Source: Candidatus Sulfotelmatobacter sp.
GTDB lineage: Bacteria > Acidobacteriota > Terriglobia > Terriglobales > Acidobacteriaceae
Length of the DNA: 64,000 nucleotides
NCBI GenBank assembly: GCA_017883385.1
Contig: JADGNQ010000002.1
Span: forward strand, 62,001 to 126,000
Direction: 5' to 3'
Positions 1 to 64,000 of this stretch are shown in pieces. The notes under the pieces were generated by a model. That model did not search any database. It was not told where the DNA came from and saw only the letters and a list, made by a program, of their open reading frames with translations. The position numbers were made by a program, and so were the translations under genes. Within the stretch, counting starts at the first letter, position 1. The number at the start of each line of letters is the position of its first letter.

Positions 1-1
1 C

Positions 2-1375
2 AAATCGGGCGAGCAGGGACCGGAATTCTACCAGGCCATGTGGAGGATCATTCTCGCTGGGAGTGTTTACCGCGCCATTCTGGTGAACCGGAAGAAGAAC
101 GGCGAGTTGTATTACGTGGAAGAAAGTATTTCCCCGGTGCGCGATACCGAAGGACGAATCACGCATTTCATCTCGAACGGGCGCGACCTTACCGAGCGGC
201 TCCGCCTGGAAGCGGAGCTGCGGCAGGCGCAAAAAATGGATGCCATCGGGCATCTGGCCGGCGGGGTCGCCCACGACTTCAACAACCTCTTAACCATCAT
301 TACCAGCTACTCTGAGCTGGCCCTCGACGCTGTGCACGAAGACAGCGCACTTGAAACCAAGATCCAGGAGATTCTGCTGGCAGCGCGGCGGGCTGCGGAA
401 TTGACGCGGCAACTGCTGGCTTTCAGCCGGAAACAGCCGCAGGCATTGCGGGTGGTGGAACTCAATCAGGTAGTCGGGCGCGTTGCCAAAACTCTTCCGC
501 GTCTCATCGGCGAAGATATCGAGTTCAGTTTCACACCGGGGTCAGGATTGGGACGGGTGCGCGTGGACCCCGTGCAGATCGACCAGATTCTGATGAACCT
601 GGCGGCCAATGCGCGGGACGCCATGCCGCAAGGAGGCCACCTGCGGATCGAGACCTCGAATCTGACGCTCGACGACGAATACATGCATCGCAAACCCGCC
701 GTCATTCCTGCGGGACATTATGCGTTGATCACCGTTAGCGACGACGGAGAGGGGATTGCGCCTCAACACTTGCCTCACATCTTCGAGCCTTTCTACACCA
801 CGAAGCCCCTGGGGGAGGGCACGGGGCTTGGCTTGGCCACGGTTTACGGAATCGTGAAACAGAACAAGGGGTTCATCTGGGCCTACAGCGAGCCACAGAT
901 GGGTACCGTGTTCAAGATCTACCTGCCCTGCGTGTCCATGGACAAGCAGGCGGGAGAGAGCGACGGAGTCAAGGCAGAGGGCCTGGCGCGCGGTTCGGAA
1001 ACCATCCTGGTCGTGGAAGACGAGCATGCGGTCCGACAGGCGACCGCGGAATTTCTGAGACTCCACGGCTACACCGCGCTCGAAGCCAAAGATGGCCTGG
1101 ATGCCCTCTCGGTGGCAAGGAACTACGGCGCGACCATTCATCTGGTGGTCACCGACGTGGTGATGCCGAACCTGAGTGGCGGCCAGTTGGCAATGGAACT
1201 CAATCACCTGAGGCCGGAAGCAAAACTGCTGTTCGTTTCCGGCTATGCGGGCAGGACTGTACTCAACCACAAGGTATTCGACCTCGAAACGAATTTCCTC
1301 CAAAAGCCCTACACACTGAAACAACTCTCCAGCAAGATTCGTGCCGCACTTGACGCAAAGCGAGCTAAGGAATGA
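2..1375 (+). CDS. PAS-type hybrid sensor histidine kinase with C-terminal receiver (5' end outside window)
   Basis: The reading frame is open from base 2, so the N-terminus lies outside the window; residues below count from the first Met (base 38). Residues 1-55 are the end of a PAS/PAC domain (NGELYYVEESISPVRD). A dimerisation/phosphoacceptor box GGVAHDFNN follows with His79. The HATPase part shows the N box (MNLAANARDAM, about 186-196), G1 (SDDGEGI) and G2 (GEGTGLGLATVYGIV). A receiver domain occupies about 321-440, with phospho-acceptor Asp373 (VVTDVVMP) and Lys423 (LQKPY). It should autophosphorylate on His and pass the phosphate to its own receiver. No DNA-binding output domain is present, so the partner is unknown. 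No transmembrane segment is seen in the visible part. No response-regulator gene lies nearby. Confidence 0.93.
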   Translation, partial: KSGEQGPEFYQAMWRIILAGSVYRAILVNRKKNGELYYVEESISPVRDTEGRITHFISNGRDLTERLRLEAELRQAQKMDAIGHLAGGVAHDFNNLLTIITSYSELALDAVHEDSALETKIQEILLAARRAAELTRQLLAFSRKQPQALRVVELNQVVGRVAKTLPRLIGEDIEFSFTPGSGLGRVRVDPVQIDQILMNLAANARDAMPQGGHLRIETSNLTLDDEYMHRKPAVIPAGHYALITVSDDGEGIAPQHLPHIFEPFYTTKPLGEGTGLGLATVYGIVKQNKGFIWAYSEPQMGTVFKIYLPCVSMDKQAGESDGVKAEGLARGSETILVVEDEHAVRQATAEFLRLHGYTALEAKDGLDALSVARNYGATIHLVVTDVVMPNLSGGQLAMELNHLRPEAKLLFVSGYAGRTVLNHKVFDLETNFLQKPYTLKQLSSKIRAALDAKRAKE

Positions 1376-1414
1376 GCCTTCCTTCGCACGAGTAACTGGC
1401 CGGGATGCGCTGGA

Positions 1415-1443
1415 TTGATCAGCACCTTCCCACACCCTATAAT
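1415..1443 (+). promoter_or_regulatory. Sigma-70-like promoter of the GT39-type gene
   Basis: A -35 box TTGATC (1415-1420), a 17-base spacer and a perfect -10 box TATAAT (1438-1443) lie 19 bases before the ATG at 1463. The box overlaps an in-frame upstream start at 1415, which argues that translation begins at 1463. Confidence 0.65.
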
Positions 1444-1462
1444 CAGCCTGCGCGGACTCCGC

Positions 1463-3313
1463 ATGAATATCGCCCCCCGGGACCGGGAAGCCGGTGCCCG
1501 TGCCACGCCGACGAATCCGGACTATCTCATCCCACGCGCGACTCTGGTATCCATCCTTATTCTCATTGCTCTGTGGCTCGCGATTTACGCGGCGGGCATG
1601 TTCACGCCACCGTTGCTCGATGACGTTGACACCATCCACGCCGAGGCGGCACGCGAGATGTTGTTGCGCCACGATTGGGTGACGATGTACACGAACGGCC
1701 TGCGCTACCTGGAGAAGGCACCGCTGATGTACTGGGGGCTGGCCGGCAGCTACGAAGTTTTCGGGATCAGTGACTGGAGCACCCGTTTTCCGCTCATGCT
1801 GGGCCTGCTCGCCATGGTTCTGGCCACATACTGGCTCGGCACTTATGCCTTCGGCGAGCGCGGTGGATTTTATTCCGGCGTTGTTCTGGTAACGTCGGTT
1901 GGCCCCTATATCTTCACGCGATTTCTGATTCCTGACGTGCTGGTGGGGCTGTGGCTCACCATCTCATACTATTTTTTCTTGCGCTCCCTGGAGGAAGGAA
2001 CGCCGTCGCGTCTGACCTGCTGGGGATTTGCGGCGGCCTGCGCTCTGAACGTGCTCACCAAGGGCCTCATCGGGCTAGCGTTCCCGATCGGCACCATTGG
2101 TCTGTATTTGTTGCTCACTCGCAACCTGCGTCATCTGGCGAAGCTGCGAATACTATCGAGCACCGTGGTTTTCCTTGTGCTGGCGGCGCCGTGGCACATT
2201 CTCGCGGCTCTGCGCAATCCGGCACAAGGACAGGCTCGGGGATTTCTTTGGTTCTACTTTGTCAATGAACATGTCATGCGGTTCCTGAACAAGCGCGTGC
2301 CGCCGGGGTACGACACGGTTCCGCTGGTGCTGTTCTGGGCGTTGCTGGTGCTTTGGCTGGTGCCGTGGGCAGCGTTTCTGCCTCAGGCGGTGCGGGAGGT
2401 GCCGCGGCGATGGGAACAGCTAGATTCGCTCGACCGGCGGAAACGGGCGAATTTACTTTTTCTGCTCTGGGCGCTGGCGATCCTGCTTTTCTTCAGCTTC
2501 TCGACTCGGCAGGAGTACTACACAATTCCAGCATTGCCCGGAGTCGCGCTGTTGGCTGGAGGATGGCTGGCACGCGAATCTTCCGTAAACGCAACGGATG
2601 GCGAGCGGCGCGCCGGACGCGTATCCTCATTGGTTCTGATGTGCGTGGGAATTCTGTCTGCGGGGCTCGGACTCGCACTACTGTCGCTCACGCACCCACC
2701 GCCTGCCGGAGCGGATCTGGCGGATCTCCTGAAGAAGAATCCGCAGGACTACGACTTCTCGCTGGGCCACGTGCTCGACTTCACGCCTCAGGCTCTGGGG
2801 ATGTTCCGCGGCCCGCTTCTCGGAGCCTCTTTATCTTTGCTCCTCGGGACGGTTCTGAACTGGTGGATGCGGCGCCGCGGGCGGCCGGCTTGGGGAAACG
2901 CAGCGCTGTCTCTGATGATGGTCGCCCTGCTGACCTGCGTGCATGTTTCGTTCGCGCGGTTCTCGCCCATTCTTTCGTCGTACGATCTGGCGGTCGCGAT
3001 TCAAAAGGAGTACCAGCCTGGTGACCTCATTGTCGTGGACGGCGAGTATCACCAGGCTTCGACTCTCCAGTTCTATACGCACTTCCCACTGCGCGTGCTG
3101 CACGAGCCGAGTGGCAACCTCTGGTACGGAGCGAAGTTCCTGGACGCGCCCCATGTGTTCGAGACTCCGCAGTCGTTCGCCATGCTCTGGGACGGTGCGG
3201 CCCGCGTTTTCTTGTGGACCGACCAGGAGGACCCGAAGGAACTGCTGGGCATGCCGCACTTTCTGCTGGCCCGCAGCGGCGGAAAGGCGATCTTCACGAA
3301 TCGCGCGCCGTGA
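1463..3313 (+). CDS. ArnT/PMT-like membrane glycosyltransferase (GT39 family)
   Basis: A polytopic membrane protein of 616 residues from the ATG at 1463. The first hydrophobic helix (about 26-45) is followed by LLDDVDTIHAEAAREML (about 51-67), which matches the acidic first periplasmic loop motif of the ArnT/PMT fold, and YLEKAPLMYW (about 82-91), the equivalent of the YFEKPPLLYW motif. At least ten more hydrophobic segments follow, then a soluble C-terminal domain. Such enzymes move a sugar from a polyprenyl-phosphate donor to lipid A, protein or another lipid on the periplasmic side. The acceptor cannot be read from sequence. The next genes are HpnI-like glycosyltransferases, which suggests a shared role in envelope lipid glycosylation. 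The start was chosen because a promoter covers the upstream alternative. Confidence 0.85.
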   Translation: MNIAPRDREAGARATPTNPDYLIPRATLVSILILIALWLAIYAAGMFTPPLLDDVDTIHAEAAREMLLRHDWVTMYTNGLRYLEKAPLMYWGLAGSYEVFGISDWSTRFPLMLGLLAMVLATYWLGTYAFGERGGFYSGVVLVTSVGPYIFTRFLIPDVLVGLWLTISYYFFLRSLEEGTPSRLTCWGFAAACALNVLTKGLIGLAFPIGTIGLYLLLTRNLRHLAKLRILSSTVVFLVLAAPWHILAALRNPAQGQARGFLWFYFVNEHVMRFLNKRVPPGYDTVPLVLFWALLVLWLVPWAAFLPQAVREVPRRWEQLDSLDRRKRANLLFLLWALAILLFFSFSTRQEYYTIPALPGVALLAGGWLARESSVNATDGERRAGRVSSLVLMCVGILSAGLGLALLSLTHPPPAGADLADLLKKNPQDYDFSLGHVLDFTPQALGMFRGPLLGASLSLLLGTVLNWWMRRRGRPAWGNAALSLMMVALLTCVHVSFARFSPILSSYDLAVAIQKEYQPGDLIVVDGEYHQASTLQFYTHFPLRVLHEPSGNLWYGAKFLDAPHVFETPQSFAMLWDGAARVFLWTDQEDPKELLGMPHFLLARSGGKAIFTNRAP

Positions 3314-3364
3314 AGCGAGATGCGACCACTGGAGCTGGAGCCCGCATGATTCTCCTCGCTTGAC

Positions 3365-3383
3365 GCGGCGCTGAAAGCGCCGC
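3365..3383 (+). terminator. Perfect hairpin between GT39-type and HpnI-like genes
   Basis: GCGGCGCT (3365-3372) pairs with AGCGCCGC (3376-3383) around a GAA loop, followed by TCTTT. It lies 52 bases after the stop of the GT39-type gene and just before the next promoter. The T tract is short, so it may be a weak terminator or a dispersed palindromic element. Confidence 0.45.
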
Positions 3384-3402
3384 TCTTTCACGGCAGTGCC
3401 CT

Positions 3403-3431
3403 CTTTCACCCCTTTCAGCGGCCTGTATAAT
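3403..3431 (+). promoter_or_regulatory. Promoter of the first HpnI-like gene
   Basis: A -35-like CTTTCA (3403-3408), a 17-base spacer and TATAAT (3426-3431). The ATG at 3444 is only 12 bases past the -10 box, so the mRNA leader would be about 5-6 bases long. An in-frame upstream start at 3396 lies upstream of the whole promoter and is therefore unlikely. Confidence 0.6.
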
Positions 3432-3443
3432 CGTGCTTCCTCG

Positions 3444-4676
3444 ATGATCCTTGGCGGTCTCAACGCTCACGGAGTTGATTTGGTTTGGCGCGCGCTTTTG
3501 CTCCTGGCGCTTGCAGGATCGTTCACTTCGACGATCTACCTGGTGTTGACACTGGTCGCGACCGCCCGTCATCTGCGCCGGGCCCGCGTGGCGCAAGCTG
3601 TCGTCGATGCCGTACCGGCGTCTTCCCTGCCTCCAGTCACCATCTTCAAACCAGTGCATGGCATGGAAGAGGAACTGGCTGCGAATCTGGAGAGTTTCTT
3701 TGAACAGGACTATCCGCACTACGAGGTGATTCTCGGAGCAAGGGACACGGACAACCCCGCGGTGAAAATTGCAGAAGAAGTACGGTCCCGCTATCCGCAT
3801 ATCCCGAGCCGGCTCATCGTGTCGGGACCGCCGGCCTGGCCCAATGCCAAAGTATTCTCGCTCGACAAAATGATCGCGGCGGCATCGAACTCGTACTTCA
3901 TCATCAGCGATAGCGACGTGAGAGTTGCGCCCGATTTTCTGCGCAACACAATCCCGCCGCTGCTCGATTCCAAGGTGGGGTTGGTGACCTGTATGTACCG
4001 CGGCATTCCGGCCTCGGACTTCTGGTCGTGGCTCGAGGCGCTCGGCCTGTCGGTCGAGATGTCGTCCGGGGTCATGGTCGCGGACATGATGGAGGGAATG
4101 CGTTTCGCCCTGGGGCCGGCCATGGCGGTGCGTCGTGATGCAATCGACGCAATCGGCGGGATCGCCGCAGTTGCCGACTATTACTCCGATGATTTTGAGC
4201 TAGGGAACCGCATCTGGGCCAGGAACTACAAAGTAATTCTTTCGCACCATATAGTTCGCAACGTGCTGACTTCGCGATCGCCGCTCCGCACGCTTGGGGA
4301 TCAACTGCGGTGGATGAAGAGCACGCGCTATTCGCGTCCCGCGGGGCATACTGGCACGGGCCTCACTTATGCTATGCCCTTCGGAGTTCTCGGATTGATC
4401 GTCGGAGGAGCACTAGGCCACTGGGTGGTAGGAATCAGCTTGTTTGTGCTTGCCTGCTTGAACCGGATGATCCAGTCGGTAGTCGTGGGCTGGGGAGTGG
4501 CTCGCGATCCGCGGGCGATTCGCTTTTGCTGGCTGTATCCTCTGCGCGATCTGTTTGGGTTCGTTGCGTGGGCTCTCAGTTATACCAGCAGAGACTTTTA
4601 CTGGCGCGGGGAGACCTACCGCTTTGGCAAGGGAGGGAGAATCGCTCCCCTGGAGAGACCGGGCGGATCCGGGTAG
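3444..4676 (+). CDS. HpnI/ceramide-glucosyltransferase-like glycosyltransferase
   Basis: Residues count from ATG 3444 (410 aa). There is an N-terminal membrane helix (about 14-38), then a GT-A domain with PPVTIFKPVHGMEEEL, the metal-binding SDSD (155-158), DDFELG (249-254) and QLRWMKSTR (287-295). This is the D,D,D,Q(Q/R)xRW pattern of the ceramide glucosyltransferase/HpnI group. Two or more C-terminal hydrophobic segments follow (about 310-380). HpnI adds N-acetylglucosamine to bacteriohopanetetrol, and relatives glycosylate ceramide. No hopanoid gene is visible here, so the lipid acceptor is open. It faces a second copy of the same family with 16 bases between the two stops. Confidence 0.85.
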   Translation: MILGGLNAHGVDLVWRALLLLALAGSFTSTIYLVLTLVATARHLRRARVAQAVVDAVPASSLPPVTIFKPVHGMEEELAANLESFFEQDYPHYEVILGARDTDNPAVKIAEEVRSRYPHIPSRLIVSGPPAWPNAKVFSLDKMIAAASNSYFIISDSDVRVAPDFLRNTIPPLLDSKVGLVTCMYRGIPASDFWSWLEALGLSVEMSSGVMVADMMEGMRFALGPAMAVRRDAIDAIGGIAAVADYYSDDFELGNRIWARNYKVILSHHIVRNVLTSRSPLRTLGDQLRWMKSTRYSRPAGHTGTGLTYAMPFGVLGLIVGGALGHWVVGISLFVLACLNRMIQSVVVGWGVARDPRAIRFCWLYPLRDLFGFVAWALSYTSRDFYWRGETYRFGKGGRIAPLERPGGSG

Positions 4677-4692
4677 CGAGTCTTTCGCTGCC

Positions 4693-5880
4693 CTATTGAG
4701 CAATGCGGATCAGGCGCCCTTTCTTGAGTTGGAAACGATCGCCCCGCCATGTCACGGTGTGGCCCGCGAAGCTCGCGACCCATAAAGCAACGGCAACCAG
4801 GTCGCGGATCGGAAGCAGCCAAAAGTGCTTTGTTAGGTGTGGATCTTGCAGCACGGATTTTCCTACAGCAAGCGCCACCGCGAGACGCAAGAGAAGAGTT
4901 GCACCGAGCACCGCCCACGACCATGCTGCCGCATGCGCCGCCACCAGGGCGAGCAGGGCCCACATTAGGCCAAAGGTAGAAACCAGGCCCATATAGCCAC
5001 CCGCGCGCGAATCGCGCACGCCGCGGCTCCAGCGTAGCTGATGCGCCAGGAACTCCTGCAGGCCGTAGGCGGGGAGATGCGTCTCGACCACAACGTCGGA
5101 GAGTTGGACCTGCAGCCCTAGATCGGCAATCCGTCGACCGAGTTCGTAGTCGTCGGCAAGGAAGTCGACGATCGATTTGAATCCACCGACGCGCTCCAGA
5201 TCGGAACGGCGGAAAGCCAGGGTCGATCCAAGTCCGAAGTGAAGGCCACCTTCCAGTTGGCGCGCAACGAGCACGCCAGCGCAAAAATCGGTGCTGATTC
5301 CCAGCGACTCCAGCTGCGAGCCCAGCGTCGGCGCTGCGACTCCGCGGTAGAGGCACGTGACCATGCCCACGCGAGGATTGTTGGTTGACTCCAAGATGAG
5401 CGGCGCCATCACGCGACGAAGGTAGTCGGTCTCAACCCGAATATCGCTGTCGTTGACGATCAAGTGCTCATAGCGGGACGTCTGTACCATTTGCTCAAGG
5501 TTACTGACTTTCACGTTGGCACCGAGCTTGTCCGGGGACACGACCAGGCGAATGGCGTGGCTGGGAAACTCCTGCTGCAACTGCCGCACGCTGGCGACCG
5601 CAGGATCGTTGGGATCGCTCACCCCAAAAATGATTTCGTACTGGGGATAGTCCTGCAGGCAGTGGCTGCGGAAACTCTCGTAGATATCTGGGTCGGTACC
5701 CTTCAGCGGCTTGAGAATTGAAACGGATGGCAGAGCCTGCGTGGCGCGTACGCCCTCGCCCGCCTTGCGCTCACGAAGAAATACGCGCACGCTCCAGAGG
5801 CAGAGAAGGTAGAAGATGGAACTGGAGAGGCAGCCGAAGATCGTAACGAACTGGAAGCCTCTGACGATGTAGTGAATCAT
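4693..5880 (-). CDS. Second HpnI/ceramide-glucosyltransferase-like glycosyltransferase
   Basis: A 395-residue paralogue of the gene at 3444-4676 with the same architecture: N-terminal membrane helix (about 9-32), LPSVSILKPLKG, NDSDIRV (143-149), DDYELG (243-248), QLRWSRGVRDSR (281-292) and C-terminal hydrophobic segments. All four catalytic signature blocks are intact. It is convergent with its paralogue and lies 18 bases after the stop of the upstream ABC permease, so it is probably the last gene of a minus-strand unit with the two permeases. That arrangement suggests a lipid that is glycosylated and then moved or exported, but the link is inference. Confidence 0.85.
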   Translation of the reverse strand: MIHYIVRGFQFVTIFGCLSSSIFYLLCLWSVRVFLRERKAGEGVRATQALPSVSILKPLKGTDPDIYESFRSHCLQDYPQYEIIFGVSDPNDPAVASVRQLQQEFPSHAIRLVVSPDKLGANVKVSNLEQMVQTSRYEHLIVNDSDIRVETDYLRRVMAPLILESTNNPRVGMVTCLYRGVAAPTLGSQLESLGISTDFCAGVLVARQLEGGLHFGLGSTLAFRRSDLERVGGFKSIVDFLADDYELGRRIADLGLQVQLSDVVVETHLPAYGLQEFLAHQLRWSRGVRDSRAGGYMGLVSTFGLMWALLALVAAHAAAWSWAVLGATLLLRLAVALAVGKSVLQDPHLTKHFWLLPIRDLVAVALWVASFAGHTVTWRGDRFQLKKGRLIRIAQ

Positions 5881-5898
5881 GCGCGAGCGCAGGTCAGA

Positions 5899-7158
5899 CT
5901 ATTCGTACCGCAGCGACTCAATCGGATCGAGGTTCGCAGCCTTCCATGCGGGATAGATGCCGAAGATCAGCCCGACTCCAGCCGCCGCGCTGAAGCCGAA
6001 TGTGGTCCAAAACACGGACATCCGGGCCGGCAACGAAGGCCAAAGCGTTGGAATCACCCAGACCACGAGCGCTCCCGCAGTCACGCCGATGATTCCGCCG
6101 ACCGCGGTCAACATAATCGCCTCGAGCGTAAATTGCAGAAGGATATCGCGCTTGCGGGCCCCGATCGCTTTGCGCACACCGATTTCGCGCGTGCGCTCGG
6201 TGACGCTGACCAGCATAATGTTCATCACGCCCACGCCGCCAACGATCAGCGCGACGCTGGAGATCGCAAACATGCCGACGAACAGCGCGCCGGTAATCTG
6301 GTTCCAGGCATCGGAGATGGAATCGGAGGTGAAGACTGCGAAGTTGTCGGGCTTGTCGACCGCAACCTTGCGGCGACGCCGTAGCAATTCCCGAATCTCG
6401 TCGATCGCCTTCGGAACGTCATCGTGCGACGTAGCCTTGACGCTGATCCAGTGCTGCTTGAGTTCGGGATGCAACTTGCGCAGCGTGCTCAGCGGGAATA
6501 CGACCTTGTTGTCTTCCGGATTCTTGCCGCCGCCGAACACCGACTTCACTCGCTGCACCGTTCCGATCACGGTAAAAAGCTGGCCTTCGATATTCACTTC
6601 TTTGCCGAGGGGATCTTCCGTGCCAAACAATTCTTCCGTGGTTTCGGCGCATAGCAGAACCACGTTCGACCGGTGTTCTTCGTCCACCTCACTGAACCAG
6701 CGCCCCGACGCGATCAGCAAGTCGAACACTTCTTTGGCAGATGCTTGATCGCCCTCGAGGATCGTGTTCTTCGCCTTTCGGTCGCCATACTTCACTGCAA
6801 ACGAACCCACACCCAACTCCGGGCGGAAATACCGCACGCCCGCAGTTACCGCTTTGACGTGAGCCAGTTCGCGAATGGCCAGTGCGTCGTCGTAGGTGAG
6901 CTCCTTGCGGGTACGCATCTCCTCGGTAGGCCGGCCGAATTGAAACGGCTCGATGTGGAAGGCAAAGATCACATCGGAGCCGATGCTGCTGACGATCTCA
7001 CGGACGTTTTCATCGAGCCCCCGCCCGATCGAGGAAACGCCAATGACGACAGCGACTCCAATCACGATGCCCAACACGGTCAGCGCCGAACGCAGCTTAT
7101 TGCTGCGGATGGTGTCCGTTGCCATGCGAACGATCTCGGAAAATTCGTCTTTGCGCAT
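5899..7158 (-). CDS. MacB-type ABC transporter permease
   Basis: A 419-residue protein with the MacB/FtsX layout: an N-terminal membrane helix ([20 protein letters not shown], about 24-43), a large periplasmic MacB_PCD domain (about 45-280), and three C-terminal helices that include the signatures [20 protein letters not shown] and [14 protein letters not shown]. It ends with the typical DPIESLRYE tail. Such permeases work by mechanotransmission across the periplasm with an ATPase and often a membrane-fusion partner. No ATPase or fusion protein lies in this window, so they must be encoded elsewhere. It follows a paralogous permease, which suggests a heterodimer. Confidence 0.92.
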
Positions 7159-7174
7159 TGTGGACTCATCTTGT

Positions 7175-7257
7175 TGTCATTCCGAGCGGAGCGAGGAATC
7201 TGGGTTTGTACCTGCGCAGGCAAGGACCCAGGTCCCTCGCTACCGCTCGGGATGACA
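7175..7257. repeat. 83-bp imperfect palindrome between two permease genes
   Basis: The left end TGTCATTCCGAGCGGAGCGA and the right end, whose reverse complement starts TGTCATCCCGAGCGGTAGCG, form long arms with a few mismatches, running inward through CTGGG/CCCAG and meeting near the palindromic TGCGCA at about 7213-7218. It carries no gene and lies between two co-directional permease genes. It looks like a small dispersed palindromic element, and it could fold in the transcript. Confidence 0.7.
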
Positions 7258-7277
7258 GTTCACAACTTCATCGACTT

Positions 7278-8507
7278 TCACATTTCAAACCGTAGCGCCA
7301 CAATGGGGTCCAGACGCGCGGCTTTGCGCGCCGGATAGACCCCAAAAAACACTCCGACGCTGGCAGAAACCAGCAATCCTGCAGCTATCGCCCATAGCTT
7401 GATCGAAGAGGGCATTCCAATCAGGAGGGTCACGACTTCGGCGACTGTCACGCCAGATAGCACTCCCAGCACGCCGCCGACCACCGCTAAAGTCACGGCC
7501 TCAATCAGAAACTGCAGTAGCACGTCGTCCCGCTTCGCCCCGAGTGCCTTGCGAATGCCGATTTCCCGCGTACGCTCGGTCACCGAGACCAGCATGATGT
7601 TCATGATGACGATGCCACCAACGATCAACGAGACAGCAGCAATGCCGATCGTTGCCATGAAGAACGTGTTGCTCAGACCCGACCAGATGCTCAGCAGGCT
7701 GGCGTTGGTCTCGATCTCAAAACTGTCTTCCTCGCCGGGACGGTCGTGACGGTGTGCTCGCAACGCCACTCGCGCTTCGTCGATGGCCTGGTTGAGCGGA
7801 GCCCCGGTCGCTGTGGCCTTGCCCCAAATTCCTATGCTGCTGTTGTGAGACCCGTATTGTTTCAGGTAGACGGTGACGGGGATCAGGGCATAGTTATCTG
7901 CACTTTGCCCCAGCGTCTTGCCCTTCTTCTTCCCGACGCCGATCACCTGGTAGGTCCAGCCATCAATACGAATTTCCTGGCCCAAGGGGTCGGCGCCGCC
8001 GAGCAGGTGCTCGACGATATCGGTGCCCACGACCGCCACCTGCGAATGGTTATTCAGATCGGTGTCGTTCAGCATACGCCCGTAAGTCAGATCGGTATCG
8101 AGGATGGAAGCGACCGACGGCGTAATGCCCTGGATGGAGGTGTCGCTAATCGATTGTTCGTTGTGCTTCACCTTCCCACTACCGCGCATCAGCGCACCCA
8201 CGTAGTCACAGTGGCGGCAGGCCTCGAGCACGGCCTCGTAATCCTCAAGGACCAGATTCTTGCGCTTTTCAGCCGCCAGGAAATGTTCAACATTGGTCTC
8301 GACCGGCGACATCTTGCCGATGATGAACACGTCGGCGCCAAGGTTGAAGATCTTCTTCGCTACATAGTCCTGAATTCCCGAAACGAACGTCACCACCGCG
8401 ATCACCGCAGCGATCCCGATAACCACGCCGAGAAGCGTGAGCACAGAGCGCAGCTTGTTGGCCCACAGGGACCGCAGTGCGATTCGGATGGCTTCGGCGA
8501 TGTTCAT
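7278..8507 (-). CDS. MacB-type ABC transporter permease (paralogue)
   Basis: A 409-residue protein with the same MacB/FtsX architecture as its neighbour: KLRSVLTLLGVVIGIAAVIA (first helix, about 20-39), a periplasmic domain (about 45-270), [34 protein letters not shown], and an ending DPIVALRFEM. It is the first gene of the minus-strand run permease, permease, HpnI-like glycosyltransferase, and is divergent from rnpB. The transported substrate cannot be inferred. The two permeases are separated by 119 bases that hold an 83-bp palindrome, so read-through may be modulated there. Confidence 0.92.
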   Translation of the reverse strand: MNIAEAIRIALRSLWANKLRSVLTLLGVVIGIAAVIAVVTFVSGIQDYVAKKIFNLGADVFIIGKMSPVETNVEHFLAAEKRKNLVLEDYEAVLEACRHCDYVGALMRGSGKVKHNEQSISDTSIQGITPSVASILDTDLTYGRMLNDTDLNNHSQVAVVGTDIVEHLLGGADPLGQEIRIDGWTYQVIGVGKKKGKTLGQSADNYALIPVTVYLKQYGSHNSSIGIWGKATATGAPLNQAIDEARVALRAHRHDRPGEEDSFEIETNASLLSIWSGLSNTFFMATIGIAAVSLIVGGIVIMNIMLVSVTERTREIGIRKALGAKRDDVLLQFLIEAVTLAVVGGVLGVLSGVTVAEVVTLLIGMPSSIKLWAIAAGLLVSASVGVFFGVYPARKAARLDPIVALRFEM

Positions 8508-8516
8508 GGATCAGGC

Positions 8517-8623
8517 GTCGGACCTCGGACTTCCGGGGTCGGACTCGGTATCAGTTTACAGCGAATTCTCGCGCCCCGCACAGTTTGCGACGGTAGACGG
8601 CAGCCTGAGGTCTGAGGTCCGAC
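8517..8623. repeat. Inverted copies of a GTCGGACCTC motif upstream of rnpB
   Basis: GTCGGACCTCGG (8517-8528) is repeated in inverted orientation as CTGAGGTCCGAC (8612-8623), one mismatch in 12. A shorter relative, GGTCGGACTCGG (8538-8549), and a further GAGGTC lie between or beside them. The set fills most of the 130-base gap between the permease start and the rnpB promoter. Confidence 0.5.
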
Positions 8624-8637
8624 GTCCGCCCATCGCA

Positions 8638-8643
8638 TATAAT
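8638..8643 (+). promoter_or_regulatory. -10 box of rnpB
   Basis: A perfect TATAAT ends nine bases before the first paired base of the RNase P RNA (8653). No convincing -35 box is seen at the usual distance. Confidence 0.55.
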
Positions 8644-8652
8644 GAGTGGGTA

Positions 8653-9059
8653 GGCAGCCGGACCGGACGGTCGCTTTCTGCGTCTTCGGGCGCGGGGAGA
8701 GGAAAGTCCGAACTCCGCAGAGCAGTGTGCCGGATAACGTCCGGGAGGCCGGGTTCAAGCCCGGTTGACGGAAAGTGCCACAGAAAATATACCGCCCCGG
8801 CGGCAACGCCGGGGTAAGGGTGAAAAGGTGCGGTAAGAGCGCACCGCCGCGGCAGTAATGCAGCGGGCAGGGCAAACCCCACACGGAGCAAGACCAAATA
8901 GGGAGGAAGTCCGGGACTTCGGTCGCGGGCACGTGCCGGCTCGGTGCGTCAAACCTTCGGGTAGGTCGCTAGAGCCGCGCAGCAATGCGCGGCCCAGAGG
9001 AATGGCCGTCCAGCAGGAGCAATCCCGCGGACAGAATTCGGCTTACAGGTCCGGCTGCC
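8653..9059 (+). ncRNA. rnpB: RNase P RNA, bacterial class A
   Basis: The catalytic RNA of RNase P, which trims the 5' leader of pre-tRNAs. The terminal P1 helix is visible: GGCAGCCGGACC (8653-8664) pairs with GGTCCGGCTGCC (9048-9059). Conserved elements appear in the expected order: GAGAGGAAAGTCCGAACTCC (CR-I region), the AAGGGTGAAAAGGTGCGGTA block with GAGCGCACCG, GGCAAACCCC, AGAGGAATGGCCG and ACAGAATTCGGCTTACAG close to the 3' end. The length of about 407 nt is normal for this class. It is transcribed divergently from the permease genes. Confidence 0.95.
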
Positions 9060-9491
9060 ACAAACTTATCGTTCTTTCAGCAATTCAAAAAAGTTCACAC
9101 GTTCGATTGTGACGCCGGTGTGACGCACTTCTACAGCTTGCCGGCGGTTGAAGGGCGATGAGACCGGCCTCTTCGCAAGGCTTGCGACATCGTCGTGGGT
9201 AGCAATCTCCTTAGTTCATTCCCGATCACCATGGGCTGGTGCTCACCCGCACTTCCCACCAATGTGTGCGACCGCCTCGAAACCCACCGTTCGTTGAGAA
9301 CTGCCACCTGCTGGCTGCGGCGCATGTGAGAGCCTGTTACGTTCTCTCCGTGTAGCCTGGGTTTCACGTTTTCGAGGGTATTCTTCGACGTCGCGTTGGG
9401 CGCGCAATAGGATTCGACGGCACCTCATATAGACTTGCCCTATTGGCCTGCTTTGCCGAAAGGTAATGAAAGGGCCCCAGGAGAAAGCGGT
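9060..9491. other. Non-coding stretch between rnpB and the trehalose synthase gene
   Basis: About 430 bases without a convincing gene. It holds the direct repeat GTGACGCCGGTGTGACGC near 9110-9127, a possible promoter (9384-9413) and the ribosome-binding site of the next gene. I see no strong terminator after rnpB. Confidence 0.6.
9384..9413 (+). promoter_or_regulatory. Possible promoter of the trehalose synthase operon
   Basis: TTCGAC (9384-9389), an 18-base spacer and TAGGAT (9408-9413). Both boxes deviate from consensus, as might suit a stress-controlled promoter. The leader would be about 70 bases. Confidence 0.3.
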
Positions 9492-11132
9492 TTGCCACTG
9501 AATAAGGATGCGCTTTGGTATAAGGACGCGATCATCTATCAAGTGCACGTCCGCACTTTCTACGATAGCAACGGCGACGGCATTGGCGATTTCCAAGGGC
9601 TAGAGCAGAAGCTCGATTACCTCCAGGAACTGGGGATCAACGCGATATGGCTCATGCCGTTCTTTCCCTCGCCTTTGCGCGATGATGGCTACGACATCGC
9701 AGACTACAATGCGGTTCATTCAAGCTACGGAACATTGGAGGATTTCCGCAAGCTTCTTGAATCGGCGCACGAGCGAGGAATCCGGGTCATCATCGAAATG
9801 GTGCTGAACCACACCTCCGATCAGCATCCGTGGTTTCAACAATCGCGGAGTTCGCAGAACAATCCATACCGTGACTGGTACGTCTGGAGTGATACCGACA
9901 CCCGGTACAAGGGAACCCGCATCATTTTCCTCGACACCGAAACCTCCAACTGGGCGTGGGACCCGACTTCGAAATCCTTCTATTGGCATCGCTTCTTTAG
10001 TCACCAGCCCGATCTCAACTACGACAATCCTGCCGTTCGGGAACAGATGTGGAACGTGATGACGTTCTGGCTGGAAATGGGCGTGGATGCCTTTCGGCTC
10101 GATGCGGTGCCATACCTAGTCGAACGGGAGGGCACCAACTGCGAGAACCTGCCGGAGACGCACACTATTCTGAAGGACTTGCGGCGAAAACTCGATGAGC
10201 AATTCACGGGCAGGATGCTTCTGGCAGAGGCCAATCAATGGCCGGCGGATTTGCGCCCCTATTTCGGCGACGGCGATGAATTCCATATGGCGTTTCATTT
10301 TCCGCTGATGCCACGGATGTTCATGGGGCTGAAGCTGGAAGACCGCAAGCCCATCACTGAAATCCTGCAGCAGACTCCGGAAATCCCGCCCTCCTGCCAA
10401 TGGTCGTTGTTCCTGCGCAACCATGATGAGCTGACCCTGGAAATGGTAACCGACATGGAACGCGATTACATGTATGACATGTACGCGGAGAGCAAGACGA
10501 TGCGGCTGAACCTCGGAATCCGGAGGCGGCTCGCTTCCTTGTTGAACAACGATCGCAGGCGCATCGAACTGATGAACGGGATGCTGATGTCGTTGCCGGG
10601 TACTCCCATCATCTACTACGGCGATGAAATCGGAATGGGCGATAACATTCTTTTGGGCGACCGCAACGGAGTGCGGACTCCGATGCAGTGGAGCGGGGGA
10701 TGGAACAGCGGTTTTTCCAACGCGGAAACGGAGCGCTTGTACGCTCCGCTGATTCAGGATCCTGTGTATGGTTACCCCGCCGTGAACGTTTTAGCACAAA
10801 GAGAGAGCGAACACTCGCTCCTCCGTTGGATGCAACGCATCATAACTGTCCGCAGATCGACCGGAGCGTTCGGCAGAGGATCGATCGAGTTTCTGTACCC
10901 GGCGAATCACAGGATACTGGCCTATTTGCGGAAATTGGGTAAGGATGTCGTGCTGGTCGTCAACAACCTTTCGAGTACTGCCCAAGCTGTCGAACTGGAT
11001 TTGCGGCGCTACAAAGGAAATATCCCGATTGAGATGTTTGGCAACAACATGTTTCCGCGTGTGGGCGACCTGCCCTATCTGCTTACCATGGGGCCTTACC
11101 AGTTTTACTGGTTTCGCCTGCGAAGAATCTAA
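9492..11132 (+). CDS. treS: Trehalose synthase (maltose alpha-D-glucosyltransferase)
   Basis: A GH13 enzyme that interconverts maltose and trehalose in the cytoplasm. Residues count from the proposed TTG start at 9492 (546 aa), chosen because AGGAG (9479-9483) lies eight bases before it; an earlier TTG at 9435 has no such site. The protein opens with the family pattern LWYKDAIIYQVHVRTFYDSN. The barrel shows the nucleophile Asp204 (FRLDAVPYL), acid/base Glu246 (LLAEANQW) and Asp312 (RNHDE). ETSNWAWDP, REGTNCENLPETH and YYGDEIGMGDN are TreS hallmarks. The C-terminal beta domain is present, but there is no fused maltokinase. It leads a three-gene run with a glycosyltransferase and an MscS-like protein, which points to osmotic stress. 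Confidence 0.95.
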   Translation: MPLNKDALWYKDAIIYQVHVRTFYDSNGDGIGDFQGLEQKLDYLQELGINAIWLMPFFPSPLRDDGYDIADYNAVHSSYGTLEDFRKLLESAHERGIRVIIEMVLNHTSDQHPWFQQSRSSQNNPYRDWYVWSDTDTRYKGTRIIFLDTETSNWAWDPTSKSFYWHRFFSHQPDLNYDNPAVREQMWNVMTFWLEMGVDAFRLDAVPYLVEREGTNCENLPETHTILKDLRRKLDEQFTGRMLLAEANQWPADLRPYFGDGDEFHMAFHFPLMPRMFMGLKLEDRKPITEILQQTPEIPPSCQWSLFLRNHDELTLEMVTDMERDYMYDMYAESKTMRLNLGIRRRLASLLNNDRRRIELMNGMLMSLPGTPIIYYGDEIGMGDNILLGDRNGVRTPMQWSGGWNSGFSNAETERLYAPLIQDPVYGYPAVNVLAQRESEHSLLRWMQRIITVRRSTGAFGRGSIEFLYPANHRILAYLRKLGKDVVLVVNNLSSTAQAVELDLRRYKGNIPIEMFGNNMFPRVGDLPYLLTMGPYQFYWFRLRRI

Positions 11133-11165
11133 CCAAGCGTAGATAATGGAAAATGATGTCACGCG

Positions 11166-12482
11166 GTGTGCCGCTCGCGTGGACTTACAGCAGAGAATCG
11201 CACAGAGCTGAAATTGGAAGACGAGACCTTTCTAACGGATGATTTTCTTCGCCAACTGATCAATGTCGGCGAAGTGGATATCCTTGTGGGCCTGCCCACT
11301 CGCAATAACGCCAAGACGATCGGGTCGATCGTCCACACGATTCAAAGTGGCATCCTGGGCGGCTTTCCCCGCGAACGCGCCGTAATCATCAATGTCGACG
11401 GGGGATCGCGCGATGGCACACCCGAGTTGGTCACGGGCATCTCGATCGACGATGTGCGCCCCGCCTCCAACTTGCACGCCCTCCGGACGCTGCACTCCAT
11501 CAGCACGAATTACGCCGGCAGCCCGGAGAGTGGGGTTGCGTTTCGGACGATTCTGGCTGCGGCCGAGCTGCTCCGCGCCAAGGCCTGCATCGTGATGTCG
11601 CCCGAATCCGTAAACAGTGAATCCGACTGGCTCTCAAAGCTTCTGCGCCCCATTTATCGGGACGGCTTCGATCTGGTAACCCCCACATATCGCAGACACA
11701 AGTTTGACGGGCTGCTGATGACGAATTTGCTCTACCCGATGATCCGTGCGCTGTACGGGGTAAGAATCCGTGAGGCATTCACGCCGGAATTCGGATTCTC
11801 CAACCGTCTCGGCAGCCAATTCCTTGGACAAAATGGCTGGGCTGATGGAACCGGCGGCAGCGGTGTCGAACTCCGCTTCACCCTGGCTGCCATTACCGGA
11901 GGGTACCGCGTCTGCCAGTCCTTTCTTGGAAAGAAGGATCATGTCGAGCGGCGCGCTGCCGATCTGGTGCCGACGCTGCGACAAACTGTGGGCGTCCTGT
12001 TCTCCGCATTAGAATCAGATTTCTCTGTATGGAGTAAGGTCGTCGGTTCCCAGCCGGTTCCTACTACAGGGAGCGACCAGGAATTACTTCTCGATCCGAT
12101 GCGAGTAAATCGGAAACGACTGCGCCAGATGTTTTCGACCGGAGTTGCCGAACTGCAGTCCGTCTTTCAGTCAATTCTTTCTCCTCCCACGCTGGAAGGA
12201 CTCCAGCGAATCGCCGCCCTGGGTGAAGAGGAGTTTCATTACTCTGCGGAACTGTGGGTCAGGACGGTTTACGAGTTTGCCGCGTCATATCAGAAATCTG
12301 TAATCAGTCGGGATCATATTATCCAGGCGATAGCACCGCTTTTCCGCGGGAGAGTATGCACGTTCCTGGGTGAGAACCGCAACGCTTCTGCGAATGATGT
12401 CGAGACAAATATCGAAGGCTTATGCCTTGAGTTCGAGCGACTAAAGCCATATCTGCTACAGATGTGGAAATCGAGAGAGTGA
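11166..12482 (+). CDS. GT-A glycosyltransferase, possibly for a glycosylglycerate-type osmolyte
   Basis: A 438-residue soluble protein. The first half is a nucleotide-sugar-binding GT-A fold: VDILVGLPTRNNAKTIGSIV (about 37-56) and VIINVDGGSRDGTPELV (about 74-90), then a putative metal or base region (VMSPESVNSESDW) and an acceptor-side EFGFSNRLGSQFL. The helical C-terminal half (about 290-438) resembles in layout the mannosylglycerate-synthase/glucosylphosphoglycerate-synthase group (GT78/GT81). The position between treS and an MscS-like gene supports a compatible-solute role, but the donor and acceptor are not readable. The start is uncertain: GTG 11166 follows an in-frame stop at 11154, and TTG 11214 is an alternative. 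Neither has a strong ribosome-binding site. Confidence 0.7.
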   Translation: MCRSRGLTAENRTELKLEDETFLTDDFLRQLINVGEVDILVGLPTRNNAKTIGSIVHTIQSGILGGFPRERAVIINVDGGSRDGTPELVTGISIDDVRPASNLHALRTLHSISTNYAGSPESGVAFRTILAAAELLRAKACIVMSPESVNSESDWLSKLLRPIYRDGFDLVTPTYRRHKFDGLLMTNLLYPMIRALYGVRIREAFTPEFGFSNRLGSQFLGQNGWADGTGGSGVELRFTLAAITGGYRVCQSFLGKKDHVERRAADLVPTLRQTVGVLFSALESDFSVWSKVVGSQPVPTTGSDQELLLDPMRVNRKRLRQMFSTGVAELQSVFQSILSPPTLEGLQRIAALGEEEFHYSAELWVRTVYEFAASYQKSVISRDHIIQAIAPLFRGRVCTFLGENRNASANDVETNIEGLCLEFERLKPYLLQMWKSRE

Positions 12483-12489
12483 GGCAACT

Positions 12490-13194
12490 ATGCGGGAAAT
12501 GATTATCAGCGAACTGACTCAGGCACTGCACGACCTGGCCAGGGGTTTCGCTCACTACCTTCCTCGTCTCATCGTCATGCTGATCCTTGCGTTTGTGGGT
12601 TGGGTGATCGCGTACGTTGTGAAAGTGGTTCTACGAAGCATTCTGACGGTCATCAAGTTCGATAAGCTTTCAGAAAACGCAGGCGCCTCGCAACTGCTCA
12701 ACAAAGCCGCTCTGCCTCCCGCAACCGAGATGTTGAGCCGGTTCGTCTTTTGGGTGACATGGCTCGGCTTCATCATGCTGGGTGTGAGCGTGCTCGGGAT
12801 CCTGGGCCTGCAGGAGCAAATCGCGAGATTCTTTCTGTTTTTGCCGCATCTATTCGTAGCAATGCTTATCTTGTTCTTCGGACTGCTGGCCGCCAGCTTC
12901 TTTTCTCGCGCTGCTCTTCTGGCGGCAGTGAATGCGAATGTGCCTTCACCGCGGGTTTTGAGTCTCGCCGTCCGCAGCATCATTATTGTGTTCATATTGT
13001 CGATTGTGTTTGAAGAACTGGGTCTGGCAGAACAGACCATGCTGGTTGCCTTCGGAATTGCTTTTGGAGCCCTGATGCTAGGATTGGCAATCGCATTCGG
13101 CATAGGGGGGCGAGACTTGGCGCAGCGTTTCCTGGAAAAGAAATTTGTTCGCAGGAAGAAGGAGGAAAACGAGGATGAACTGTCGCCCCTCTAG
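12490..13194 (+). CDS. Small MscS-related membrane protein with conserved TM-helix repeats
   Basis: A 234-residue protein with about five hydrophobic segments: LIVMLILAFVGWVIAYVV (about 27-44), WLGFIMLGVSVLGIL (about 91-105), LFVAMLILFFGLLAASFF (about 121-138), SIIIVFILSIVFEEL (about 163-177) and a glycine/alanine-rich helix AFGIAFGALMLGLAIAFGIG (about 187-206) that resembles the pore helix of MscS-type channels. A charged tail follows (FVRRKKEENEDE). The periplasm-facing and cytoplasmic beta domains of full MscS are absent, so it fits the shorter TM-helix-repeat family found near mechanosensitive channels. It starts seven bases after the glycosyltransferase stop with GTGAGG upstream, so the genes are co-transcribed. 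An osmotic-relief role is inferred from family and neighbours. Confidence 0.75.
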   Translation: MREMIISELTQALHDLARGFAHYLPRLIVMLILAFVGWVIAYVVKVVLRSILTVIKFDKLSENAGASQLLNKAALPPATEMLSRFVFWVTWLGFIMLGVSVLGILGLQEQIARFFLFLPHLFVAMLILFFGLLAASFFSRAALLAAVNANVPSPRVLSLAVRSIIIVFILSIVFEELGLAEQTMLVAFGIAFGALMLGLAIAFGIGGRDLAQRFLEKKFVRRKKEENEDELSPL

Positions 13195-13460
13195 CCTAGC
13201 TGAAGAGGTGCGCGGCCGCGTATCAGAGCGTTAGGACGATTTCTTGACAGGTAGGCAAGAACGATATTTGCCGATGGTAGTCTCCATTTTGGCAACTCAT
13301 CCCGTCACGATTGCGCGTGCTTTCGCGAGGGAGCTTCTGCGCCGGTGACCCGGTTTAGCGAATCCTCGTATGCGGCTCCCCTCGAACGGCAGGTGTGCAG
13401 GAGAGAATATTCCCTTGTCATGGAACATTCATAACTAACCACATTACGATCTACCACGTG
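13195..13460. other. Intergenic gap between converging osmolyte and glycan loci
   Basis: 266 bases between two convergent genes. I see no gene and no clear terminator. A TTGACA (13243-13248) is present, but no matching -10 box stands at a usual distance. Confidence 0.5.
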
Positions 13461-15785
13461 CTATACAGTTTCCGCAGCGCCGGCGACAATTTCGATTTCG
13501 GCCAACTGCGTTCCCAATCGCGGATGGATGGCATTGAGTCTTACCTTCCCGACTTTTTCCTGGGCGCGAATCCAAACCGCCCCGGTTCCGCCGATCAGCG
13601 AGAATGGATTGTCGCCGATGATCTCGGCTGGGCCTTCCACTTCAAGTTCGATTGCGTCGTTCGCGAAAGGTTGAACCGCGCCGAATTCGTCGGTGACGCG
13701 AAGAACAACCCGGGTTGAGTCCGCGCCATCGGCAATCAACTCTGCGTCGTCGGCCAGAAGCATGAACTTAGTATCGATACCCGCCCCAGAGAGACGTTTC
13801 GATATGACTTGCTTTCCCTGGATAAAGCCATCGAGGCGCAGGTCCCCCCACTTGTGGAACAGTTCCCCCATTTCAAGAACGAATGGCGCATAGCGGAGGT
13901 GCGCAAATTGCTTCCGGTCCGGGTCCACTTCTGCTACCAGCTTGTCGTCGATGTAGAACTTCAGGTGGTCGCAATTGGAGCACACAACGGCTTTCGAGAA
14001 GCCGACCGATGCGTCCCCGCGCGCCCAATGAAACGCGGGCTCCAGCACGATCTCCTCTGCCGGGTCACACTGCGATTTGTAAAATCCAGCCGCAGGCTTC
14101 GGTTCCCGGAATATATCCGTCACGCCGTGATAACAAACCCGATCGCCAGAGCCGAAATTGCCGTGGGTATTGTAGTCGAAGGCGCACCAGCCAATTCCTC
14201 CGGCGTATTGCGGGTCGGACGCAAGCTGGTCGTGGATGCGGGCGTGGCGCAACGTATGCTCGGTCAGGCGCTCCACCTGGTCGATGGTCTTCGTGGGATA
14301 GGTGTGCCCAACGAATTCCGTATTCAAATAGCGAGGATATTTCGGCGGCTTCAGCGGGAAGCCGAAATCGTTCATGGTGAAAACGTCTTCCAGAAATTCA
14401 GATTCCTGAAAGTAGCGGATGCCGCCCGTCTGGCGGGTCGGGTCGAGCTGATGCGCCAGCGCGTTTGTGCGCGTATAGAAATCGTGGTCGTCTCTTGATT
14501 CGTTGATGCGCACTCCCCACAAGATGATGGAGGGGTGGTTCCAGTCGCGACGGATCATCCGACGGACATTGTCGACGGAGATTTGTTTCCAGGCTGCGTC
14601 TCCGATGTGCTGCCAGCCAGGGATCTCCTCCAGCACGAGAAGACCGACTTCGTCGCAGGCGTCAAGAAAATGGCGCGATTGCGGATAGTGCGATGTGCGG
14701 ACGACGTTGCACTTGAGCTGATTACGCAGAATCTGCGCGTCGCGGCGCTGGGCTCGGCCAGGCATCGCCTGCCCAACGAAGGGGAATGTCTGATGACGGT
14801 CAAGCCCGCGTAACTTGATGACCTTGCCATTGAGCTCGAAGCCGTGATCAGTGAATTGAGCTTCGCGGAAACCGAAACGACGGGAGTCTTCGTCCAGCAC
14901 TTGCGTTCCACGACGCAAGCGCGCACGCGTCGAATAGAGGTTCCGCTGTTCCATGCTCCACACCCTGATTCCGCTCAGGTTCTCAAGGTGTACCGTATGG
15001 GCAACCGGTTCACTTGCAGGGCCTGACGGTGGCAACGGTTGCGAGGCTTTTGCGACAACGCGGCCGCCGTCGAGCAATTCAACCTCAATGGTCAGAGCGT
15101 CTGGCGACACCTCTAAATGCTGAACGAAGCAATCGACATCGACTCCCGGACTCGCCGAGAGCGCGTTCCTCGGCCGCACGAAGATGTTCTCGATAAATGT
15201 CGCTGGCACGACCCGCAGAGAAACCTCGCGATAGATGCCGCCAAAAGTGAGGTAGTCAATTTCGTATCCGAAGGGTGGAATGTCGGGCCGCTCGCTGGAG
15301 TCGACATCGACAGAGAGCACGTTTTCTCCGTCAAAATCGAGGTGGGACGTCAGCTCAAACGAGAATGGCGTGTATCCGCCTTTGTATTCTCCGAGCCGCA
15401 CTCCGTTGATCCAGACCGTGGACGCGGTCATCACACCTTCAAAGTCAACGAAGACGCGCTTTCCGCGAGCTTCCGCCGGAAGCTTGAAGCGGCGGCGGTA
15501 AAGAGACACGAATTCGTAGGTCTTCTCATCAAACCCGTGCCACGGGAGCGGCACATTCGTGTGCGGGATCACGACCCTGTCAAATCCGGAGTCGTCGAAG
15601 TCTCTTGCGTGGCCGCCCTCGACAAACTTCCGACTGTAGCGCCACTTTCGATTCATCGGGAGGACAAGCCGTCCGACGGCCGTTGAGGCGCCAGGTTGCG
15701 CGCCCGCTTCCGGGAGCGCGTAGGGTGCGAGAGCGGCTCCAGCGATGAGTGTGCCAGTTTGTTGTAGAAACCTGCGTCGATCCAT
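13461..15785 (-). CDS. Exported glycoside hydrolase family 2 enzyme (beta-galactosidase-like)
   Basis: Residues count from the more upstream ATG at 15806; the likelier start is the ATG at 15785, giving MDRRRFLQQTG. The N-terminus is a Tat-type signal (DRRRFLQQ, then IAGAALAPYALPEAGAQ). A sugar-binding jelly roll (about 45-205), an Ig-like domain (about 206-315) and a TIM barrel (about 316-600) follow. The acid/base is Glu436 in WGVRINES and the probable nucleophile is Glu497 in LNTEFVGH. About 180 C-terminal residues form extra beta domains. The enzyme should release a beta-linked sugar from the end of a glycan outside the cytoplasm. It is probably the last gene of the minus-strand unit led by the TonB receptor. 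Specificity (galactosidase, glucuronidase, mannosidase) cannot be settled from sequence. Confidence 0.88.
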   Translation of the reverse strand: MDRRRFLQQTGTLIAGAALAPYALPEAGAQPGASTAVGRLVLPMNRKWRYSRKFVEGGHARDFDDSGFDRVVIPHTNVPLPWHGFDEKTYEFVSLYRRRFKLPAEARGKRVFVDFEGVMTASTVWINGVRLGEYKGGYTPFSFELTSHLDFDGENVLSVDVDSSERPDIPPFGYEIDYLTFGGIYREVSLRVVPATFIENIFVRPRNALSASPGVDVDCFVQHLEVSPDALTIEVELLDGGRVVAKASQPLPPSGPASEPVAHTVHLENLSGIRVWSMEQRNLYSTRARLRRGTQVLDEDSRRFGFREAQFTDHGFELNGKVIKLRGLDRHQTFPFVGQAMPGRAQRRDAQILRNQLKCNVVRTSHYPQSRHFLDACDEVGLLVLEEIPGWQHIGDAAWKQISVDNVRRMIRRDWNHPSIILWGVRINESRDDHDFYTRTNALAHQLDPTRQTGGIRYFQESEFLEDVFTMNDFGFPLKPPKYPRYLNTEFVGHTYPTKTIDQVERLTEHTLRHARIHDQLASDPQYAGGIGWCAFDYNTHGNFGSGDRVCYHGVTDIFREPKPAAGFYKSQCDPAEEIVLEPAFHWARGDASVGFSKAVVCSNCDHLKFYIDDKLVAEVDPDRKQFAHLRYAPFVLEMGELFHKWGDLRLDGFIQGKQVISKRLSGAGIDTKFMLLADDAELIADGADSTRVVLRVTDEFGAVQPFANDAIELEVEGPAEIIGDNPFSLIGGTGAVWIRAQEKVGKVRLNAIHPRLGTQLAEIEIVAGAAETV

Positions 15786-15869
15786 TTTATGTACTCTCTC
15801 CCTCAATTATTGATTGCACAAAAGAAAACGCGTCGCCTGCATCGCTGGCAAGCGCCCCGCGCGGGCTGA

Positions 15870-17090
15870 TCACACCGTCCAGGCCAGCAACTGCTCCAGA
15901 TCGGCGGTTGATGTGGATTCGGTTCCGCGCGGCATGGACGGTCCAATCGCCAACGCCTGACTGTGCCCTTCAAACCAAACCAGAAACGACGACTGCTCAG
16001 CTCCCGAAAGGCGTTGCTGATTCAGCCAGTTGTAATACGCACCGAGGTCGGCATCAACCAGCGAACCAACGAAGTCAAATTCCGGACGGGCCGTCGCTGC
16101 CGAGAGTAGCTCATTCATCGGCTTCTGCCGCTGCCGCGGGGCAAATCGCACGAGCAGCGTGAGCGGTTGAGCCCGCCGCAGCGCTTCGCGCGCGGCCCAC
16201 TGTGCAAAGCTCGTGCTGAAGATTTGAGTTCCCGAACCCTCGGTCAGCAGGCTGACCTCGAAGCGCTCCAGCACTTCGTCTTTTGGTTTGGCATTACTCT
16301 CTCTGTCCATGCCCAGATCTGCCGAACGCATCTGGGCCAGAAGCGTGCGCAGCGCTTCCGGGCCCATGCCGGGCCGATCGATCTCCGCTTGCATCCTGCG
16401 CAGCAACGCAGCGCGCGCCGGTTCGAGAGCCTTGTAGGAGACGCAAGTGAGCGCCGGAGAGTGTTCGGCCTCTTCGCCACCATCGATATACCAGTGTCCG
16501 TAGGGAGCGGGATGCTCCATCGCTCTCGCAGCAACCGCGTTAAGCAGCCGACGCAATCCATCTTCCGGCTTGACGCGGCTGAAATATGCGCCATGAGCGC
16601 GCAGCTTTCGAAACAGAGGCTCGTCATACGAGGCTACGCCCTGGCCGATGACTGCAATCCCCAGCCTGGGAACCGGAAGAGGCTCTGACGGGACCGCCGA
16701 ATTTAGGCGATCCGCGTAATCGTTCGAGGCCTTGCGAAACGCGTCGAGTTGGTGAGTGCTCCAGAGATGAGCGGACAACTGCTCGACAAACTGAGCGGGC
16801 GCTTTTGCCCAGTCAAACTCTTCGAGCTGAGGTGAAAGGCGGATTTGCTCGAACCCTTGAAACCACTCTTTCACCTGGCCAGCGGAAAGTGAACTGAGAC
16901 TCGCCAATTCCCGTTCGCGCGCTTTGCGTTCCGCGGGAAACTTGAAATCGTAATCGATGAGTTCCCGGAGCAGACCCGGTACCAAACTGAGGGGCAATCG
17001 CTGCAAGATCCCCAAATAGTTGGCGACCAGTTTCCGCGCTTCCGGTGGATAGCCAGCGAACTGCTCCGGTTTGAGATCACGTGGAAGCAT
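15870..17090 (-). CDS. Protein of unknown function, coupled to a phosphatase-like gene
   Basis: I do not recognise a family. It has 406 residues from ATG 17090, five bases after the stop of the upstream gene; a longer version from 17243 would overlap that gene by 148 bases and is unlikely. The sequence is mostly helical in character, begins MLPRDLKPEQFAGYPPEA, has no signal peptide and no membrane helix. Blocks that stand out are LQRLPLSLVPGLLRELIDYD, GHWYIDGGEE, an Arg-rich PLTLLVRFAPRQRQKP, and WLNQQRLSGAEQSSFLVW. Its tight spacing with the Tat-exported phosphatase-like gene suggests that the two act together, perhaps this one inside the cell. GH2 follows 84 bases downstream. Confidence 0.8.
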   Translation of the reverse strand: MLPRDLKPEQFAGYPPEARKLVANYLGILQRLPLSLVPGLLRELIDYDFKFPAERKARERELASLSSLSAGQVKEWFQGFEQIRLSPQLEEFDWAKAPAQFVEQLSAHLWSTHQLDAFRKASNDYADRLNSAVPSEPLPVPRLGIAVIGQGVASYDEPLFRKLRAHGAYFSRVKPEDGLRRLLNAVAARAMEHPAPYGHWYIDGGEEAEHSPALTCVSYKALEPARAALLRRMQAEIDRPGMGPEALRTLLAQMRSADLGMDRESNAKPKDEVLERFEVSLLTEGSGTQIFSTSFAQWAAREALRRAQPLTLLVRFAPRQRQKPMNELLSAATARPEFDFVGSLVDADLGAYYNWLNQQRLSGAEQSSFLVWFEGHSQALAIGPSMPRGTESTSTADLEQLLAWTV

Positions 17091-17095
17091 GAAAG

Positions 17096-18295
17096 TTACA
17101 ACAGCTCCCCGATTGGTTTGCCCTGAGCCAGCGACGGTGAAAATCCAAGCATCGATCCCAGCGTGGGCACCAGATCGGTCGAATCGATCGCCCGGTCGAA
17201 AACCACACCTTGTCGAATGCCCGGACCCGCAACCAGCATCCATGTCGTGCGGGAAAGAGCATCGCCGGTGCGGTGATGCTGGAACCCGTTTCCTCCGGAA
17301 TCGTCGTCGGAATCGCGGCCGAAGTCCGGCAGGATGAAAAGAGTCGTCGTGCCTGCGTACTCCGGCTCGCTCTGGATGGTCTTCCAGAGATCAGAACACA
17401 GGCGGTCAGTGCGGCGGATTCCCTCGACATAGAGCGAGTAGGCTCCAGCATGTGCAATGTCGATGTCGTGCATCGTGATCCACAGAAGACTCGGCGCTAC
17501 TTGCCGCATCAACTGGCGCGCGATGTAGACCGAAAGCTCATCTGGGCTCGACAGGGTTTGCGCATGGGTCCTGAAGTCATCGACCGAGAGCTTGAGGATC
17601 ATTTCCAGCTGCTGTAATTCGAACTCGCTTCCTCCCAGTTCGGGCGCATAGAAAGGCGTCTCATAGTTATCCCGCAGCAAGTGTTCGAAATCGGTGTTGC
17701 GGCCCGAGGTGGCTGCTGTCAACAGATGCTTCGGCAGAATGACCCGGGCCCCCAGCCCGGCGCCGTACGATCGATGATTGCTTTCACCCATCCGGTTGAA
17801 ACCGTTGCTGGGAGCGACGACCCAGGCGTCTGAGGGGGGGCGCTTCAGATCTTTGCGGAAGTACTCGAACACCGTCGGATACTCGGGTGGAAGTGAAGCA
17901 AAGTTATTGATCGTCTCGTACACGCCAGTCGCGAGGCTGGCGGTCGCAACATAGTGACCCAGAATCCCCCGGTTCACCACCTGCGTAAAGAAGCTTGCCT
18001 GGGGAATAAGTTCGCGCATCAAGTGCGGGATATTTTCCTGACCTTCCGGGGCGAAGGTTTCCTGATCGCGGGCTCCGCCGCCAAACGTGACGACCACGAC
18101 TTTCTTTCTTGAGGGGGAGGCTACGGCTCGAGCCCATGAAGAGCGCAGCAACGTACTCCCCAGCGTCACCCCCGCAGCGCTGCGTAAGAAATCGCGGCGA
18201 GTGCGGGCAAGAAGGCGGCTCACCTCTTCAGAACTAGACGCGCTCCGCTGGGCTGCCCCCGCGCGGACTTCTCGATTCTGCGGTACAACTTTCAT
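17096..18295 (-). CDS. Tat-exported alkaline-phosphatase/sulfatase-superfamily protein
   Basis: 399 residues from ATG 18295, which has an AGGGA-type site upstream; a GTG at 18349 overlapping the stop of the previous gene (GTGA) is the alternative. The N-terminus carries RTRRDFLRSAAG plus a hydrophobic stretch, a Tat signal. Superfamily features are VVVVTFGGGARD, then GHYVATASLATGVYE (the equivalent of the P-x-H-x-slxTG block), WITMHDIDIAHAG, ILPDFGRDSDDD, FQHHRTGD and STDLVPTLGSMLG. These are C-terminal metal-site motifs of sulfatases, phosphodiesterases and DUF1501-like proteins. The usual N-terminal DG metal motif and nucleophile are not clear, so the activity is unproven. It lies inside the TonB receptor/GH2 unit. 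Confidence 0.75.
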   Translation of the reverse strand: MKVVPQNREVRAGAAQRSASSSEEVSRLLARTRRDFLRSAAGVTLGSTLLRSSWARAVASPSRKKVVVVTFGGGARDQETFAPEGQENIPHLMRELIPQASFFTQVVNRGILGHYVATASLATGVYETINNFASLPPEYPTVFEYFRKDLKRPPSDAWVVAPSNGFNRMGESNHRSYGAGLGARVILPKHLLTAATSGRNTDFEHLLRDNYETPFYAPELGGSEFELQQLEMILKLSVDDFRTHAQTLSSPDELSVYIARQLMRQVAPSLLWITMHDIDIAHAGAYSLYVEGIRRTDRLCSDLWKTIQSEPEYAGTTTLFILPDFGRDSDDDSGGNGFQHHRTGDALSRTTWMLVAGPGIRQGVVFDRAIDSTDLVPTLGSMLGFSPSLAQGKPIGELL

Positions 18296-18345
18296 CAATA
18301 GTCCCTGATCCCTTTGCGCGTTCCCCAACTCAACAGCGCCATCGA

Positions 18346-19767
18346 TCACGGCTTCGCCGGCATCTGATCTTTCTCCGAGTACACGAACTGCCGAATCTCC
18401 GCTCTCTGTTTGTCGAGATCAGCCAAATGTTGCGCGCGCAGATCCTGATAGACCTTGAATTGCTCCTGCGCCTTGTCTTTCTCGCCCGTATGCACATAGG
18501 CCTGGCCCAGCCGGTAGCGAGCATCGGCCAGATCAGAATTGATCTCCAACGCCTTCATGTATTCTGGAATCGACTGGGCATACTGACCCTGGTCCGAGTA
18601 GAGATTTCCCAGATGCAAATGGGCCTCAGCGAGTTTGGGATCGAGCGTGATCGCCTTCTTCAGTAACGATTCGATCTGATGGAGATCGAGGCTGGGGTCT
18701 TGCGCCCTTTTTCCTTTCCACAGGCTCATTGCGTAATAGTGTGAAGCTCGTGCGTCGTTGGGCTCCAACTCCGCATAACGCTGGAACCGTTGGATGACCT
18801 CATCCGCTTGGATCGGCGAACTGTCGTAGGCCTTCGACAGGAAAAGATAACTACGGAAGTCGGAAGGGTTTAGATCCGCCGCTCGTAGAAGCGACTTGAC
18901 CGCGTCGTCATAGATACCGCGCGAGTACAGGGCAATCCCAAGGCCGATCGCGATCCGCGGCGATTTCGGGTAGCGCCCGGCAGCCTGCCGGAAGACCTCA
19001 ATCGCTGGCTCGAGCGTCTGATGCAGAAGAAGCTCGCTGGCCCAGTCGAAAAGGTTGCTTTCACTTGGGTCCTGATGGGCCGCGACTTCGAATTCACTGA
19101 CCGCAGGCACATACTTCCCATCTTTTTCTTCGATCTGACCTAACAGATTGTGCAGTTCCGCCGTATTTCTTGCCTGCAGAAGGCTGTGGACCAACTGCCG
19201 CGCCTGGGCTGCGCCCCCGGTGAGGAGGTAAGCCAGCGCCAGATCGTAGCCATTGTCGTAGGAGGAAGGGTTGACTTGCTGCGCCTGCTTGAGGAACTGG
19301 ACCGCGTCCGGAAGCTTTCCCGTGCGGATGTAGAGCTCACCCAGGTCGTGGTTGGCGTCAAAGTTCCGGGGTTCGAGCGTGACAGCTTTCTTCAGTTGCT
19401 CTTGCGCACCTTCCAGCTTTCCCATGCGGACGAGGTTGGTGGCCAAGTTCGTTCTGGCGGCTGCTGAATCCGGTTTCAAGCGCACCGCTTTCTCAAGGTG
19501 CTGATTCGCCAAGGCGTCCCGCGATTCTCCCGAATAGACCAATCCCAAGAGTTCATGAACCTCAAAACTCTCCGGGACGTCGTGCAGCAGATTCTCCAGC
19601 TGCGTGGCGGCTTCAGGAAAATGGCCCGCATCATATTGCGCCACCGCCGCCTGGAATTCGCGGTCAAGCCGCTGGGCCTGCCCATTATCTCCTGCGACTG
19701 CCAGCACGCTCGCCAGCACAACCGAAGCAGCACACATGGGCCGAAGTCGAGTACTCACGGTCTGCAT
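18346..19767 (-). CDS. Exported TPR-repeat protein
   Basis: 473 residues from ATG 19767 (AGGTGA a few bases upstream). A signal peptide (MCAASVVLASVLAVAG...GQAQ) is followed by TPR repeats over almost the whole length: for example AAVAQYDAGHFPEAATQLEN, DALANQHLEKAVRLKP, PDAVQFLKQAQQVNP and AEAHLHLGNLYSDQGQYAQS. At least ten 34-residue units are visible. There is no catalytic domain, so it should be a periplasmic scaffold that holds partners. It lies 104 bases after the TonB receptor gene with a strong hairpin between them, and its stop is close to the phosphatase-like gene. TPR proteins beside TonB receptors are common in acidobacterial glycan loci. The client is unknown. Confidence 0.87.
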   Translation of the reverse strand: MQTVSTRLRPMCAASVVLASVLAVAGDNGQAQRLDREFQAAVAQYDAGHFPEAATQLENLLHDVPESFEVHELLGLVYSGESRDALANQHLEKAVRLKPDSAAARTNLATNLVRMGKLEGAQEQLKKAVTLEPRNFDANHDLGELYIRTGKLPDAVQFLKQAQQVNPSSYDNGYDLALAYLLTGGAAQARQLVHSLLQARNTAELHNLLGQIEEKDGKYVPAVSEFEVAAHQDPSESNLFDWASELLLHQTLEPAIEVFRQAAGRYPKSPRIAIGLGIALYSRGIYDDAVKSLLRAADLNPSDFRSYLFLSKAYDSSPIQADEVIQRFQRYAELEPNDARASHYYAMSLWKGKRAQDPSLDLHQIESLLKKAITLDPKLAEAHLHLGNLYSDQGQYAQSIPEYMKALEINSDLADARYRLGQAYVHTGEKDKAQEQFKVYQDLRAQHLADLDKQRAEIRQFVYSEKDQMPAKP

Positions 19768-19819
19768 GCTATCACCTGCCGTGTGGCAAGCGAGTGCATG
19801 GGTCCAAGAGCCTGCCGCA

Positions 19820-19848
19820 GAGAAGGCGCTTCGCAGAAGCGCCTTCTC
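19820..19848 (-). terminator. 13-bp perfect hairpin between the TonB receptor and TPR genes
   Basis: GAGAAGGCGCTTC (19820-19832), a GCA loop and GAAGCGCCTTCTC (19836-19848). It sits 22 bases after the receptor stop codon on the minus strand. No T tract follows, so it may be a 3' stabiliser or partial attenuator that lowers expression of the downstream genes. Confidence 0.5.
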
Positions 19849-19870
19849 CGGCAAGAATGTCACTCTCAAC

Positions 19871-22800
19871 CTAGAAGTACAACTTCAAAGCGAACTGAAT
19901 CTGCCGCGGATCGTAGGGAGCGTCGCGGGTGGAACCGATTTCGCCAAAGGCGGAATTGCTAAAGTTGCCTGAATTGGGTACGGAAACGACGCCATTGCCA
20001 CCAAAATTCGGAGCGTTGAAGTTCGGATGGTTGAAGATGTTGAAGAACTCAGATCGGAACTCCAAGGTGAACCGCTCGGTGACGCGGAAGGCCTTGAACA
20101 TGGAGAAGTCGAGTCGATGGAACCCCGGTCCCACCGACGAGGTCGGATCACCGCCCAAGGCGCCAAAGCCTGTCAGCGGAACGCATCCCGTCGGGTTGCC
20201 TACTTCCGGCGTCGGATTCGCGGGCGTGCCTCCCAGGACGCAAGGCTGCGTGAAAGCTGCCTGATTCCCGAACCAGCTCAACTTGTTGTTCGAGTCAATA
20301 TGCAGTCCAAGTTTCTGGCTTTGACCGGGCACCTTAATCGCATAGCAACCAGTTCCGGAAGTCGGGCCGCTTGGGCAACCGAGAGAAATGGGCTGGCCAC
20401 CCTGAAGCGTAGCGATGGCATTGACGCTCCAACCGCCCAACAGTGCATCCGTGAGCCTTCCAGCACCGCCGAGGAATCGTTTGTTCTTGCCGATGGGCAG
20501 GGCATATCCGCCGCTAAAGTGGAAGACGTTGCGGATGTCGAAATCGGCCAAACGGCGATCCCTTCCGATGCCAAAACCGGGAATGCTAGCGGCACGATAA
20601 CCCTCGTTGGGCGAGCCATTCAGCAGGTCGCCGGCATCGGAAAATGACTTCGACCAGGTGTATGCGGCAAGGAAGTTGAGGCCACCAGCGTACTGCTTTT
20701 CGACCTTCGTTTGCAGGCCATTGTAACTACTGTTGGCAACCGTGGCCTGGTAACTGCCACCACCAAAAGCGTGGAAGGGAATCTCGTGATCGGTAGCGCT
20801 GATGTCGGTATTGTAACTAGCAGGCAGAATTCGCCCTACGTTGTTTGCGCCAAGGCCGGTTTGCAAATGGCGACCCACGTTGGTGACGTACCCGGCCTGC
20901 ACCGACAAGGTCGGCTGGATCTGATACTGGAGCGTGAAGTTACCACTGATTGTGTAAGGAGTCTTGAAGGCGAAGGAAAGGCCCTGAAGTCCTAAGCCAG
21001 CGGTACTGGCATCAATCGCGAGGGGAGTAATTGGAATACAGGAAAAACCAGACTCAACAGTCGCGATTCCGCCCGGCCCTGCCGTTGCGCAACCGGTCCA
21101 GGGATTAGCCTTCGAACCAGGAGCGCCCAGGCCTGTCCAGTCGTTTACGTTCTGCCACGATTGATTGAACACGAAAGGATAGTTCTCCCCGTCGTTGGGA
21201 CCGTATCCCTGATTCTCAAATGCGTTGTAAAAGATTCCAGCGCCTCCGCGGGCGACCAGTTTTGGCGTCACTTGATAAGCGAACCCAACGCGGGGAGCAA
21301 AATTGTGCTTCTGCGCCTGGCCGAGCCCTAACCCATAACCGCCAATCTTCAACGTGATCCCATCCTGTTGCAACAGGTTGGTAAAGGTCGGGGAAAGGTT
21401 CGCGCTGTTAAATCCGGGCGGGAGCAAGAACATCGGAGAGCCGGTCGGAGCGCCATAGGGAACCCAATTGGCTTGCTTTCCATGTTGCTCGGCGATCAAC
21501 CCGAAATAGTCCCAACGCAGGCCAAGGTTCAGGGTCAGCTTGCGGTTCACCTTCCAGTCATCCTGGAAGTAGGTGGCAAAGTAATTTTTCTCATCGTTAG
21601 TCTTGGAAATATTGGAGGCGAATACTTGATCGCTGCCTCCCACGTAGTCGACTGTCCCGCCGTTCTGCGCCGCAGCGGGGGTCAGCAGGAATTGCGCCAT
21701 ACCCAGATCGCCGCCATTGTTCTGGGAAATATCCGTGTACTGACCGTTGAAGTCGAATTGCCCTCTGGACCACGCTGGCTGCAGGGTCGCGAACCGAATG
21801 TGCTGGAATTCGACGCCCATCTTAAAGCTGTGCTTCCCGTAAATCTTGGTGAAGTCATCAGTAAACTGAATGGTCTGGCTCACCTCATCCGACGGGAGGA
21901 AATTGTTACTCCCCAGAGTCGACAGCCCACTAAATGTAATGGCAGGAAGGCCGCCGTTGAGGTTGCCCTGCGGGATGTCCATAATTCCAAACTGCGAAGG
22001 GATGTCGGTTGTGCTGCCGCCTTCCGGCCCGGTGCGCGTGGTGTGGAGGTAGTTCAATCCGGCTCGGGCAACGTTGACCGTGGTCGGAGAAAACACATGC
22101 GTGTAGGCTAACGCCGCCTGCTCAGACAGAGCAGTTTGAATTCCCTGCTGGAAAGCGCCACCATCCGCGATGCCGCCAAAGGGTCCAGGGATATATTGCG
22201 GGTCGTCGACATAGCTGAAGCGGAAGAATACTTGGTCCTTCTGGGTGAAATTGACGTCCATGCGGGTGTCGAATGAGTTGCGATGCTCATAGAGGACTGG
22301 ACTGCTCCCAAAGTTCGAAGTTGCCCCGCCGAGTGTGGGATTCGGAAAAAGTTGCAACAGCTTGATAGCGTTCTGGTCCAGCCGCGCTGGATCGATATTG
22401 TTCAGGAAGCATGCGCCCTGCACTCCTGAGAAATTGACGGTATTCGCAGGGCAGGATGCAGTACCGAATACGGGGCCACCCAGCGCGGAGCTATAGCTGA
22501 AGGGATCGCGAACAAATCCAGAACTCAACGCCGTAATGCCCGTAACCGGATCGGCCGATCCCGCTGTTACCGCGCGGGTGGTGGTTGGGTCAAGAATGGT
22601 GCCTCCAGGAATCACTCGGCCCAGGTCGTCGCATCTGGCGCCCACTGCTAAACAGTCCGAGATTGAACCCTGCCTGATGAGGTCGGTGAGATTAGTGAAG
22701 CCGTTGGCGCGGTCGACCACGGTCGGCACAGAAGCGGTGGACACAGTACCCTGGGCCCGGCGGAAACCTTCGTAGTCGCCGAAGATGAAGATCTTGTTCT

Positions 22801-23707
22801 TGATGACCGGCCCACCCAAATCGAATCCGAATTGATTCTGCCGCAATTCGCCTTTCGGAATGCCGCTCGCGTCCTCAAAATAGTCCGCAGCGTCGAGCTT
22901 GTCGTTGCGGAAGAATTCCCAGGCAGCGCCGTGGAACTGGTTGGTGCCGCTTTTGACCGTAGCGTTGAGAACGGCGCCGGCGGAACGGCCGAGTTCGGCG
23001 CTGAACTGAGACGTCTGGACCTTGAATTCCTGGATCGCGTCCAACGGAGGCAGCACAACGAAGTTCGTCCCGTTCAGAAAGTCGACGGTGTCGGAGTTGT
23101 TGTCGATGCCGTCCAGCATGTAGTTGTTCTGCGCCGGCCGAAGGCCATTCGCCGAGAACGCGCCACTGGCGGCGTTACCGCGCGTGTCGGCCTGGGGAGT
23201 GTTCACGCCGGCAGCGAGCTGTGCAAGGAACGTAAAGTTGCGCCCGTTTAAGGGAAGGTTATTGATGCTCTGCTGGTTGACCACCTGGCCGACAGAAGCA
23301 TCCTGCGACTGAAGCAAGGGGGCCTCGCTCGTGACTTCGATGGTTTCAGTCACGGCCCCGGGCTGGAGTTTGAAATTGCGCAAGACGTTCGAGCTCACGT
23401 CGACCACAACGTGAGTCTCGCTCGAGGTTTTAAAACCTTGCACCGCAACGTCGATCTTGTAGCTGCCAATTCGGACCGGGCTGAATTTATAGCCCCCGTC
23501 CGATCCAGTCGTGGTCGAAAGACTGGCTGCGGTGCCTTCGTTCGTCAGCGTGACTTTGGCCCCGCTGACGACTGCTCCTGAGGCATCCGTGACGGCACCT
23601 GAGATGGAACCGGTGTCCACTTGAGCTTGGAGTGACCTGACGCCGAGTGTGAGGACTACAACTGCCAACATGCTGCGCAGGACCCAGGCAAATGTGTATC
23701 GGTTCAT
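19871..23707 (-). CDS. Oar-like TonB-dependent outer-membrane receptor
   Basis: 1278 residues from ATG 23707, chosen because AAGGAGAG stands just before it; the longer frame to 23863 runs through the promoter. A signal peptide (ML AVVVLTLGVRSLQAQ) leads into a carboxypeptidase-regulatory domain (VDTGSISGAVTDASGAVVSG, residues about 28-115). The plug follows with LPLNGRNFTFL, LDGIDNNSDT, IQEFKVQTSQFSAELGRSAG and NATVKSGTNQFHGAAW. The C-terminal 22-strand barrel is rich in alternating aromatic residues and ends in IQFALKLYF. It should import an oligosaccharide or siderophore-sized ligand using TonB energy. Position at the head of a unit with TPR, phosphatase-like and GH2 genes, and divergence from lacI, favour a glycan ligand. 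Confidence 0.93.
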   Translation of the reverse strand: MNRYTFAWVLRSMLAVVVLTLGVRSLQAQVDTGSISGAVTDASGAVVSGAKVTLTNEGTAASLSTTTGSDGGYKFSPVRIGSYKIDVAVQGFKTSSETHVVVDVSSNVLRNFKLQPGAVTETIEVTSEAPLLQSQDASVGQVVNQQSINNLPLNGRNFTFLAQLAAGVNTPQADTRGNAASGAFSANGLRPAQNNYMLDGIDNNSDTVDFLNGTNFVVLPPLDAIQEFKVQTSQFSAELGRSAGAVLNATVKSGTNQFHGAAWEFFRNDKLDAADYFEDASGIPKGELRQNQFGFDLGGPVIKNKIFIFGDYEGFRRAQGTVSTASVPTVVDRANGFTNLTDLIRQGSISDCLAVGARCDDLGRVIPGGTILDPTTTRAVTAGSADPVTGITALSSGFVRDPFSYSSALGGPVFGTASCPANTVNFSGVQGACFLNNIDPARLDQNAIKLLQLFPNPTLGGATSNFGSSPVLYEHRNSFDTRMDVNFTQKDQVFFRFSYVDDPQYIPGPFGGIADGGAFQQGIQTALSEQAALAYTHVFSPTTVNVARAGLNYLHTTRTGPEGGSTTDIPSQFGIMDIPQGNLNGGLPAITFSGLSTLGSNNFLPSDEVSQTIQFTDDFTKIYGKHSFKMGVEFQHIRFATLQPAWSRGQFDFNGQYTDISQNNGGDLGMAQFLLTPAAAQNGGTVDYVGGSDQVFASNISKTNDEKNYFATYFQDDWKVNRKLTLNLGLRWDYFGLIAEQHGKQANWVPYGAPTGSPMFLLPPGFNSANLSPTFTNLLQQDGITLKIGGYGLGLGQAQKHNFAPRVGFAYQVTPKLVARGGAGIFYNAFENQGYGPNDGENYPFVFNQSWQNVNDWTGLGAPGSKANPWTGCATAGPGGIATVESGFSCIPITPLAIDASTAGLGLQGLSFAFKTPYTISGNFTLQYQIQPTLSVQAGYVTNVGRHLQTGLGANNVGRILPASYNTDISATDHEIPFHAFGGGSYQATVANSSYNGLQTKVEKQYAGGLNFLAAYTWSKSFSDAGDLLNGSPNEGYRAASIPGFGIGRDRRLADFDIRNVFHFSGGYALPIGKNKRFLGGAGRLTDALLGGWSVNAIATLQGGQPISLGCPSGPTSGTGCYAIKVPGQSQKLGLHIDSNNKLSWFGNQAAFTQPCVLGGTPANPTPEVGNPTGCVPLTGFGALGGDPTSSVGPGFHRLDFSMFKAFRVTERFTLEFRSEFFNIFNHPNFNAPNFGGNGVVSVPNSGNFSNSAFGEIGSTRDAPYDPRQIQFALKLYF

Positions 23708-23858
23708 GAGCTCTCCTTTGAGCTTCTGCAGCTTGCGTCCCGGCAAGCTTTGCCACCGTAGTTCGACTAAACCAACGAGGAAAAACGCCCCACCAAGCGA
23801 AAATTCGCTCGCCAGAGTATTGAGTTGTGACGATCCCCAGAAAACGGTTACTCGCGAA

Positions 23859-23887
23859 ATCATACTTTCGTCGAATTAACCGCTTAA
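23859..23887 (-). promoter_or_regulatory. Receptor promoter with overlapping LacI-type operator candidate
   Basis: On the minus strand a -10-like TATGAT (23864-23859) lies just downstream of TTAAGCGGTTAA (23887-23876), a near-palindrome centred on CG, as in LacI-family operators. Binding there would block the receptor promoter. The operator also lies about 70 bases upstream of the lacI promoter. Confidence 0.45.
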
Positions 23888-23953
23888 CCTAATTTGATGT
23901 AATACGAATGTACTATTCAGATGATCATGGGAAATATCATGACCTCCGCGGCG

Positions 23954-23982
23954 TTGTCAAGAATTTTCTTGTCGTCTATACT
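23954..23982 (+). promoter_or_regulatory. Promoter of the LacI-type regulator gene
   Basis: TTGTCA (23954-23959), a 17-base spacer and TATACT (23977-23982). The leader to the ATG at 24039 would be about 50 bases. Confidence 0.65.
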
Positions 23983-24038
23983 CCGCGCTGTCTCAGCACT
24001 ACGCTGCGGCTGCCTCGATACGGCTGGGGATTCCGACC

Positions 24039-25040
24039 ATGAGTGTAACTATTCGCGATGTTGCGAAGGCCGCCGAGGTTTCGACTGCAACCGTCTCCAA
24101 TGTCCTAAACAAGACGGGCAAAGTCGGGCGTGAGACGCGCCGTCTCGTGCTCGCGGCAGTCAAGCGATTGGGATACATTCGAGACGTTCACGCGCGCCAT
24201 CTGGCTTCACGCGATCGCCGGACGCTCGGAATCATTGTGTCCGACATTGAGAACCCTTTTTTTCCGGAAGTCATCAAGAGTTTCGAGACTCGCGCCCGCC
24301 AGTTGGGTTACGACGCCATTCTCAGCGACACGAACTATGATCCGCGCAGAACTCGAGAGGCCGCCGAGCGAATGATGGAACACAGAGTCCGCGGCGTCGC
24401 GATCATGACATCGGAGATCAGCCTGAGCCTGGTCCACGAACTTGCCCGTAGGGAGATCGCAGTAACCTTCCTCGACCTCGCGCCTGTCCGCGGCTACACC
24501 AGCAATCTGCGTATTGATTATTTGTCTGGAATCGAACAAATCGTAAAGTACCTCTACGAGAATGGACACCGTCGCATTGCCTTCGTCGCAGGTAGGCCTG
24601 GACTTAAATCTAATCTCGTGAGGTTGCAGGCTTACGAAAAATCGATGCGGTTCCTGGGACTGGAGCCGGGGCCCGTGCTACCGGGCAACTTGCGCTTCGA
24701 AGGCGGGCTCGCTGCGGGCGCAGCCATTGCCAGGTTATCTCCGCGGCCTACCGCGGTGATGGCCGTGAACGATCTAACCGCCGTGGGCGTCATTAAAGGC
24801 CTGCTGAATGCCGGCTGCCGAGTGCCTCAGGATATCTCAGTTACGGGCTTCGATAAGACACGCCTCGCCGAATACAGCAACCCATCCATCACCACGGTGG
24901 ACATTCATCGCGAGACTCTGGGCCAGTTGGCAGCCGACGCGTTGCACGAACTTTCCAGCACCGCCAGTCCTCAAGGCAAGGAATACCAGATCGGGTCCGA
25001 GTTGGTGATTGGGGATTCCTCGGGGCCTGCTCCCCGTTAA
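24039..25040 (+). CDS. LacI-family transcriptional regulator
   Basis: 333 residues. The N-terminal helix-turn-helix is canonical: SVTIRDVAKAAEVSTATVSN, then VLNKTGKVGRETRRLV with the hinge helix near 48-58. The effector domain is of periplasmic-binding type (RRTLGIIVSDIENPFFPEVI, about 60-79; AVMAVNDLTAVGVI; DISVTGFDKTRLAEYSNPSI). It should bind a sugar or sugar phosphate and release DNA. It is divergent from the TonB receptor unit and co-directional with the ASPIC/TPR operon that starts 77 bases after its stop, so it is the natural regulator of both arms. The ligand is unknown. Confidence 0.95.
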   Translation: MSVTIRDVAKAAEVSTATVSNVLNKTGKVGRETRRLVLAAVKRLGYIRDVHARHLASRDRRTLGIIVSDIENPFFPEVIKSFETRARQLGYDAILSDTNYDPRRTREAAERMMEHRVRGVAIMTSEISLSLVHELARREIAVTFLDLAPVRGYTSNLRIDYLSGIEQIVKYLYENGHRRIAFVAGRPGLKSNLVRLQAYEKSMRFLGLEPGPVLPGNLRFEGGLAAGAAIARLSPRPTAVMAVNDLTAVGVIKGLLNAGCRVPQDISVTGFDKTRLAEYSNPSITTVDIHRETLGQLAADALHELSSTASPQGKEYQIGSELVIGDSSGPAPR

Positions 25041-25117
25041 GGGACCTCTTCGTGGGTAGACTCGTCAGAAGTGCTAGCATGCGAACGCTGGGGTCTTTTT
25101 GAACGGATACCTTGGGG

Positions 25118-28100
25118 ATGCGTGGGCCAAAAGACGGAGACCATAAAGCGTCACGCAGAACTTTCCTGAAGCAGATGCAGTGGGCGCCCGTGTTGTTTCT
25201 TCCCGCGCCGATTCATAGTTCCCTCATTCGTTCAGGCCTGCTGCAAATCGCCACCGCCGAGGCTTCCCCCTTCCCTCTCGCTGAGGTTCCCTTTGTGCCG
25301 CACTATCCGGCGAAATCTCCTCTGGATGACGTTGTTCGCCTGGCGGCTCCGGGCACGGATGAATACGTCACCGAAGGATATGCATTTGAGCTGATAGCGC
25401 TGCTTGAGGAATGGAGTAAGCAGCTGAAACTGGAACCTCCGGCAATCGCAACTCTGAGCAGGTTCATTGACCTCTCGATTCAATCATCTGTGCTTACTCC
25501 GATCCGCGAATCCCCGCTGCGTCCCAGCGATCGCATCGAAGTGTTCCGCAGAGAATTTGCGTCCGGATTACTTCCAGGCCGCGAACGATTCCTTTCGGAG
25601 ATAAAGAACTATCTGGCTCCGCTGAGGCGAGTCGAAACTGCTGACTTCGAAATCTATGAATGCACGCAAGCAGGCGACTCGCCTCTGACCGTCGAAGCCA
25701 AGATCCGGTATGACTTTGTAGGTACACGAGGCGAGGTGCGGGAAGAGCGAATCGGCTCCTGGCACACTCGGTGGTCGCGCAACGGGTCCGGTGCGTGGCG
25801 AGCGGTGCAGTGGAGTACCACCGAGGAAACCGTTAGCCGTGCCACCGGCCGGATCTTTGTTGACGTTACTTCCCGGGTTCTAGGGCAAACCGACTCCTAC
25901 AAAGAGCAACTGCTTCGGGGATCTGACTACTGGCGGACGGTTCTCGACGGGGCAGTCGGAGTCGACGTGTACGGGAACAACGGCTTGGCGGTCGGGGACT
26001 TCGACAACGACGGATTGGACGACTTGTACGTATGCCAACCTGCAGGACTGCCGAACCGACTCTATCGCAATCGAGGCGATGGGACATTCGAGGATGTGAC
26101 AGAAAAAGCAGGCGTCGGCGTGCTCGATTTCACCGCGTGCGCGCTATTCGCGGATTTTGAGAACCGGGGACTCCAGGATTTGCTTGTGGTCTGTGCAACC
26201 GGACCTCTGCTTTTCTTGAACGACGGCAACGGCAAGTTTTCTCTTAAGCGCGATGCGTTCCGCTTCGCACGACCGCCCCAAGGGGCGTTCACGAATGCCG
26301 CTGCCGCTGACTATGATCGTGACGGGCGCCTCGACATCTATTTTTGCCTCTATAGCTATTACCAGGGGCTGGACCAGTATCGCTATCCCGTTCCGTATTT
26401 CGACGCGCGGAATGGGCCTCCAAACTATCTCCTCCACAACGAAGGGAATGGAGTGTTCATTGACCGGACCGAGGCTTCCGGGCTGAATATCGATAATGAT
26501 CGATACAGTTTCGCCTGTTCGTGGGGCGACTGCAATGGAGATGGCTGGCCGGACTTGTACGTGGTCAATGACTTTGGCCGTAACAATCTCTACCGAAACA
26601 ACGGCGACGGGACATTTGCTGCGGCTTCCCGCGAAGCCCAAGTCGATGAGGCCGGAGCCGGCATGAGCGCATGCTGGTTCGATTTCGACAACGACGGCAA
26701 GCAGGACATCTACGCTGCGGGCATGTGGGTCGCGGCGGGCATGCGAGTTTTTGATGACTCGCATTTTCATGGTGGAGAACCGGCAAGCATCCGCTCCCTT
26801 TACCGGCGACACATGACCGGCAACTCACTGTACAGGAACCAAGGGGATGGCAAGTTTCAAAACGTGGCCGCGAAAGCGGGAGTTGAAATGGGCCGCTGGT
26901 CGTGGTCCACCGATGCGTGGGACTTTGACCACGATGGCTACCCGGACTTGTACGTCGCGAATGGATATATTTCCGGCATCGACCGGCGGGACGTTTCGAG
27001 CTTCTTCTGGCGTCAGGTCGTCGCGCAATCGCCGCAAGACTCCGGCCCTTCGCCAAGTTACGAGCGCGGATGGAGCGCCATCAATGAACTCATTCGTTCC
27101 GACTCGACCTGGAACGGTCACGAGAGGAATGTTTTCTTTGCAAACAATCGCGACGGCACGTTCTCCGATGTCTCCGGCGTGGTTGGGTTGGACTTTCGCG
27201 ACGACAGCCGGGCGTTTGCCCTCGCCGATTTCGATGGCGACGGCAGGCTGGAGATCGTGCTCAAGAGTCGAAATGCACCGCAAATCCGCGTCCTACATCT
27301 TGCGATGAACGGAATGGGCAATGCCGTTGCCTTCCGTTTGCGCGGAGACAAGAGCAATCGCGACGCGATCGGCTCCGCGATAACCGTCGAAGCGGGAACA
27401 CTTCGCCAGACGAAATATCTCCAAGCCGGCTCTGGATTTCTATCCCAACACACCAAGGAGATCTTTTTTGGCCTCGGGAAGAATCAGGGCGCCGCGCGCG
27501 CGACGATCCGGTGGCCCAGCGGCCTCACGCAGACGTTCGAAGGGTTGCCAATCAACCGTCGTATTGAAATCCGGGAGGGTGCGCGGGACTTCCTGGACAA
27601 GCCGTTCGCGACGTCTCCGCAGTCATGGGCTCAACCGGGCGATCCTCCAAGCGGCGAGATTCTGCCGTCGTCCGTGGGAACTTGGCTGATCGAACCCGTG
27701 AGAGCCCCGGACTTCTCTTTGCCCGATCTCGCCGGCAATCTCCGCGATCTTCGGTCGTTCCAAGACAGTTTCCTGCTGCTCAATTTCTGGACGACGGCCT
27801 CGCAAACCAGTTGCGATCAATTGCTGAGTATTGGCAAATCTCAGCCGGCCCTTGACTCGCGCGGACTTCGCATCGCCGCCATCAAGGTCGATGATCCTTC
27901 CGACCCTCGCGCGCTACAGTCATTCGCGACCAGAGAAGGCTTGACGTTTCCGATCCTGCTGGCCACGCAGGACATAGCGGGCATTTACAGCATCATGTAT
28001 CGATATCTGTTCGACCGTCACCGGGATCTCTCGCTCCCGACAACGTTCCTGATCGACAAAAACGGGAACATCGTCAAGGTGTACCAGGGAAGTTTTTCAT

Positions 28101-28951
28101 CCGAGCGCGTGTTGCAGGACCTGGCGTCAGTTCCCGACAATCCACGGGACCGCCTCCGCAAGGCACTTCCTTTCGCGGGGACTCTTCATCAAGACTCGTT
28201 TCAGCGCAACGATTTTACGTGCGGCGTTGCTTTCTTTCAGCACGGTTATCTTGACCAAGCCGCGCAGTCGTTCAAACAAGTCATCGCAGCGAAGCCCGAT
28301 GATCCCGAGGCTTATTACAATCTCGGCACGTCGTATCTCCGGCGCAACTCGCTGCAGCAGGCACGAGAGTATCTCGAACAGGCGGTGAAGCTACGTCCCG
28401 CGTATCCCGAAGCCTGGAACAATCTGGGCATGATCGCGGCTCAGGGAGGCAAGAACGAAGAAGCTATTCGAAACTTTCAGCAGTCGCTACAGTTGCGTCC
28501 TTCCTACGCCACCGCGCTGCTGAATCTCGGGAACGTCTATCGGCGCCAGGGGAATCTTGAGGAATCGGAGACACTACTGAAACGCGCCTTCGAGAGCGAA
28601 CCTAAGAACCCGGAGGTCAACTACGGCCTGGGAATGCTGTATGCCCGCCGTGACGAAACCGAGCGCGCCATCCAATTCCTGAAAAATGCGATAAGCCTGC
28701 GCCCGGAGTATGGTGACGCGCTCAACAACCTGGGAGTCCTGTTTGTTCAACAACAGCGCTTCCCCGAAGCGGAAGAAAACTTCAAGACATGCGTCGAGAA
28801 GGCTCCGGATTTTGATCAGGCGTATCTGAATCTCGCGCGTCTGTACCTCGTTTTGAAAGACAAAGAAAAAGCGCGAGCAGTTTTGCAAGCTCTGCTGCAA
28901 AGACAGCCGCAACACAAGATGGCTGAGCAGATGCTCCAACTGCTATATTGA
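25118..28951 (+). CDS. FG-GAP/ASPIC propeller protein fused to a degenerate redoxin and TPR repeats
   Basis: 1277 residues from ATG 25118. A Tat signal (ASRRTFLKQM) leads an exported protein. Residues about 50-245 form an unassigned N-terminal domain. A propeller with seven calcium-type motifs follows (about 290-740): DFDNDGLDD, degenerate DFENRGLQD, DYDRDGRLD, DCNGDGWPD, DFDNDGKQD, DFDHDGYPD and DFDGDGRLE. An ASPIC domain (about 740-820, SNRDAIGSAITV ... RIRW-like TIRWPSG) comes next, then a TlpA-like redoxin (about 860-1010) and TPR repeats (about 1030-1277). The redoxin active site reads NFWTTASQTSCDQ: the first Cys of CxxC is lost. It is the first gene of the plus-strand operon. Binding of an extracellular glycan or polymer is plausible; no catalytic role is shown. 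Confidence 0.88.
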   Translation: MRGPKDGDHKASRRTFLKQMQWAPVLFLPAPIHSSLIRSGLLQIATAEASPFPLAEVPFVPHYPAKSPLDDVVRLAAPGTDEYVTEGYAFELIALLEEWSKQLKLEPPAIATLSRFIDLSIQSSVLTPIRESPLRPSDRIEVFRREFASGLLPGRERFLSEIKNYLAPLRRVETADFEIYECTQAGDSPLTVEAKIRYDFVGTRGEVREERIGSWHTRWSRNGSGAWRAVQWSTTEETVSRATGRIFVDVTSRVLGQTDSYKEQLLRGSDYWRTVLDGAVGVDVYGNNGLAVGDFDNDGLDDLYVCQPAGLPNRLYRNRGDGTFEDVTEKAGVGVLDFTACALFADFENRGLQDLLVVCATGPLLFLNDGNGKFSLKRDAFRFARPPQGAFTNAAAADYDRDGRLDIYFCLYSYYQGLDQYRYPVPYFDARNGPPNYLLHNEGNGVFIDRTEASGLNIDNDRYSFACSWGDCNGDGWPDLYVVNDFGRNNLYRNNGDGTFAAASREAQVDEAGAGMSACWFDFDNDGKQDIYAAGMWVAAGMRVFDDSHFHGGEPASIRSLYRRHMTGNSLYRNQGDGKFQNVAAKAGVEMGRWSWSTDAWDFDHDGYPDLYVANGYISGIDRRDVSSFFWRQVVAQSPQDSGPSPSYERGWSAINELIRSDSTWNGHERNVFFANNRDGTFSDVSGVVGLDFRDDSRAFALADFDGDGRLEIVLKSRNAPQIRVLHLAMNGMGNAVAFRLRGDKSNRDAIGSAITVEAGTLRQTKYLQAGSGFLSQHTKEIFFGLGKNQGAARATIRWPSGLTQTFEGLPINRRIEIREGARDFLDKPFATSPQSWAQPGDPPSGEILPSSVGTWLIEPVRAPDFSLPDLAGNLRDLRSFQDSFLLLNFWTTASQTSCDQLLSIGKSQPALDSRGLRIAAIKVDDPSDPRALQSFATREGLTFPILLATQDIAGIYSIMYRYLFDRHRDLSLPTTFLIDKNGNIVKVYQGSFSSERVLQDLASVPDNPRDRLRKALPFAGTLHQDSFQRNDFTCGVAFFQHGYLDQAAQSFKQVIAAKPDDPEAYYNLGTSYLRRNSLQQAREYLEQAVKLRPAYPEAWNNLGMIAAQGGKNEEAIRNFQQSLQLRPSYATALLNLGNVYRRQGNLEESETLLKRAFESEPKNPEVNYGLGMLYARRDETERAIQFLKNAISLRPEYGDALNNLGVLFVQQQRFPEAEENFKTCVEKAPDFDQAYLNLARLYLVLKDKEKARAVLQALLQRQPQHKMAEQMLQLLY

Positions 28952-28974
28952 GCGCTTCGGCGAGGCATGTGCAG

Positions 28975-31521
28975 ATGTTTCATTGCGCTTCGAGTCAGGT
29001 CCAGAAAGCCAATCGCAATCCAGGATTCCTCGGCATTCTCGTCGGGGCGGCGATTGTAATGTCCGGCCTGGGGTTCGCAGCTCAGCAACCTTCGCGCAAC
29101 GGCCACAACACCGGCCCGTCCGCGGAAGTGGTCTCCCCTTTTCAGCAAGCAGAGCAACTGATTCAGCAAGGCCTTTTCGAGCAGGCAAGAGAAATCGTCG
29201 CCGAGGAACTCAAGCAAAACCCGACCAGCATAGAGGCTTACAACCTGCTGGGCATCGCCTACACGGACGAAAAGGACTACGCCCATGCCATCGATGCCTT
29301 CCAGCAGGCACTCAGACTGGGTCCTGACTCCACGAAAACTCATAACAACCTGGGCAGTCTTTATATCGCTGAACAAAAGTTCGACCTCGCCGAAAAGGAG
29401 TTCACAACAGTCCTGAGCCGGGCCCCCGCGAATCGCGATGCAAACTATAACCTGGGTCTGCTTCTCATGACGAAAGGAGCTCCACTGGCGGCGATTCCAC
29501 ACTTTCAGCGCGTGCATCCTCAAACCGTCGAATCACAAATGAACCTGGTGCGCGCTTATGTTCTGGCAGGAAAAACCTCCGAGGGCTTGAAGACAGCCAG
29601 CGCACTCTCGGCAGCGCACAAGCAGGATGTGCAGTTGCATTTCACGCTCGGCGTGCTGCTCGCCTCGGCGAAACAATACAAACCGGCGAAACTTGAGCTC
29701 GAACAGGCCAACGCGCTGCAGCCTGAAACGTTCGAGATTCTCCATAACCTTGGTCAGACATACCTCCGGGGACACGAATACGCAAAAGCCGATCTCACCC
29801 TCAATCGCGCGCTCAAGGTGAAGCCCGATTCCGCGGAAACCCTTTACCTGCTGGCCCAGGTGTACTCCGACCAGGCGAAGCCGATGGATGCTCTCGAACT
29901 GCTGGTACGCGCCCATAAGGTGGCGCCGCAGAATATCGATGTGATCTTCCTGATGGCCCGCGTCAGCATGACCCAGAATTATTTCGAAGACGCAATTCCG
30001 CTGCTCGAATCCGGTCTGAAGCTTGCACCACAACGCGCCGATCTCCACGCCGCCCTGGGCGAGAGCTATTTCATGGCGGGCAAAGCAGAAAGAGCAATCG
30101 ACGAATTCAAGACGCTCATCGCGTTAGACCCGACCGCGCGTTCCTACACATTCATGGGGCTTTCCTACCGGCATTTGGGACGATTCGAGGAGGCCCTGAA
30201 GTATTTCGAGGAAGGGTTGAAACTGGATCAGCACGACGCCTCGTGCCTGTTCAATATCGGCTATATCCAGGAGCGGCAGGGAAATTATGCGCGAGCGGAT
30301 GACTTATTCCAGCAGGCACTCCGCTCGAATCCGGATTTTTCCGAGGCGCTCCTGGAGTTGGCGAATCTCCGTGTGAAAGATAAGAAATTCGCGGAAGCCG
30401 CTGAGCTTCTTCGGCGATACGTGAAGGTAAGCCGCGATCCCGCTTCCGGCTACTACAAACTTGCCATGGCCGAAAGGAGCCTTCATCAAACTGCGGCCGC
30501 ACAGAGAGATTTGAATGTTTTCCAGACACTCTCGAAGAATTCAACAACTGGGCCCTACCCGTATCAGCACCTTTTTGACTACCTCGACAACCGTTCGAAG
30601 CTTTCTCCGCAAGAACGCAGCCAGCTGGATGTCGCCGAACTGAACGAGCAGATCCAGAAACATCCCGGCCAGTCGCAGGATCTGTACTTGCTCGCCGAAA
30701 CCTACCTGAAGCTGGGAAAGCCTGGCGTAGCCCGGGAAACAATTGCGCAGCTTGATCAACTGAGTGCGGATGACTATCGCACGCAGACCGGCGTCGGCGT
30801 GTTGCTCGCGCGCTTCCGTTTGTACGATGACGCCATTCACCATTTCCAGACTGCACTGCGCGTGAATCCGGACTCGGACGACGTGAAATTCGATTTAGCC
30901 GATGCCTATTTCCGCAAAGGCCAGTATGCGGACGCGCTCGATGCGGCGCAGAGAGTTTCGCCGGCGGGTCAGCAGGATGATGCTTTCCTGTCGTTGCTGG
31001 GAGATATTGAAGCCCACATCGGGGAAACCGCCAAGGCGATGGAAATCTTCCGCAATGCCATCAGCCGGAATCCCGACAACGACCAGTACTATCTCTCCCT
31101 GACCCTCGTGCAGATCCGGAGAAATGATCTCAATGGCGCGGAGCAGACACTCCAGAAGGGTCTCGCGCGAATTCCCGGCTCGGGGAAGATCATGTGGGGC
31201 CTGGGGCTCGTCTCCGTATTGAGAGGCAACACTGCACAAGCCGCCGAGCGCCTGGAACGCGCCGTCGATTTGCTGCCGGAGTGGGCTGGCAGTTATTCCA
31301 CGCTGGGCGTTTTCTATTACCAGACAGGACAGATTGAGAAGGCCCGTGAAGTGCTCAACCGTTTCAAGGGGAGCAATGCCGGGGGTCTGGATGTTGGCCG
31401 GATCGAGGAAACTCTGTCCAAGGCTCCAGCGAATGCCTCCGCAGCAGGCCAGCCCATGCCGATGGCCGCCCGACAACAACTGCTTCAGTTAGCGCTGCTG
31501 ATTGCGGATCGCAGTTTGTGA
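28975..31521 (+). CDS. Large exported TPR-repeat protein
   Basis: 848 residues from ATG 28975 (GAGG upstream); a TTG at 28948 that overlaps the previous stop is an alternative. A signal anchor (FLGILVGAAIVMSGLGFAAQ) is followed by some twenty TPR units: AEQLIQQGLFEQAREIVAEE, NLLGIAYTDEKDYAHAIDAF, HNNLGSLYIAEQKFDLAEKE and others up to about residue 800. No enzymatic domain is seen. The architecture resembles PEP-CTERM-type TPR organisers, but no sorting motif is present. It directly follows the propeller/redoxin/TPR fusion and probably forms a scaffold with it in the periplasm or on the outer membrane. Confidence 0.87.
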   Translation: MFHCASSQVQKANRNPGFLGILVGAAIVMSGLGFAAQQPSRNGHNTGPSAEVVSPFQQAEQLIQQGLFEQAREIVAEELKQNPTSIEAYNLLGIAYTDEKDYAHAIDAFQQALRLGPDSTKTHNNLGSLYIAEQKFDLAEKEFTTVLSRAPANRDANYNLGLLLMTKGAPLAAIPHFQRVHPQTVESQMNLVRAYVLAGKTSEGLKTASALSAAHKQDVQLHFTLGVLLASAKQYKPAKLELEQANALQPETFEILHNLGQTYLRGHEYAKADLTLNRALKVKPDSAETLYLLAQVYSDQAKPMDALELLVRAHKVAPQNIDVIFLMARVSMTQNYFEDAIPLLESGLKLAPQRADLHAALGESYFMAGKAERAIDEFKTLIALDPTARSYTFMGLSYRHLGRFEEALKYFEEGLKLDQHDASCLFNIGYIQERQGNYARADDLFQQALRSNPDFSEALLELANLRVKDKKFAEAAELLRRYVKVSRDPASGYYKLAMAERSLHQTAAAQRDLNVFQTLSKNSTTGPYPYQHLFDYLDNRSKLSPQERSQLDVAELNEQIQKHPGQSQDLYLLAETYLKLGKPGVARETIAQLDQLSADDYRTQTGVGVLLARFRLYDDAIHHFQTALRVNPDSDDVKFDLADAYFRKGQYADALDAAQRVSPAGQQDDAFLSLLGDIEAHIGETAKAMEIFRNAISRNPDNDQYYLSLTLVQIRRNDLNGAEQTLQKGLARIPGSGKIMWGLGLVSVLRGNTAQAAERLERAVDLLPEWAGSYSTLGVFYYQTGQIEKAREVLNRFKGSNAGGLDVGRIEETLSKAPANASAAGQPMPMAARQQLLQLALLIADRSL

Positions 31522-31634
31522 CAAGTCGGAGACCCTCCTCGGGCAATGTTAAGATTCTGACGCGTCGCCTGAAACCATTGAACGCAACCTGATCTGAGCG
31601 ATTCGGCCCAGCAACACGGTGCGCTTATTCGAGA

Positions 31635-33410
31635 ATGGAAAAGAAATCAGCGAATACCATGAAGCACCTTGCTCTCGCCATGCGGTGTGGCGCATTCCTG
31701 GTGCTGGGCATCGCGACCGGCACAGACGTCCATTCCGGGGCCTTCGCCGCTCAGTCTTCGACGAAGCAGGAATCTCCCATTCCTGTCCGCTACACCGATG
31801 TCCGTGAAAGCGCCAAAATTTCTTTTCAGCAAGATTCCACGCAGACCGAAGAAAAGTATTATCTCGAAACCATGGGCACCGGCGTGGGTTGGATCGACTA
31901 CGACCAGGATGGTCTGATGGACTTGTTCTTTGTCCAGTCTGCCGCTACTGACATATACAAACCGCCGCATCCCTTGCGTTGCGCGCTCTACCACAACAAC
32001 GGCGATGGAACCTTCACCGACGTCACCGAGAAAGCCGGCGTGGGAGGCGAAGGCCACTACGGCCAGGGCGTTGCTGTCGGCGACTTCGACAATGACGGAT
32101 ATCCGGACTTGTACGTGACCGGCTATGGCCGCGCCATTCTCTATCACAACAACGGGAATGGAACCTTCACCGACGTCACGGCCAAAGCTGGCGTCGCCGA
32201 CGAGGGCGGATGGTCCACCAGCGCCGGATGGTTCGATTACGACAAAGACGGCTGGCTCGACCTGGTCGTCACCAACTACATTGAATGGACGCCGAAGAAC
32301 AATACCTGGTGCGGCGAGCGCCGGCCGGGATACCGTTCCTACTGCCATCCTGGAAATTACAAAGGCGAGCGCATCAAGCTCTACCACAACAACCATGATG
32401 GAACCTTCACCGACGTCAGCGATGTATCCGGAGTGGGAAAACCCGAGGCTAAGGGCATGGGCGTTGTTCTGGCGGACTTCAACAACGACGGCTGGCCCGA
32501 CATTGCCATCGCCAACGACTCGTGGCCCAATTTTCTTTTCATCAACAAGCATAACGGAACGTTTGAAGACGTTTCGCTGGTCTCAGGACTGGCCGCCAGC
32601 GAAGATGGACGATACGAGGCCGGCATGGGCATCGATGCTGCCGACGTGGACGGCGACGGATGGCAGGATGTTTACATCACTCACCTCGACTTCGAATTGA
32701 ATCGTCTGTACCACAACGCTCAGGATGGCACCTTCACCGATGACACGTTTGCCTCGCGCATCGGAAACAAGGCGGTCTTGATGAGCGGTGTGGCCATGAA
32801 ATTTCTGGATTACGACAACGATGGCTGGAACGATATCCTGCAACTCAACGGAGCGATGCTCGACAATGTTTCGCTGTATCACGGTGAAGTGTCGTACAAA
32901 GAGCCGTTGCTCATGTATCGCAATCTCGGGAAAGGCCAGTTCGACAAGGTATCGGAGTCGCTCGGTCCTGATTTCATGCGTCCGATCGTCGGTCGCGGTC
33001 TCGCGACGGCTGACTACGATAACGACGGCGATATCGATATTGTCACCAACAATCGCGGTGACTATCCATCGCTCCTGCGCAACGACGGCGGGAATGCCAA
33101 TCACTGGCTGACTATCCAGTTGATCGGAACAAAATCGAATCGCGACGGCATCGGCGCTTCACTCAAATTGACTTCGGAAGGCTTCGTGCACGTGGAACAG
33201 GCAAAGGGCGGCATGAGCTACATGTCGGCTAGCGACCCTCGAATTCACTTTGGTTTGGGGAAACGAACGAAGATCGAATCCCTGGAGATTACCTGGCCGA
33301 GCGGGCAGGTGGATCGATTGACAAACCTGTCCATCGACCAGATCATCGCAGTGAAAGAGGGTACCGGAGTGATCCCGCGCCAGTTTCCAAAGATCTCGAG
33401 CCCGAAATGA
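31635..33410 (+). CDS. Exported FG-GAP/ASPIC (CRTAC1-like) seven-bladed propeller protein
   Basis: 591 residues. A signal peptide (CGAFLVLGIATGTDVHSGAF) precedes seven calcium-type blade motifs: DYDQDGLMD, DFDNDGYPD, DYDKDGWLD, DFNNDGWPD, DVDGDGWQD, DYDNDGWND and DYDNDGDID. Each is paired with a LYHNNGDGTFTDVT-type strand. A Cys-containing insertion (WCGERRPGYRSYC) separates the third and fourth blades. A C-terminal ASPIC domain (about 500-580) has KSNRDGIGASLKL, HFGLGK and LEITWPSGQ. These proteins are secreted, bind calcium and are thought to be adhesive or carbohydrate-binding, with no known catalysis. Its stop overlaps the next start by ATGA. The gap to the preceding TPR gene is 113 bases. 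Confidence 0.9.
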   Translation: MEKKSANTMKHLALAMRCGAFLVLGIATGTDVHSGAFAAQSSTKQESPIPVRYTDVRESAKISFQQDSTQTEEKYYLETMGTGVGWIDYDQDGLMDLFFVQSAATDIYKPPHPLRCALYHNNGDGTFTDVTEKAGVGGEGHYGQGVAVGDFDNDGYPDLYVTGYGRAILYHNNGNGTFTDVTAKAGVADEGGWSTSAGWFDYDKDGWLDLVVTNYIEWTPKNNTWCGERRPGYRSYCHPGNYKGERIKLYHNNHDGTFTDVSDVSGVGKPEAKGMGVVLADFNNDGWPDIAIANDSWPNFLFINKHNGTFEDVSLVSGLAASEDGRYEAGMGIDAADVDGDGWQDVYITHLDFELNRLYHNAQDGTFTDDTFASRIGNKAVLMSGVAMKFLDYDNDGWNDILQLNGAMLDNVSLYHGEVSYKEPLLMYRNLGKGQFDKVSESLGPDFMRPIVGRGLATADYDNDGDIDIVTNNRGDYPSLLRNDGGNANHWLTIQLIGTKSNRDGIGASLKLTSEGFVHVEQAKGGMSYMSASDPRIHFGLGKRTKIESLEITWPSGQVDRLTNLSIDQIIAVKEGTGVIPRQFPKISSPK

Positions 33411-35197
33411 CCTTTCCCCGGCGAACTTTCCTCGGTTCATCTCTCATGGTTCTCGGCAGCACGCTGCTCGACGCGCTTACTAAACCAACTTGGAAATGGA
33501 AGCGCAGCGTCATTCTGCAGTCGGCCCCTGCTGCGCCTTCCACGTCTCCGGTGCAATTCGTTGACGTAGCCCACGAAGCCGGTCTCAACATTCCCAACGT
33601 CTGGGGCGCGGCCGATCACAAGCGTTACATCATCGAGGCCAAAGGCAGCGGGATTGCCTTCTTCGATTACGACCATGACGGCTGGCTGGATATTTACTTG
33701 ACGAATGGAACGCGCCTCGGCGAGAACTGGCCCGACGGGCAGGCGCCCACCTCGCATCTGTATAAGAACAACCGCGATGGAACGTTCACCGACGTCACGG
33801 AGAAGTCCGGGTTGGCGCGCACCGGGTGGCAGACCGGCGTGTGCATTGGAGATTACGACAACGATGGCTGGGACGATCTCTTCTGCTGCTTCTGGGGACA
33901 CAACATTCTTTTTCATAACAACGGCGACGGCACATTCACCGATGTCACTGGCAAATCCGGCCTTCGCGATGAACGCGTGCGCTGGGGTGCGGGCTGCACT
34001 TTCCTCGACTATGACCGCGACGGGCACCTGGATCTCTTCGTCTGCAATTACATCCAACTCGATCCCGCGAAAACCCCGTCGGCTGGCGATCCCGCAGCGT
34101 GCCAGTGGAAAGGGATTCCGGTGATGTGCGGCCCCCGCGGCCTTACCGGGGACACCAACGTCCTTTACCACAACAATGGCGACGGCACTTTTACCGATGT
34201 CTCGCAGAAGTCGGGCATCCTCAAGGCGGGCCCGCGATATTCCATCACTGCTGTCTCGTGCGATTTCGATAACGACGGCTGGCCGGACATCTATGTAGCC
34301 GTGGACTCCGAGCCCAGTATTCTGTTTCGCAACAATCACGACGGTACTTTCACAGATGTAGCGGTGATGGCAGGATGCGCTTACAGCGAGAATGGTCACG
34401 AGCAGGCCGGAATGGGAGTTGCGGTCGCCGATTACGACTGCGACGGCTGGTTCGACATCTTCAAGACAAATTTTGCCGATGACACCTGCAACCTCTATCA
34501 CAACAACGGAGATGGCACCTTCAGCGATGTGACATTCGCCTCCGGAGTAGGAATTAACAATCAGTACGTCGCGTGGGGCTGTGGATTTGTAGATTATGAC
34601 AACGATGGCTGGCAGGACATTCTCCAGGTCAATGGACACGTCTATCCGGAGATCGGCGGTCACGAGATTGGCCAGACTTACAAGAATCCGCGACTCGTCT
34701 ACAGGAATATGGGCAACGGGCAATTCAAAGATGTGTCATCCGCGATGGGCCCGGGAATCAACGAGCACTTTTCCAGCCGTGGCGCGGCGTTTGGCGACTA
34801 CGACAACGACGGCGATATCGACGCACTGGTTTTGAACATGAACGATCTGCCCTCGCTGCTGCGCAACGACGGCGGCAACAAACAGAACTGGATCAAGATC
34901 AAATTGATTGGAACAAAGTGCAATCGCACCGCAATCGGCGCTCGGGTGCGCGTCGTTACTGGCAATCACGCGCAGATGGACGAGGTCCGCAGCGGATCAA
35001 GCGTCATGTCGCAGGGCGATTTGCGCTTACACTTCGGGTTGGGCAAAGCGCCGACGGTCGACCTGATCGAAGTAAAATGGCCGACGACACTGAAGCTCGA
35101 ACGATTCACGCAGGTGAAAGCGAACCGGATCCTTACGATCCGCGAGGGCAGCGGGCTCGTCGAGCCTGAGACATCGCAAACGAAACCGGCAAAATGA
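33407..35197 (+). CDS. Tat-exported FG-GAP/ASPIC propeller protein (paralogue)
   Basis: 596 residues, starting inside the ATGA overlap with the previous gene. The N-terminus MTFPRRTFLGSSLMVLGS is a Tat signal, unlike the Sec-type signal of its paralogue. Seven blade motifs are intact: DYDHDGWLD, DYDNDGWDD, DYDRDGHLD, DFDNDGWPD, DYDCDGWFD, DYDNDGWQD and DYDNDGDID. A two-Cys insertion (CQWKGIPVMCGPRG) lies after the third blade. The ASPIC domain has CNRTAIGARVRV, HFGLGK and IEVKWPTT. A propeller folded in the cytoplasm before export suggests a cofactor or metal loaded inside. It is followed by a dehydrogenase with another ATGA overlap, so synthesis of the two is probably coupled. Confidence 0.9.
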   Translation: MTFPRRTFLGSSLMVLGSTLLDALTKPTWKWKRSVILQSAPAAPSTSPVQFVDVAHEAGLNIPNVWGAADHKRYIIEAKGSGIAFFDYDHDGWLDIYLTNGTRLGENWPDGQAPTSHLYKNNRDGTFTDVTEKSGLARTGWQTGVCIGDYDNDGWDDLFCCFWGHNILFHNNGDGTFTDVTGKSGLRDERVRWGAGCTFLDYDRDGHLDLFVCNYIQLDPAKTPSAGDPAACQWKGIPVMCGPRGLTGDTNVLYHNNGDGTFTDVSQKSGILKAGPRYSITAVSCDFDNDGWPDIYVAVDSEPSILFRNNHDGTFTDVAVMAGCAYSENGHEQAGMGVAVADYDCDGWFDIFKTNFADDTCNLYHNNGDGTFSDVTFASGVGINNQYVAWGCGFVDYDNDGWQDILQVNGHVYPEIGGHEIGQTYKNPRLVYRNMGNGQFKDVSSAMGPGINEHFSSRGAAFGDYDNDGDIDALVLNMNDLPSLLRNDGGNKQNWIKIKLIGTKCNRTAIGARVRVVTGNHAQMDEVRSGSSVMSQGDLRLHFGLGKAPTVDLIEVKWPTTLKLERFTQVKANRILTIREGSGLVEPETSQTKPAK

Positions 35198-36234
35198 AAG
35201 CTCTATTGCTGTCGCAATATCGCCATCTGGAACTCACCGATCTCGCCGTTCCTGAGCCGGGTCGAGGTGAAGTCCTGATTCGCGTTGCAGCGTGTGGAAT
35301 CTGCGGCAGCGATGTGCACGGCTACGACGGCGCTTCGGGCCGGAGGATTCCACCGATTGTGATGGGACACGAAGCGGCTGGAACAATCGCAGCAACTGGC
35401 GAAGGCGTAAGCGGCTTGTCGGAAGGCGAGCGAGTCACGTTTGACTCGACGATCTATTGTGGCGAATGCGCAAACTGCCTCCGCGGAGACATCAATTTGT
35501 GCGATCGTCGCCAGGTGTTGGGCGTTTCGTGTGGCGACTACCGTCGTGCTGGAGCGTTTGCCGAGTTTGTCGTGGTTCCGGCGCGCATAATTCATCGCCT
35601 GCCAGAAAGCTTTCCTTTCGCAGAGGCTGCCCTGCTGGAAGCCGTGGCCGTAGCACTTCATGCCGTTTCGCTGGTTTCAGTCTCTCCGGGGAGTACCGCT
35701 CTCGTGGTCGGCGCTGGCACGATCGGACTACTGCTGCAACAGGCTCTGCGAATTGCGGGTTGTGCGCGCGTCTTTGTCGCTGATGTCGACGCTACGCGCC
35801 TCAAACTCAGCCGAGAACTTGGTGCAACTGCCGCGTTGTCCGCTGGAACGGATCTCGCTCAGCAAATAGCGGCTCTCACAAACGGAGCGGGCGTCGACAT
35901 TGCGGTCGAAGCCGTGGGCAAGACCGAAACCGTAAATGCCGCGATCGATAGCGCTCGTAAAGGCGGAAGTGTCATCCTCGTGGGAAACATTTCCCCTGAA
36001 GTCACACTCCCGCTGCAGAAGGTGGTTACGCGGCAGATTCGCCTGCAAGGATCGTGCGCATCTGCCGGCGAATATCCGAGGGCTATTGAACTTCTATCCA
36101 GTGGGGCGATTCGGGTGAAACCGCTCATCACCGCGGTTGCCCCTCTCGCCGAAGGACCACAATGGTTTGAACGGTTGTATACACGCGAGCCGAACTTGCT
36201 GAAAGTTGTGCTCACTCCGGGAACAAACTCGTGA
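35194..36234 (+). CDS. Zinc-dependent sugar/polyol dehydrogenase (MDR superfamily)
   Basis: 346 residues. Catalytic zinc ligands appear in GICGSDVHG (Cys37 region) and MGHEAAG. The structural zinc loop is CGECANCLRGDINLC, with all four Cys. The Rossmann motif is VVGAGTIGLLLQQ, and the second strand ends in VADVD, where the Asp favours NAD over NADP. Closest groups are sorbitol, threonine and galactitol-1-phosphate dehydrogenases. It should oxidise a secondary hydroxyl of a sugar or polyol in the cytoplasm. It overlaps the ASPIC gene before it (ATGA) and the SDR gene after it (GTGA), so the two oxidoreductases probably act in sequence on the imported product. Confidence 0.9.
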   Translation: MKALLLSQYRHLELTDLAVPEPGRGEVLIRVAACGICGSDVHGYDGASGRRIPPIVMGHEAAGTIAATGEGVSGLSEGERVTFDSTIYCGECANCLRGDINLCDRRQVLGVSCGDYRRAGAFAEFVVVPARIIHRLPESFPFAEAALLEAVAVALHAVSLVSVSPGSTALVVGAGTIGLLLQQALRIAGCARVFVADVDATRLKLSRELGATAALSAGTDLAQQIAALTNGAGVDIAVEAVGKTETVNAAIDSARKGGSVILVGNISPEVTLPLQKVVTRQIRLQGSCASAGEYPRAIELLSSGAIRVKPLITAVAPLAEGPQWFERLYTREPNLLKVVLTPGTNS

Positions 36235-37037
36235 ACGACAGTCGAGCCAATCAAGAACTCTTCGATCTGAGCGGGCGAGTGGCGATCGTCACTGGAACGA
36301 GCCGCGGACTCGGCCAGAACCTGGCGCGCGCGCTCGCGAGGGCTGGCGCAGATATGGTTCTTACAAGCCGCAATCGCGATTCCTTATCGGCATTCGAAGC
36401 CGAGATTGCAGCGCTGGGCCGCCGGGCGATATCACTCGAGCTCGACGTGCGGAGTCATGAAAGCATTGAACGGATGGCGGCGGCGGCGGAAGATGCGTTC
36501 GGCCATCTCGATATTCTCGTAAACAACGCGGGCTGCAACATTCGCAAGCCGGCGGTCGACGTGACTTGGGAAGACTGGAACCAGATCCTTGACACAAACC
36601 TGCGCGGAAGTTTTTTTGTGGCTCAAGCGGTTGCGCGCCGCATGATCTCGCGGCGTTACGGACGCATCATCAACATCGGTTCTGTCACAAGCGTTGCCGG
36701 TTATGCCGGCCTCGCACCCTACGGAGCAAGCCGCGGCGGCATCCGACAGCTCACGATGAGCCTCGCCGACGACTGGGGCCAGCATGGAATCACTGTCAAT
36801 TGCCTTGCTCCGGGCTGGTTCCGCACCGAGCAGAACAAGATTCTCTACGAAGACAAAGAATGGGTCGAATATCTGTGCGACCGCATTCCGCTCAAGCGCC
36901 CGGGCGAGCCTCACGATCTGGACGCAGCGGTGGTCTTCCTGGCGGCAGAGTCGAGCCGCTATGTCACCGGACAGACTCTGCTTGTAGATGGCGGAATTTC
37001 CACCGGCGCGATGCGCGCGCTGCCGAAAACTCACTGA
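36231..37037 (+). CDS. SDR-family oxidoreductase with Arg in place of the catalytic Lys
   Basis: 268 residues, GTG start in a GTGA overlap. Classical SDR motifs: TGTSRGLG (21-28), NNAG (98-101), Asn123 and Ser151 (INIGSVTS). Tyr164 is present in YGASRGG, but the Lys four residues later is Arg168 (codon CGC). Arg47 after the second strand suggests NADP(H). The C-terminus (SSRYVTGQTLLVDGG) is typical of gluconate 5-dehydrogenase and 3-ketoacyl-reductase-like members. It should reduce or oxidise a sugar acid or keto-sugar together with the zinc dehydrogenase just upstream. The Lys to Arg change may lower activity or mark a subgroup. Convergent with the GH97 gene, 16 bases apart. Confidence 0.9.
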   Translation: MNDSRANQELFDLSGRVAIVTGTSRGLGQNLARALARAGADMVLTSRNRDSLSAFEAEIAALGRRAISLELDVRSHESIERMAAAAEDAFGHLDILVNNAGCNIRKPAVDVTWEDWNQILDTNLRGSFFVAQAVARRMISRRYGRIINIGSVTSVAGYAGLAPYGASRGGIRQLTMSLADDWGQHGITVNCLAPGWFRTEQNKILYEDKEWVEYLCDRIPLKRPGEPHDLDAAVVFLAAESSRYVTGQTLLVDGGISTGAMRALPKTH

Positions 37038-37053
37038 TTTAGGGCTCGCTTGC

Positions 37054-39012
37054 CTACTGATGGATTCTTGCGGCCCAGCCGCCGCCGCTGGCAAGGGGAA
37101 GCTTCAGCTTGGTAGTCTTGTTCACCTGGGTGGTTGTTTTCTTGTAGTCGCTTGCGTTGCGATCAGCGTTGACCCCATCCCGGTAGGCTTCCATCGTGAA
37201 GTTTCCGTCAGGTAAGAACGACAAATCAATTTCAAGATTGCGCGGCGTCCAGTCCGTCATGGCTCCCAGGTACCAGTCCTTGCCGTTCCTTCTGGCGACA
37301 ACTACGTATTCGGCGATGCGCGCATCGAGCACCTTGGTTTCGTCCCACTCGGTTGGAACCGGAGCGAGGAACTCCATAGTCTCCGGCTCACGCAAGTAAT
37401 TCGAAGGGCTGTCGGACAACATTTGCAGGGGACTTTCGAAAACCACATACATCGCGAGTTGATGGCAGCGCGTTCCCAGCGCCATCGGCTGGCCAAAGAC
37501 AGGAGCGAAGGTCGTCTTGGTTGCGTTCCGCATCGCACCCGGTGTGTAGTCCATCGGGCCGAGAAACATGCGCGTGAAGGGAAGCGTCACATTGTGCTTC
37601 GGTTCAGAATCTGCGCTCCATTTGCTCCATTCCATGCCGCGAACGCCCTCGGTGCTGATCAGGTTAGGCCAAGTGCGAGTCATGCTCGCAGATTTCTGGC
37701 CACCGTGGAAATCGACCAGCATCTTGCGCTTGGCACATTCCCTGCTAACTCTGTAGTAGTAGTCGATCAAGATCTGATCGCTGCGCTGCATGAAATCGAC
37801 CTTGATCCCTTTCACACCCCACTTTTCGAACTGATCGAGAGCGGGAATCAGTTGGTCGTCGAGCGTCTTCCAAACAACCCACAAAATGATTCCTACATTT
37901 TTTTCTTTCCCGTAGGCCGTTAGTTCCGGCACGTTGATTTCGGGGACCACTTCCAGGACATTGCCCAGCTTGTACCAGCCCTCATCGAGGATGATGTAAG
38001 GGATGCCGTATTTCGCGGCAAAGTCGATGTAGTATTTGTATGTTTCGGTATTAACTCCTGCTTTGAAATCTACGCCGTAAACATTGTTGGCGTTCCACCA
38101 GTCCCAGGCCACTTTCCCGGGCTTGATCCACGACGTATCCTGCACCTGCGAGGGCTTTTCCAGAAGATATACGATTTCGTTGGTGAGCAGGTCCCGATCC
38201 TGGTCGGCAATGCCAATTACGCGCCAGGGGAAAGTGCGTGTCCCGGCCGTAACTGCAATGTAGTCGGCGCTCTCAACGACTCTGTAATCCCGATCTCTGG
38301 TCAAACTCTCTTTCAGTGGATACGGAGGGAAGGTCGCCGCCAGCCCATTCCCTCCCGTGCCTCGCAACCAGAGCCCAGGGTAACTGTCCACATCTGATTC
38401 TGCGATGGCGACCTTTGCGCCTTCTCCTGCGTCCACTACCGCCGGCAGCGTGGCGAGGAACTCCGGGGCGATCTCACTCAAGTGCTGCGGAAGATATTTG
38501 CGTTCGTTGTGCGAGAAGAAACTGTCTTCCTGCGGGTAGTACACAAGGAAATTCGAAGGGAAATTGAAGGCTGATTCTTCACCGTAGATCTTCACCTGCG
38601 CCTGCGGCATCGAGGTCTCAAAGCGGTAGGCCGCGCCCTCGTTGTATGCGCGGAAGGTGACTGCGTATCCGCCTTCCATGTTCAGCTTCAGTTCATTGTA
38701 GTGGTCCCGGATCTTCGCGAACTTCTGGCGGACCACCGGTTCTACGACCTGGTCGGAAGAACGCTCCTTGGCATCAATCACCTTCGGCTGCGTACCAAGC
38801 TTCTTATGCTCCACGTCGAGAGAAAGCGTGGACTTTTCAAGCACGGCCCTGCCCTTCAGGACAACGTCGTACTGGATCTGTCCTGCGGTGCGGATTCTGA
38901 TTTCGATTCGTCCGTCTGGCGAACGCAGGTTGTAGCTGGATTGTGCAACTCCAGTTTCAATGAAGACAGCGACGAACAGTAGTGTTAACAGCAGGGGAAC
39001 GAGGGTCTTCAT
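37054..39012 (-). CDS. Exported glycoside hydrolase family 97, retaining type
   Basis: 652 residues with a Sec signal (LVPLLLTLLFVAVFIETGVAQ). An N-terminal beta-supersandwich (about 25-285) leads to the catalytic barrel (WNANNVYGVDF, ILDEGWYKLG) and a C-terminal beta domain. KGIKVDFMQR carries Asp406 where retaining GH97 alpha-galactosidases have their nucleophile. Glu461 (GMEWSKW) lies 55 residues later, the same spacing as nucleophile and acid/base in the characterised retaining member. Glu455 (STEGV) is also kept. So an alpha-galactosidase-like retaining enzyme is more likely than a SusB-type inverting glucosidase. It should cut alpha-linked ends in the periplasm, next to the glycan locus. 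AAGGTGA precedes the ATG. Confidence 0.92.
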   Translation of the reverse strand: MKTLVPLLLTLLFVAVFIETGVAQSSYNLRSPDGRIEIRIRTAGQIQYDVVLKGRAVLEKSTLSLDVEHKKLGTQPKVIDAKERSSDQVVEPVVRQKFAKIRDHYNELKLNMEGGYAVTFRAYNEGAAYRFETSMPQAQVKIYGEESAFNFPSNFLVYYPQEDSFFSHNERKYLPQHLSEIAPEFLATLPAVVDAGEGAKVAIAESDVDSYPGLWLRGTGGNGLAATFPPYPLKESLTRDRDYRVVESADYIAVTAGTRTFPWRVIGIADQDRDLLTNEIVYLLEKPSQVQDTSWIKPGKVAWDWWNANNVYGVDFKAGVNTETYKYYIDFAAKYGIPYIILDEGWYKLGNVLEVVPEINVPELTAYGKEKNVGIILWVVWKTLDDQLIPALDQFEKWGVKGIKVDFMQRSDQILIDYYYRVSRECAKRKMLVDFHGGQKSASMTRTWPNLISTEGVRGMEWSKWSADSEPKHNVTLPFTRMFLGPMDYTPGAMRNATKTTFAPVFGQPMALGTRCHQLAMYVVFESPLQMLSDSPSNYLREPETMEFLAPVPTEWDETKVLDARIAEYVVVARRNGKDWYLGAMTDWTPRNLEIDLSFLPDGNFTMEAYRDGVNADRNASDYKKTTTQVNKTTKLKLPLASGGGWAARIHQ

Positions 39013-39344
39013 CGAGTCACCTTTCTGGGTCCATGCGTTTTCGGTACGGGAGAAGAATCTTACTCGCGCTCACGGAGCAATACAAATCACTACGATACAA
39101 CTTGGGCGGCTCTCACCTTTCTGGGAAGCCGTCGGGGCGCGGTAGTTTGAAACTGATGCTGGGAGCGGATCCAATTTCGGTAGGAGTTGGCTCGACTTTC
39201 AGAACAAAGAAAACGTGCCGAAGAACGAAGGGGCTGAGTGTCGTTGTGGAGAGTCGTGATATCCGGTCGGGTACCCGAGGTGCGCACCTGCGACACATCA
39301 GATCCATCCGTAGCTCATAGAGTGGTTTCGACGCGAGGAATAAA
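39013..39344. other. Non-coding stretch upstream of the GH97 gene
   Basis: It contains the GH97 leader and promoter, a 13-base direct repeat TCACCTTTCTGGG (39017-39029 and 39113-39125; the first copy holds the GH97 ribosome-binding site), and a perfect 10-base palindrome GGTGCGCACC near 39280. I see no gene in it. Confidence 0.55.
39057..39085 (-). promoter_or_regulatory. Promoter of the GH97 gene
   Basis: On the minus strand TTGTAT (39085-39080), a 17-base spacer and TAAGAT (39062-39057), about 45 bases before the ATG at 39012. Confidence 0.5.
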
Positions 39345-39372
39345 GGGCGGAGCATCCTCATCTACTCCGCCC
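39345..39372 (-). terminator. Intrinsic terminator of the Spy-like gene
   Basis: GGGCGGAG (39345-39352) pairs with CTCCGCCC (39365-39372) over a 12-base loop. On the minus strand it is followed by TTTATT, and it lies 15 bases after the stop of the Spy-like gene. Confidence 0.65.
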
Positions 39373-39387
39373 ACAGTAAACCTCACC

Positions 39388-39855
39388 TCATTTCGGCTCC
39401 GAGGAATCCGGCGGCGCGCCTGATGGCGATCCGTCTGGGCGATGCCCCTGCCACCGTTCGTGCCTGCTCTGCATCTCGTCCCATTTCTTTTGCTGATTGG
39501 AATCCAATAGGCCGCGGATCTGATCGTCCGAGGCTTTGTGGATATCCATCATCTTGGATCTTCGATCCTCGCGTGACGTGGAGGAATCGGACCGCAAATT
39601 CTCCATTTGCGATTGTTCCGACTTCAGGATGTCGAGCACTTTCGGCTGTTGGTCCGAGGTGAGTTTCAGATGTTTGGCCAGCATCTCGGTGCGCTTGGCC
39701 GGATCGAAATGGTGGTGTCCAGGCCCGTGCTCGGGCGGTTCACCCGCTGGCGCCGCCTGCTGGTTGTTGCCCCCACTGTCTTGCGCGACAGCAGAGAACG
39801 TGACCGTGCAGACGAGGGCCGCCAGCATCAGCGCTAACAAGCAATTCTTGACCAT
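39388..39855 (-). CDS. Spy/CpxP-like periplasmic LTxxQ protein
   Basis: 155 residues from ATG 39855, preceded by AGGAGAG; a start at 39903 adds 16 residues and has no such site. A signal peptide (LLALMLAALVCTVTFSAVAQ) is followed by a His-rich low-complexity linker (EHGPGHHHFDP) and a helical domain with LKLTSDQQPKVLDIL and LLDSNQQKKWDEM, degenerate copies of the paired LTxxQ motif. The tail is rich in Pro and Ser. Spy/CpxP proteins are small periplasmic chaperones or sensors of envelope stress, and the His cluster could bind metal. It is divergent from the glycine-rich receptor-like gene. Confidence 0.8.
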   Translation of the reverse strand: MVKNCLLALMLAALVCTVTFSAVAQDSGGNNQQAAPAGEPPEHGPGHHHFDPAKRTEMLAKHLKLTSDQQPKVLDILKSEQSQMENLRSDSSTSREDRRSKMMDIHKASDDQIRGLLDSNQQKKWDEMQSRHERWQGHRPDGSPSGAPPDSSEPK

Positions 39856-40083
39856 TGGTATCTCTCCTGTGAGTCTTCGAGTTGGCACACTGGTATGAAC
39901 CAAATTATGGGGCCGGAGTTGCGAAACGACTGCCGATTTTACGAATCTTTACTCGACCTGAAGGAGACGAGAAGAGACCCAGCGCTGTGCGCAAACGTTT
40001 CGGCAGTTAGCATCCGTGCGAAAAGACAAAATTCTACAGTGGTGGCGAGAGGATCGGGCTATCATCGCGAGAGTGCTCGCTGC

Positions 40084-43000
40084 ATGGACGAATGGTCGAT
40101 TGTCGCAAGGGGTCGTGCGGTGCCCCGGTTCCTGGCTCTGGGCTTCTCCCTATTGCTTGCCGTCGATCATAGCCTTGCCCAGACGCAGTCATCGCCACCT
40201 CAGCTAATCCAGATTGAGCCAACCCAACCGCGAGGCGGAACGATCCACGGGATCGTGAAGTCTGGCAACATGCCAATTCCGGGCGCTGCCGTTTCCATCT
40301 CTCCTACATCGTCCGCCGGGAAGGTCTCAACCTGGACTGATGTCGATGGCGGCTATTCTGCAGCGCTGCCATCGTATGACTCCTACACCGTGCAGGTGCA
40401 GATGGTCACATTTGCGAATAGTACACAACAAATAGTGGTCGACTCTACTCATCAGGTTGTGCAGGCAAATTTTGAGTTGATCCTGCAATCGCGCGCGAGC
40501 GAGGCGAGTCCTCAGTTCCGAAGGCCCGCTGGCCAAGCCGCCACTCAGCGCGGGTTTCAAACTCTTTCCGCACTGCAGAACTTGGCTGGTCAGGACACAG
40601 GCGGCAATTCGATCGGCGACGTCGTGCCCTCGGGCATGCCGGTGCCCGGGGTAGATCCAAACAGCGCAACCGAGTCCATCGCAGTCTCTGGCGCCACGTC
40701 GAACCCACTGAACGCGATGAGCGGGGACGAACTCGAGCAGCGCATCAATGAGGCTCGGCAGCAAGGCGGAGGGTTTGGAGGAGGCGGCGGCGGGTTTGGT
40801 GGCGGGGGAGGGTTCGGCGGGGGCGGAGGCGGTCGTCCGATGCAAATCGTCGGACGCCGAGGCTTTGACATTAACCATCCTCATGGATCGATCTACTATG
40901 GGGTGGGCGATGGGGCGCTCAATGCCGCGCCTTATTCGCTTACTGGGCAACCCGCCACCAAGCCGTCTTATTTGCAGAACAGTTTCGGTGGATCCGTGGG
41001 CGGGCCGCTCAACATTCCCAAGATCTATCACGGCGGCGCCAAGACGTTTTTCTTCGTCAATTACAACGGCCGGCGCGGCGAGAATCCCTTCGATCAGTTT
41101 TCCACCGTCCCGACTCTGCTGGAGCGGCAGGGCAACTTCTCGCAGACTTGCTATACGTCCTGCGCAAAAGGAGGGCAGCCGGTAGCGATTTACAACTCGG
41201 CTACCAACACTCCTTTTCAGAACAATACAATCCCGCAAATCAATTCCGTCGCCACCGGGTTGCTACCGTACATACCTATGCCGAATCTGCCCGGCGATTA
41301 TCAGAATTTTCATTTCGTAACCTCGGCGAACAACGACACCGATGACCTCAACGTGCGAGTGAATCACACCTTCGGCGCTGCGCCCGCGCGCGGACGCAGG
41401 GGAGGCGGACGCAACGCTCCGCGCAACAATCTGACCTTTGGCTTCCACTATCACGAGTCCAGCTCCACCCTCACGAATCCATTCCCGAGCGTAGGAGGCA
41501 ATACCACCGTACGCAGCTTTGACGTTCCGGTGTCGTACACCCGCAGCATCGGAAAGCTGACCAACATCGTTCGCGCGGACTTCAACCGCAGCCGATCCCA
41601 CACTCAGAATCTCTACGCCTTTAACGACAACATTATCGGTACGCTGGGAATCACGGGAGTCTCGCAGAATCCTTTCGACTGGGGACTGCCGAATCTGTCC
41701 TTTGGCGACGTCGCCAGCCTGCAGGACACGACTCCGCAACTTACGCGCAACCAGACCTACACTTTCTCCGACAACGTGATCTGGAACCACGGCAAGCACA
41801 CGTGGCGATGGGGCGGAGACTTCCGGCGCGTCCAAGTGAATACCGAGACCGACAGCAATCCGCGCGGCTCGTTTGTGTTCTCGGGCACCAACACTTCGGA
41901 GGTAGATGGCAGTGGAAACTCCATCGTCGGTACCGGATACGACTTTGCAGACTTCTTGCTTGGTCTACCGCAACAGACTTCGGAACAATTCGGCCAGAAT
42001 AATCACTTCCGCGGCAATTTCTGGGACTTGTATGCGCAGGACGAGTGGAAGGTGCGGGGAAACCTGACCCTCAATCTCGGAGTGCGCTACGAATACGTCT
42101 CGCCGCTCACGGAAATCAATAATCGCATCGTGAACCTCGATCTTGTTCCCGGCGTGTTGAATCCGGCACTGCCGCTGGGCACAACGCCGGTGACGCCGAT
42201 TCAACCTGGGTCCTCCAGTGGCCTGCCGGGTACCCTGGTCCGGCCGGATCGCAACAACTTCGCCCCGCGGATCGGCTTCGCCTGGAAGCCGCTCTCCAAA
42301 ACCGTCGTGCGCGGCGGATACGGCATCAACTACAACACCGGAGCTTATCAGGGCATCGCACAGCAACTTGCCTTTCAGCCTCCGTTCTCCACCACGGCGA
42401 CCAACGGTCAGACAGCTCCCGGCGAACTGACGCTCCAAAGCGGATTTCCGGCACCGAGCGGCATCACCAACAACTATGCGGTAAATCCGAATTACCGCCT
42501 GGGCTATGTGCAGATTCGCAACCTGGACATTCAACAGCAGGTCCGTCCCACCCTGCTGTTGAATATCGACTACACCGGAACCAAGGGGACGGATCTCGAC
42601 ATTCTCGAAGCGCCCAACCGCACACCAGCGGGTCCTCGTATCAATGGGGTTCAAGCCTTCAATTACGAAAACTCGGTGGCGGATTCGGAGGCGAATGCGG
42701 TCTCGGTGAGGCTTCGCAAACGATTGGCGAACGGATTCTCCATAGGCGGCATCTACACTTTCTCCAAGGCGTTGGATGACGCATCGTCCATCGGCGCGGG
42801 AGCGACCTCGGGCGCAAACACTCCGGGGCTGGGTGCAGGCGGCACCGGCGCAGGCGGTGGAGGCTCGTCGGGAGCGGGCGCAGCCAGTGTTGCGCAGAAT
42901 GCTTTCGATCTGTCGGCGGAGCGGGGCCTTTCTAGCTTCAACCAGACGCACAAGTTCACGGCGGACTATTTGTGGGAGTTGCCCTTTGGGCACGATAAGC

Positions 43001-43488
43001 GCTGGCTCACCGAAAACACTCCTCTGCGCGCCATTCTTGGCGACTGGCAATGGACCGGCGACTGGACCATCGCATCTGGTCTGCCGTTTACGCCGCGGCT
43101 CCTCAATAACACGTGTGACGTGAATGCGGGAACGAATGGCACTCGGCGTCCAAACCTCGTCGCCGGCCAGTCCGTAAGCTTGTCGAACCCTTCCATTACG
43201 CAGTGGTTCAACACCGCTGCGTTCGCCACGCCCACCGACTGCGGCTTCGGTGACGCGCGTCGCAACAGTATCATTGGCCCCGGCAGCAAAGTGTTTGATA
43301 TGGCGTTCACAAAAGTCATCCCGCTGAGGGAGTCGCGCGTGCTGGAGTTCCGGGCGCAGGCCACCAACGTCTTCAATATCGTGAACTACTCCTCGATTGA
43401 TACGAACTTTACCTCGCCAACGTTCGGCCGGATTACGGCGGCGGGAGCCATGCGGCAGATTACATTCACCGCCCGGTTCCGCTTTTGA
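40084..43488 (+). CDS. TonB-receptor-like outer-membrane protein with a glycine-rich segment in the plug region
   Basis: 1134 residues from ATG 40084 (start chosen to give the signal peptide FLALGFSLLLAVDHSLAQ; GTG or upstream starts are possible). A carboxypeptidase-regulatory domain (GTIHGIVKSGNMPIPGAAVS) occupies about 50-140. Where a plug should follow, there is a low-complexity stretch of GGGFGGG repeats (about 226-245), and only the end of the plug pattern is kept (HGSIYYGVGDGALNAAPYSL ... GGSVGGPLNIPK). A long beta-barrel region follows (QDEWKVRGNLTLNLGVRYEY; ending RQITFTARFRF). A second Gly/Ala-rich insertion lies near 42800-42890. TonB-driven import is doubtful without a full plug; a porin-like, secretion or adhesive role is possible. 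Overlapped by the frame of the VWFA gene. Confidence 0.82.
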   Translation: MDEWSIVARGRAVPRFLALGFSLLLAVDHSLAQTQSSPPQLIQIEPTQPRGGTIHGIVKSGNMPIPGAAVSISPTSSAGKVSTWTDVDGGYSAALPSYDSYTVQVQMVTFANSTQQIVVDSTHQVVQANFELILQSRASEASPQFRRPAGQAATQRGFQTLSALQNLAGQDTGGNSIGDVVPSGMPVPGVDPNSATESIAVSGATSNPLNAMSGDELEQRINEARQQGGGFGGGGGGFGGGGGFGGGGGGRPMQIVGRRGFDINHPHGSIYYGVGDGALNAAPYSLTGQPATKPSYLQNSFGGSVGGPLNIPKIYHGGAKTFFFVNYNGRRGENPFDQFSTVPTLLERQGNFSQTCYTSCAKGGQPVAIYNSATNTPFQNNTIPQINSVATGLLPYIPMPNLPGDYQNFHFVTSANNDTDDLNVRVNHTFGAAPARGRRGGGRNAPRNNLTFGFHYHESSSTLTNPFPSVGGNTTVRSFDVPVSYTRSIGKLTNIVRADFNRSRSHTQNLYAFNDNIIGTLGITGVSQNPFDWGLPNLSFGDVASLQDTTPQLTRNQTYTFSDNVIWNHGKHTWRWGGDFRRVQVNTETDSNPRGSFVFSGTNTSEVDGSGNSIVGTGYDFADFLLGLPQQTSEQFGQNNHFRGNFWDLYAQDEWKVRGNLTLNLGVRYEYVSPLTEINNRIVNLDLVPGVLNPALPLGTTPVTPIQPGSSSGLPGTLVRPDRNNFAPRIGFAWKPLSKTVVRGGYGINYNTGAYQGIAQQLAFQPPFSTTATNGQTAPGELTLQSGFPAPSGITNNYAVNPNYRLGYVQIRNLDIQQQVRPTLLLNIDYTGTKGTDLDILEAPNRTPAGPRINGVQAFNYENSVADSEANAVSVRLRKRLANGFSIGGIYTFSKALDDASSIGAGATSGANTPGLGAGGTGAGGGGSSGAGAASVAQNAFDLSAERGLSSFNQTHKFTADYLWELPFGHDKRWLTENTPLRAILGDWQWTGDWTIASGLPFTPRLLNNTCDVNAGTNGTRRPNLVAGQSVSLSNPSITQWFNTAAFATPTDCGFGDARRNSIIGPGSKVFDMAFTKVIPLRESRVLEFRAQATNVFNIVNYSSIDTNFTSPTFGRITAAGAMRQITFTARFRF

Positions 43489-43499
43489 GGAAGACACAA

Positions 43500-45620
43500 A
43501 TGATTATCAGTTCGCGCCGATGGGCGGTCCGGATTTCGGTGTTGATGCTGGAGTTTTGCCTGTTGTGTCCCTCTCTGCCCTCTCAACAGCCAGCCGACTA
43601 CACTTTTCGTGTGCAAACGGATCTGGTGCTGGTCAATGTGACCGTGCGGGACAAGAGCGGAAACTTCGTCCGCGGCCTCAAGCCAGAGGATTTCATCGTT
43701 GTCGAAGACAATAAGCCCCAGAGAGTCGTCTCCTTCGATGTGGAGGATGTTGACGCTGTGGCAACGCAGGATGTCGCTCAAGCGAAACCCCTGCCCAGTC
43801 CGCTGTCTCAGCCAGCAAATCCAGCTGGTGCGACGCCCTCCGCGGCGAATTCGGCGAATGAGTTTAAAGATCGCCGTCTCATCGTTCTGTTCTTCGATCT
43901 CTCGGCGATGCAGCCGGATGAAATCGATCGCGCGGTCACTTCCGCAGAGCACTACATCGACACACAGATGGCGCCGGCGGACTTGGTCTCGACTGTCTCT
44001 CTGGGAAGTTCGCTGCTGGTCAACCAGGATTTCACCTCGGATCACGAACTGCTGAAGAAGCAACTCCAAACCTTCGGTTCGGGTGGCGGTCAGGGTTTCG
44101 AGGAGGGAACCACCGGTGCGACCGAAGGCACGCCGGATACGGGGCAGGCGTTCACCGCGGACGACACGGAATACAACATATTCAATACCGACCGCCGACT
44201 GGAGGCCCTGCGTTCGGTGGCCGAGAAACTCTCTCATCTTCAGCAGAAGAAGTCGCTCATTTACTTCTCCAGCGGCATGGACCGGACGGGCATCGAAAAC
44301 CAGTCAGAATTGCGCGCCGCCATCAACGCGGCTGTGCGCTCCAACCTAGCGATCTACACCATGGATCTGCGAGGCCTGCAGGCGATCGTGGCCGGCGGAG
44401 AGGCGCAGAACGCCAGCCTGCGCGGCACGTCGGCGTATTCGGGCCAATCCACGATCAACGCGATGAACTCCAACTTCACCACGCAAGAAACTCTGGTCAC
44501 GCTGGCCAACGACACGGGTGGACGCGCCTTCCTCGATTCCAACGATTTCACTCAGGTCTTCAAAGGAGTCCAGCAAGACACATCGACGTACTATCTCCTT
44601 GACTACCGCAGCACCAATGCGGCCAGAGACGGGCGCTACCGGCACATTGTGGTCAAGGTGAACGTTCCAAGCGTGAAAATCGACTATCGACGCGGCTACT
44701 ACGCTCCTGCCGATTACCAGCATTCCACGAAGGAAGACAAGGAGCTGCAGCTTCAGGAGGAACTTGCCTCCGAATTGCCGACCACGGATCTGCCCCTCTA
44801 TCTCAGCGCGGCTTACTTTCGCATGGAGGCCAACAAGTTCTTCATTCCAATCTCGCTAGTCGTGCCGGGTTCAGAAATCCCCTTCACTCGCAGCAGTGAC
44901 CGCGACAAGGCAACTTTGGACGTGATTGGCATTGTGCTCGACAGCGAACACCACCCTGTCACCAGAGTTCGCGATACGGTCAAGCTCAAAGTCGATGCTA
45001 CTTCAGAAGTCAAGAAGAAGAATGTGCAGTACGACACCGGATTAAGCCTTCCACCCGGGAAATATCATCTCAAGTTTGTCGTGCGGGAAAACCAGTCGGG
45101 CCGTATGGGCTCGTTCGAAACCGACTTGACCGTGCCCGATCTCAAATCGCAGCCACTCAAGATGAGTTCAATCGTGCTGGCCAATCAACTGCAGCCCGCG
45201 AAGAAGGGCTCAACTCCCAACCCGCTGATTCGCGACGGATCGGAAATCATTCCGAACGTGACGCACGTCTTCTCATCCACACAGCATTTGCGGCTCTACT
45301 ATGAGGTGTACGATCCAGCCCGGTCGAACGTACCGCAACCCGCCGAAGGCGCGTCGGCGAAGCCCGGCATCCACTTGCTGACGAATGTTGCCTTCTTCCG
45401 CGGGAAGGCTAAAGTATTCGAGAGCTCGCTGGTCGAGCTCACAGAGTTGAATGAGCGCAATCGCAAGGCTGGCATCTTCCAGTTGGACTTGCCGCTCAGT
45501 TCTCTGAAGCCGGGGTTCTACACTTGCCAGGTCAACGTCGTTGATGACGCCGCCGGCGTTTTTCTATTCCCGAGAGTGGCGCTGCTAATTCGATCGGAAA
45601 GCATGACTGCGGCTCGCTAA
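43500..45620 (+). CDS. VWFA-related acidobacterial-type exported protein
   Basis: 706 residues from ATG 43500 (GAGGAAG upstream); a TTG at 43485 would overlap the previous stop. A signal peptide (ISVLMLEFCLLCPSLPSQ) precedes the family opening YTFRVQTDLVLVNVTVRDKS and GLKPEDFIVVEDNKPQ. The VWA domain runs from about 120 to 390: LIVLFFDLSAMQPDE stands at the MIDAS position but reads DLSAM, not DxSxS, so metal binding is uncertain. SLIYFSSGMDRTG and TMDLRGLQAI follow. The C-terminal half (about 420-700) has Ig-like beta domains (LPPGKYHLKFVVRENQSG). Proteins of this type are plentiful in Acidobacteria and of unknown function. Immediate linkage to the receptor-like gene suggests the two act at the cell surface together. 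Confidence 0.88.
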   Translation: MIISSRRWAVRISVLMLEFCLLCPSLPSQQPADYTFRVQTDLVLVNVTVRDKSGNFVRGLKPEDFIVVEDNKPQRVVSFDVEDVDAVATQDVAQAKPLPSPLSQPANPAGATPSAANSANEFKDRRLIVLFFDLSAMQPDEIDRAVTSAEHYIDTQMAPADLVSTVSLGSSLLVNQDFTSDHELLKKQLQTFGSGGGQGFEEGTTGATEGTPDTGQAFTADDTEYNIFNTDRRLEALRSVAEKLSHLQQKKSLIYFSSGMDRTGIENQSELRAAINAAVRSNLAIYTMDLRGLQAIVAGGEAQNASLRGTSAYSGQSTINAMNSNFTTQETLVTLANDTGGRAFLDSNDFTQVFKGVQQDTSTYYLLDYRSTNAARDGRYRHIVVKVNVPSVKIDYRRGYYAPADYQHSTKEDKELQLQEELASELPTTDLPLYLSAAYFRMEANKFFIPISLVVPGSEIPFTRSSDRDKATLDVIGIVLDSEHHPVTRVRDTVKLKVDATSEVKKKNVQYDTGLSLPPGKYHLKFVVRENQSGRMGSFETDLTVPDLKSQPLKMSSIVLANQLQPAKKGSTPNPLIRDGSEIIPNVTHVFSSTQHLRLYYEVYDPARSNVPQPAEGASAKPGIHLLTNVAFFRGKAKVFESSLVELTELNERNRKAGIFQLDLPLSSLKPGFYTCQVNVVDDAAGVFLFPRVALLIRSESMTAAR

Positions 45621-45641
45621 GCGCGAACGTCGCAGTCGTGC
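45601..45641. terminator. Hairpin between convergent VWFA and TonB receptor genes
   Basis: GCATGACTGCG (45601-45611) pairs with CGCAGTCGTGC (45631-45641), one G-T mismatch in eleven. It begins inside the last codons of the VWFA gene and lies between two convergent genes. No clear T tract is present. Confidence 0.4.
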
Positions 45642-45686
45642 TTCCCCATTTCTGCCTTCCCTCTTCACCCTCAGGGCGGTCTCAGT

Positions 45687-48600
45687 TCAGAAATCGAAGC
45701 GAAGGCCCATCTGCAGTTGGCGGGCACCGTACAGCGAGCCAGAGGTTGAGGTGCGGGTGCCGAAGGTAGGCGAAGGAGCTAGACAACCGTTCGTATGGCC
45801 CGTGCACGCGCCTACGCCCGGTCCGGAGTAGTTGTAGGCGGTGGTATTGACTCCGCCCACGATCGTGCTGTTGAACAGGTTGAACGCGTCCACCATGAAG
45901 TTGAGGCGGTATTTTTCGGCGAACGTGAACCCACGGCCGAGGCGGAAATCGATCGTAGTGTAGTTGGGAAGATTGAACGAGTTGCGTCCCAGCCAGGAGA
46001 CGCGGCCGCCGGTGGGTCCGGCGAACGTGCTCACCTCAGCACCCGTCATGCCGCCGTCACCCGGAATCGCAGTGCCCAGAATCGACTGTCCAATATTCGC
46101 GTTGTAAGGCTGACCCGTCGCCGTCGTAATGATGGCAGATGTCGACCATCCGTTCACCAACTGTCGAGCGAACACATTCTCGAATTTCGTAAAACTCGGC
46201 TGCCATACGACGCTCCCCACGAACCGGTGCCGCTGGTCCAGGTCAGAGTTGGAGTAGTCCCGCCTGAGGTTATAGGGATCGAGGACACCGTCGGTGCCGA
46301 AGAAAGTGCCATTGGTGCCGGCGGTTTGGCCGTCGTCGAGCGCTTTGCTGTATGTGTAGTTGAATAGCAACTCGAGGCCATGGCTCATCTGTTTGCGTAG
46401 AGACAGCACCAAGCCGTTGTACCAGGAGTTGACTACGCTGGCCTGATTTAGGATGAGGCCCGTTCCCGTGTCGAGCCGGGCGGTGTAGAAAGGCACGGTA
46501 GCGGTGAGCGCGGTGGCATTACTTGCGTTGAGAACGTCATAGCTGCGCGTCGTTGTGGTGGGCGCGACATTCGAATCGTAACTGGCCGGCAGGTGGAGGC
46601 CGCGCGTCAGCAGGTAGGTGGTAGAAACGGTCATATGCCCCGGCAGTTGCCGCTCGAGGGACACTTCAGCCTCATGCGCGGCGGGATTGACGAAGTGCGG
46701 GTCCATGCCATGGGCGGCCGCGGCGTTGGCGGGCAAGGTGCCTCCGGGAATGCCCACCGTCGGCATGAGCGCGCCTGTAAATGGGGCGGCTAGTGCAGGT
46801 CCGGGCGGCGTGAAGAATACGCTCGGAAAAGTGGGAGCGCAGGTGGTGATTCCGGTCGGGCCGCATCCGCTGAAGGTCTGCTGGAATATTCCATTTTCAA
46901 CGCGCAGCGCGTAGTAAGTGCTGTTCGATGTCTTGCCATAGAAGATCCCATAACCCGCGCGCAGCACGGTGTTCCCGAGGAATTGCCACGCGACTCCCAG
47001 GCGGGGAGCAAAGTTGTTCTTGTCGTTATTCAGGGTTGACGTGTAGAGGGTCAACAATGGTGTGGCCGTATTGGGCTTAGGCGGTGCGGGGATGTGTTGC
47101 AGATCGTATCGCACGCCCAGGTTCAGGGTAAGATTTCGCCGCACTTTCCAGGTGTCTTCGATATAGGCGGCATAGTCATTGTTGTAGAAATCGTCCTTGC
47201 CCACGTGGGTTATCGGATCGTTGACCTGCGTGAAGCTGGCGTAGTGCATGCCGGTCAAACCGTCCGGCAGTCCGGTCGTGGCGCTGTTGAGAGTGGCTCC
47301 AACGGCGTCACCGACCCACCGGCAGAATGTTGCATTCGCTCCGGTTGGACACTGGTCAATGGCGGAAGTAGAGCTGTAGCTGTAATTCCCATCACCCTGA
47401 AAGAGGTTGACCAGAACTTCGTGGATGAAGTTGAAGTCCACGCCCAGCTTGAAAAAATGTTTACCCTTAATGATTGAGAGATTGTCGGAGATTTGATTGC
47501 GGTGCTCGTCCGGAAAAGCCGGGCGCGGAAGCGCCGAGGTCTCGCCGTAGGAGGCGATATTCAGAATTGAAGCAGACGGCCCCGGTGAGTTCGTACTATC
47601 GAACTCGAAGTCGCGCCCCCATTGATAGCGAAGCTCGTTGACCTTGTTGGTGGAAATATTTGTGGTCCAGTTTCCAATAAAAAAACGCTCGTGAGTTCCG
47701 CCATTGCCGTTCTGGGTGGCGCCGCCGTTGTTGACGGTCGGAGCCGTGTTGTACCCGAAAGGCTCCGACCAGTTCTGGAGATTGAAGACGGCGGAGAGGT
47801 GATTGGCCTGATTCATCTGGTAATCAAGCTTGCCGAAGAATACATCCTGCTTCAGGTTGCGCGGAAATGCACCCAGCAAATCGGTAGTCAGAAAGCCCTT
47901 GGCGCTGTCGCACACGGGTGTGGATACGGCTACCGGGCACAGGAATCCATTAATGGCCGAGGTCGCAGTGGTTGACGTGTAGAGAATCGGGTTCACCTTT
48001 CGGAATCCGTCATAGGTGCCGAAGAAGAAGAGCTTGTCCTTGATGATGGGCGTTCCAAGGCTCCCGCCAAACTGATTCTGCTGGTGCACGGTCTGGGTGG
48101 TGATTCCCTTGAATTTGGACAGAGGATCCAGTGCGTTCAGGTCTGGATAACGTAAGTTGTAGAACAGGTCGGCGTGCATCTGATTCGTGCCAGACCTGGT
48201 CACGGCGTTCACTACTCCACCGGCGGCCTGGCCTAGTTCTGCGGTGTAGTTGCTGGAGGAAACCTGGAATTCGCGAATCGCGTCGGCACTGTAGACGTAG
48301 GAGACAATAATCGCCCGCCCGCGTGCCTCGGAGAAAAATGCCTGGGTGTTGTTCGCACCATCGACTGAGTTTCCGTTGTAGAGTCCTGAAATGCCCCGGA
48401 AGCTGCTCAGGCCGCTGGTTCCATCGGTGGTCACGGCCGGAGTGAGCAGCACAAAGTTCTCCCAGCGCCGGGCCGCGATGGGCAGACCCTCCACCTGGTT
48501 CTGGCTCACCACCTGGGAGGCTTCGGTCTTATCCGTCTCCAGTATCGGCGTCTCTTCCGTCACCGTCACCGTGGTTTTCTCAGCCTGCACGGGCAATTGG

Positions 48601-48953
48601 ACGTTAACGGTCAACCGGTCGCCCACATGAACCATGACGTCCTTGTGAACCACGGTTTTAAACCCACTCTTGCTTACGGTGATCTCATAGTTTCCAGGCT
48701 GCAAGTAAGGGGCAACGTAAATGCCAGCGGCATTCGTATCGTAGCGGGACTCGGTGCCCGTATCCGCATTTCGCACGACGACTCCTACGTCCACCATGGC
48801 AAGGCCGGTCGGATCGGTGACGGTTCCGGTGACCGATCCCGTGGCAGTCTGCGCATTTGCCAACTGTCGCGGTGCCAAAACCGCGAGGGTCACGAGACAC
48901 ACTCCAAAAACACGAATCCAGCTCTTGCGCGATACCACAACTCCCGTTTGCAT
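45687..48953 (-). CDS. Oar-like TonB-dependent outer-membrane receptor
   Basis: 1088 residues, start supported by AGGAGGACAAG just before the ATG. A signal peptide (VFGVCLVTLAVLAPRQLANAQ) and a carboxypeptidase-regulatory domain (ATGSVTGTVTDPTGLAMVDV, about 37-120) are followed by a complete plug: VTVTEETPILETDKTEASQV, LPIAARRWENFVLL, VDGANNTQAFF, IREFQVSSSNYTAELGQAAG and NAVTRSGTNQMHADLFY. The barrel ends in RQLQMGLRFDF. It differs from the receptor at 19871-23707 in the LPIAARRWENF block and in size, so the two are not recent copies. No enzyme or regulator lies beside it; the ligand is unknown. Convergent with the VWFA gene. Confidence 0.93.
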   Translation of the reverse strand: MQTGVVVSRKSWIRVFGVCLVTLAVLAPRQLANAQTATGSVTGTVTDPTGLAMVDVGVVVRNADTGTESRYDTNAAGIYVAPYLQPGNYEITVSKSGFKTVVHKDVMVHVGDRLTVNVQLPVQAEKTTVTVTEETPILETDKTEASQVVSQNQVEGLPIAARRWENFVLLTPAVTTDGTSGLSSFRGISGLYNGNSVDGANNTQAFFSEARGRAIIVSYVYSADAIREFQVSSSNYTAELGQAAGGVVNAVTRSGTNQMHADLFYNLRYPDLNALDPLSKFKGITTQTVHQQNQFGGSLGTPIIKDKLFFFGTYDGFRKVNPILYTSTTATSAINGFLCPVAVSTPVCDSAKGFLTTDLLGAFPRNLKQDVFFGKLDYQMNQANHLSAVFNLQNWSEPFGYNTAPTVNNGGATQNGNGGTHERFFIGNWTTNISTNKVNELRYQWGRDFEFDSTNSPGPSASILNIASYGETSALPRPAFPDEHRNQISDNLSIIKGKHFFKLGVDFNFIHEVLVNLFQGDGNYSYSSTSAIDQCPTGANATFCRWVGDAVGATLNSATTGLPDGLTGMHYASFTQVNDPITHVGKDDFYNNDYAAYIEDTWKVRRNLTLNLGVRYDLQHIPAPPKPNTATPLLTLYTSTLNNDKNNFAPRLGVAWQFLGNTVLRAGYGIFYGKTSNSTYYALRVENGIFQQTFSGCGPTGITTCAPTFPSVFFTPPGPALAAPFTGALMPTVGIPGGTLPANAAAAHGMDPHFVNPAAHEAEVSLERQLPGHMTVSTTYLLTRGLHLPASYDSNVAPTTTTRSYDVLNASNATALTATVPFYTARLDTGTGLILNQASVVNSWYNGLVLSLRKQMSHGLELLFNYTYSKALDDGQTAGTNGTFFGTDGVLDPYNLRRDYSNSDLDQRHRFVGSVVWQPSFTKFENVFARQLVNGWSTSAIITTATGQPYNANIGQSILGTAIPGDGGMTGAEVSTFAGPTGGRVSWLGRNSFNLPNYTTIDFRLGRGFTFAEKYRLNFMVDAFNLFNSTIVGGVNTTAYNYSGPGVGACTGHTNGCLAPSPTFGTRTSTSGSLYGARQLQMGLRFDF

Positions 48954-49287
48954 CTTGTCCTCCTGTAATAAGTCATTAGTTAGTAGGCTGTCTGGGGAAT
49001 CAGGGCGAAATGACGTCGAGGCACTTAGGGTAAAACCTGTCTTTCCGTAATGGCAAACTCAGATTTTGAATTCGTTCAATTTCCGGTCTCTACTTAGGAA
49101 GAATGGAAACCCGTTAATGTATCAAATTTGCCATTACAGGAGTGTGAATAACTCCGCTCGGTTGGTAGCTGGGTCTTGCCTGCGGTAGCCTCAACCATTG
49201 CAGCCAACATCTGCCGGGAGGGCATAAAACGTCCGTGGTCTGAGTGCTATACTCTTGATTCAGGGATCCTCACTAGGAGTTCACCCA
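48954..49287. other. Non-coding stretch upstream of a TonB receptor gene
   Basis: 334 bases that hold the receptor leader, an 11-base inverted repeat (49047-49137) and a possible -10 box TATACT (49248-49253) for the small basic protein gene. No gene is visible. Confidence 0.55.
49047..49137. repeat. Widely spaced perfect inverted repeat upstream of a TonB receptor
   Basis: GTAATGGCAAA (49047-49057) and TTTGCCATTAC (49127-49137) are exact inverted copies with 69 bases between them. They lie 94-184 bases upstream of the receptor start, where a regulator could bind both and loop the DNA. Confidence 0.55.
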
Positions 49288-49461
49288 ATGTCCGCACCCA
49301 GCCGTCGGCCGGAGATTCGCCGGCGCCGTACCCGCAAAGACAAGATCGTTCAGTTGCGCAAGCGCCTGACCGCCGCCAAAACCGATGCCGACCGCACCCG
49401 CCTCACCGCCAAGCTGCACAAGCTCGCCGTTGGGTCGCCGGGCCAGCCGCTGCTCAAGTAG
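49288..49461 (+). CDS. Small very basic protein of unknown function
   Basis: 57 residues from ATG 49288, chosen because AGGAG (49275-49279) stands eight bases before it. The sequence MSAPSRRPEIRRRRTRKDKI is followed by VQLRKRLTAAKTDADRTRLT and a short tail ending LLK. About a third of the residues are Arg or Lys, arranged on what should be one long helix. Small proteins with the pattern RxxEIRRRRxRKxKxxxLRxR are widespread in environmental bacteria without known function; nucleic-acid or ribosome binding is possible. It is a lone gene with a TATACT box 34 bases upstream of the start. Confidence 0.7.
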   Translation: MSAPSRRPEIRRRRTRKDKIVQLRKRLTAAKTDADRTRLTAKLHKLAVGSPGQPLLK

Positions 49462-49618
49462 TACTCGCAACACTTCACGGGCTGATCGGCGGCGAAAAGA
49501 GCCTTTCGATGGCTAGAACCCTCAGTGGCTGAAGGCGAGCTGACTTCCCTACACTGTGCGACGCGGCTGAAAGCAGAGCCCTTTCCGAACATTCTTCTTT
49601 GCCAGATGTCCCTGGACG

Positions 49619-50797
49619 TCAGTCCGCGGCGGGCTGGTGGCCGCCGGGGTCGCGGCCGTCCGGCGCGACCTGGCGGTAGACTTCCAGAATGCGCCGCACT
49701 GATTTCTCCCACGAGAACTTCTGCGCCTGTCGGTAGCCGCGTTCCTTCATGCGCTCACGTAGTGCCTGATCCATGAGAACGCGGTGCAGGGCGCGCATGA
49801 TTTCGAAGACGTTTTCGGGATTGACCAGAACCGCCGCGTTACCCACCACCTCGGGCAGAGACGATACGTTGGAAGTGACGACGGGGGTGCCGTGCACCAT
49901 CGCCTCCAACGGCGGGAGACCGAAGCCCTCGTACAACGACGGAAAGACGAAGATCTTCGCCTCATCGTAGAAGATCCGCAGCACTTCGATGGGGACGAAT
50001 CCCAGAAAGCGCACGTCGTTCTGCACTCCGCTGCGAACGACCGTGCGCCGCAAGTCAGGGTTGCCGGAAAGATCGTCTCCAATGATGATGAGCTTGAGTT
50101 CAGGGTACGACTGCTCCCTTTCGAGTTCCGTCTTGAGCGCAGAGAAAGCTTCGATCATGCGGACGACATTCTTGTGGGCACTGATGCGTCCCGCATACAG
50201 CAGAAATGGATACGTCACCTGGTAGCGCTGGGCGATCAATTCACGGTCGGCTGCGCTGGCGTGTCCGCGCAGGAAGCGTTCGTCAATCGCGTTGTAGACG
50301 ACTTCGATGCGGTCGGACGGAATCTCAAACAGCTTCTCAATTTCGTTTTTGGTGAAGTTTGACACGGCGAAGATTCTGGACGCGCCGCCCAGGACGCGCT
50401 TGGTCAACTGAAAGTGCAGCGAGCGCCAGAAACTGCTCTGCTCGCGAGCCCGCGACATGTGCTGCAGCAGGTCATGCACGGTCATCACGTAAGGGCAAGG
50501 CAGCGCCCGCGGGACCGCGAAGAGATTCGGAACGTGGACCAGGTCGCAGCCTAACTTCTTCAGGGCCGAACGGAAAGCGCGGTACCCCTGCAACGACCGC
50601 TCCGGAGCGAACTGCGAGACTGTGTGAAAGTTCGGCGGCAGAGCCCCGATTTCCTCGACCTTGGCCGAAGGCCCGATTAGAAAATACTCGTTCCCCTCGT
50701 CCAACCGGCCCAGGGTACGAACCACGTTGCGGATGTAGGTGCCTACGCCGAACTCCGTCATCCGCCGGATGTCGATGGCGATCTTCAATGATGGCAT
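49619..50797 (-). CDS. GT4-family glycosyltransferase
   Basis: 392 residues with the two-Rossmann GT-B fold. N-terminal part: IAIDIRRMTEFGVGTYIRNV (about 6-25, with the glycine loop), HVPNLFAVP and VMTVHDLLQHMS. C-terminal part: FLLYAGRISAHKNVVRMIEA, then FVFPSLYEGFGLPPLEAM, which holds the EX7E motif that binds the nucleotide sugar, and GTPVVTSNVSSLPEVVGNAA. It should build an exopolysaccharide or O-antigen-like chain in the cytoplasm. No polysaccharide cluster surrounds it; the neighbours are a small basic protein and glyA. It starts 34 bases after the glyA stop on the same strand. Confidence 0.9.
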   Translation of the reverse strand: MPSLKIAIDIRRMTEFGVGTYIRNVVRTLGRLDEGNEYFLIGPSAKVEEIGALPPNFHTVSQFAPERSLQGYRAFRSALKKLGCDLVHVPNLFAVPRALPCPYVMTVHDLLQHMSRAREQSSFWRSLHFQLTKRVLGGASRIFAVSNFTKNEIEKLFEIPSDRIEVVYNAIDERFLRGHASAADRELIAQRYQVTYPFLLYAGRISAHKNVVRMIEAFSALKTELEREQSYPELKLIIIGDDLSGNPDLRRTVVRSGVQNDVRFLGFVPIEVLRIFYDEAKIFVFPSLYEGFGLPPLEAMVHGTPVVTSNVSSLPEVVGNAAVLVNPENVFEIMRALHRVLMDQALRERMKERGYRQAQKFSWEKSVRRILEVYRQVAPDGRDPGGHQPAAD

Positions 50798-50831
50798 TTA
50801 AACACAGAGGGCACAGGGGAACACATAGGAA

Positions 50832-52127
50832 TTACGCACGTACCTCTGCTTGCGCTTTGGCCCTGCGTTCCGCATACAGCGGGAACGACTCGCACAGATC
50901 GAGCACCTGCTTGCGGACTTTTTCCAGCACCGCCGCATCGGTCCGGTGGAAGAGCGCTTCGGCGATCCAGCGACCGATCTGGCGCATCTCGACTTCCTTC
51001 ATGCCGCGCGTGGTCATCGCTGGAGAACCGATGCGGACGCCGCTCGGCTTCATTGGCGGGTTGGTGTCGAACGGGATGGCGTTTTTGTTGACCGTGATTC
51101 CCGCTTCACCCAGAGCCTTTTCGGCTTCGCTGCCCAGCATCCCTTTCGAGAAGACATCGACGAGCATGAGATGCGTGTCGGTGCCTCCGGAGATGATACG
51201 GAAGCCCTCGTCTGCCAGGGATTGTGCCAGCACTTTGGCGTTGGCGACCACTTGGCGGGCGTAATCGCGGAACTCAGGCTGCATCGCTTCCAGGAAGCAC
51301 ACCGCCTTGGCGGCCATGATGTGGACCAGAGGGCCGCCCTGCATGCCCGGGAAGACGACTTTGTCGATGGCCTGCGCAAATTCGGTTTTGGAGAGAATCA
51401 TTCCGGAGCGAGGGCCGCGTAGTGTTTTATGGGTTGTCGAAGTAACGATGTGCGCGTGCGGCACCGGCGAAGGATGCGCGCCGCCCGCGACCAGACCGGC
51501 GAAGTGCGCCATGTCGACGAGGTAGAGGGCTCCCACCTTGTCGGCGATTTGACGCATGCGGGCAAAATCGATAGTGCGCGGGTAGGCGCTGCCTCCGCCG
51601 ACGATCAGCTTCGGGCGCTCCTGCTCGGCGAGTTTCTCCAACGCGTCGTAGTCGATGGTCTCGGTTTCTTTGGTGACGCCGTAGGGAACAATCTTGTACG
51701 TCTTGCCGGAGAAATTCAGGTGATGGCCATGCGTGAGGTGGCCGCCATGCGCGAGGTTCAGTCCAAGAATCGTGTCGCCGGGCTGCAGGACGGAGGCGTA
51801 GGCCTCCATGTTGGCCTGCGATCCAGCATGGGGCTGCACGTTCGCGTGCTCGGCGCCGAACAGTTGCTTGGCGCGGTCGCGCGCGAGGTTCTCGACCACA
51901 TCGGTGAACTCGCAGCCACCGTAGTAGCGCTTGCCGGGATATCCCTCGGCATACTTGTTCGTGAATACCGAGCCCGCGGCCTCGAGCACAGCTTCGCTGA
52001 CGAAGTTTTCCGAGGCAATCAGCTCCAGGCCTTCGTGCTGGCGGCGAGTCTCGTTGTCGATGGCAGCGGCAATCTGGGGATCGCTTTCGTAGAGCGAACG
52101 GTACATTGCGGCAGTCTTTATCGTCAT
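50832..52127 (-). CDS. glyA: Serine hydroxymethyltransferase
   Basis: 431 residues, full length for the family. It converts serine and tetrahydrofolate into glycine and 5,10-methylene-tetrahydrofolate with pyridoxal phosphate. Visible motifs: [44 protein letters not shown], and the PLP lysine Lys234 in [22 protein letters not shown]-type [14 protein letters not shown] and [14 protein letters not shown] near the C-terminus are as expected. It lies 15 bases after the stop of a GNAT gene and 34 bases before the GT4 gene on the same strand, so the three may share a transcript. A housekeeping enzyme. Confidence 0.97.
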
Positions 52128-52142
52128 GATGATTTCCGTTTC

Positions 52143-52619
52143 CTAATCCGTCTCGTACATACCGGGCCGAAAGATTTCCATATATCTCTCTGGCCATTTC
52201 AGCGGCACAAAGCCGTACTGCGCATACAACTCGTGAGCATCTTTGGTCGACAGGTTCCAGCGCCGCAGGCCCTGAAGTGACGGATGTTGCTTAATGCGCT
52301 CCATCAATCCCGCGGCGAGCCCCTGTCCCCGATGCGATTCGAGCACGAACACGTCAGCGATATAGGCAAACGTGGCCAAATCGCTGATGACCCGGGCAAA
52401 GGCTACCTGCGCGCCGCTTCCATCATAAATGCCAAAACAGAGTGAGTTCTCGATGGATCGCGCTACTACCTCGCGCGGGATTCCCTTCGCCCAATAGCTG
52501 TTTGTCAAGAAACCGTGGATCACGTCGAGATCGAGGCGCGCTGGGTCGGTGCTGATCAGGAACTCGCCGCGGCGGGACTCGATGATCGCGTTCGAGTTGG
52601 TGACGTGGGCGGGCGGCAT
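52143..52619 (-). CDS. GNAT-family N-acetyltransferase
   Basis: 158 residues. The acetyl-CoA pyrophosphate loop is VFVLESHRGQGLAAGLME (about 91-108), preceded by the beta-strand ATFAYIADV. The C-terminal strand region NLSTKDAHELYAQYGFVPLK is typical. It should acetylate a small molecule, amino acid or protein amine. Small single-domain members of this group are common and their substrates are not predictable. It lies directly upstream of glyA. An 73-bp imperfect palindrome sits between it and the gene upstream. Confidence 0.9.
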   Translation of the reverse strand: MPPAHVTNSNAIIESRRGEFLISTDPARLDLDVIHGFLTNSYWAKGIPREVVARSIENSLCFGIYDGSGAQVAFARVISDLATFAYIADVFVLESHRGQGLAAGLMERIKQHPSLQGLRRWNLSTKDAHELYAQYGFVPLKWPERYMEIFRPGMYETD

Positions 52620-52645
52620 TGCTACATTCTAAACCGCAGACTTAA

Positions 52646-52718
52646 GCACGAAGGACACGAAGTTTCGCGAAGGGAACCCGTTCGCTTTTTCCTTCGTGAA
52701 CCTTAGTGTCCTTGGTGG
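52646..52718. repeat. 73-bp imperfect palindrome (CACGAAGGACAC-type arms)
   Basis: The arm at 52646-52673 (GCACGAAGGACACGAAG...) and the reverse complement of 52691-52718 (CCACCAAGGACACTAAGG...) match over about 28 bases with roughly six mismatches, separated by a 17-base loop. It fills the gap between two minus-strand genes and looks like a mobile or dispersed palindromic element. Confidence 0.65.
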
Positions 52719-52731
52719 TTGGCGCATTTGC

Positions 52732-53856
52732 TCAGAACGCCGTGCGCAAAAACGATGCCAGGTGCCACCCGTCCATGTATTTGTACGGCGTCTCGCCGGT
52801 CGTGTAATGGCCGCACGGCAGCACCGCGACCTTGTGATCGAGGCCATGGCGCTCGAATTCCTGGACTGTCTGACGCGAGAGCTCGGGCAGAAACGTCAGA
52901 TCGTATTTGGCATAGACGATGAGCGACTTCCGCGGCCAGCGCGAGAATTGATTGAAGTACGACATCGGGCTGACGGCCAGCCAGGCTTGCCGCAAGCGAC
53001 CCAGGTCAATCTGCTGCTCAATTCCCTGCCGGATGTGGCGCGTGGACTGCCCATGCCAAACGACGTCGGCCACATAGGTGGACGCGTGATTGAACGCGGC
53101 CACGCGCAGGCGCGGTTCATGCGCCGCGGCGATAAATGCGTAGCACGAACCCAGGCTCGTACCCACGATTCCGAACTGGCTGTAGCCCTGCTGTTCGAGC
53201 CAGTCGAGGCAACTTCGGACGTCGACCACGCCCTGGCGCACGGCGTCGAGCGTGCGGCCGATGTTGGCGGAAACGGCGTAATCGGCGCGGGTTGTCTCGG
53301 CAGGCATGCGAATGTCGTGATATGGCATGGTCAGCCGCAACACCGCGATGCCTAGCATGTTGAAAACTCTGCAGAGGCTGTTGTAGGCAATCGCATCGGC
53401 ATTCCAATGCGGAAGAAGGACGATGGCACGTCGGCCGCGCGCGGGAAACCAGCGGGCATTCACCAGATTGTCTTCGGGATAAGGTGTTTTGACCGGCGAA
53501 GTGAATCGCAGGAATTCTCCGAAGGTGCCTTTGACCTTGGCTTCGAGCTTCTGGTCAGGCACTTCGCGCGTGGAGAAAACCTGAACCTCGCGAGTCTCCA
53601 GGCGGAAGTCGGTGGGGCGCGTGTAGGAATAGAACTCATCACTCGAGGCGACGATGCGGCGGTTGTAGTCCAGGATGAACTTCTCAGGATTATCTTGTGC
53701 CAGGCCCGGCGTCTGACCAGGGCGGTAGCCGTTGCGGCAGGGCCAGTCTCGCGCCCATTCCACGCCCCACTCCAGCGGACGCACCACGCGGTTGTTGTCC
53801 ACCGACGTAAGCCGGTGTTCCCAGTCGTACATCCACTGTGCGTAGCGGGAAGGCAT
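52732..53856 (-). CDS. Alpha/beta hydrolase
   Basis: 374 residues from ATG 53856; an upstream start at 53991 would add 45 residues with no protein-like character and overlap the region upstream of brnT. The hydrolase core begins near RAIVLLPHWNADAIAYNSLC. The nucleophile elbow is GIVGTSLGS with Ser234. The acid is probably the Asp in IVYAKYDLTFLPE and the base the His in VLPCGHYTTGE. A long N-terminal extension (about 1-130) contains an aromatic-rich segment. It resembles the abhydrolase family that includes mammalian ABHD18. No signal peptide is seen, so it acts in the cytoplasm. The substrate is unknown. Confidence 0.85.
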   Translation of the reverse strand: MPSRYAQWMYDWEHRLTSVDNNRVVRPLEWGVEWARDWPCRNGYRPGQTPGLAQDNPEKFILDYNRRIVASSDEFYSYTRPTDFRLETREVQVFSTREVPDQKLEAKVKGTFGEFLRFTSPVKTPYPEDNLVNARWFPARGRRAIVLLPHWNADAIAYNSLCRVFNMLGIAVLRLTMPYHDIRMPAETTRADYAVSANIGRTLDAVRQGVVDVRSCLDWLEQQGYSQFGIVGTSLGSCYAFIAAAHEPRLRVAAFNHASTYVADVVWHGQSTRHIRQGIEQQIDLGRLRQAWLAVSPMSYFNQFSRWPRKSLIVYAKYDLTFLPELSRQTVQEFERHGLDHKVAVLPCGHYTTGETPYKYMDGWHLASFLRTAF

Positions 53857-54061
53857 GGTTAATCTTCTAGTGTAGCAAGTGTTGGCGCACGATTCAGGGT
53901 GCAATGACGGAACAGCAGCGATCCGCAGTCGACAGTTGACGTTCGGTGCCTGAACGGAACGACTGGGAAAGATATGCGGAGCCTGTGACATCCGTCACCG
54001 AGAAACTCACGGCAATCGCGATATTCACGAGGGGGGACCGGTTCGGGAATTCTACTTGTGA

Positions 54062-54083
54062 TGTAACTACGTTTGGAGTTACA
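54062..54083. promoter_or_regulatory. Operator candidate of the brnTA module
   Basis: TGTAACT (54062-54068), an 8-base spacer and AGTTACA (54077-54083) form a perfect inverted repeat that ends at the brnT ATG and covers its GGAG ribosome-binding site. BrnA-type antitoxins bind such sites and repress their own operon. Confidence 0.5.
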
Positions 54084-54380
54084 ATGACATTTGAATGGGA
54101 TGAGGCTAAGAACCGCGCGAACATACGTATGCACGGGTTCGATTTCGCCGAGGCCGGTGAACTATTCCGCGGCGTGCTGTTGGTAGCTCCTGACACGAGG
54201 GAAGACGACGGTGAAAAGAGGTGGGCTGGCGTTGGCACGATTGGCGGACGCATCGCGCAGGTAGCTTTCACTCAACGCGACCCGCAAACCATCCGCCTCA
54301 TCTCACTGAGAAAGGCAACCAGACGTGAACGCAAAGAATATTATGAAGAAGCGGTCCAGGACGGACTGGAAGCGAATTGA
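54084..54380 (+). CDS. brnT: BrnT-type ribonuclease toxin
   Basis: 98 residues from ATG 54084, the start that gives the family opening MTFEWDEAKNRANIRMHGFD; a start at 53946 would add 46 residues that do not fit. The pattern FEWDEAKN...HGFDFAEAGELF, then RWAGVGTIGGRIAQVAFTQR and IRLISLRKATRRERKEYYE, is that of BrnT, a RelE-fold RNase that stops translation. The C-terminal Arg/Tyr residues expected at the active site are present. The antitoxin gene starts inside its 3' end with a 56-base overlap. The module is divergent from the hydrolase gene and is a typical mobile stress or persistence locus. Confidence 0.9.
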   Translation: MTFEWDEAKNRANIRMHGFDFAEAGELFRGVLLVAPDTREDDGEKRWAGVGTIGGRIAQVAFTQRDPQTIRLISLRKATRRERKEYYEEAVQDGLEAN

Positions 54381-54600
54381 TGCGATGCGCGATGAGGACA
54401 TCGACTTATCCGACGCACCCGAACTCGGACCCGATTTCTTCGCCAACGCCATTCTCTGGCCGGGGCCGAAGAAGCAGATTACTCTGCGCATTGATCCCGA
54501 CGTGCTCACTTTTTTTCGCAAGCACGGCCGCGGGTATCAGAGCATGATCAACGCGGTTCTGCGCAAGTATATGGAAGCAAGGAAAGAGCGCTCGGTGTGA
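54325..54600 (+). CDS. brnA: BrnA-type antitoxin
   Basis: 91 residues from GTG 54325 (AAAGG upstream); ATG 54343 is an alternative. The N-terminal part RTDWKRIDAMRDEDIDLSDA should bind and neutralise BrnT. The C-terminal part KKQITLRIDPDVLTFFRKHG and RGYQSMINAVLRKYMEA is a ribbon-helix-helix domain of the BrnA family that dimerises and binds the operator. The overlap with brnT favours coupled synthesis. The toxin-first gene order is normal for this family. Confidence 0.92.
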   Translation: MNAKNIMKKRSRTDWKRIDAMRDEDIDLSDAPELGPDFFANAILWPGPKKQITLRIDPDVLTFFRKHGRGYQSMINAVLRKYMEARKERSV

Positions 54601-54622
54601 GATTGCGCTGCAGACACATCCA

Positions 54623-54660
54623 CCGGGCTTCGCCCGGCGGACAGCCGCCCTCGGCTGTCC
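54623..54660. repeat. Double-hairpin repeat between brnA and alr
   Basis: CCGGGC-TTC-GCCCGG (54623-54637) is followed directly by GGACAGCCG-CCCT-CGGCTGTCC (54639-54660) and CCAC. The second hairpin has the same 9-base stem as a repeat inside the molybdopterin oxidoreductase gene (62826-62847). It stands in the gap between convergent genes and may also work as a bidirectional terminator. Confidence 0.65.
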
Positions 54661-54677
54661 CCACATGAACACGTTCT

Positions 54678-55853
54678 CTAGCTGCCGTATCTTCGCGGAA
54701 CGCGCTTCGAAATATTGCAAAGGATTTCGTACGGAGTACTGTTGGCCAACTCGGCGTGTTCCAGAGCATCGACGCTGAGGCCTTCACCCGTGCCGAGCAG
54801 GATGACTTCATCTCCTACGGCAATACCCGGGATGCCGGTAACATCCACCAACGTGAGGTCCATCGAGATGCGGCCCACGATCGGCGCGTAGTGCTCGCGC
54901 ACGATCACGCGGCCGCGGTTGGAGAGTTGGCGGTTGTATCCGTCGGCGTAGCCTACGGGAAGCACCGCAACGTGAGCACGCGCTTTGGTCACATAAGTTG
55001 CGCCGTAGCCCAGCGGCTGATTCGCGTCGAAATCGCGCAAGGAGAGGATGCGCGTCTTCCAGGTGAGAACGGGCTTCACCGGCAGGCGCAGCGTTCCACC
55101 GCTCACTTCCCGTCCCGCGCGCTGAAAGGGCAGGTAATAGCCGTAGAGGGCAACCCCGGGACGCACCATGGTGTTCCACGTCTCCCGCCGCGAGATGACG
55201 GCAGCGGTGTTGGCCATGTGCACGAACACAGGCTCCATGCCGGCCTCTTGCACCATGCGCCGGGCCGCCTCGAAGTTGCGTTCCTGCTCGGCTACGGAAG
55301 GGGCGTCCATGATTTCGGAAGATGCGAGATGCGTCGAGAGTCCGTCCAGCACAAGGTGCTTTGCCGCTTTCAGTGCGGCAAGCACTCCGGGAAGTCGGTC
55401 TACTGCGACACCCAGACGGCCCATGCCAGTATCGACTTTCAAATGCACCGGATGCTGCACCACGCCCAGAGCGGCCGCCGCGGTTTCCAGAGCCTCTATA
55501 TGCCACGGTTCCCAGACCGTCGGAGTAAGGTGCAAGCGAATGATCTCGGCTTCTTCCCCACGCCAGAAACCGGTCATCAACAGGATGTTCGAGCGAATGC
55601 CGGCCTCGCGCAGAGGAATGGCTTCGTCCAGCGAGGTCACGCCCAGCCAGCGCGCGCCTTCTGCCTCGAGCGCGCGCGAGCACTCGACGGCGCCGTGGCC
55701 GTAGGCGTCGGCCTTCACCACCGCGCACACGGTGACTTTCGCACCAACATGCTTCTGCACAGTGCGGAAATTCTGGCGCAGAGCAGTGAGAGAAACTTCG
55801 GCCCAGATGGGACGCGTTGCCACACGGCTCAGGATTTCTGCAGTAGATGCCAC
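54678..55853 (-). CDS. alr: Alanine racemase
   Basis: 391 residues from a GTG at 55853. It makes D-alanine for peptidoglycan using pyridoxal phosphate. The PLP lysine is Lys47 in AVVKADAYGHG. The catalytic Tyr is in PLGYGATYVTKA (about 277). Other family blocks are HLKVDTGMGRLGV, STHLASSE, VRPGVALYGYY, LPVGYADGYNR and GRISMDLTLVDVT. The N-terminus RPIWAEVSLTALRQNF is standard. The start codon is only seven bases after a TATAAT box, so the transcript should be leaderless. It follows the TonB-type gene on the same strand, 105 bases apart. Confidence 0.97.
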   Translation of the reverse strand: MASTAEILSRVATRPIWAEVSLTALRQNFRTVQKHVGAKVTVCAVVKADAYGHGAVECSRALEAEGARWLGVTSLDEAIPLREAGIRSNILLMTGFWRGEEAEIIRLHLTPTVWEPWHIEALETAAAALGVVQHPVHLKVDTGMGRLGVAVDRLPGVLAALKAAKHLVLDGLSTHLASSEIMDAPSVAEQERNFEAARRMVQEAGMEPVFVHMANTAAVISRRETWNTMVRPGVALYGYYLPFQRAGREVSGGTLRLPVKPVLTWKTRILSLRDFDANQPLGYGATYVTKARAHVAVLPVGYADGYNRQLSNRGRVIVREHYAPIVGRISMDLTLVDVTGIPGIAVGDEVILLGTGEGLSVDALEHAELANSTPYEILCNISKRVPRRYGS

Positions 55854-55860
55854 TTTCGCG

Positions 55861-55866
55861 ATTATA
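55861..55866 (-). promoter_or_regulatory. -10 box of alr
   Basis: A perfect TATAAT on the minus strand ends seven bases before the GTG start of alr, so transcription should begin at or next to the start codon. The -35 region is weak. Confidence 0.5.
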
Positions 55867-55958
55867 GCGGGAGCAGCCTGCGCGCCGAGGTTACGCTGGG
55901 GCTACTCCCGCGAGAATCACCACGTCTCGCAAAGAAAAACGAGACATCGGGCACCCGG

Positions 55959-56708
55959 CTAGTTTGCTGACAACGTGAAGTTCACGGTGATCTGCGTCTC
56001 CACCTCGATGGGCTCGTTGTTAAGAATGTAGGGACGGTAGCGCCACTGGCTGACTGCGTCGAGCGCGGCCGGCACCAGCATCGGATGGCCGGAGAGAGCC
56101 CGCAGGTTGTCGATGGTGCCCGCTTTGCTGATGATCGCAAGCAGAACGACCGAGCCCTGGATGCGCACGCTTCTCGCGAACGGCGGATAGACAGGCAGCA
56201 CGCGGCGAATAAGGTTGCCTTCCAGGATGGTCGACGTGCGGACCACGCGGATTGTGGGTACGGGACCGGGAGGCTGCGGTACGGGCCTGGTGCCGCCTCC
56301 AGGAGACCACAGTCCCGGCGGCAGTCCTGGTCCTGATCCGATCCCCGTGATTCCCGGCATGAAGACACCAGGCGGTTGCGGCGACACATCATCAGGGCCC
56401 GTTTTTATGGTAGGTGGTATACGCCCCGGTTGAATCAGCCTGATGCCATCGAAGTTGCTGGCATTGGCAGCCGTAGTTCCGGTTCGCGGCTGTTGAACCG
56501 GTGCGGGCTCCGGCCGTCCCAGGCTAACCGGCGTCGAGACGGTTCGCACAGCGGGCAATCCCACTGTCTTCCACAGCGGCAGCAGGAGGAGCAAGCCGAT
56601 TACCAGCGCCTCCAGTCCGAACGAAGTCAACGTGGTCCAACTGCGGCGCGAACGTTGGGTCCAGGATGTTTCCAGCAGGCTATCGGCAAACATTCCCTGT
56701 TCAAACAT
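55959..56708 (-). CDS. TonB-family energy transducer
   Basis: 249 residues from ATG 56708, preceded by GGAGG; a longer start at 56780 runs through the upstream terminator. A short cytoplasmic part is followed by one membrane helix (SFGLEALVIGLLLLLPLW, about 28-45), a Pro/Gly-rich periplasmic linker (about 60-170) and a C-terminal TonB domain: RRVLPVYPPFARSVRIQGSV, SKAGTIDNLRALSGHPMLV, AALDAVSQWRYRPYILNNEP and ETQITVNF. It should pass proton-motive energy to TonB-dependent receptors such as those in this window. No ExbB/ExbD genes are adjacent. Its N-terminus is longer than in enteric TonB and resembles the Myxococcus/Acidobacteria type. Confidence 0.9.
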   Translation of the reverse strand: MFEQGMFADSLLETSWTQRSRRSWTTLTSFGLEALVIGLLLLLPLWKTVGLPAVRTVSTPVSLGRPEPAPVQQPRTGTTAANASNFDGIRLIQPGRIPPTIKTGPDDVSPQPPGVFMPGITGIGSGPGLPPGLWSPGGGTRPVPQPPGPVPTIRVVRTSTILEGNLIRRVLPVYPPFARSVRIQGSVVLLAIISKAGTIDNLRALSGHPMLVPAALDAVSQWRYRPYILNNEPIEVETQITVNFTLSAN

Positions 56709-56782
56709 GGTGTCCTCCAGCGTGAAATCTGTTTGCTGGTATGGACACCACGAACGTCGCAGCAGGCGACGCAGGCGCAAAT

Positions 56783-56809
56783 AAAAAAGGCCGCGCTTTC
56801 ACGCGGCCT
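56783..56809 (-). terminator. Intrinsic terminator after the Skp-like gene
   Basis: AGGCCGCG (56788-56795) and CGCGGCCT (56802-56809) form an 8-base perfect stem with a six-base loop; on the minus strand TTTTTTATTT follows. It stands 38 bases after the stop of the Skp-like gene and separates it from the TonB-type gene. Confidence 0.9.
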
Positions 56810-56846
56810 GCTGGAACCTTTTGGACAGCGGAGGTATCCCGCTTAA

Positions 56847-57569
56847 CTACTTCGGTAGCTCGGTGGGCTTGGGTGCAGGCTTCGCAGCTCCAGCGCCAGC
56901 CGCAGGCCTCGGAGCAGCGGGCTTTGCGGCGCCAGTCGCAGCTGGTGCGGGCACGCCTGACTGCACGTTGTAGATATCGACCACCGCCTTGGTAATATCC
57001 AATCCCTCGCCAGCCATCAGCACCGGGCTCTGAGGCCAGGGCTTCGAGGTATCGATGATCATGCCAAACCCGTTGTCCTGCGCATACTTCACGACAATCG
57101 GGGCCATCTTCGACAGCACGCGATTGGCGATTTCCTGCTGTTGGGTGCCGAATTCTTCCTGCGCATCCTGCACGGCACGATCGAAAACCTTCTGCTTGCT
57201 CTCTATCTGCTTCTTGAGGGTGGCCAGGGCTTCCTCGTTCAGCTTGTCTTGCTGTGTGCCTAGCTGCTTTTTCAGACTTTCCAGTTCGTCGTTCTGGCTC
57301 TTGAGTTCGGTCTGCTTGGGCTCGAACTTCTTGCCCAGGGTTTCAAGGTCGCGGCGCCCTTCGTTGCTGCCAAAGATAGCGCCTTCGATGTTGATGGCTC
57401 CCACCTTGGTGCCGGTGCTTCCGGGGGTGGCAGTAGTGCCGGAAGCACCCGGAGTGGCGACCGTGGCGCTCGGGCTGGACGGTGTGGCGGCGCTGCTGGT
57501 TTGGGCCAATGCGGAAATCACGAAGAGAACCGCAACGGCCAGGAAAACTCGCAAGAACTTGCTTGTCAT
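56847..57569 (-). CDS. Skp/OmpH-family periplasmic chaperone
   Basis: 240 residues. A signal peptide (FLAVAVLFVISALAQTSSA) is followed by a Ser/Thr/Pro-rich stretch and the OmpH domain: VGAINIEGAIFGSNEGRRDL, a long coiled coil (KFEPKQTELKSQNDELESLK to about 165) and the returning beta strands VVKYAQDNGFGMIIDTSKP. Skp holds unfolded outer-membrane proteins in the periplasm and hands them to the BAM complex. Here it sits directly downstream of bamA, the usual neighbour. A Pro/Ala-rich tail (about 205-240) is longer than in the enteric protein. It has its own promoter with a leader of about 210 bases. Confidence 0.92.
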   Translation of the reverse strand: MTSKFLRVFLAVAVLFVISALAQTSSAATPSSPSATVATPGASGTTATPGSTGTKVGAINIEGAIFGSNEGRRDLETLGKKFEPKQTELKSQNDELESLKKQLGTQQDKLNEEALATLKKQIESKQKVFDRAVQDAQEEFGTQQQEIANRVLSKMAPIVVKYAQDNGFGMIIDTSKPWPQSPVLMAGEGLDITKAVVDIYNVQSGVPAPAATGAAKPAAPRPAAGAGAAKPAPKPTELPK

Positions 57570-57785
57570 TGGATCGGTTGAACTCCTTGGAACATGGTTC
57601 CGGGAATGAACTTCGATATCGTTCTCAGATTTCTTCAGTCAACGCCGGCCCGCAACTGTAATGAGGTCTCCGCCGCAGTAGCGACCGCTGTCGGAAAAGG
57701 CGGACTAGATTGCCAGCGTCACACGCCGAGTCTGCGGGCGTGCCGTCCACTGCCTCACAGCTCCTTAATGGCGTGGATCAGATTC
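57570..57785 (-). other. Long 5' leader of the Skp-like gene
   Basis: About 210 bases between the mapped -10 box and the ATG. It contains several short GC-rich inverted repeats (for example around the GCACGCCCGCAGACTCGGCGTG stretch) but no recognisable riboswitch or small RNA. AAGGAG precedes the start codon by about a dozen bases. Confidence 0.4.
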
Positions 57786-57815
57786 ATTATAGAGACCTCT
57801 CTCCAGCGCCGTCAA
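57786..57815 (-). promoter_or_regulatory. Promoter of the Skp-like gene
   Basis: On the minus strand TTGACG (57815-57810), an 18-base spacer and TATAAT (57791-57786). It begins just after the bamA stop, so the chaperone gene can be expressed on its own. Confidence 0.65.
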
Positions 57816-57821
57816 ACCCGG

Positions 57822-60707
57822 TTAGAACGTGGTCGCCACCGTAAACCGGAAAGTTTTCCGCGGCTCTCGCAACAAGAAACTCGGTGCGAACGTGGTGACT
57901 GCCAGGTGATAGGTGTAGTCGCCCGCCGCGCCGACCGGGAACATGCCGCGCGTAATGGGAATTGGCGGCGAGGCTGGAGTGTTGAGCCGCAGCGGATTGT
58001 ACGCCCAGTAGATGCGGAAGGGCGCGTTGACCACGGGCAGGAACATCTGCAGTTCGAGTCCGGTCGAGATTCGGGGCTTCCAGTTGGTCGCACTCAGTAC
58101 CTGCAGATTATTGGAAGGTACCGGATTGAGGCGGCTTCCACCCTTGCAGTTGTAGCCTGCATCGAGCTCGGGACATCCGAAAGACGTGCTGATCACCTGT
58201 GTGTATTGCTGCGTGGCGATCTGCAATTGAGACGGCCGGACAATCGAGTCGATGCCCGTGTCCACGAACGGGACGATCGCCACTGGGCCGGCAATCGTGA
58301 TCCGGTACTCCAGGTTCGTCCACACGCTGAGATCGCCGCCAGGGAACACGATCTGATCCACCGGAATCGGCACGGTCCAGTTCCCCAGCCGCGGATTTGC
58401 CGGGTTCTTGGGAACCGGGGTGCCGTCAGGATTCGTCAGGGTGATGACATTCGAACTGGGCAGAAACGCCACTGGCGACACCGACCGAATATCGAAGCCG
58501 CGAATGTCGTTTTCTCCGCCCATGTAGAAACGCTGGAACGGCGGTGCCACCAGGCCGCCAAAGCCGCTGATGAACGACCCGTTCAGGCTGTACCCGACTG
58601 CGTTGCGGCCCTTCTGTACGGGGATGAATTGCTTGTACTGAACGATGGGGCGGATGGATCTTACGGTGCCACCCAGCCCGGCGAACTCCGCCCCCAGCGT
58701 CAACTGGCGTCCATGGTGCGGGGAGATTCCGCTATCGAGGGTGTTAAACGAGAAATTGGGGAAGATCTTGCTGGTGATGATTCCATTCACCGCGTTCGGT
58801 CCTGAGATGCCGCGGAACGCGATGAAATCAAAAAGGCTCTTGGACGCGGTGCTTAGGGGCAACAGAGTAGACCGGTCCAGCGAGTAGGTCATTCCTAATC
58901 GTTTGAAAGAGCGGCGCAGAGGATAGCTCAGCGATGAAGTAAAGCCCACGCTCGACTGCGAATAATTTTGCAGGTTTTGCAGTACAGCGCTGGGCAAATT
59001 CAGATTCTGTCCGCTGAAAATGGATAGCTGCCGCGCCTGGTTATAGCTGATCTTGTTGCCGAAGACGCTGAACCCGAACTGCAGCGGGCGGTCAAACATG
59101 TAGGGCTGCGTATAGCCAAACAGCACGCTGCGCGCCAGATTTCCCAAGCTGATCTGGACCTGCAGCGTTTCGCCGCGGCCCAGGAAGTTATTAGTGGAGT
59201 AGTTCATTCCTATGAACGCTCCTTCAAGCCCGCTCACGCCTCCGTTGAGTCCGATACTGTTCTTGCCCTTTTCTTTGACCTTGAGCGTCAGGTCCACCTG
59301 TCCGTTTTTTTCGTCCAGCTTCTTGTCGGTGACGTTCGGATCGTCTGGCTTGAGCTGATCGAAATACGACAGCTGGTTCAAACGAAGCAGGCTCAGTTCC
59401 CAGAGGCGGGAGTTGTAGACGCCGCCTTCTTCCAGAGCCAGTTCGCGGCGGATGACTTTGTCGCGCGTCGTCGTGTTGCCCACGAACTCAATGCGGCGCA
59501 CGTTGAATTGCTTGCCTTCGTCAATATCGAATTCCAGAAACGCGAGATGCTTGTCGTCGTCAAACGTCGTAGAGGGAACGCCCGTGTAGTTGATGTAGCC
59601 GTATTCGCCGTAGGCCTTGCGCAGATTCTCGATACCCTTGGCGATCTTCTCGCGGCTGAAGATGTCTCCGTCCTTGAGCGGAATCAGGGAACGCAAGGCG
59701 GCGGTATTGGAGATGGCCTTGTTGTTCTTGAAGGTAATCTTGCCCAGCCGGTACTGGTCGCCTTCGTCGATCGGCATCGTGATGTCGACGGCTTTGCCTT
59801 GGCCGGCCTGCATCAGCGGAACGTGGATGCCCTTGTGTCCGGTATCGTGAATCTCCGTCTTAGGATCGCTCACCGCCGCCTTAAAATAGCCGCGGTTCTG
59901 GTATTCGGCGCGCACCCGCTCGGTATCTTCTTCCAGTTTGGTGGCGTCGTACGTCTTGGAGAAAATGTTCTCGAGGAAGATGGAATGGGGGACGCCGACC
60001 GGACGCAGGTTCTTCATCGCCCCACGCAGAACTCGCGTCTTGATGCTCTTGTTGCCCTCGAACTTGATCTTGCCGACCTTAACTTTCGGCCCTTCCTTGA
60101 CTACGAAGGTGATGCCGACGGCCGCCGGTGGAATGAGCCGGATCTCTGTCCGAATCGTAGCGAACTGCCGACCGTGCTCGGACAGCAGGCCTTTGATCGA
60201 GACCTCCGCTTTCTTGATGCGGGTAGGATCGTACTGGCTCTCGACCACGAGTCCGACTTTGTCCTGCTTGAAGCGGTCCAGCACATCGCTATTGGATACC
60301 GAATTGAGGCCCGTGTAGAGGATTTCGCGGATGGTTGGCTTTTCCTTCACCTGCACGATGATGCGCCAGCCCTTGGGGGTCTGCTCGCGGGTAAACCGGA
60401 TGTCTTCGAAGTAGCCCGTGTTCCACAGGGAGTTGAAATCGCGCTCCATGGCGGAGGCGTCATAAATGTCCCCCGGTTTGGTGAAAATGCGGGCTCGGAT
60501 GGTCTCAGCAGGAATGCGCCGGTTGCCGCTTACGTTTATCTCAGAAACGATATCGTTCTGCGCCCAAGCCAAGGTTCCAGACGCCAGCAGGAACGTTGCC
60601 AGCATCATGCCAAAGGCGCGCACACGCCACCCCACTCTTGGCCAAGGCCGTTGAAATGAAGGAGATGGCACCGACACGGCGCCCGGAGCGCATGCGCGCT
60701 TGGACAC
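57822..60707 (-). CDS. bamA: Outer-membrane protein assembly factor BamA
   Basis: 961 residues from a GTG start (GGAG about 11 bases upstream). A signal peptide (MLATFLLASGTLAWAQ) is followed by five POTRA domains (about 50-480), for example IVSEINVSGNRRIPAETIRA, TIREILYTGLNSVSNSDVLD, VKVGKIKFEGNKSIKTRVLR, KITFKNNKAISNTAALRSLI and FNVRRIEFVGNTTTRDKVIR. The C-terminal barrel contains the loop-6 motif IRGF in ENDIRGFDIRSVSP and ends with a terminal aromatic (FRFTVATTF), as needed for recognition. The protein folds and inserts outer-membrane beta barrels, which fits the many receptors of this organism. It is longer than enteric BamA, mainly in the barrel loops. Skp follows downstream. Confidence 0.95.
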   Translation of the reverse strand: MSKRACAPGAVSVPSPSFQRPWPRVGWRVRAFGMMLATFLLASGTLAWAQNDIVSEINVSGNRRIPAETIRARIFTKPGDIYDASAMERDFNSLWNTGYFEDIRFTREQTPKGWRIIVQVKEKPTIREILYTGLNSVSNSDVLDRFKQDKVGLVVESQYDPTRIKKAEVSIKGLLSEHGRQFATIRTEIRLIPPAAVGITFVVKEGPKVKVGKIKFEGNKSIKTRVLRGAMKNLRPVGVPHSIFLENIFSKTYDATKLEEDTERVRAEYQNRGYFKAAVSDPKTEIHDTGHKGIHVPLMQAGQGKAVDITMPIDEGDQYRLGKITFKNNKAISNTAALRSLIPLKDGDIFSREKIAKGIENLRKAYGEYGYINYTGVPSTTFDDDKHLAFLEFDIDEGKQFNVRRIEFVGNTTTRDKVIRRELALEEGGVYNSRLWELSLLRLNQLSYFDQLKPDDPNVTDKKLDEKNGQVDLTLKVKEKGKNSIGLNGGVSGLEGAFIGMNYSTNNFLGRGETLQVQISLGNLARSVLFGYTQPYMFDRPLQFGFSVFGNKISYNQARQLSIFSGQNLNLPSAVLQNLQNYSQSSVGFTSSLSYPLRRSFKRLGMTYSLDRSTLLPLSTASKSLFDFIAFRGISGPNAVNGIITSKIFPNFSFNTLDSGISPHHGRQLTLGAEFAGLGGTVRSIRPIVQYKQFIPVQKGRNAVGYSLNGSFISGFGGLVAPPFQRFYMGGENDIRGFDIRSVSPVAFLPSSNVITLTNPDGTPVPKNPANPRLGNWTVPIPVDQIVFPGGDLSVWTNLEYRITIAGPVAIVPFVDTGIDSIVRPSQLQIATQQYTQVISTSFGCPELDAGYNCKGGSRLNPVPSNNLQVLSATNWKPRISTGLELQMFLPVVNAPFRIYWAYNPLRLNTPASPPIPITRGMFPVGAAGDYTYHLAVTTFAPSFLLREPRKTFRFTVATTF

Positions 60708-60778
60708 AACAAGGTTCTCCGGATGAAAGCGAAAAGGAATCGCTACGACCTCAGCCTCTGGGATGTATGAAAACTGCC

Positions 60779-60809
60779 ATTATACGGTAGAGCAAAGGAA
60801 AGCGTCCAA
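60779..60809 (-). promoter_or_regulatory. Promoter of bamA
   Basis: On the minus strand TTGGAC (60809-60804), a 19-base spacer and a perfect TATAAT (60784-60779), about 70 bases before the GTG start. The spacer is longer than ideal. Confidence 0.5.
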
Positions 60810-60873
60810 GCCGCAACTCTCTATAGATCAAACCTTATGGGTCAAAACCCACCAGGCAAGACCTTCGGTTGCT

Positions 60874-63096
60874 TCATGGGGATGGCTTGGCTAACTCTAC
60901 CTCAACCAAGACGGAATAAAACGTAGCCGAGTTGCCCATGTCAGTAAGTTTTTCTGAAGTCAGGCTGTTGATGCTCTGGAAACCAGGGGTCATTTTGGCC
61001 CAATTAAGGGTCGCGGAGACGACTCCCGGCTGAACTTTGCCGTCAACCCGCGCCCGCAGCAGAATGTCACCCCGACGGTTGAAAACGCGCACCCTGTCGC
61101 CGTCGGCGATGCCGCGCGGCCGAGCGTCGTCCGCACAAATCTCCAGCAAGCCTGGCTCCTCCATTTCCTGAACGGAAGGCAAGTTCGTAAAAGTGGAATT
61201 CAGGAAGTTGTCCGCCTTGCGGGCCAGCAGTTCCAGAGGGAGTGCTTTTCCTTGCCCACCATGCCGCGACTCCGAAGGCGGTGTGAAATCGCACACAGGA
61301 TCGAGCCCCTGTGCCTTGAGATCTTCACTGTAAAGCTCTGCCTTGCCCGAAGGCGTGCGGAATTGGCCGTGAGCAAACGGAAGAAACGGAGCTGGTTGTG
61401 TGAAAGTGCCGGGTGTGGGACCGGGTCTTTGACCCGGTCGTGCGGAGCAAAGCTCCGCTGCATCGTTGTCAGACGCCGAATCCTCAAAGTTGAACCGCAC
61501 GGGCCCCCGTTCGAGCCGCTCGCGGCTGATCCCATCCAGCCAAGGATCCGTCGACTCTAGCGCCGTGTCGATCATCTCGTCGACCGTCTCGCGGAAGCAA
61601 TCTTCTTCGAATCCCATCTTTTGCGCCAACGCGCGGAAGACTTCGACATTTGAGCGGCATTCTCCCAGCGGCGGAATCGCCTGATTCGACACCTGCAAAT
61701 AATAGTGGCCGTAGCCCTTCTGCAGATCCTTGTGCTCGAAGAACGTCGTCGCCGGCAACAGAATGTCGGCGTAGTCAGTCGTATCGGTGAAAAATTGCTC
61801 GTGCACCACGGTGAAGAGATCGGGCCTCTGCAGGCCGCGAACGACATCGTTATGCTGGGGACAAACCGCCGCCGGATTGGAGTTATAGACGAACAGCGCC
61901 TTGACCGGCGGATCATTCTGCGTATTGAGCACGCTGCCCAGTTCGACCATATTGATGGTGCGAGCCTCGCGTCCCAGCGCGCTCTTCATCAAGTCCGGAC
62001 GCTTCAACGCCGCGGCATTGAGATCGACCGCGCCGCTAAGGGACATTTGCAGCCCACCGCCGACTTCCTTCCACGACCCCGTGATGCAGGGGAGCATGGC
62101 AACGGTGCGCGTCGCCATCCCGCCGTGCTCGGAGCGCTGCACACCGTAATTCAGGCGGATCACCGACGGTCTTACGGTCGCGTATTCGTGCGCCAGCTTG
62201 CGAATGTCCGCAGCGGCGATTCCGGTCCAGTGCGCCACGCGCTCGGGCGGATACTCTTTCACCTTCTCCTGTAGTTGCTCAAAGCCGAGGGTGTATTTTG
62301 AAACGTAGTCGGCGTCGTGAAGATTTTCGCCGATGATCACATGCATTATGCCCAGGGCCAGGGCTGCATCCGTACCCGGATTGATGGGCAGGTACCAGTC
62401 GGCGCACTCCGCGGTCCGCGTGCGGTAAGGATCAATCACCACCAGCTTCGCACCGTTCCGCCGTGCCTCAACGATGAACGGCCACAAGTGCACGTTGTTA
62501 CCGTGAATGTTGGACGCCCAGGCAATGATGTATTTGGAATGACGGAACTGCTCCGGTTCCGTGCCGAGTTTCACGCCTAAAACCGACTTCAGCCCGGCTT
62601 CGCCAGCCGCCGAGCAAATCGTCCGATCGAGTTGCGAAGCCCCCAAGCGGTGGAAAAATCTGCGATCCATCGAGGCGCCATTCAGCGCGCCTAGGGTCCC
62701 ACCGTACGAATAAGGCAGGATCGCCTCGCTACCGAACTCCGACGCAACAGCGCGAAAGCGCGCTGCGATCTCGTCCAGCGCCTCATCCCACGAAATGCGC
62801 CGCCAGGTGGACTCAGGTTGTGTGGGGACAGCCGCCATCGGCTGTCCATGCGGAGCGAAGCTACGCTGCTCCGCCGCTGGCCCCTTCGCCGCAATCCTCC
62901 GCATCGGGTACAGTACTCGATCCGGCGAATACACTCGGTCGAGATACTTCGCCACCTTTGCGCATAGAAACCCGCGCGTCACCGGGTGCTCCGGATCGCC
63001 CTGGATCCTTGTCGCCCTGCCTTCCTCCACGGTAATCAGCACGCCGCAGGCATCGGGGCAGTCGTGCGGACACGCGGCATGGACGACCTGTTTCAT
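60874..63096 (-). CDS. Molybdopterin oxidoreductase (formate-dehydrogenase-like) with two repeat-encoded insertions
   Basis: 740 residues from ATG 63096; the longer frame to 63459 overlaps the promoter and has no family character. A [4Fe-4S] domain is at the N-terminus: ACPHDCPDACG (Cys9, Cys13, Cys17) and GFLCAK (Cys45). The molybdenum ligand is probably Cys161 in DRTICSAAGEAG. WASNIHGNNVHLWPF and VIDPYRTRTAECADWYLPI bind the cofactor, and the C-terminal domain (IADGDRVRVFNRRGDILLRA) closes it. There is no Tat signal, so it is cytoplasmic and probably soluble. Residues about 72-97 and 541-569 are extra segments encoded by palindromic repeats. No electron-transfer partner gene is adjacent. 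The substrate is unknown. Confidence 0.9.
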   Translation of the reverse strand: MKQVVHAACPHDCPDACGVLITVEEGRATRIQGDPEHPVTRGFLCAKVAKYLDRVYSPDRVLYPMRRIAAKGPAAEQRSFAPHGQPMAAVPTQPESTWRRISWDEALDEIAARFRAVASEFGSEAILPYSYGGTLGALNGASMDRRFFHRLGASQLDRTICSAAGEAGLKSVLGVKLGTEPEQFRHSKYIIAWASNIHGNNVHLWPFIVEARRNGAKLVVIDPYRTRTAECADWYLPINPGTDAALALGIMHVIIGENLHDADYVSKYTLGFEQLQEKVKEYPPERVAHWTGIAAADIRKLAHEYATVRPSVIRLNYGVQRSEHGGMATRTVAMLPCITGSWKEVGGGLQMSLSGAVDLNAAALKRPDLMKSALGREARTINMVELGSVLNTQNDPPVKALFVYNSNPAAVCPQHNDVVRGLQRPDLFTVVHEQFFTDTTDYADILLPATTFFEHKDLQKGYGHYYLQVSNQAIPPLGECRSNVEVFRALAQKMGFEEDCFRETVDEMIDTALESTDPWLDGISRERLERGPVRFNFEDSASDNDAAELCSARPGQRPGPTPGTFTQPAPFLPFAHGQFRTPSGKAELYSEDLKAQGLDPVCDFTPPSESRHGGQGKALPLELLARKADNFLNSTFTNLPSVQEMEEPGLLEICADDARPRGIADGDRVRVFNRRGDILLRARVDGKVQPGVVSATLNWAKMTPGFQSINSLTSEKLTDMGNSATFYSVLVEVELAKPSP
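61414..61465. repeat. Palindromic repeat inside the molybdopterin oxidoreductase gene, copy 2
   Basis: GTGTGGG is followed by a hairpin GACCGGGT-5 bases-ACCCGGTC (61419-61439) and a second hairpin GCGGAGC-AAA-GCTCCGC (61442-61458). The 25 bases at 61441-61465 match copy 1 (62849-62873) at 21 positions. It is translated within the gene as DNDAAELCSARPGQRPGP. Confidence 0.75.
62821..62874. repeat. Palindromic repeat inside the molybdopterin oxidoreductase gene, copy 1
   Basis: TGTGGG is followed by a hairpin GGACAGCCG-CCAT-CGGCTGTCC (62826-62847) and a second one GCGGAGC-11 bases-GCTCCGC (62850-62874). The first hairpin is shared with the copy at 54639-54660, the second with the copy at 61441-61465. 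It is translated as AAEQRSFAPHGQPMAAVPTQ. Confidence 0.75.
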
Positions 63097-63102
63097 CGTC
63101 TG

Positions 63103-63108
63103 ATTATA
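63103..63108 (-). promoter_or_regulatory. -10 box of the molybdopterin oxidoreductase gene
   Basis: A perfect TATAAT on the minus strand lies six bases before the ATG, so the mRNA should begin at the start codon. No good -35 box is seen. Confidence 0.55.
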
Positions 63109-63180
63109 CGTTGCTTTTCCCGCGCGGGAGACTCGGCGGACACGGTGCACGCCCCCCGTACCCAGCAACTTCACATGCAC

Positions 63181-63209
63181 TTGACAGGAACATCGAAGGA
63201 GCCTAAGGT
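63181..63209 (+). promoter_or_regulatory. Promoter of the sugar-binding-protein gene
   Basis: A perfect TTGACA (63181-63186), a 17-base spacer and TAAGGT (63204-63209), about 55 bases before the ATG at 63265. An in-frame TAA at 63217 shows that the coding region starts after it. Confidence 0.45.
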
Positions 63210-63264
63210 CGGCCAATAATCCAAGCGGTTGCAGTCCGGAGTTTTGCGGAGATTCCAGATAACG

Positions 63265-64000
63265 ATGCGGCCAGTGACCATTGCGGTCATTCCTCAGGGT
63301 TCCCTTCAACGATACTGGCAAGCGATCCATGCCGGCGCACTCAAAGCCGCTTCCGACCTCGTCGGGCAAGGGTCCGCGGTCCAGATTGCCTGGAAGGCTC
63401 CCGTGCGCGAAGACGACCGCGACGAACAAGCCAGAATCGTAGAAGGATTCGTTCGGCAAGGAGTAGAGGGCATCGTTCTCGCTCCCTTTGATTCTCGCGC
63501 GCTTGTCGGACCAGTCGAAGCAGCTGCCCGTGCCGGCATCCCAACCATCGTCGTGGACTCAGCGCTTGAAACCCCGCAAATCGTGAGTTTCATTGCCACC
63601 GACAACCGGAAAGGCGGCACCCTGGCTGCGGATCGCATGGCCGAGGTGCTTGGCGGTCCGGGCAGCGTTCTCTTGTTACGCTACCAGGAAGGATCGGCGA
63701 GTACCGAGGAGCGGGAGAAAGGCTTCGCTCAGCGACTGCGCCAGGCCTACCCCCACATCCAACTGATTGTTTCCACGGAATACGCGGGAGCCACCCGCGA
63801 GAGCGCAAGAAAGCTCGGAGAAGGGCTCCTGGTGCGGCACGGAAGCGACCTGCGTGGCGTCTTCACACCCAACGAGTCCACCACTGCCGGCATGCTGTTG
63901 GCACTCAGCGGCGCTCACAAGGCGGGAAAGATCACTCTGGTTGGATTCGATACCAGCGACGTCTACGTCGACTCGCTGCGCCACAAACAGCTTCATGGAC
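63265..64000 (+). CDS. Periplasmic-binding-protein-type sugar-binding domain (3' end outside window)
   Basis: At least 245 residues, open to the window edge. The sequence MRPVTIAVIPQGSLQRYWQA, IHAGALKAASDL, VEGIVLAPFDSRALVGPVEA, PTIVVDSALETPQIVSFIAT, DNRKGGTLAADRMAEVLGG, LRGVFTPNESTTAGMLLAL and KITLVGFDTSDVYVDSL follows the RbsB/LacI-type periplasmic-binding fold (Peripla_BP_4), which binds pentoses, hexoses or autoinducer-like sugars. There is no signal peptide: the binding fold starts at residue 4. TTG starts at 63229 and 63244 would not add one. It may therefore be a cytoplasmic sensor, the first domain of a larger protein, or an exported protein with an unusual signal. Divergent from the molybdopterin oxidoreductase gene. 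Confidence 0.85.
   Translation, partial: MRPVTIAVIPQGSLQRYWQAIHAGALKAASDLVGQGSAVQIAWKAPVREDDRDEQARIVEGFVRQGVEGIVLAPFDSRALVGPVEAAARAGIPTIVVDSALETPQIVSFIATDNRKGGTLAADRMAEVLGGPGSVLLLRYQEGSASTEEREKGFAQRLRQAYPHIQLIVSTEYAGATRESARKLGEGLLVRHGSDLRGVFTPNESTTAGMLLALSGAHKAGKITLVGFDTSDVYVDSLRHKQLHG

Follow-up and report, generated by a model that had tools for sequence, protein, structure and literature searches.

Short hairpin elements of the REP type are described as having GTAG or GTGG placed 0-2 nt 5' of a hairpin with a fully paired stem of 7-20 nt and a loop of 2-5 nt (PMC6006769, in the passages drawn on here), and their spread is described as poorly understood (PMC8266576, likewise in part). Other described kinds are the repeats of the CGTC group, among which RPE-4 and RPE-6 are filed and which Table 1 of PMC3733652 lists as lacking an association with transposase genes, and MITEs, defined in the same paper as 70-300 bp long with 15-30 bp terminal inverted repeats. 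In one case in the sections of PMC3733652 used here, recB of two species has different REPs in nearly the same position. Intergenic REPs are without aligned reference points. An element inside the gene studied here is pinned to one place by the reading frame and by conserved protein on either side, which allows dozens of species to be compared at one codon interval as to whether an element was gained or lost, which way it points and which stem it has.

The window, by which we mean the whole stretch of 64,000 nucleotides that was analysed, contains a molybdopterin oxidoreductase gene of 740 aa on the minus strand (60874..63096), recognized from its open frame, Pfam domains (Molybdop_Fe4S4, Molybdopterin and Molydop_binding), PDB relatives (acetylene hydratase and formate dehydrogenases) and a fold search. 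Two double-hairpin copies in this one gene had been claimed in the earlier note, and folding, a pattern search and the open frame confirmed them. Copy 1, in the linker called site 1, lies on the plus strand at 62822..62866 (covariance-model match of 66.7 bits, and folding) and consists of a GTGG head (62822-62825), hairpin A (62826-62847, with the GGACAGCCG stem, termed A1), an AT spacer and hairpin B (62850-62866), in which one pair is mismatched. Copy 2, at site 2, lies on the same strand at 61415..61458 (34.8 bits, and folding), with the GTGG head at 61415-61418, hairpin A at 61419-61439 (GACCGGGTC stem, termed A2), a GT spacer and hairpin B at 61442-61458. The layout is a GTGG head, standing immediately 5' of hairpin A in both copies, then a 9-bp hairpin A with a loop of 3 or 4 and a 7-bp hairpin B, about 48 nt in total. 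The head strand is opposite to the mRNA in the host gene. Recounting on the sequence again gave agreement at 21 of 25 positions between the 25-base cores (61441-61465 and 62849-62873), and the first hairpins do differ in sequence, A1 in copy 1 and A2 in copy 2, both after GTGG. As to the claim of different reading frames, it held for hairpin B, which in copy 1 is set off from hairpin A by a spacer of 2 nt, but not for the GTGG head, whose frame is shared by the two sites (read as VPT and GPT). Both copies are within one gene, as claimed, but the window also holds a third, a member of the A1 family on the minus strand (54618..54665) located 18 bases downstream of a stop codon of a plus-strand frame; no frame through it scored as coding, and it too forms two adjacent hairpins when folded as single-stranded DNA. 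Copies 1 and 2 each fold as single-stranded DNA into two hairpins, with z values of -5.9 and -4.7 on the head strand, and chance pairing was rejected, as none of 200 shuffles folded as well. The pattern TGCGGAGCNAAGCTNCGC, allowing up to two mismatches, occurred twice in the window against 0.10 expected. A repeat search of the region listed many short two-copy families, none of which added to the finding. The longest perfect hairpin found in the window, of 13 bp, is at 19820-19848.

A covariance model built from 12 copies was used to look for the element elsewhere, as the earlier note had proposed, and at least 150 matches were obtained in the own 6.8-Mb genome, 150 being as many candidates as were scored, so that the core is not confined to this gene. 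In 849,900 bases made up of the window and 40 further stretches there were 38 full-length matches with E up to 0.0004, about 45 per Mb, a density that may be too high because the stretches came from large contigs and some were picked for holding copies. Matches were present in all 37 genomes of the genus that were searched (the own genome and 36 congeners) and, under strict filters and with no more than 98 candidates scored per genome, in none of 24 genomes outside it. The exact combination of A2 with a GCNGAGC-type hairpin B was rare (8 places in 4 of 41 genomes). Another repeat, of the form CCCTGAGCGA...TCGAAGGG and with some copies inverted or degenerate, appears to be nested in the loop or to replace hairpin A at L140:10976-11046, in the site-2 linker of L064 and in the site-1 linkers of L075, L076 and L081, and this placement suggests that REPs were inserted into REPs.

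Five Y1_Tnp matches were found in the own genome, and one of them, a RAYT gene on contig C275, has an element at each end. The C275 protein matches PF01797 over its cut-off and, read by eye, has DHVH as HuH motif and YLLENP as a Y motif ending in NP, the two features that characterize RAYTs (Y1 transposase class 2). With this protein as query, 24 of 41 genomes of the genus yielded relatives (E up to 1e-15). A GT[GA]G-headed hairpin was located within 350 bp at 28 of the 34 RAYT loci examined, and none within that distance at the other six (L279, L294, L296, L057, L058 and L061). All seven loci whose RAYT is 69% or more identical to C275, one in the own genome and the others in six relatives, had stems of the A1 type, and A1-like stems occurred also at the less similar RAYTs L280 (63%) and L292 (48%). 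Another RAYT is flanked by A2 stems at L300 and L301, in two relatives; no A2-flanked RAYT was found in the own genome. Other stems occur elsewhere, and the stem type goes with RAYT similarity. Since A1 and A2 stems flank different RAYTs, the two copies in the oxidoreductase gene belong to two REP families with a common hairpin B, and the view of the earlier note that they are one element has to be given up, as only hairpin B is shared. In head position, stem and loop size, high dispersed copy number and RAYT flanking, the window copies agree with what is required of REPs.

The earlier note had likened the element to the palindromic elements of Rickettsia. In-frame insertion into genes is indeed common to RPEs (PMC3733652, in the sections used here), and one could imagine such elements, or MITEs that depend on an ordinary transposase and end in inverted repeats, sitting in genes with no RAYT involved. 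We consider this very improbable. The GT[GA]G head and the RAYT genes flanked by matching stems are traits of REPs, unlike RPE-4/6, and a Rickettsia CGTC-type element was rejected on these grounds; a MITE was rejected since the unit is about 48 nt long, with two adjacent hairpins and one head, and not 70-300 bp with terminal repeats. A class 3 Y1 transposase repeat was rejected as well, because of the GT[GA]G head and the YLLENP motif as against the CnGA foot and Q ending of that class.

The two linkers were compared across species in 52 unique genes of a clade that was delimited by us from the homologue table (63 rows less 11 duplicates) and in 46 outside rows, the latter including Gemmatimonadaceae, Pandoraea and a cyanobacterium. 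Of the 46 outside rows, 39 had exactly 10 aa at site 1 and the other seven 12-19, while at site 2 the length was 8-14 aa in 40 rows and 16-18 in the other six; the longer outside linkers included those of five Edaphobacter/Granulicella-like rows (19 and 16 aa at sites 1 and 2) and of L180 (16 and 18). Clade linkers were mostly longer, up to 44 aa at site 1 and 59 at site 2, and some were short, such as those of L172 (15 and 12). The gain of about 25-29 residues claimed for the host protein is correct in that both places are longer than outside the clade, but the linkers measure 32 and 41 aa. With a strict detector, site 1 of the 52 clade genes (3,996 bp) yielded 24 elements and site 2 (5,112 bp) yielded 14, together 38 in 9.1 kb of linker, in contrast to one in 101,208 bp of the gene remainder. 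The same detector found none in the 3,135 bp of linker of the 46 outside rows and three in the 91,365 bp of their gene remainder. Alignment to homologues lacking the inserts, as suggested in the earlier note, thus gave short linkers free of strict elements outside the clade, and no sharing of the extra residues, without repeat similarity, by unrelated genera. Leaving out linkers under 24 nt, 24 of 49 rows had an element at site 1 and 13 of 50 at site 2. Reversed elements were present in L161 (site 1), L166 (both sites) and L173 (site 1); L086 was scored as reversed and is ambiguous. The outside row L205, from a contig titled as a Klebsiella pneumoniae metagenome assembly, a title that may be wrong, has linker lengths as in other outside rows. 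The site-2 linker of L073 contains a tandem array whose units, of about 15 bp, include the head (CGGTTTGTGTGGGAA-like) but have no hairpins; in translation the array gives PTQTV repeats. In L063, one in-frame TAG was counted within the matched oxidoreductase reading frame.

A structure of the host protein predicted from 43 sequences had a mean pLDDT of 90, with values under 50 in segments of at least three residues only at 85-92 and 540-566, both inside the inserts. Mapping of the inserts, which the earlier note had asked for, thus placed them on the two lowest-confidence segments of an otherwise confident model, and both sites are probably flexible, tolerant linkers.

Among 70 distinct elements of the own genome, 18 were scored as intragenic and two as borderline using a home-made coding score, so that about a quarter of the genomic copies examined lie inside genes, the count that the earlier note had called for. 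Copy 1 of the window is one of the two borderline cases, and homology places it in the gene. In the contiguous stretches and the window, 8 of 37 elements were scored intragenic, or 9 with copy 1. Each of the 17 other host frames that were submitted matched a Pfam family; the host genes include those for MnmG, MnmE, RsmG, ParB, LpxB, alanyl-tRNA synthetase, a Y-family polymerase and a UvrD-type helicase, and a tRNA-guanine transglycosylase gene contains two elements. Intragenic elements in mnmG, mnmE, rsmG and parB were noticed in L146 (contig C139) and L140 (contig C421); these four genes are often near the replication origin. By eye, 16 of 20 intragenic elements were assigned to two of the six frames, giving peptides like AELRSAGQPGAAVPTQ or HVGTAAPGCPAE; the p-value of 0.000025 for this frame bias is optimistic because the two favoured frames were noticed ahead of the test. 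A linker of alanyl-tRNA synthetase had 10 strict elements in 3,063 bp, as against one in 57,696 bp elsewhere in the gene. These elements were in 6 of 29 rows (one of 30 was dropped), with head-to-head pairs in four of the six, and degenerate copies were present in further rows. A second linker of this protein (query residues about 400-485; L310-L339) varies from 16 to 138 residues among congeners, and no strict REP element was found in it in these rows.

The linkers of the oxidoreductase are rich in A, G, P, T and S, and could be taken for ordinary low-complexity protein linkers whose likeness at the DNA level came about by chance or as a codon effect. That reading is hardly credible in view of the shuffles, none of which folded as well, of the genomic copies, which number at least 150 and of which some three quarters of the examined ones lie outside genes, and of the empty linkers in all 46 outside rows. 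Instead we regard the inserts, with a probability of about 0.8, as REP-type elements of RAYT-associated families of the genus, which became fixed in frame in two tolerant linkers of the oxidoreductase. On this reading, RAYT proteins would move the elements as single-stranded DNA, and only in-frame insertions into flexible loops would survive. Hairpin A could be exchanged in place, either by RAYT action or by recombination at the common head and hairpin B. Observed at the level of sequence are the dispersal, the match of stems at RAYT genes, the linker enrichment, the differences in stem and orientation and, at site 1, pairing with compensatory changes. The mobile-element reading offered in the earlier note is in this respect upheld, by the many genomic copies, the matching stems at RAYT genes, the outside homologues without inserts and the position of the inserts in low-confidence segments.

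Changes of stem type were counted on a gene tree built without the linkers by a quick method, with 13 of 51 inner branches open and five partial genes of the 52 omitted. At least 14 changes were required among the 23 occupied rows at site 1 (orientation counted, L086 included) and at least 4 among the 13 occupied rows at site 2, or at least 20 and 11, respectively, with empty rows as a state. The sisters L066 (A2) and L068 (A1) differ in the stem, with hairpin B and spacer unchanged. In the pair L071/L074, L071 has an A3 element adjoining a decayed A1 copy, and since the decayed A1 is kept, this pair represents an addition rather than a clean exchange. The A1-AT-B consensus at site 1, itself built from rows picked for matching the element, was matched with up to 4 mismatches in 51 by 8 of 31 rows. 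The AT spacer is common to these eight rows, L165, L066 (A2) and L076 (hairpin A broken). Of the rows with this spacer, L062, L063, L064, L068 and L072 are on one main branch of the tree, L079 and L080 are on another, and L165 falls in neither; L091 could not be placed because of its shortness. Outside the oxidoreductase gene, the AT spacer was present in none of 83 A1 elements with hairpin B (97 A1 examined). It did occur in 4 of 13 A2 elements with hairpin B (15 A2 examined), and a degenerate copy within alanyl-tRNA synthetase of L321 has it too. Many copies at site 1 likely come down from one old insertion, perhaps with exchange between A2 and A1; because the spacer occurs also in A2 elements and in L321, convergence is possible, and the single old insertion is what we infer rather than observe. 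No exact empty site was found.

In 12 rows at site 1, 99% of cells were paired, and four pairs had changed on both sides compared with 1.1 in shuffles (2 of 500 shuffles as high). For site 1, consensus-matching rows showed a difference of 0.50 at 4-fold sites of the gene and of 0.057 in the element; for site 2 the two values were 0.46 and 0.051. Inside the element, 4-fold sites differed by 0.069 and first and second positions by 0.074 (8 rows picked for matching); third positions vary no more than the others in these rows, and a purely protein-level repeat was rejected. Since the rows were picked for matching, the contrast shows retention of the sequence at the DNA level in some lineages, without giving the cause, which could be selection, repair of one arm from the other or renewed insertion. 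A rival reading is that the copies, while of REP origin, are kept because their hairpins act in the mRNA, for instance by making translation pause between domains or by affecting mRNA stability. The hairpins do remain paired at the same coding site, and the low difference at 4-fold sites in the element (0.069 against 0.50 elsewhere in the gene, in matching-picked rows) would agree with such a function. This reading is nevertheless unlikely, given that stem types and orientations vary among species, that many rows are without an element, and that the same family occurs in many unrelated genes and between genes.

Strand signals in hairpin B bear on the same question and, together with its loop type, hint at single-stranded DNA. 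On the head strand, the loop closed by C-G was GAA in 75 of 110 aligned copies, GNA in 87 and AAA in 12. As DNA, a mini-hairpin that combines a GNA loop with G-C pairs has unusual stability, and the melting temperature of GCGAAGC is 78 C (PMC4686876, in the part drawn on here). Unequal changes in stem B gave G.T 12 times and A.C once on the head strand (p 0.003; mostly extragenic copies), whereas stem A had no strand bias (G.T 3, A.C 4). The bias in stem B points to folding of the head strand, though possibly in a transcript of that strand, and G.T is thereby favoured on the strand opposite to the mRNA, which speaks against a function in the message. A bolder extension of the REP reading, tentative and well short of an even chance, is that the coding copies are live substrates. 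RAYTs acting on the head strand might swap hairpin A, and with it the REP family, in resident elements while frame and hairpin B are retained; hairpin B, a DNA mini-hairpin of the d(GCGAAGC) type, might anchor a two-part REP unit as its constant half, and REP modules might serve to rewrite protein linkers of the genus continually.

Apparently, two sites in one gene record the movement and change of tiny hairpin elements across a soil acidobacterium and related species. Two questions thereby become testable: whether RAYTs swap the stems of REPs that are already in place, and whether it is as DNA that hairpins in coding sequence are maintained. The results also suggest that conserved enzymes of the genus regularly receive linker peptides from REPs.

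The closest known systems are the GTAG/GTGG REPs and REPtrons (RAYT / TnpA_REP), with which the acidobacterial elements share a perfect hairpin that has GT[GA]G directly 5' of it; in both, copies are numerous, flank RAYT genes, occur also within genes and form head-to-head pairs. In contrast to these, the acidobacterial family has a second hairpin after hairpin A, and no description of a two-hairpin REP unit was found in the passages of the REP literature used. The REPs of E. coli have a bulged stem, unlike the elements described here (PMC8266576, in part). RPEs are also short palindromic DNA in frame in many genes, but RPE-4/6 are filed with the CGTC group, which is listed as having no transposase association (PMC3733652, in part). 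Class 3 Y1 transposase repeats of Solibacter usitatus are likewise acidobacterial, with about 600 copies and atypical structures associated with a Y1 transposase (PMC6006769, in part), but have the foot CnGA and a Y motif ending in Q where the C275 protein has YLLENP. TIRYT genes of Koribacter versatilis, a named relative, are Y1 transposases with flanking repeats too, but these are terminal inverted repeats and not REPs (PMC3733652, in part). Elements of the present kind were not found described for Candidatus Sulfotelmatobacter in the open-licence PMC papers searched, a scope that gives no proof of absence. Published intragenic REPs are alike in being in frame in conserved genes, with double insertions in one gene (PMC3733652, in part). 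Because such REPs, double insertions and the recB case have been published there, the kind is already known. They differ from the present case, as far as the sections used go, in that two linkers of one gene are here occupied by several stem types, in both orientations, in dozens of species. The hosts of the published intragenic REPs (section 15 of the paper that describes the recB case) include genera that we take to be Opitutus (terrae) and Xanthomonas. What appears to be new, compared with all of these, is the unit of two hairpins, together with a turnover at fixed coding sites throughout a clade.
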